DNA from: Thermoleophilaceae bacterium
Lineage (GTDB): Bacteria; Actinomycetota; Thermoleophilia; Solirubrobacterales; JACPNS01
DNA: 10,924 bases
Direction of reading: 5' to 3'
Assembly: GCA_016463365.1 (NCBI GenBank)
Contig: JAEMRJ010000076.1
Location: 1-10,924 of the forward strand
Of the stretch, positions 1 through 10,924 are shown in pieces; positions within the stretch are counted from its first letter, which is position 1, and every line of letters begins with the position of its first letter. The translations under genes were made by a program, and so were the position numbers. The notes under the pieces were generated by a model. That model had not been told where the DNA came from. It was given only the letters and a program-made list of their open reading frames with translations, and made no database searches.

Positions 1-583
1 CGCAGGGCAGGAACCAGAAGGACAGCGCGTTCATGCGCGGGAAGGCCATGTCCGGCGCGCCGAGCATCAGCGGCAGGACGTAGTTGGCGATGCCGGCGAA
101 GACCGGAACCATGAAGAGGAAGATCATCAGGGCGGCGTGCGAGGAGAACAGGCCGTTGAAGGTCTGCGCGTCGACGAACTGCATGCCGGGCGCGAGCAGC
201 TCGGCGCGGAAGACGAGCGCCAGCATTCCGCCGACCATGAAGAAGAAGAACGTGGTGACGATGTACTGGATACCGATGACCTTGTGGTCGGTGTTGAAGT
301 GGAAGTAGTCCTGCCACTTGCGTGCACCGTGGTCGGCGTGGTCGTCAACCTTGGTCGGTTTGCCCGAGAGCCAGTAGAGCCAGTAGTCCATGCAGCCGAT
401 CCCGTAGAGGAATCCGATCGGCACGGTGATCAGCGAAATTGTGGTGATCGACTCCCAGCTGATCTCCTGGTCCCAGCCGAGGATCAGGCGGAGTCCGGTG
501 ACCAGAACAAAGGCTACGACCCAGCCGATCGCCATCGAGAAGGTTGCGCGGTACCAACCTGGGGAGCGGAGTGATGCGGCCAT
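1..583 (-). CDS. ctaD: Cytochrome c oxidase subunit I (aa3 type), N-terminal part
   Basis: Catalytic subunit of an A-type heme-copper oxidase, which reduces O2 to water in the cytoplasmic membrane and pumps protons. Only the first 194 codons are inside the window; the rest lies beyond base 1. The ATG at 583-581 is preceded by a weak AAAGG about 13 bases upstream and follows the subunit II stop by 24 bases, so the two are probably one transcript. The start of the canonical core is visible at residues 98-104 (TDHKVIG). Helix II has the low-spin heme a ligand H149 in LFSSHAALMIF, then ANYVLPL and the DMAFPR motif. Residues 1-97 form an N-terminal extension with two predicted membrane spans (about 17-36 and 47-72) and a short His/Asp-rich linker; the core normally begins near the N-terminus. 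CuB and heme a3 ligands cannot be checked because they lie outside the window. Confidence 0.93.
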   Translation of the reverse strand, partial: MAASLRSPGWYRATFSMAIGWVVAFVLVTGLRLILGWDQEISWESITTISLITVPIGFLYGIGCMDYWLYWLSGKPTKVDDHADHGARKWQDYFHFNTDHKVIGIQYIVTTFFFFMVGGMLALVFRAELLAPGMQFVDAQTFNGLFSSHAALMIFLFMVPVFAGIANYVLPLMLGAPDMAFPRMNALSFWFLPC

Positions 584-607
584 CGAGTTCAGATTACCTT
601 TCGGGTT

Positions 608-1402
608 CTACTTGCTTGACTCGGAGTTTTCAAAGGCTCCGGGCCAGGTCTGGGGTTCGGCGTTCGCGCCGTTTGGCTTGGGTGCTGTGTCTGACTTCTG
701 CGCCGCGACCCAGGACTTGAACTCAGTCGGGGTGACCACACGGAGCGTCGATCGCATCGTCGCGTGTCCCACTCCGCAGAGCTCGGTACAGACGATCGGG
801 TATGAGCCGAGCTTGTTGGGCTCGAAGCGGATGCGCGTGGTAAAGCCGTCGGCTACATCGCGCTTGACGCGGGCAGAAGGCACATAGAAGCTGTGGATGA
901 CGTCTGCAGATGTCATCTCGAAGTAGAGCGGGCGGTTGACGGGCACGACCAGGTCGCCGCCGGTCTTCACGTCGTATTCGGGATACTGGTAGTTCCAGGC
1001 GAACTGTTGACCGATCACCTTGATCGTCATCGAGTTGGGCTGCTTGGCCTCGACCTTGTCGAGCACCGCCCAGGCGTAGAGCCCCAGAGCCATCACGACG
1101 ATCGTCGGGATGATCGTCCAGACGATTTCGATCTTGGTGGAGCCGTGGAACGGAGCGCCGTCCTTTTCCTCGTCGTCATCGGGCTTGGCGCGGAACTCGA
1201 CCAGGCAGAAAGCCAGGATCGCGCAGATGATGATGAAGAAAGGGATCGAGGCGATCGTCAGGGCGCGGTAGACCGTGTCGATCGGCGCCATGTCGTCGGC
1301 GATCAGCGTGCCCATCCAGTCGTACTCGAGCGTGAACACGATCAGCACAGCAGTCGCCACCAGGGCGCCAACAATGCCGACAATGCGATGTGAGGCTTTC
1401 AT
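608..1402 (-). CDS. ctaC: Cytochrome c oxidase subunit II, canonical CuA protein
   Basis: Accepts electrons from cytochrome c through a dinuclear CuA centre and passes them to subunit I. The protein is 264 residues. It has a hydrophobic N-terminal segment (about 7-25), two membrane hairpin helices (about 46-69 and 91-113) and an extracytoplasmic cupredoxin domain. All CuA ligands are present: H170 in DVIHSFYVP, then C205, E207, C209, H213 and M216 in the loop CTELCGVGHATM. The electron-entry tryptophan region is QQFAWNYQYP (W135). There is no C-terminal cytochrome c domain; the tail after residue 232 is short and polar. The ATG at 1402-1400 has a strong AAGGAG ribosome site at 1412-1407, with a perfect hairpin just upstream. 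It lies 24 bases ahead of ctaD. It is the natural reference for the degenerate homologue at 5155-6081. Confidence 0.97.
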   Translation of the reverse strand: MKASHRIVGIVGALVATAVLIVFTLEYDWMGTLIADDMAPIDTVYRALTIASIPFFIIICAILAFCLVEFRAKPDDDEEKDGAPFHGSTKIEIVWTIIPTIVVMALGLYAWAVLDKVEAKQPNSMTIKVIGQQFAWNYQYPEYDVKTGGDLVVPVNRPLYFEMTSADVIHSFYVPSARVKRDVADGFTTRIRFEPNKLGSYPIVCTELCGVGHATMRSTLRVVTPTEFKSWVAAQKSDTAPKPNGANAEPQTWPGAFENSESSK

Positions 1403-1406
1403 CGAG

Positions 1407-1412
1407 CTCCTT
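1407..1412 (-). promoter_or_regulatory. Strong ribosome binding site of subunit II
   Basis: AAGGAG on the minus strand, four bases ahead of the ATG at 1402. It is the strongest Shine-Dalgarno sequence in the window and fixes the start of the subunit II gene. Confidence 0.85.
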
Positions 1413-1413
1413 C

Positions 1414-1432
1414 GCTTGCGCCATACGCAAGC
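1414..1432 (-). promoter_or_regulatory. Perfect hairpin next to the ctaC ribosome site
   Basis: A 7-base perfect inverted repeat, GCTTGCG and CGCAAGC, separated by 5 bases. In the subunit II mRNA it would fold one base upstream of the AAGGAG. It could be an mRNA structure affecting translation or a protein-binding palindrome. The arm CGCAAGC occurs again at 1527-1533 in the same gap, which favours a DNA site slightly. No function is known. Confidence 0.5.
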
Positions 1433-1520
1433 TCAGACGGGAACGGGGGCGAAAAATCCGGCTCTGATCCTTTGTCCAGATCGAACCGGCGCGTATGTTA
1501 TCCGGTCGATCAGGGGTGAT

Positions 1521-1560
1521 TTGTGTCGCAAGCAACTTGGGGAGCGCCCGCTCGACACAA
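1521..1560. repeat. Spaced inverted repeat, possible operator
   Basis: The octamer TTGTGTCG at 1521-1528 is repeated in inverted form as CGACACAA at 1553-1560. Arm centres are 32 bases apart, close to three helical turns, so both would lie on the same DNA face. The right arm overlaps the candidate -35 element of the CBS-protein promoter. It lies between two divergent genes, as expected for a shared regulator site. The repeat is directly visible; regulator binding is inference. Confidence 0.4.
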
Positions 1561-1581
1561 GTGGGCGATGTCCGTTAGTCT
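1552..1581 (+). promoter_or_regulatory. Candidate promoter for the CBS-domain gene
   Basis: TCGACA at 1552-1557 (5 of 6 matches to the sigma-70 -35 consensus) is 18 bases from TAGTCT at 1576-1581, which fits the actinobacterial TANNNT -10 form. A start near 1588 would leave a leader of about 40 bases containing AAAGGGG at 1612-1618. A weaker pair, TTGTCC at 1472-1477 and TATGTT at 1494-1499 (16-base spacer), lies further upstream. I found no convincing promoter on the opposite strand for ctaC. Confidence 0.4.
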
Positions 1582-1629
1582 GACGGCAACTTTGAAACTT
1601 TCCGCACCTGAAAAGGGGTTGCTGCTGCC

Positions 1630-2040
1630 GTGTTGGTGAGTGAGGGAATGTCCAGGGTCGTGCTGACCGTCGGACCGCAACAGTCGCTGCGAGATGTCGC
1701 CCGGCAGATGACCGATCGTCGCGTCGGTGCCGCGGTCGTGATCGACCCGGATGCACCGGGTCCGGCGATCGTCACAGAGCGGGACGTCCTGCGCGCGTAC
1801 GCCGAGGACCGCATCACCGGCGACGACCCGGTGTCAAAGCATGCGACAGAGCGCATCGTCTTCGCTTCACCGGACTGGTCGCTGGAGCAGGCGGCCGACG
1901 AAATGGTGCGCGGCAGCTTTCGCCATCTTGTCGTCATCGATGCGGGCAGCATCGTCGGGATCCTCTCGATGCGTGACATCGTGACTTCGTGGGCGCAGGA
2001 CGGCGCCACGAGTGAGGTACCGGTTCAGAGAACCGCTTAG
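1630..2040 (+). CDS. Two-CBS-domain protein
   Basis: A 136-residue soluble protein made almost wholly of a tandem pair of CBS domains (a Bateman module): CBS1 about residues 5-60 and CBS2 about 72-126. Each ends in the typical pattern seen here as IVTERDVLRAY and ILSMRDIV. Such modules bind adenine nucleotides (AMP, ATP, SAM) and act as energy sensors, but the partner or ligand cannot be read from the sequence. I chose the GTG at 1630 because MLVSEGMS completes the first CBS strand and AAAGGGG lies 11 bases upstream; GTG 1636 and ATG 1648 are alternatives. It is divergent from the functional oxidase operon and ends 2 bases from the stop of the convergent oxidase-like operon. A link to respiration is suggested only by position. 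Confidence 0.9.
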   Translation: MLVSEGMSRVVLTVGPQQSLRDVARQMTDRRVGAAVVIDPDAPGPAIVTERDVLRAYAEDRITGDDPVSKHATERIVFASPDWSLEQAADEMVRGSFRHLVVIDAGSIVGILSMRDIVTSWAQDGATSEVPVQRTA

Positions 2041-2054
2041 CGCTAGCTGAGCGG
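2021..2054. terminator. Overlapping hairpins at convergent gene ends
   Basis: Two inverted repeats share three bases. CGGTTC-AGA-GAACCG spans 2021-2035. CCGCTTAGC-GCTA-GCTGAGCGG spans 2033-2054 (nine pairs, one G-T). The second covers both stop codons of the convergent genes. Neither strand has a U tract afterwards, so this is not a classical intrinsic terminator. It could still be a bidirectional, U-less terminator or an RNA end-stabiliser. Confidence 0.4.
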
Positions 2055-2288
2055 GAGTTCGTCGGACTGTTCGCGTGAGTCGCCGATCCAGGCGAGGGTC
2101 ACCGCGATGACCGCGACAAGGCCGATGAACATCAGTGGCCGGAAGGCGAACAGGCCGATGATCGAGATCAGAATCGACACCGCAAGCACGATCGGCTTGA
2201 TCGAGGGCGTGGTGAGCCAGATCGACTCGACCTCGGTGGCTGCCGATGTGCCGGTCGTCACTTCATCGATCAGTTCTTCGTGGCTCAT
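2043..2288 (-). CDS. Small two-span membrane protein, oxidase subunit IV-like
   Basis: An 81-residue protein with an acidic polar N-terminus (1-20), the segment ESIWLTTPSIKP (21-32), two closely spaced membrane helices (about 32-49 and 51-68) and an acidic tail (70-81). The pattern of a Leu/Pro/Ser strip leading into two helices and ending in a Trp-Ile-Gly turn resembles small subunit-IV-type proteins and the C-terminal two-helix extension of some bacterial oxidase subunit I proteins. That resemblance is from memory and is moderate; there is no catalytic residue to confirm it. The ATG at 2288 lies 5 bases after the stop of the preceding 36-residue ORF and has no strong ribosome site, so translation may be coupled. 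It is the last gene of the coxB-like/coxA-like/ctaB operon and may belong to that complex. Confidence 0.72.
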   Translation of the reverse strand: MSHEELIDEVTTGTSAATEVESIWLTTPSIKPIVLAVSILISIIGLFAFRPLMFIGLVAVIAVTLAWIGDSREQSDELPLS

Positions 2289-2293
2289 ATGAG

Positions 2294-2404
2294 CTAGCCG
2301 ACCCAGAGCGCCGTGACGATGAACGCCGAGGCGAATGCGACGGCGGCGATGCCACCGATGAGGATCGTTGAACGAAGGTTGCGCTGTACTTGTGTGCGAT
2401 TCAT
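2294..2404 (-). CDS. 36-residue single-span membrane peptide
   Basis: A short ORF from ATG 2404-2402 to TAG 2296-2294. It has a basic N-terminus (MNRTQVQRNLRS) followed by one continuous hydrophobic helix (about residues 13-34) ending in ALWVG. This is the usual look of tiny accessory subunits of respiratory complexes. It fills the gap between ctaB (21 bases) and the subunit-IV-like gene (5 bases), so the operon would have no spare space. No Shine-Dalgarno is visible. It is in the same frame as ctaB, separated only by the ctaB TGA and seven codons, so an origin as, or readthrough to, a C-terminal extension of CtaB is possible. No family is recognised. Confidence 0.5.
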   Translation of the reverse strand: MNRTQVQRNLRSTILIGGIAAVAFASAFIVTALWVG

Positions 2405-2425
2405 GCGGGGGAGATTTTTAGCAGA

Positions 2426-3358
2426 TCAGACCGAGGTGTCCACAACCATGGCGACAAACAGCAGCGCGAGGTAGGTCAGCGAATAGAGATAAGTCTTCAG
2501 CACCACCGGCCGCGCGTCGTCGCGCGTGAGTTGAACCGCGCGGTAGATGAACAATCCGCCGAGCAGCAACGCCGTAACGCCGTAGATCGCTCCGAAAGCG
2601 CCCGTCGCGACCGGGATCAGCGTCGTCAGCAGCAGCAGAATCGAGTACACGAGAATGTGGGTCGTCGTGGACTTCACGCCGCGCACGACCGGCAGCATCG
2701 GGACTGCGCTGGCGGCGTAGTCGTCCTTGATCAGCACTGAGAGCGCCCAGAAGTGGGGCGGGGTCCACATGAAGACGATTGCGAACAGCAGCCACGCCGT
2801 GAGGCTCAGGGACCCTGTGACAGCCGCCCAGCCGACGAGCGGGGGAACGGCCCCGGCCGCGCCTCCGATGACGATGTTCTGTGGCGTGCGGCGCTTGAGC
2901 CAGAGCGTGTAGACAAAGACGTAGCCCAGCAGGCCCGAGGTTGCGAGCACCGCCGCCAGCGTGTTGACGGCGAGCACCAGCACCACGACTGAAGCGACGC
3001 CGAGCAGGATTCCGTAGGTCAGCGCTGCAGCCGGTGACACTCGGCCCGCCGGGATCGGGCGCGTTGCCGTGCGCTCCATCTGCAGGTCGATGTCGCGGTC
3101 GATGAAGTGATTGATCGCGCCCGCGCTGCCGGTCGAGAGCGCGCCGCCCAGGCAGGTGAAGAAGATCAGTTCAAGCGAGGGGCTGCCGGCGACGAGCATC
3201 GTTGTCACGGTCGTCCAGAGCAGCAGGGACTGGACTCGGGGCTTGGTCAGCTCGAGGTAGTCGGCGGCAACCTGGCGCACGCGTGCGCCAGCGCTCGGCT
3301 CGGCTGCCGGAACCGCCTGCACGGACGGGATTGGTCGGGTGTGCGTTGCTGCTTCCAC
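2426..3358 (-). CDS. ctaB: Protoheme IX farnesyltransferase (heme O synthase)
   Basis: Integral membrane UbiA-family prenyltransferase that adds a farnesyl group to heme b to make heme O, the precursor of heme A for aa3 oxidases. The protein is 310 residues with about nine membrane spans. The first Asp-rich motif is N83-x3-D87-x3-D91 in NHFIDRDID. Others are ERTATRPIPAG (95-105), RRTPQNIVIGGAAGAVPPLVGW (156-177, key residues R156, N161, G177) and the second Asp motif KDDYAASAVPMLPV (211-224). The start is GTG 3358-3356: a TAG stop lies 14 codons upstream in frame and no other start intervenes, although no clear ribosome site is seen. The first 33 residues are a Pro/Ala-rich extension. It is in the oxidase-like operon, 75 bases after the coxA-like gene, but its product would serve the functional oxidase as well. 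Confidence 0.95.
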   Translation of the reverse strand: MEAATHTRPIPSVQAVPAAEPSAGARVRQVAADYLELTKPRVQSLLLWTTVTTMLVAGSPSLELIFFTCLGGALSTGSAGAINHFIDRDIDLQMERTATRPIPAGRVSPAAALTYGILLGVASVVVLVLAVNTLAAVLATSGLLGYVFVYTLWLKRRTPQNIVIGGAAGAVPPLVGWAAVTGSLSLTAWLLFAIVFMWTPPHFWALSVLIKDDYAASAVPMLPVVRGVKSTTTHILVYSILLLLTTLIPVATGAFGAIYGVTALLLGGLFIYRAVQLTRDDARPVVLKTYLYSLTYLALLFVAMVVDTSV

Positions 3359-3387
3359 TGCTTGGGGTAGTGCTGAGAGCCTTGCGG

Positions 3388-3403
3388 GCGGTAATTCTAC
3401 CGC
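3388..3403. repeat. Short palindrome between coxA-like and ctaB
   Basis: GCGGTA-ATTC-TACCGC is a perfect 6-base stem with a 4-base loop in the 75-base gap before ctaB. There is no downstream T run on the operon strand (the T run precedes the stem), so a terminator is unlikely. It may be an operator or an mRNA processing element; no clear promoter is seen with it. Confidence 0.35.
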
Positions 3404-3433
3404 GCCAAAAACACCGACTCTGTGAGGGCGCCG

Positions 3434-5158
3434 CTAGTGCTTTGACTCGCGCAGCGACGGCCGGCCGGCCGAAGGTGACTGAGCGACCGATCCGACGAGT
3501 GCGCCGGTGTCGGCAGCGATCTGCTCGCGCAGGTCGGCGAGCGGAGTCTCGCTGGCCACTGCGGGGATCGCGTCAAAGTTGTTGACCGGCGGCGGCGAGG
3601 GCACGAACCACTCGAGGGTGCCGGCGCGCCAAGGGTCGTTTCCGGCGTGCGCGCCAGAGGAGTTGGACTGCATCAGGTTGACGAGCACACCGATCAGACC
3701 GAAGCCACCGATCACAAGCGCGATCAGGGAAATGATGTTTCGCAGCTCGTAGCTGCTGCTTGTGTAGGTGGAGAGTTCGCGGGCGAAGCCGTCTACACCG
3801 AGCGAGAACATGGCGAGAAACTGAATCCCGGTTCCGAAGGCGAGCATGCCCAGTGCTGCGCGAGCCTTGCCGGCGTCGATGCTCCGGCCGGTCATCTTCG
3901 GGAACCAGTACAGCAGGGCGGCAAACCCGCCGAAAGCCGCGGTGGCCCAGACCTGATTCATCCAGGCGGCGTAGCCGATCTGACTGCCGTAGATCCACTG
4001 CGAGAGCGCCGGGAGCGACATCGCAACATGGAACACGATCGCGAGCGTGAAGAACGCAGCAAAGACGACCGCGAAGGCCGACGGCGCGGTCGACTGGTAG
4101 TTCCCGCCGCGCACGGTGGAGAGCCAGGTCTGAAGGATGACGCCGGCCGGGATGATCAGGGCGAGCCCGATGACCATGAAGATGAGGTTCAGGTACGGCT
4201 TGACGGGAGCGCCGAAGAACACGACGCCGAAGCTGAGCACGCCAAGTACAGCGAAGGCGCGGATGGCCTTCTTCAGCTGCGGGAGATTGCTGATTGAGCG
4301 ACCCGAAGCTGCTGCGAGGATTTCGCTTACTGCGCCGACCGCGACCACGGTGATCAGGTAGGGGGCCGAGTGCGACCACCACTGGAAGAGCGTCTTCCAG
4401 AGCATCGGGCTCCCGCCGTCGACGGGGTTGAAGATTCCGAAGGACGTCCACTGGCGCTCAAGCAGGGCCATGAAGCAGGCTGCGACGAGCACCGGCGCGG
4501 TCGCGAGTATCCCATAGGCGAACACTGCCGATGAATACGCGAAAACCGGCGTACGTTCGGCACTCATGCCGTCTGCCCGCAGCGTCTTGAAGGTGACGGC
4601 AAGGTCGATCGCGATGAATGTCAGGCCGCCACCGGCCATGATCGCTGCGGTGAGCCAGAGGTCGGCTCCTGAGCCCGGTGAGTAGAAGTTCTCGAAGAGC
4701 GGGGCGGAGGTCTGGACCGTGCCCTGCCAAGTATTGGTGAAGGTGCTGAAGTAGAGCAGTCCGCCGCCAAGCACGATCATCCAGGTGCCGAGGGCCGAAA
4801 GCCGCGGAAATGCACTGCTGCGCGCGCCGATTTGGAGCGGCAGTACGTAGGTGGCGATCCCGGCGAACAGGGGGAGCGCGAAGAAGTAGAGGTAGCCCGT
4901 GTCAGAAAGCGTGTGCAGGCTGTAGAAGCGCTCAGGACTGAGGAAAGTGTTGCTGCTGACCGCAAGCTGGATCACGGTGAGCAGCTCCGTGAAACCGGCG
5001 AGAACGACGTTGATCAAGGAGAAACCGATCAGCGTCAGGCCGATCACCTTGTGGTCAGCGCTGCGAGCGCGGTCCATCCAGACGGCGCGCTTGCTGTCGA
5101 CCGGCTCGCGAATTACGACTTCGGAGACCTTCTCAGGCTGTTCGTAGGCGGTGCTCAC
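3434..5158 (-). CDS. Subunit I-like protein lacking nearly all heme and CuB ligands
   Basis: A 574-residue, 12-span homologue of cytochrome c oxidase subunit I. Fold motifs are intact: ADHKVIG (34-40), YVLPLQIGA (104-112), PGSGADLW (161-168), a Phe-Asn-Pro-x-Asp-Gly-Gly loop (243-249), YWFPKMTGR (417-425), TLEWFVPSPPPVNNF (514-528). Ungapped comparison with the canonical family shows the catalytic residues are gone. The helix II heme a His is S85. The helix VII CuB His pair is G316-A317. The helix X a3 and a ligands are A398 and M400. The K-channel Lys is I341, the Glu after the first CuB His is A265, and the Mg-site His-Asp is Y390-G391. Only H263 (CuB), Y267 and R460 remain. The GTG at 5158 overlaps the previous stop as GTGA, with AGAAGGA at 5170-5164. 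It is open and full length, so a maintained non-catalytic paralogue is likelier than a pseudogene. Its role is unknown. Confidence 0.92.
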   Translation of the reverse strand: MSTAYEQPEKVSEVVIREPVDSKRAVWMDRARSADHKVIGLTLIGFSLINVVLAGFTELLTVIQLAVSSNTFLSPERFYSLHTLSDTGYLYFFALPLFAGIATYVLPLQIGARSSAFPRLSALGTWMIVLGGGLLYFSTFTNTWQGTVQTSAPLFENFYSPGSGADLWLTAAIMAGGGLTFIAIDLAVTFKTLRADGMSAERTPVFAYSSAVFAYGILATAPVLVAACFMALLERQWTSFGIFNPVDGGSPMLWKTLFQWWSHSAPYLITVVAVGAVSEILAAASGRSISNLPQLKKAIRAFAVLGVLSFGVVFFGAPVKPYLNLIFMVIGLALIIPAGVILQTWLSTVRGGNYQSTAPSAFAVVFAAFFTLAIVFHVAMSLPALSQWIYGSQIGYAAWMNQVWATAAFGGFAALLYWFPKMTGRSIDAGKARAALGMLAFGTGIQFLAMFSLGVDGFARELSTYTSSSYELRNIISLIALVIGGFGLIGVLVNLMQSNSSGAHAGNDPWRAGTLEWFVPSPPPVNNFDAIPAVASETPLADLREQIAADTGALVGSVAQSPSAGRPSLRESKH

Positions 5159-6081
5159 TCTGTTCCTTCTTGGCCGGCCTTGACGGGCTTCTCGCCGGTC
5201 ACGAGAGCGGACTCTTCGCCGGAGGCGTTCTCGGCGCCGAGGGCGGTCATCGCCTCGGTGATCTCAATCTGCTTGCCGGCGAGCCAGCGCACGAAAAGCC
5301 GTGGGTCCAGGACTGAAACATTGGTGATCTGGTTGGCGTAGTTGGTGCCGTTGACCACGGTGCCCGAACCTGTGTAGAGCCCGGACTTGTCGGCACGGAT
5401 CCAAGCTTTGTTGTCGTAGCCGGGCATCGCGGTTATCGAACCACCCAGCTGAGGTACCCACCAGGCCGCCTCTGCGTCGGAAGATGTGAAGTCGAGCATC
5501 ACGGTGACGCCGGCCGGCAGGACCAGGTCGTTGTATGAGTATGTCGGCCACTTCGCACCCTTGAGCCCGGTGTATTCGTAGCGCCAGAGATACTGCTGGG
5601 CATTGACGCGGATGCTGTAGGCCGGTCCCGCGGGGGGCTTGACAACGTGAGCGACCTTCAGGCCGGGCTGGCTGAAGGTGGTCACCTTGAAGTTTCCGGT
5701 CTCCGGGAGCGACTTCTGGGCTGACGTGGTCTTTGCGAAGGCGAAGCTGCCGATCACGACAAAAACGATGAAAAGCACGCTGCCTGCGACGATGGCGCTC
5801 TTGCCGCTCGATTCTGCTGCAGCCGGCGCGTCGGCGTCGACTTCAGCGCGGCCCGCTCCGAGCAGGGCGAGCGTGTAGCCGAGGACGGCGACGAAGCCGA
5901 GGACGAAGACGATGAGAAACAGCCCGACGACGATCTCTGCGATCGGGGTGTTCGGTGAGTCCGGCCACAGGGCAGCTGCCGAGGCGGTCTGCGGAAGCAC
6001 GAACAGGGCGGCAGCAGCAGCAGCGACAAAAAGCGAGCTGCGACGGGCCGAGGAGCGATTTGTGGAGGTCTGGATCTGCAA
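5155..6081 (-). CDS. Subunit II-like protein lacking every CuA ligand
   Basis: A 308-residue homologue of oxidase subunit II. It has an N-terminal signal-like hydrophobic segment (about 15-36), two membrane helices (about 47-73 and 95-116) and a cupredoxin-like domain with the family landmarks QQYLWRYEY (162-170), TSSDAEAAWWVPQLGG (199-214) and MPGYDNKAWIRADKSGLY (219-236). Aligned without gaps to the intact copy at 608-1402, each metal ligand is replaced: H170 is A205, C205 is G240, E207 is V242, C209 is N244, H213 is Y248, M216 is Q251. It therefore cannot form CuA. The acidic tail (271-308) has no cytochrome c motif. The start is TTG 6081; TACAAT on the minus strand at 6096-6091 is close enough to suggest a leaderless message, and no ribosome site is seen. 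It overlaps the coxA-like gene by four bases, so the pair is translationally coupled and probably forms one complex. Confidence 0.92.
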   Translation of the reverse strand: MQIQTSTNRSSARRSSLFVAAAAAALFVLPQTASAAALWPDSPNTPIAEIVVGLFLIVFVLGFVAVLGYTLALLGAGRAEVDADAPAAAESSGKSAIVAGSVLFIVFVVIGSFAFAKTTSAQKSLPETGNFKVTTFSQPGLKVAHVVKPPAGPAYSIRVNAQQYLWRYEYTGLKGAKWPTYSYNDLVLPAGVTVMLDFTSSDAEAAWWVPQLGGSITAMPGYDNKAWIRADKSGLYTGSGTVVNGTNYANQITNVSVLDPRLFVRWLAGKQIEITEAMTALGAENASGEESALVTGEKPVKAGQEGTE

Positions 6082-6090
6082 GGCGCGCGG

Positions 6091-6096
6091 ATTGTA
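6091..6096 (-). promoter_or_regulatory. Candidate -10 element of the oxidase-like operon
   Basis: TACAAT (5 of 6 to TATAAT) on the minus strand, ending 9 bases before the TTG start at 6081. Transcription starting 6-8 bases downstream would give a leader of only a few bases or none. No good -35 sequence is seen at the expected spacing. The divergent gap here is 45 bases, so it must also serve the plus-strand gene, for which TACAGA at 6116-6121 is a weak candidate. Confidence 0.35.
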
Positions 6097-6126
6097 TCTA
6101 TTCGCTGGACGGCCATACAGAATCGT

Positions 6127-7395
6127 GTGGGTCGGACATGCGAAGTGCGCCTGCGCATGCCGGTTGGTCGCGGCGGGGGCGATCTATATGATCGCGAAAT
6201 CTCCCCGGATTCAGACTCCCCGCACCCAAAAGAGTTCGACGACGCCATCGATGACGTTGTCGACGAACTGCTCGACCAAAAAGACGACGAGGGCGGAGAT
6301 GATCAGGTCGAGCAGGCCTGGGAAGTCTTCAAGACTCAGTTCTTCAGCAGGCGCACGCTGTTTGCCGCGGTCGCCTTCATCGTGCTGGTGCTGGCCTTTC
6401 TTTACGGCGTGCTTCCGCAGTTGCCGGGCCTTCAGGACAGTCTTCGTACGGTCCAGGAAGAAGGTGATCGCACCTGGCTCGCCGTGGCCTTCTGTATGGA
6501 ACTGCTCTCCTACGCTTCCTACATCTGGCTTTTCCGCGCTGTGTTCATCGCACAGATTCCGGTGATCGGCTGGCTCGGCAGCTACCGGATCTCGATGGCC
6601 GGCGTGGCCGCCACCCGACTTTTCGGTGCAGCGGGCGCGGGCGGGATTGCGCTGACCTTCTGGGCCGTGCGCAAGGCGGGCATGGGCAAGCGGATGTCGG
6701 TCAGCTATCTCGTCGCGTTCTACGTGATCCTCTACGGCATCTTCATGATCGCGCTCGTGGTCGATGGCGTGCTGCTGCGAACCGGAGCAATTCCTGGCGC
6801 TGCGCCGTTCGCTGTCACGGTCATTCCGGCGATCTTTGGCGGATTGGTGATCTCGATCTTCCTGTTGGCGCTGCTGGTTCCGGGGAATCTCGAGCATCTC
6901 GCCGAGCGCTGGTCGACGGGCAGCGGCCGCGTGGCGAACATCGCCCGCAAGCTCGCCGCAGTGCCGGCACTGATCGGCCAGGGCACGCGCGTCGGCATCG
7001 GCCTGGTGCGCAAGGGCGATCTCGGGCTGCTCGGCGCGCTCGGCTGGTGGGCATTTGACATCGCGACGCTCTGGGCCTGCTTCAAGGCGTTCGGCGACTC
7101 GCCGACCATGGGCGTTCTGATCATGGGCTACTTCGTCGGCATGATCGCCAACATCATCCCGACGCCGGGCGGCGTCGGTGCTGTCGAGGGCGGCATGATC
7201 GGCACCTATCTGGCGTTCGGCGTCGGGCTCGGAAGCGCAACCGCGGCGGTACTTGCCTACCGCGTGTTCGCATTTCTGATGCCGACCATCCCCGGCGTGA
7301 TTGCGTTCATCGGGCTGCGTGGAACCGTTGCCGACTGGCAGCCGGAAGGCGCTACTATACAAAGTAAAGTGACACCCGTGGAGATGCAGCAATGA
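6127..7395 (+). CDS. Flippase-like integral membrane protein (LPG synthase TM / UPF0104 family)
   Basis: A 422-residue polytopic protein resembling the membrane domain of lysylphosphatidylglycerol synthases and the AglD-like family, thought to move or modify lipids in the cytoplasmic membrane. The family signature is at residues 342-355, NIIPTPGGVGAVEG, with the conserved Glu at 354. The earlier loop R164-L-F-G-A-A-G-A-G-G-I is also typical. About eight membrane spans run from residue 78 to 397. There is no soluble acyltransferase domain, so it is the stand-alone form with unknown substrate. A soluble acidic N-terminus (about 36-67, rich in Asp and Glu) precedes the first helix. The start is uncertain: GTG 6127, GTG 6145 or ATG 6157, none with a clear ribosome site. 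The stop overlaps the trxB start as ATGA, so the two genes are coupled. Confidence 0.85.
   Translation: MGRTCEVRLRMPVGRGGGDLYDREISPDSDSPHPKEFDDAIDDVVDELLDQKDDEGGDDQVEQAWEVFKTQFFSRRTLFAAVAFIVLVLAFLYGVLPQLPGLQDSLRTVQEEGDRTWLAVAFCMELLSYASYIWLFRAVFIAQIPVIGWLGSYRISMAGVAATRLFGAAGAGGIALTFWAVRKAGMGKRMSVSYLVAFYVILYGIFMIALVVDGVLLRTGAIPGAAPFAVTVIPAIFGGLVISIFLLALLVPGNLEHLAERWSTGSGRVANIARKLAAVPALIGQGTRVGIGLVRKGDLGLLGALGWWAFDIATLWACFKAFGDSPTMGVLIMGYFVGMIANIIPTPGGVGAVEGGMIGTYLAFGVGLGSATAAVLAYRVFAFLMPTIPGVIAFIGLRGTVADWQPEGATIQSKVTPVEMQQ
7328..7358 (+). promoter_or_regulatory. Possible internal promoter for trxB
   Basis: Near the end of the flippase-like gene an AT-rich patch contains TACTAT at 7353-7358, with TTGCCG at 7328-7333 (19-base spacer, a little long). 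A start near 7365 would give trxB a leader of about 27 bases containing GGAG at 7380-7383, eight bases before the ATG. The low-GC patch stands out in this coding region, but the promoter is only suggested. Confidence 0.28.
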
Positions 7396-8339
7396 GCGAC
7401 AACCAGTTCGAAATCGTAATAGTCGGAGCCGGACCTGCGGGGCTTTCAGCCGCGCTCTACGCCGGGCGCTCGATGGTCAAGACGCTCGTGCTCGAGCGGG
7501 GCGCGACCGGTGGCCAGCTGTGGAACACAGCCGAAGTCGACAATTTCCCCGGAATCCCTGACACGACCGGGCCCGATCTGGCGCACCGGTTCGAAGAGCA
7601 CGCCAAGAAGTTCGGCGCCGAATTCGAGTACGGGAACGTCACGAATATCGCCCGGGACGGCGAGGGTTTCGTGCTCACGACCGACGATGATCAGACCTAT
7701 CGGGCCGACGCGGTGATCGTCACTGTCGGCGGTGAGGCCCGGAAGCTCGGGGTTCCCGGCGAGCAGGAGCTCTCGGGAATGGGCGTCTCCTACTGCGCGG
7801 TTTGCGACGGCGCGTTTTTCAAAGACAAGCCGATTGCGGTGGTCGGCGGCGGTGACTCGGCCCTGGAAGAGGGCGAGTACCTCACGCGCTTCGGATCGAA
7901 GGTCTATCTGGTCCACCGCCGCGACGCGTTTCGCGCATCGCCGACGCTCGTCGAGAATTTCGATTCGAGCGACAAGACCGAAAAGGTGCTCAACTCGGTT
8001 GTTGAGGAGATCGTCGGCAACGACAAAGTGACCGGACTGCGCGTGAAGAACACTGAAACAGGCGCAGTCAGCGAGCTTCCGGTGGAAGCGGTTTTCCCGT
8101 TTGTCGGGTTCACCCCGCACTCAGCGATTTTCGATGAGGGCCTGGTTGAGACCGATGAGAGCGGCCACATCGTCACCGATCAGAAAATGGAGACAAAGAC
8201 GCCGGGCCTGTTCGCGGCCGGCGACGTTCGATCGCAGTTCACGCGGCAGATCTCAAACGCCGTCGGCGATGCGACGATCGCTGCGCTCGCGGCTGCGGCG
8301 CACGTCGCCGAGGTCAGGCGGGCGGCTACGCCCGCCTAA
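7392..8339 (+). CDS. trxB: Thioredoxin reductase
   Basis: Low-molecular-weight flavoprotein that uses NADPH to reduce thioredoxin in the cytoplasm. The protein is 315 residues, the usual length. The FAD-binding Rossmann motif is GAGPAG (12-17) and GGQLWNT (40-46) follows. The redox-active disulfide is C135-A-V-C138 followed by DG; the family more often has C-A-T-C. The NADPH-binding motif is GGGDSALEEGEYL (152-164), with HRR at 175-177 for the 2'-phosphate. The second FAD motif, TPGLFAAGDVRSQ, is near the C-terminus. The ATG at 7392 has GGAG at 7380-7383 and overlaps the preceding stop. No thioredoxin gene is in the window. The stop TAA (8337-8339) overlaps the stop of the convergent gene, inside a strong hairpin. 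Confidence 0.97.
   Translation: MSDNQFEIVIVGAGPAGLSAALYAGRSMVKTLVLERGATGGQLWNTAEVDNFPGIPDTTGPDLAHRFEEHAKKFGAEFEYGNVTNIARDGEGFVLTTDDDQTYRADAVIVTVGGEARKLGVPGEQELSGMGVSYCAVCDGAFFKDKPIAVVGGGDSALEEGEYLTRFGSKVYLVHRRDAFRASPTLVENFDSSDKTEKVLNSVVEEIVGNDKVTGLRVKNTETGAVSELPVEAVFPFVGFTPHSAIFDEGLVETDESGHIVTDQKMETKTPGLFAAGDVRSQFTRQISNAVGDATIAALAAAAHVAEVRRAATPA
8316..8337. terminator. Nine-base-pair hairpin over the trxB stop
   Basis: AGGCGGGCG-GCTA-CGCCCGCCT is a perfect, very GC-rich stem with a four-base loop. It includes the first base of the trxB stop codon and two bases of the opposing stop. There is no T run on either exit side (four A bases follow on the plus strand), so it would be a U-less bidirectional terminator or a stabilising 3' structure. 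The loop sequence GCTA is the same as in the hairpin at 2033-2054. Confidence 0.45.
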
Positions 8340-9076
8340 AAGCCGGGGTAGGGACCGAACGGCGCGGCCGGCGCGTATTGCGGGTATTGCGGGTAGCTGT
8401 ACTGCTGCGGCTGAGGCATGAACTGCACCGGCTGCGAATACTGGTGGGGCATCGCCGGGTACGGCGGCTGCGGGGCCCAGGGCTGCTGCGGCATGAACTG
8501 TGGTTGTTGCAGCTGCTGTGGCGGCTGGGCCATCAGCGTCACGAACGCCACGTACTGCTGCATCGGCATCGGCGGCGGCATGAAGCCCTGCATCTGCGGC
8601 TGGACGGCGAACGGTGGCGCCGAGTAGAACGGGAAGGTCGTGGGTTGAACGCCGTAGGCAGAGGGGCCGGCCTGAATCGGCTGGGGGCTGAGCGACTGAC
8701 CGGGAATTATCGGGGTGACCTGCAGCGCGGCCTGGAGCGAGGCGTTGGTCGGAAGCGCGATCAGAGGAGTGACCGGGCGACGTCGCCGGACCGGGGCCAC
8801 CGGGATCTGCGCGCTGGTCGGAAGCGGCTGCTGTTCTCCGGCGCGTCGGGAGATCGGGTCGGGGTGGCGCACCGCTTCACCCTGCATCGCCGGCGGAACG
8901 AGCGAAAGCAGCGGCGTGTCGCCGATCGGCGTGACCGGCGCAAAGCCGGCTGCCGGCGTTGCCGGGCGCGGCGATGCGGATCCGGCGGGGTCGTTGGGGA
9001 GCGGTTGCATAAGACTTCTGTGGTGATTCTGACCGACGACGGTCGCGAGTGCGCCGTCTTGAATGGTTTCGTCCAA
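8336..9076 (-). CDS. Pro/Gln-rich low-complexity protein
   Basis: A 246-residue protein of no recognised family. The N-terminal half is Pro/Ala-rich with a basic patch RRRR at about 97-100. The C-terminal half is dominated by Pro, Gln, Tyr, Met and Phe with short repeats such as YPQYPQY and ends in FGPYPGF. It is predicted disordered, with no clear signal peptide or membrane span. A GC-rich third codon position in this frame supports it over the Arg-rich opposite frame. The start is unclear: TTG 9076 gives the full length, ATG 9010 gives 224 residues, and neither has a good ribosome site. A 9-base tandem repeat at 8375-8392 encodes the YPQ repeats. It is convergent with trxB, with overlapping stops, and divergent from aconitase. 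Its function is unknown. Confidence 0.6.
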
Positions 9077-9155
9077 TCTGGCAGCGCGGTTTAGTCGGCG
9101 GGAGCAGAAATGCGCGCAAGGCGGCGTTCAGGCTGCGTGTAGGATCTGGCCGAAC
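9077..9155. other. Divergent gap between Pro/Gln-rich gene and aconitase
   Basis: Seventy-nine bases that must hold the promoter of aconitase and perhaps that of the opposite gene. TAGGAT at 9140-9145 fits the TANNNT -10 form, 10 bases before the aconitase GTG. Its AGGA also lies 11 bases from the GTG and could act as a ribosome site instead. No -35 or clear operator palindrome was found. Confidence 0.3.
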
Positions 9156-10924
9156 GTGAGCAACGACCCCCTCCAGACTCTCGACAGCTTCAGCACCCCT
9201 GCGGGTGAGGGGTCGTTCTATTCATTGCCGAAGCTCGAGGCCGCAGGTTTCGGGCCGATCTCGCGACTTCCGGTCAGCATCCGCATCGTGCTCGAAGCCG
9301 TCCTGCGCAACTGCGACGGCAAGCGCATCACCGAGGAACACGTCCGGCAGCTCGCCAACTGGAGCGCCAACGGTGAGCGCACCGACGAGATCCCATTTGT
9401 CGTCGCGCGAATCGTGCTGCAGGACTTCACCGGCGTTCCGTTACTCGTCGACCTTGCTGCGATGCGCTCGGCAGTCGATCGTATGGGCAAGGATCCGAAG
9501 GTCATCGAGCCGCTGGTTCCCGTGGACCTCGTCATCGACCACTCGGTGCAGGTTGACTTCTCCTCGACCGGTGCGTCATTTGAGCGCAACATGGCGATGG
9601 AGTTCAAGCGCAACCGCGAGCGTTACGAGTTTCTCAAGTGGGGCATGCAGGCCTTCGAGGCCTTCAAGGTCGTGCCCAGCGGTATCGGCATCGTCCACCA
9701 GGTCAATCTTGAGTACCTCGCCCAGTGCGTGCTCGAGCGTGACGGCATCCACTTCCCGGACACGCTCGTCGGAACCGACTCCCACACCACGATGATCAAC
9801 GGCATCGGCGTGGTTGGCTGGGGCGTCGGCGGTATCGAGGCCGAGGCCGGAATGCTCGGCCAGCCCGTCTACTTCCTCACGCCCGACGTCGTCGGTGTCG
9901 AGCTGACCGGCGCGCTTCACGAGGGTGTCACCGCAACCGACATGGTGCTGCGCGTCACCGAAATGTTGCGCGCCCAGGGCGTCGTCGGAAAGTTCGTCGA
10001 GTTCTACGGCGAAGGCGCAGAAACGCTCTCGCTCCCGGACCGCGCCACGATCAGCAACATGGCGCCCGAGTACGGCGCGACGATGGGATTCTTCCCCTAC
10101 GACGAACGCTCAACCGAGTACATGCGCCTGACCGGCCGCACGGAAGAGCAGATCGAGACCGTCGAGAACTACTTCAAGGCCCAGGGACTGTTCGGCATCC
10201 CGAAGGCCGGCGAGATCGATTACTCCGTGGATCTCTCACTCGATCTCGACACGATCGAGCCGAGCGTTTCAGGACCCAAGCGCCCGCAGGACCGCATCGA
10301 CCTGAAAAACCTGAAGAGCCGCTTTGTCGAGCTCTTCCAGGCGCCGACGACTGAGTCCGGCTACGGCAAGGCCGCCGAAGAACTGAACAAAGTCTTCCCC
10401 AGTGACGTCGGTCTGCCTGATGACGAGGCCCACGGCACGAACGGCGGTGGCACAGAAGACGACGACATCGACGAATCTGACTCGTCGGCCGCGCTTGATT
10501 CTCAGGAGGAGATGGTTGCCAACCGCCCGACAGCGGACCTGCTGCAGCTTGAAGACCTGACCGACCAGGAGCGCGTCGACGTCGACCTGCACCACGGCGA
10601 TGTGCTGATCGCGGCAATCACATCCTGCACGAACACTTCAAATCCCTCGGTCATGCTCGCCGCCGGGCTTGTCGCCAAGAAAGCCGTCGAGAAGGGCCTG
10701 ACCGTCGGTCCGGCCGTGAAGACTTCGTTGGCACCGGGATCGCGCGTGGTCAGCGACTACCTCGATCAGACCGGGCTGCAGACCTACCTCGACGAGCTCG
10801 GCTTCAACCTCGTGGGCTACGGCTGCACGACCTGCATCGGCAACTCCGGTCCGCTCGACGCCGGCCTCGAGGCGACGATCGTCGACAACGACGTGATCGC
10901 AGCCAGCGTGCTCAGCGGAAACCG
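9156..10924 (+). CDS. acnA: Aconitate hydratase A, N-terminal two thirds
   Basis: TCA-cycle enzyme that isomerises citrate to isocitrate through a [4Fe-4S] cluster. 589 codons are present; the C-terminal swivel domain is beyond the right edge. Visible motifs are [21 protein letters not shown] (206-226, key residues D208, H210, G226), SCTNTSNPS with cluster Cys C491, and [14 protein letters not shown] with C557 and C560. These three cysteines fall about 55 positions later than in E. coli AcnA or IRP1. This is explained by an acidic, low-complexity insertion at about residues 420-470, rich in Asp, Glu, Ser and Gly. Mycobacterial and related aconitases are also long, so this fits an actinobacterium. 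The GTG 9156 start gives [12 protein letters not shown], a normal N-terminus for the family. IRP-like RNA binding is known for some members but cannot be judged here. Confidence 0.96.

What the first reader, a model, noticed from the sequence alone, without database searches (positions are those of the whole stretch)
3434..5158. Oxidase subunit I homologue with five of six metal-binding histidines gone
The protein aligns without gaps to A-type subunit I through all the landmark loops, yet the helix II heme a His is S85, the helix VII CuB His pair is G316-A317, and the helix X His pair is A398 and M400. The K-channel Lys (I341), the Glu two residues after the first CuB His (A265) and the Mg-site His-Asp (Y390-G391) are also lost. 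H263, Y267 and the propionate Arg R460 remain. A random pseudogene would carry stops or frameshifts; this has neither in 574 codons, and the gene overlaps its upstream partner with a strong ribosome site. It looks like a selected, non-catalytic derivative of a heme-copper oxidase.
Basis: partly seen in the sequence, partly recalled or inferred. Interest (0 to 1): 0.93.

Follow-up and report, generated by a model that had tools for sequence, protein, structure and literature searches.

The report
Metal-free twin of cytochrome oxidase
Some actinobacteria keep, beside their working oxygen-consuming enzyme, a two-subunit copy of it that has lost nearly all the residues that hold its hemes and coppers yet is kept by selection; it likely serves as a non-reacting partner of the working enzyme, and databases name it an oxidase.

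Summary
The 574-aa protein is a subunit I homologue (PF00115, E 1.2e-58) with one of six heme/CuB histidines left (H263); its helix VII pair is V312-V313, not G316-A317. The subunit II homologue beside it has lost both CuA cysteines. This is no private decay: 68 of 68 clade A proteins compared keep 0-2 of the six histidines, and dN/dS is 0.13-0.23 (five pairs). The locus is COX2'-COX1'-ctaB. In 299 genomes of its class, 99 carry this oxidase by the cuts used: 67 have all ligands; 27 (clade B), 4 (clade A, the window's) and 1 (X) have lost them. A and B form one clade; X looks like a separate, partial loss that kept the heme a histidines. CuA is gone in 20 of 20 partners of ligandless COX1 and present in 16 of 16 partners of functional ones. 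A second, A2-like oxidase occurs in 31 of 32 ligandless carriers and 44 of 67 functional ones. The fold is predicted intact. Redox-dead and selected: about 0.95. Literature listings of an open-licence library showed no account of it.

The parts
3434..5158 (-). COX1': subunit I homologue, 574 aa, one of six heme/CuB histidines left; D- and K-channel residues lost
5155..6081 (-). COX2': subunit II homologue without CuA ligands (start codon uncertain; a 281-aa form is listed); overlaps COX1' by GTGA
5329..5364 (-). former CuA loop of COX2': G240, V242, N244, Y248, Q251 where working COX2 has C, E, C, H, M
   Evidence: residue numbers counted from the translation
5164..5171 (-). ribosome-site-like AAGAAGGA, 5 nt before the COX1' GTG
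   Evidence: sequence
3437..3493 (-). C-terminal tail of COX1', near-invariant among 68 clade A proteins and of low model confidence (residues 563-574 under 50): likely a binding motif
2426..3358 (-). ctaB, heme O synthase, next to the pair in the ligandless contexts read; ctaA lies between in some
2043..2288 (-). small protein of 81 aa without a Pfam or NCBIfam family; found at this place in many but not all contexts
1630..2040 (+). two-CBS-domain protein, found at this place in most contexts
608..1402 (-). COX2 of the working oxidase, CuA ligands H C E C H M intact
2..583 (-). start of the working oxidase's COX1; runs off the window; the heme a His motif FSSHAAL is present
   Evidence: full gene in L001

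Best explanation
This gene and the COX2 homologue overlapping it nest among working ctaB-linked cytochrome c oxidases, have lost five of six heme/CuB histidines, both CuA cysteines and the key residues of both proton channels, are kept by purifying selection, and likely act as a metal-free partner complex that docks on the working oxidase encoded next door. Shown: the losses, the intact frame, the selection, the nesting inside functional oxidases, and the conserved place beside ctaB. Predicted: the intact COX1 fold and a COX2-like fold. Inferred: that COX1' and COX2' still bind each other; that the pair carries no heme or copper; that larger residues at 374, 377 and 179 fill part of the old heme room; that in clade A carboxylates (E58, D86 or E461) stand in for the heme propionates at the kept R460; and that its job is to stabilise, assemble or regulate the neighbouring oxidase, perhaps through its C-terminal tail.
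Against: No direct evidence of binding to the working oxidase. In clade B the two gene sets point in opposite directions in 9 of 9 contexts that show both, and 7 of 16 contexts do not show the second oxidase on the stretch. The tail is conserved in clade A only. The 31-of-32 figure ignores kinship (A+B are one origin) and would also arise if catalysis can be lost only where another oxidase exists; one clade B genome, G297, shows none of that type. ctaB linkage is inherited from functional relatives. The structure alignment contained functional proteins, which may favour the canonical fold. Against tight filling of the heme room: of 195 columns fixed in functional proteins, 10 are larger in both A and B but 18 are smaller.
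Confidence: 0.4

Rival explanations
1. Assembly chaperone: the pair is a permanent apo-oxidase mimic that holds the heme A machinery (CtaB, CtaA) or copper chaperones and hands cofactors to the working COX1/COX2, without being part of the finished enzyme.
For: ctaB lies next to the pair in clades A, B and X, and ctaA (PF02628 in L094 and L106; by BLAST in L109) lies between in some. [quoted passage not shown]
Against: The linkage is ancestral: functional lineages have it too. No heme-holding residue is kept across A and B.
Confidence: 0.25
2. A heme protein of another kind: it still holds one heme (clade X by its kept bis-His pair, clade B by a Tyr-His pair, clade A by H82) and works as a sensor or electron relay.
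For: Group X keeps both heme a His in 10 of 10. In clade B, Tyr in helix II comes with His in helix X in 53 of 55, and no His occurs without the Tyr. H82 is kept in 66 of 68 of clade A.
Against: In clade A the position opposite is Leu in 45 of 68 and His in 8. 23 of 76 in clade B keep no ligand His. CuA, the electron entry, is gone. Helix IX glycines 374 and 377 are replaced by larger residues.
Confidence: 0.12
3. A new ion or proton pathway: the oxidase fold was turned into a cofactor-free channel or transporter using newly gained polar residues (E58, H82, D86, D185, H377, E461 in clade A).
For: In clade A E58, H82 and D86 are kept in 66 of 68 each, D185 in 68, E461 in 67; functional F has A, F/L/M, G, N and R there.
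Against: The old D and K pathways are broken; clade B has mostly Leu/Phe at 58 and Leu at 82, so no shared pathway; these residues can as well be structural.
Confidence: 0.1
4. Slow decay: the oxidase became dispensable and is on its way out.
For: Losses arose in two or three lineages, nearly always where another oxidase is present. One clade B gene, L069, lacks its first 68 residues in frame in mid-contig: a broken copy or an assembly error.
Against: dN/dS 0.13-0.38; frames run through COX1' in the 4 clade A genomes and in 24 of 27 clade B, two more being cut by contig ends (L079, L088); both subunits kept; helix VII Gln-Asn in 76 of 76 of clade B and the tail in clade A are too conserved for decay.
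Confidence: 0.08
5. Misalignment: it is still an oxidase with ligands in other places.
For: Low identity (about 29%) to solved oxidases.
Against: The widely kept His of clade A in the body of the protein are H36, H82 and H263, with H377 in 40 of 68, too few for six ligands; the fold match is tight; 57 of the 60 nearest listed COX2' have no Cys past residue 60.
Confidence: 0.02

Closest known systems
A-type cytochrome c oxidase subunits I and II (CtaD/CtaC), here the ctaB-linked oxidase of the same class (the label A1 is recalled)
   Same: Same locus and gene order, same predicted fold; A+B nest inside it in the tree
   Different: Lacks the heme a, heme a3, CuB and CuA ligands and D/K channel residues that functional members keep (67 of 67 loci; CuA 16 of 16)
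Actinobacterial aa3 oxidase of the III2-IV2 supercomplex (6adq, 7q21)
   Same: Best sequence match and among the best fold matches
   Different: About 29% identity; NF050116 249.7 bits against a cut-off of 880; ligands absent
Quinol oxidases bo3 / aa3-600 (CyoA, QoxA), whose subunit II also lacks CuA (recalled)
   Same: Subunit II without CuA; COX2' of deep A and of clade B reads S or A, then S, Y and M at the Cys, Cys, His and Met places
   Different: Quinol oxidases keep the six subunit I histidines (recalled); scores are far under the CyoB/QoxB cut-offs
Inactive paralogues that regulate an active partner (trypanosome AdoMetDC prozyme, PMC5201418; only the abstract's start seen)
   Same: Conserved, catalytically dead paralogue in a cell with a working relative
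   Different: Here a two-subunit membrane complex stripped of the ligands of four metal centres; no partner contact shown

Membership tests
Heme-copper oxidase subunit I (by descent) | Homology and fold (PF00115) | tested here: met
Heme-copper oxidase subunit I (as enzyme) | Six His binding heme a, heme a3 and CuB | tested here: not met
   One of six in the window; 0-2 in 68 of 68 clade A proteins
Heme-copper oxidase subunit I (as enzyme) | D- and K-channel Asp and Lys | tested here: not met
   Asp is S/T/G/A, Lys is I/L/F in 68 of 68
Heme-copper oxidase subunit I (as enzyme) | Bound heme and copper | not testable with these tools
   Needs the purified protein
NCBIfam CtaD_CoxA (TIGR02891) and cyt_aa3_Actin (NF050116) | Score over the curated cut-off | tested here: not met
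   289.1 against 670.75; 249.7 against 880
Cytochrome c oxidase subunit II (COX2') | CuA site (two Cys, two His, Met) | tested here: not met
   Both Cys gone in 20 of 20 partners of ligandless COX1, window included
Cytochrome c oxidase subunit II (COX2') | Two helices plus cupredoxin-like domain | tested here: met
   PF00116 32.6 bits, cut-off 22; model pLDDT 79.3, pTM 0.70, top matches COX2 and quinol oxidase subunit II chains
Quinol oxidase (CyoB/QoxB) | Score over the curated cut-off | tested here: not met
   242.9 against 1020.35; 235.4 against 1015.5
Pseudoenzyme (conserved inactive relative of an enzyme) | Catalytic residues lost, protein under purifying selection | tested here: met
Pseudoenzyme (conserved inactive relative of an enzyme) | No catalysis in an assay | not testable with these tools
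   Needs the purified protein

The most novel reading that the evidence does not exclude
A whole respiratory oxidase core, subunits I and II together, has been turned at least twice into a redox-dead structural complex: a dummy protomer of a hetero-oligomeric oxidase, with the heme rooms rebuilt by protein and, in the window's clade, protein carboxylates in place of the heme propionates at the old propionate arginine.
Probability: 0.25. Interest if true: 0.93.

Novelty: new variant of a known kind. Interest (0 to 1): 0.86.

Why it matters
About a third of the genomes in this draw that carry the ctaB-linked oxidase (32 of 99, by the cuts used) have a version that has lost its metal ligands, yet sources name such proteins cytochrome c oxidase subunit 1 or cbb3-type subunit I. 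Respiratory predictions for uncultured actinobacteria may therefore be inflated. If the pair is a partner of the working oxidase, it is a natural experiment on which surfaces of complex IV matter apart from catalysis; group X, which kept the heme a histidines, offers an intermediate in the loss of a multi-metal enzyme.

Tried and rejected
Recent pseudogene: rejected. Single-assembly artefact: the pair recurs in other genomes and metagenomes at one locus. One origin for A, B and X: not the best tree but not rejected (p-AU 0.107); the COX2 sequence and the neighbouring ctaB place X next to a functional relative, so I treat X as separate. One origin for all ten X: P0133 falls beside functional P0130 (SH-aLRT 99), one clade not rejected (p-AU 0.094). 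ctaB tree: A+B together neither shown nor rejected (p-AU 0.483); part of B lies apart in the best tree. YN00 gave values for 4 of the 10 pairs printed before the script stopped; NG86 and LWL85 used instead.

Literature: nine searches (one search was on helix IX, not on ligand loss) showed no account of a ligandless subunit I in the rows listed; most listings were capped. Of papers I saw listings and abstract starts, and term-search passages of PMC6544083 and PMC9145763. The library is open-licence papers only.

The models gave me no coordinates, so heme-room filling and salt bridges were judged from sequence alone, and the sequence evidence is mixed (10 columns larger, 18 smaller in both A and B).

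How groups were made and what was dropped: clade A is P0001-P0069 over 540 aa (64 of 69) plus 4 loci; 17 were in the tree. Clade B is 27 loci (all in the tree) plus 49 proteins of P0070-P0120 assigned by likeness, not treed; P0112 (functional) and P0083 (839 aa, ligandless) were left out. Functional F (126) is 16 loci plus 110 of P0122-P0240, chosen by having the ligands, so '126 of 126' is partly by construction; the unselected figures are 111 of 120 and 67 of 67. P0139 (functional, 624 aa) was left out. In one search two COX2 stretches under 200 aa were dropped. All protein searches listed 120 of more hits.

Full report
WHAT IS THERE. The window holds, on the minus strand, COX2' (5155-6081) and COX1' (3434-5158) overlapping by GTGA, then ctaB (2426-3358; heme O synthase, 371.6 bits to NF003349), a small 81-aa protein (2043-2288), a CBS-domain protein on the plus strand (1630-2040), and a normal COX2 (608-1402) followed by the start of a normal COX1 that runs off the window. 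The one relative found in the named genome collection, contig JAEMSX010000019.1 of a Thermoleophilaceae MAG (class Thermoleophilia), shows the same order and the complete working set COX2-COX1-COX3 with a cytochrome c gene further on. No whole genome is held for the window itself. Naming the class of the 299 genomes rests on that MAG's title; the tool names no groups.

LIGANDS. The window protein keeps one (H263) of the six heme/CuB histidines; the others are S85, V312, V313, A398 and M400. His kept of six: second oxidase R, 18 of 18 have six; functional F, 126 of 126 have six (partly by construction, see Tried and rejected); X (10 proteins) two in 5 and three in 5; B (76) none in 23 and one in 53; A (68) none in 1, one in 60, two in 7. 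Unselected figures: of 120 listed relatives of the X protein L014, 111 have the full set and 9 do not; of the 120 listed relatives of the window protein, P0112 alone shows the six ligands, five fragments not spanning all sites. The K-channel Lys and D-channel Asp are lost in all A, B and X proteins compared. R460 is kept in 68 of 68 A; the second Arg is Glu in 67 and Asp in 1.

PARTNER. COX2 beside functional COX1 has the CuA set in 16 of 16 (one with E to V), the second oxidase's COX2 in 10 of 10; beside ligandless COX1 both Cys are gone in 20 of 20, window included. Of the 120 listed relatives of the window's COX2' (166 hits in all), P0241-P0308 (68 of 68) lack both Cys and P0309-P0360 (52 of 52) have the set. 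Deep clade A and most of clade B share Ser, Ser, Tyr and Met at the Cys, Cys, His and Met places, in line with one origin; the window's subclade reads Gly, Asn, Tyr there.

DISTRIBUTION. In 299 genomes drawn from the class of G001, 99 carry the ctaB-linked oxidase by the cuts used (E 1e-100 to P0078, or clade A): 4 A, 27 B (46% identity or more to P0078), 1 X and 67 others, all 67 read and found with the full ligand set (17, 50). More distant carriers may be missed. The A2-like oxidase (the label is recalled; E under 1e-200) is present in 4 of 4 A, 26 of 27 B, 1 of 1 X, against 44 of 67 functional carriers (Fisher p 0.0004; kinship ignored; other oxidase types not counted). Its ligands were read in 18 proteins from the 13 A, B and X genomes, each of which has at least one canonical COX1 of 491-522 bits.

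PLACE. On the 5-20 kb stretches read ctaB lies next to the pair, or after ctaA, in 4 of 4 A, 16 of 16 B and 1 of 1 X contexts, and next to COX1 in 11 of 12 functional ones. The second oxidase lies on the same stretch in 4 of 4 A, 9 of 16 B, 1 of 1 X and 7 of 12 functional contexts; in several of the others the contig ends or the gene lies on another contig. Both sets run in the same direction in A, X and the 7 functional contexts, but in opposite directions in 9 of 9 B contexts. Where both lie on a stretch, one COX3 was found by BLAST. ctaA (PF02628) sits between COX1 and ctaB in L094 (A), L106 (B) and L120 (F), and by BLAST in L109 (B).

ORIGIN. In a 70-row tree (short search, SH-aLRT only) A (17) and B (27) are each a clade and together one clade (100), nested among functional F; 49 rows without the ligand columns also join A and B (100). 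X: nine members form a clade and a tenth, P0133, sits next to functional P0130; L014 pairs with functional L015 (100). Holding A+B+X or all X together is worse by 22.8 and 24.3 log units but not rejected (p-AU 0.107, 0.094). The ctaB gene next to X is sister to that of the functional genome G146 (100) and the X COX2 resembles the same relative, so at least two losses are likely. The ctaB tree neither shows nor rejects A+B as one clade (p-AU 0.483). Long branches lead to A and B, so deep joins carry that caution.

SELECTION. NG86 dN/dS: A 0.127-0.229 (5 pairs), B 0.144-0.382 (10), F 0.049-0.332 (6), R 0.075-0.146 (6), COX2' window-L001 0.210, four neighbours 0.058-0.118. Third positions are 71-98% GC, so the values are best read against the functional controls: somewhat higher than ctaB or the second COX1, far from 1. 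Frames are open through COX1' in the 4 A genomes and in 24 of 27 B; L079 and L088 are cut by contig ends, and L069 lacks its first 68 residues in frame in mid-contig.

WHAT REPLACED THE HEMES (inference from sequence). Of 195 columns at least 90% one residue in functional proteins, 10 are larger by over 25 cubic A in both A and B, and 18 smaller. The larger ones include helix IX G374 (Leu/Ile/Val in A, Leu in 76 of 76 B) and G377 (His/Gln/Asn in A, Glu in 74 of 76 B); that this face packs on heme a3 is recalled, not computed. Clade A gained E58, H82 and D86 (66 of 68 each) and D185 (68 of 68). A simple reading is that R460, which held a propionate (recalled), now pairs with a protein carboxylate. 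In clade B Tyr (helix II) comes with His (helix X) in 53 of 55, never His without Tyr, and helix VII is Gln-Asn in 76 of 76. The clade A tail is nearly fixed (18 of 19 places one residue in 59 or more of 68) but of low model confidence, which points to a binding motif.

HOW IT MIGHT WORK. The ligands of redox entry and exit and both proton paths are gone while both genes, their order and their frames are kept, so a non-redox task fits the results best. I favour a partner of the neighbouring oxidase: same neighbourhood in A and often in B, and presence almost always with that oxidase. The chaperone reading (CtaB, CtaA) is close behind. Neither is tested, and the association is also what one expects if catalysis can be lost only where it is spare.

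KNOWN OR NEW. By descent it is a heme-copper oxidase subunit I/II pair; as an enzyme it fails the defining sequence tests. The literature listings named under Tried and rejected showed nothing on a ligandless subunit I, a weak negative in an open-licence library. I file it as a new variant of a known kind: a pseudoenzyme made from a whole oxidase core.

Noticed in passing
L014, L110; P0121, P0124, P0126, P0127, P0133, P0135-P0138: Group X: COX1 that keeps both heme a histidines but has Gln for the heme a3 His and has lost CuB ligands; in the one context read (L110) CuA is gone too.
   Followed up: partly
clade B proteins (L062-L088, P0070-P0120): Helix II Tyr comes with helix X His in 53 of 55, and the His never occurs without the Tyr; helix VII is Gln-Asn in 76 of 76. 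Possible Tyr-His heme or hydrogen-bond pair.
   Followed up: partly
window 3437-3493: Near-invariant C-terminal tail of clade A COX1' of low model confidence: looks like a binding motif for an unknown partner.
   Followed up: partly
window 1630-2040 and 2043-2288: A two-CBS-domain protein and a small 81-aa protein keep their place between ctaB and the working oxidase in many contexts; functions unknown.
   Followed up: no
database names among P0002-P0076: Ligandless proteins are named cytochrome c oxidase subunit 1 or cbb3-type subunit I by some sources, although the window protein reaches no NCBIfam cut-off.
   Followed up: no
L094 8425-9504, L106, L109, L120: ctaA (heme A synthase) lies between COX1 and ctaB in one clade A, two clade B and one functional context.
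   Followed up: partly
L069 (G193:C23): A clade B COX1' whose first 68 residues are missing in frame although the contig goes on: broken copy or assembly error.
   Followed up: no
window 8336-9076: Gln/Pro-rich 246-aa ORF without a Pfam family, also beside thioredoxin reductase in clade A contexts L001, L092 and L093.
   Followed up: no
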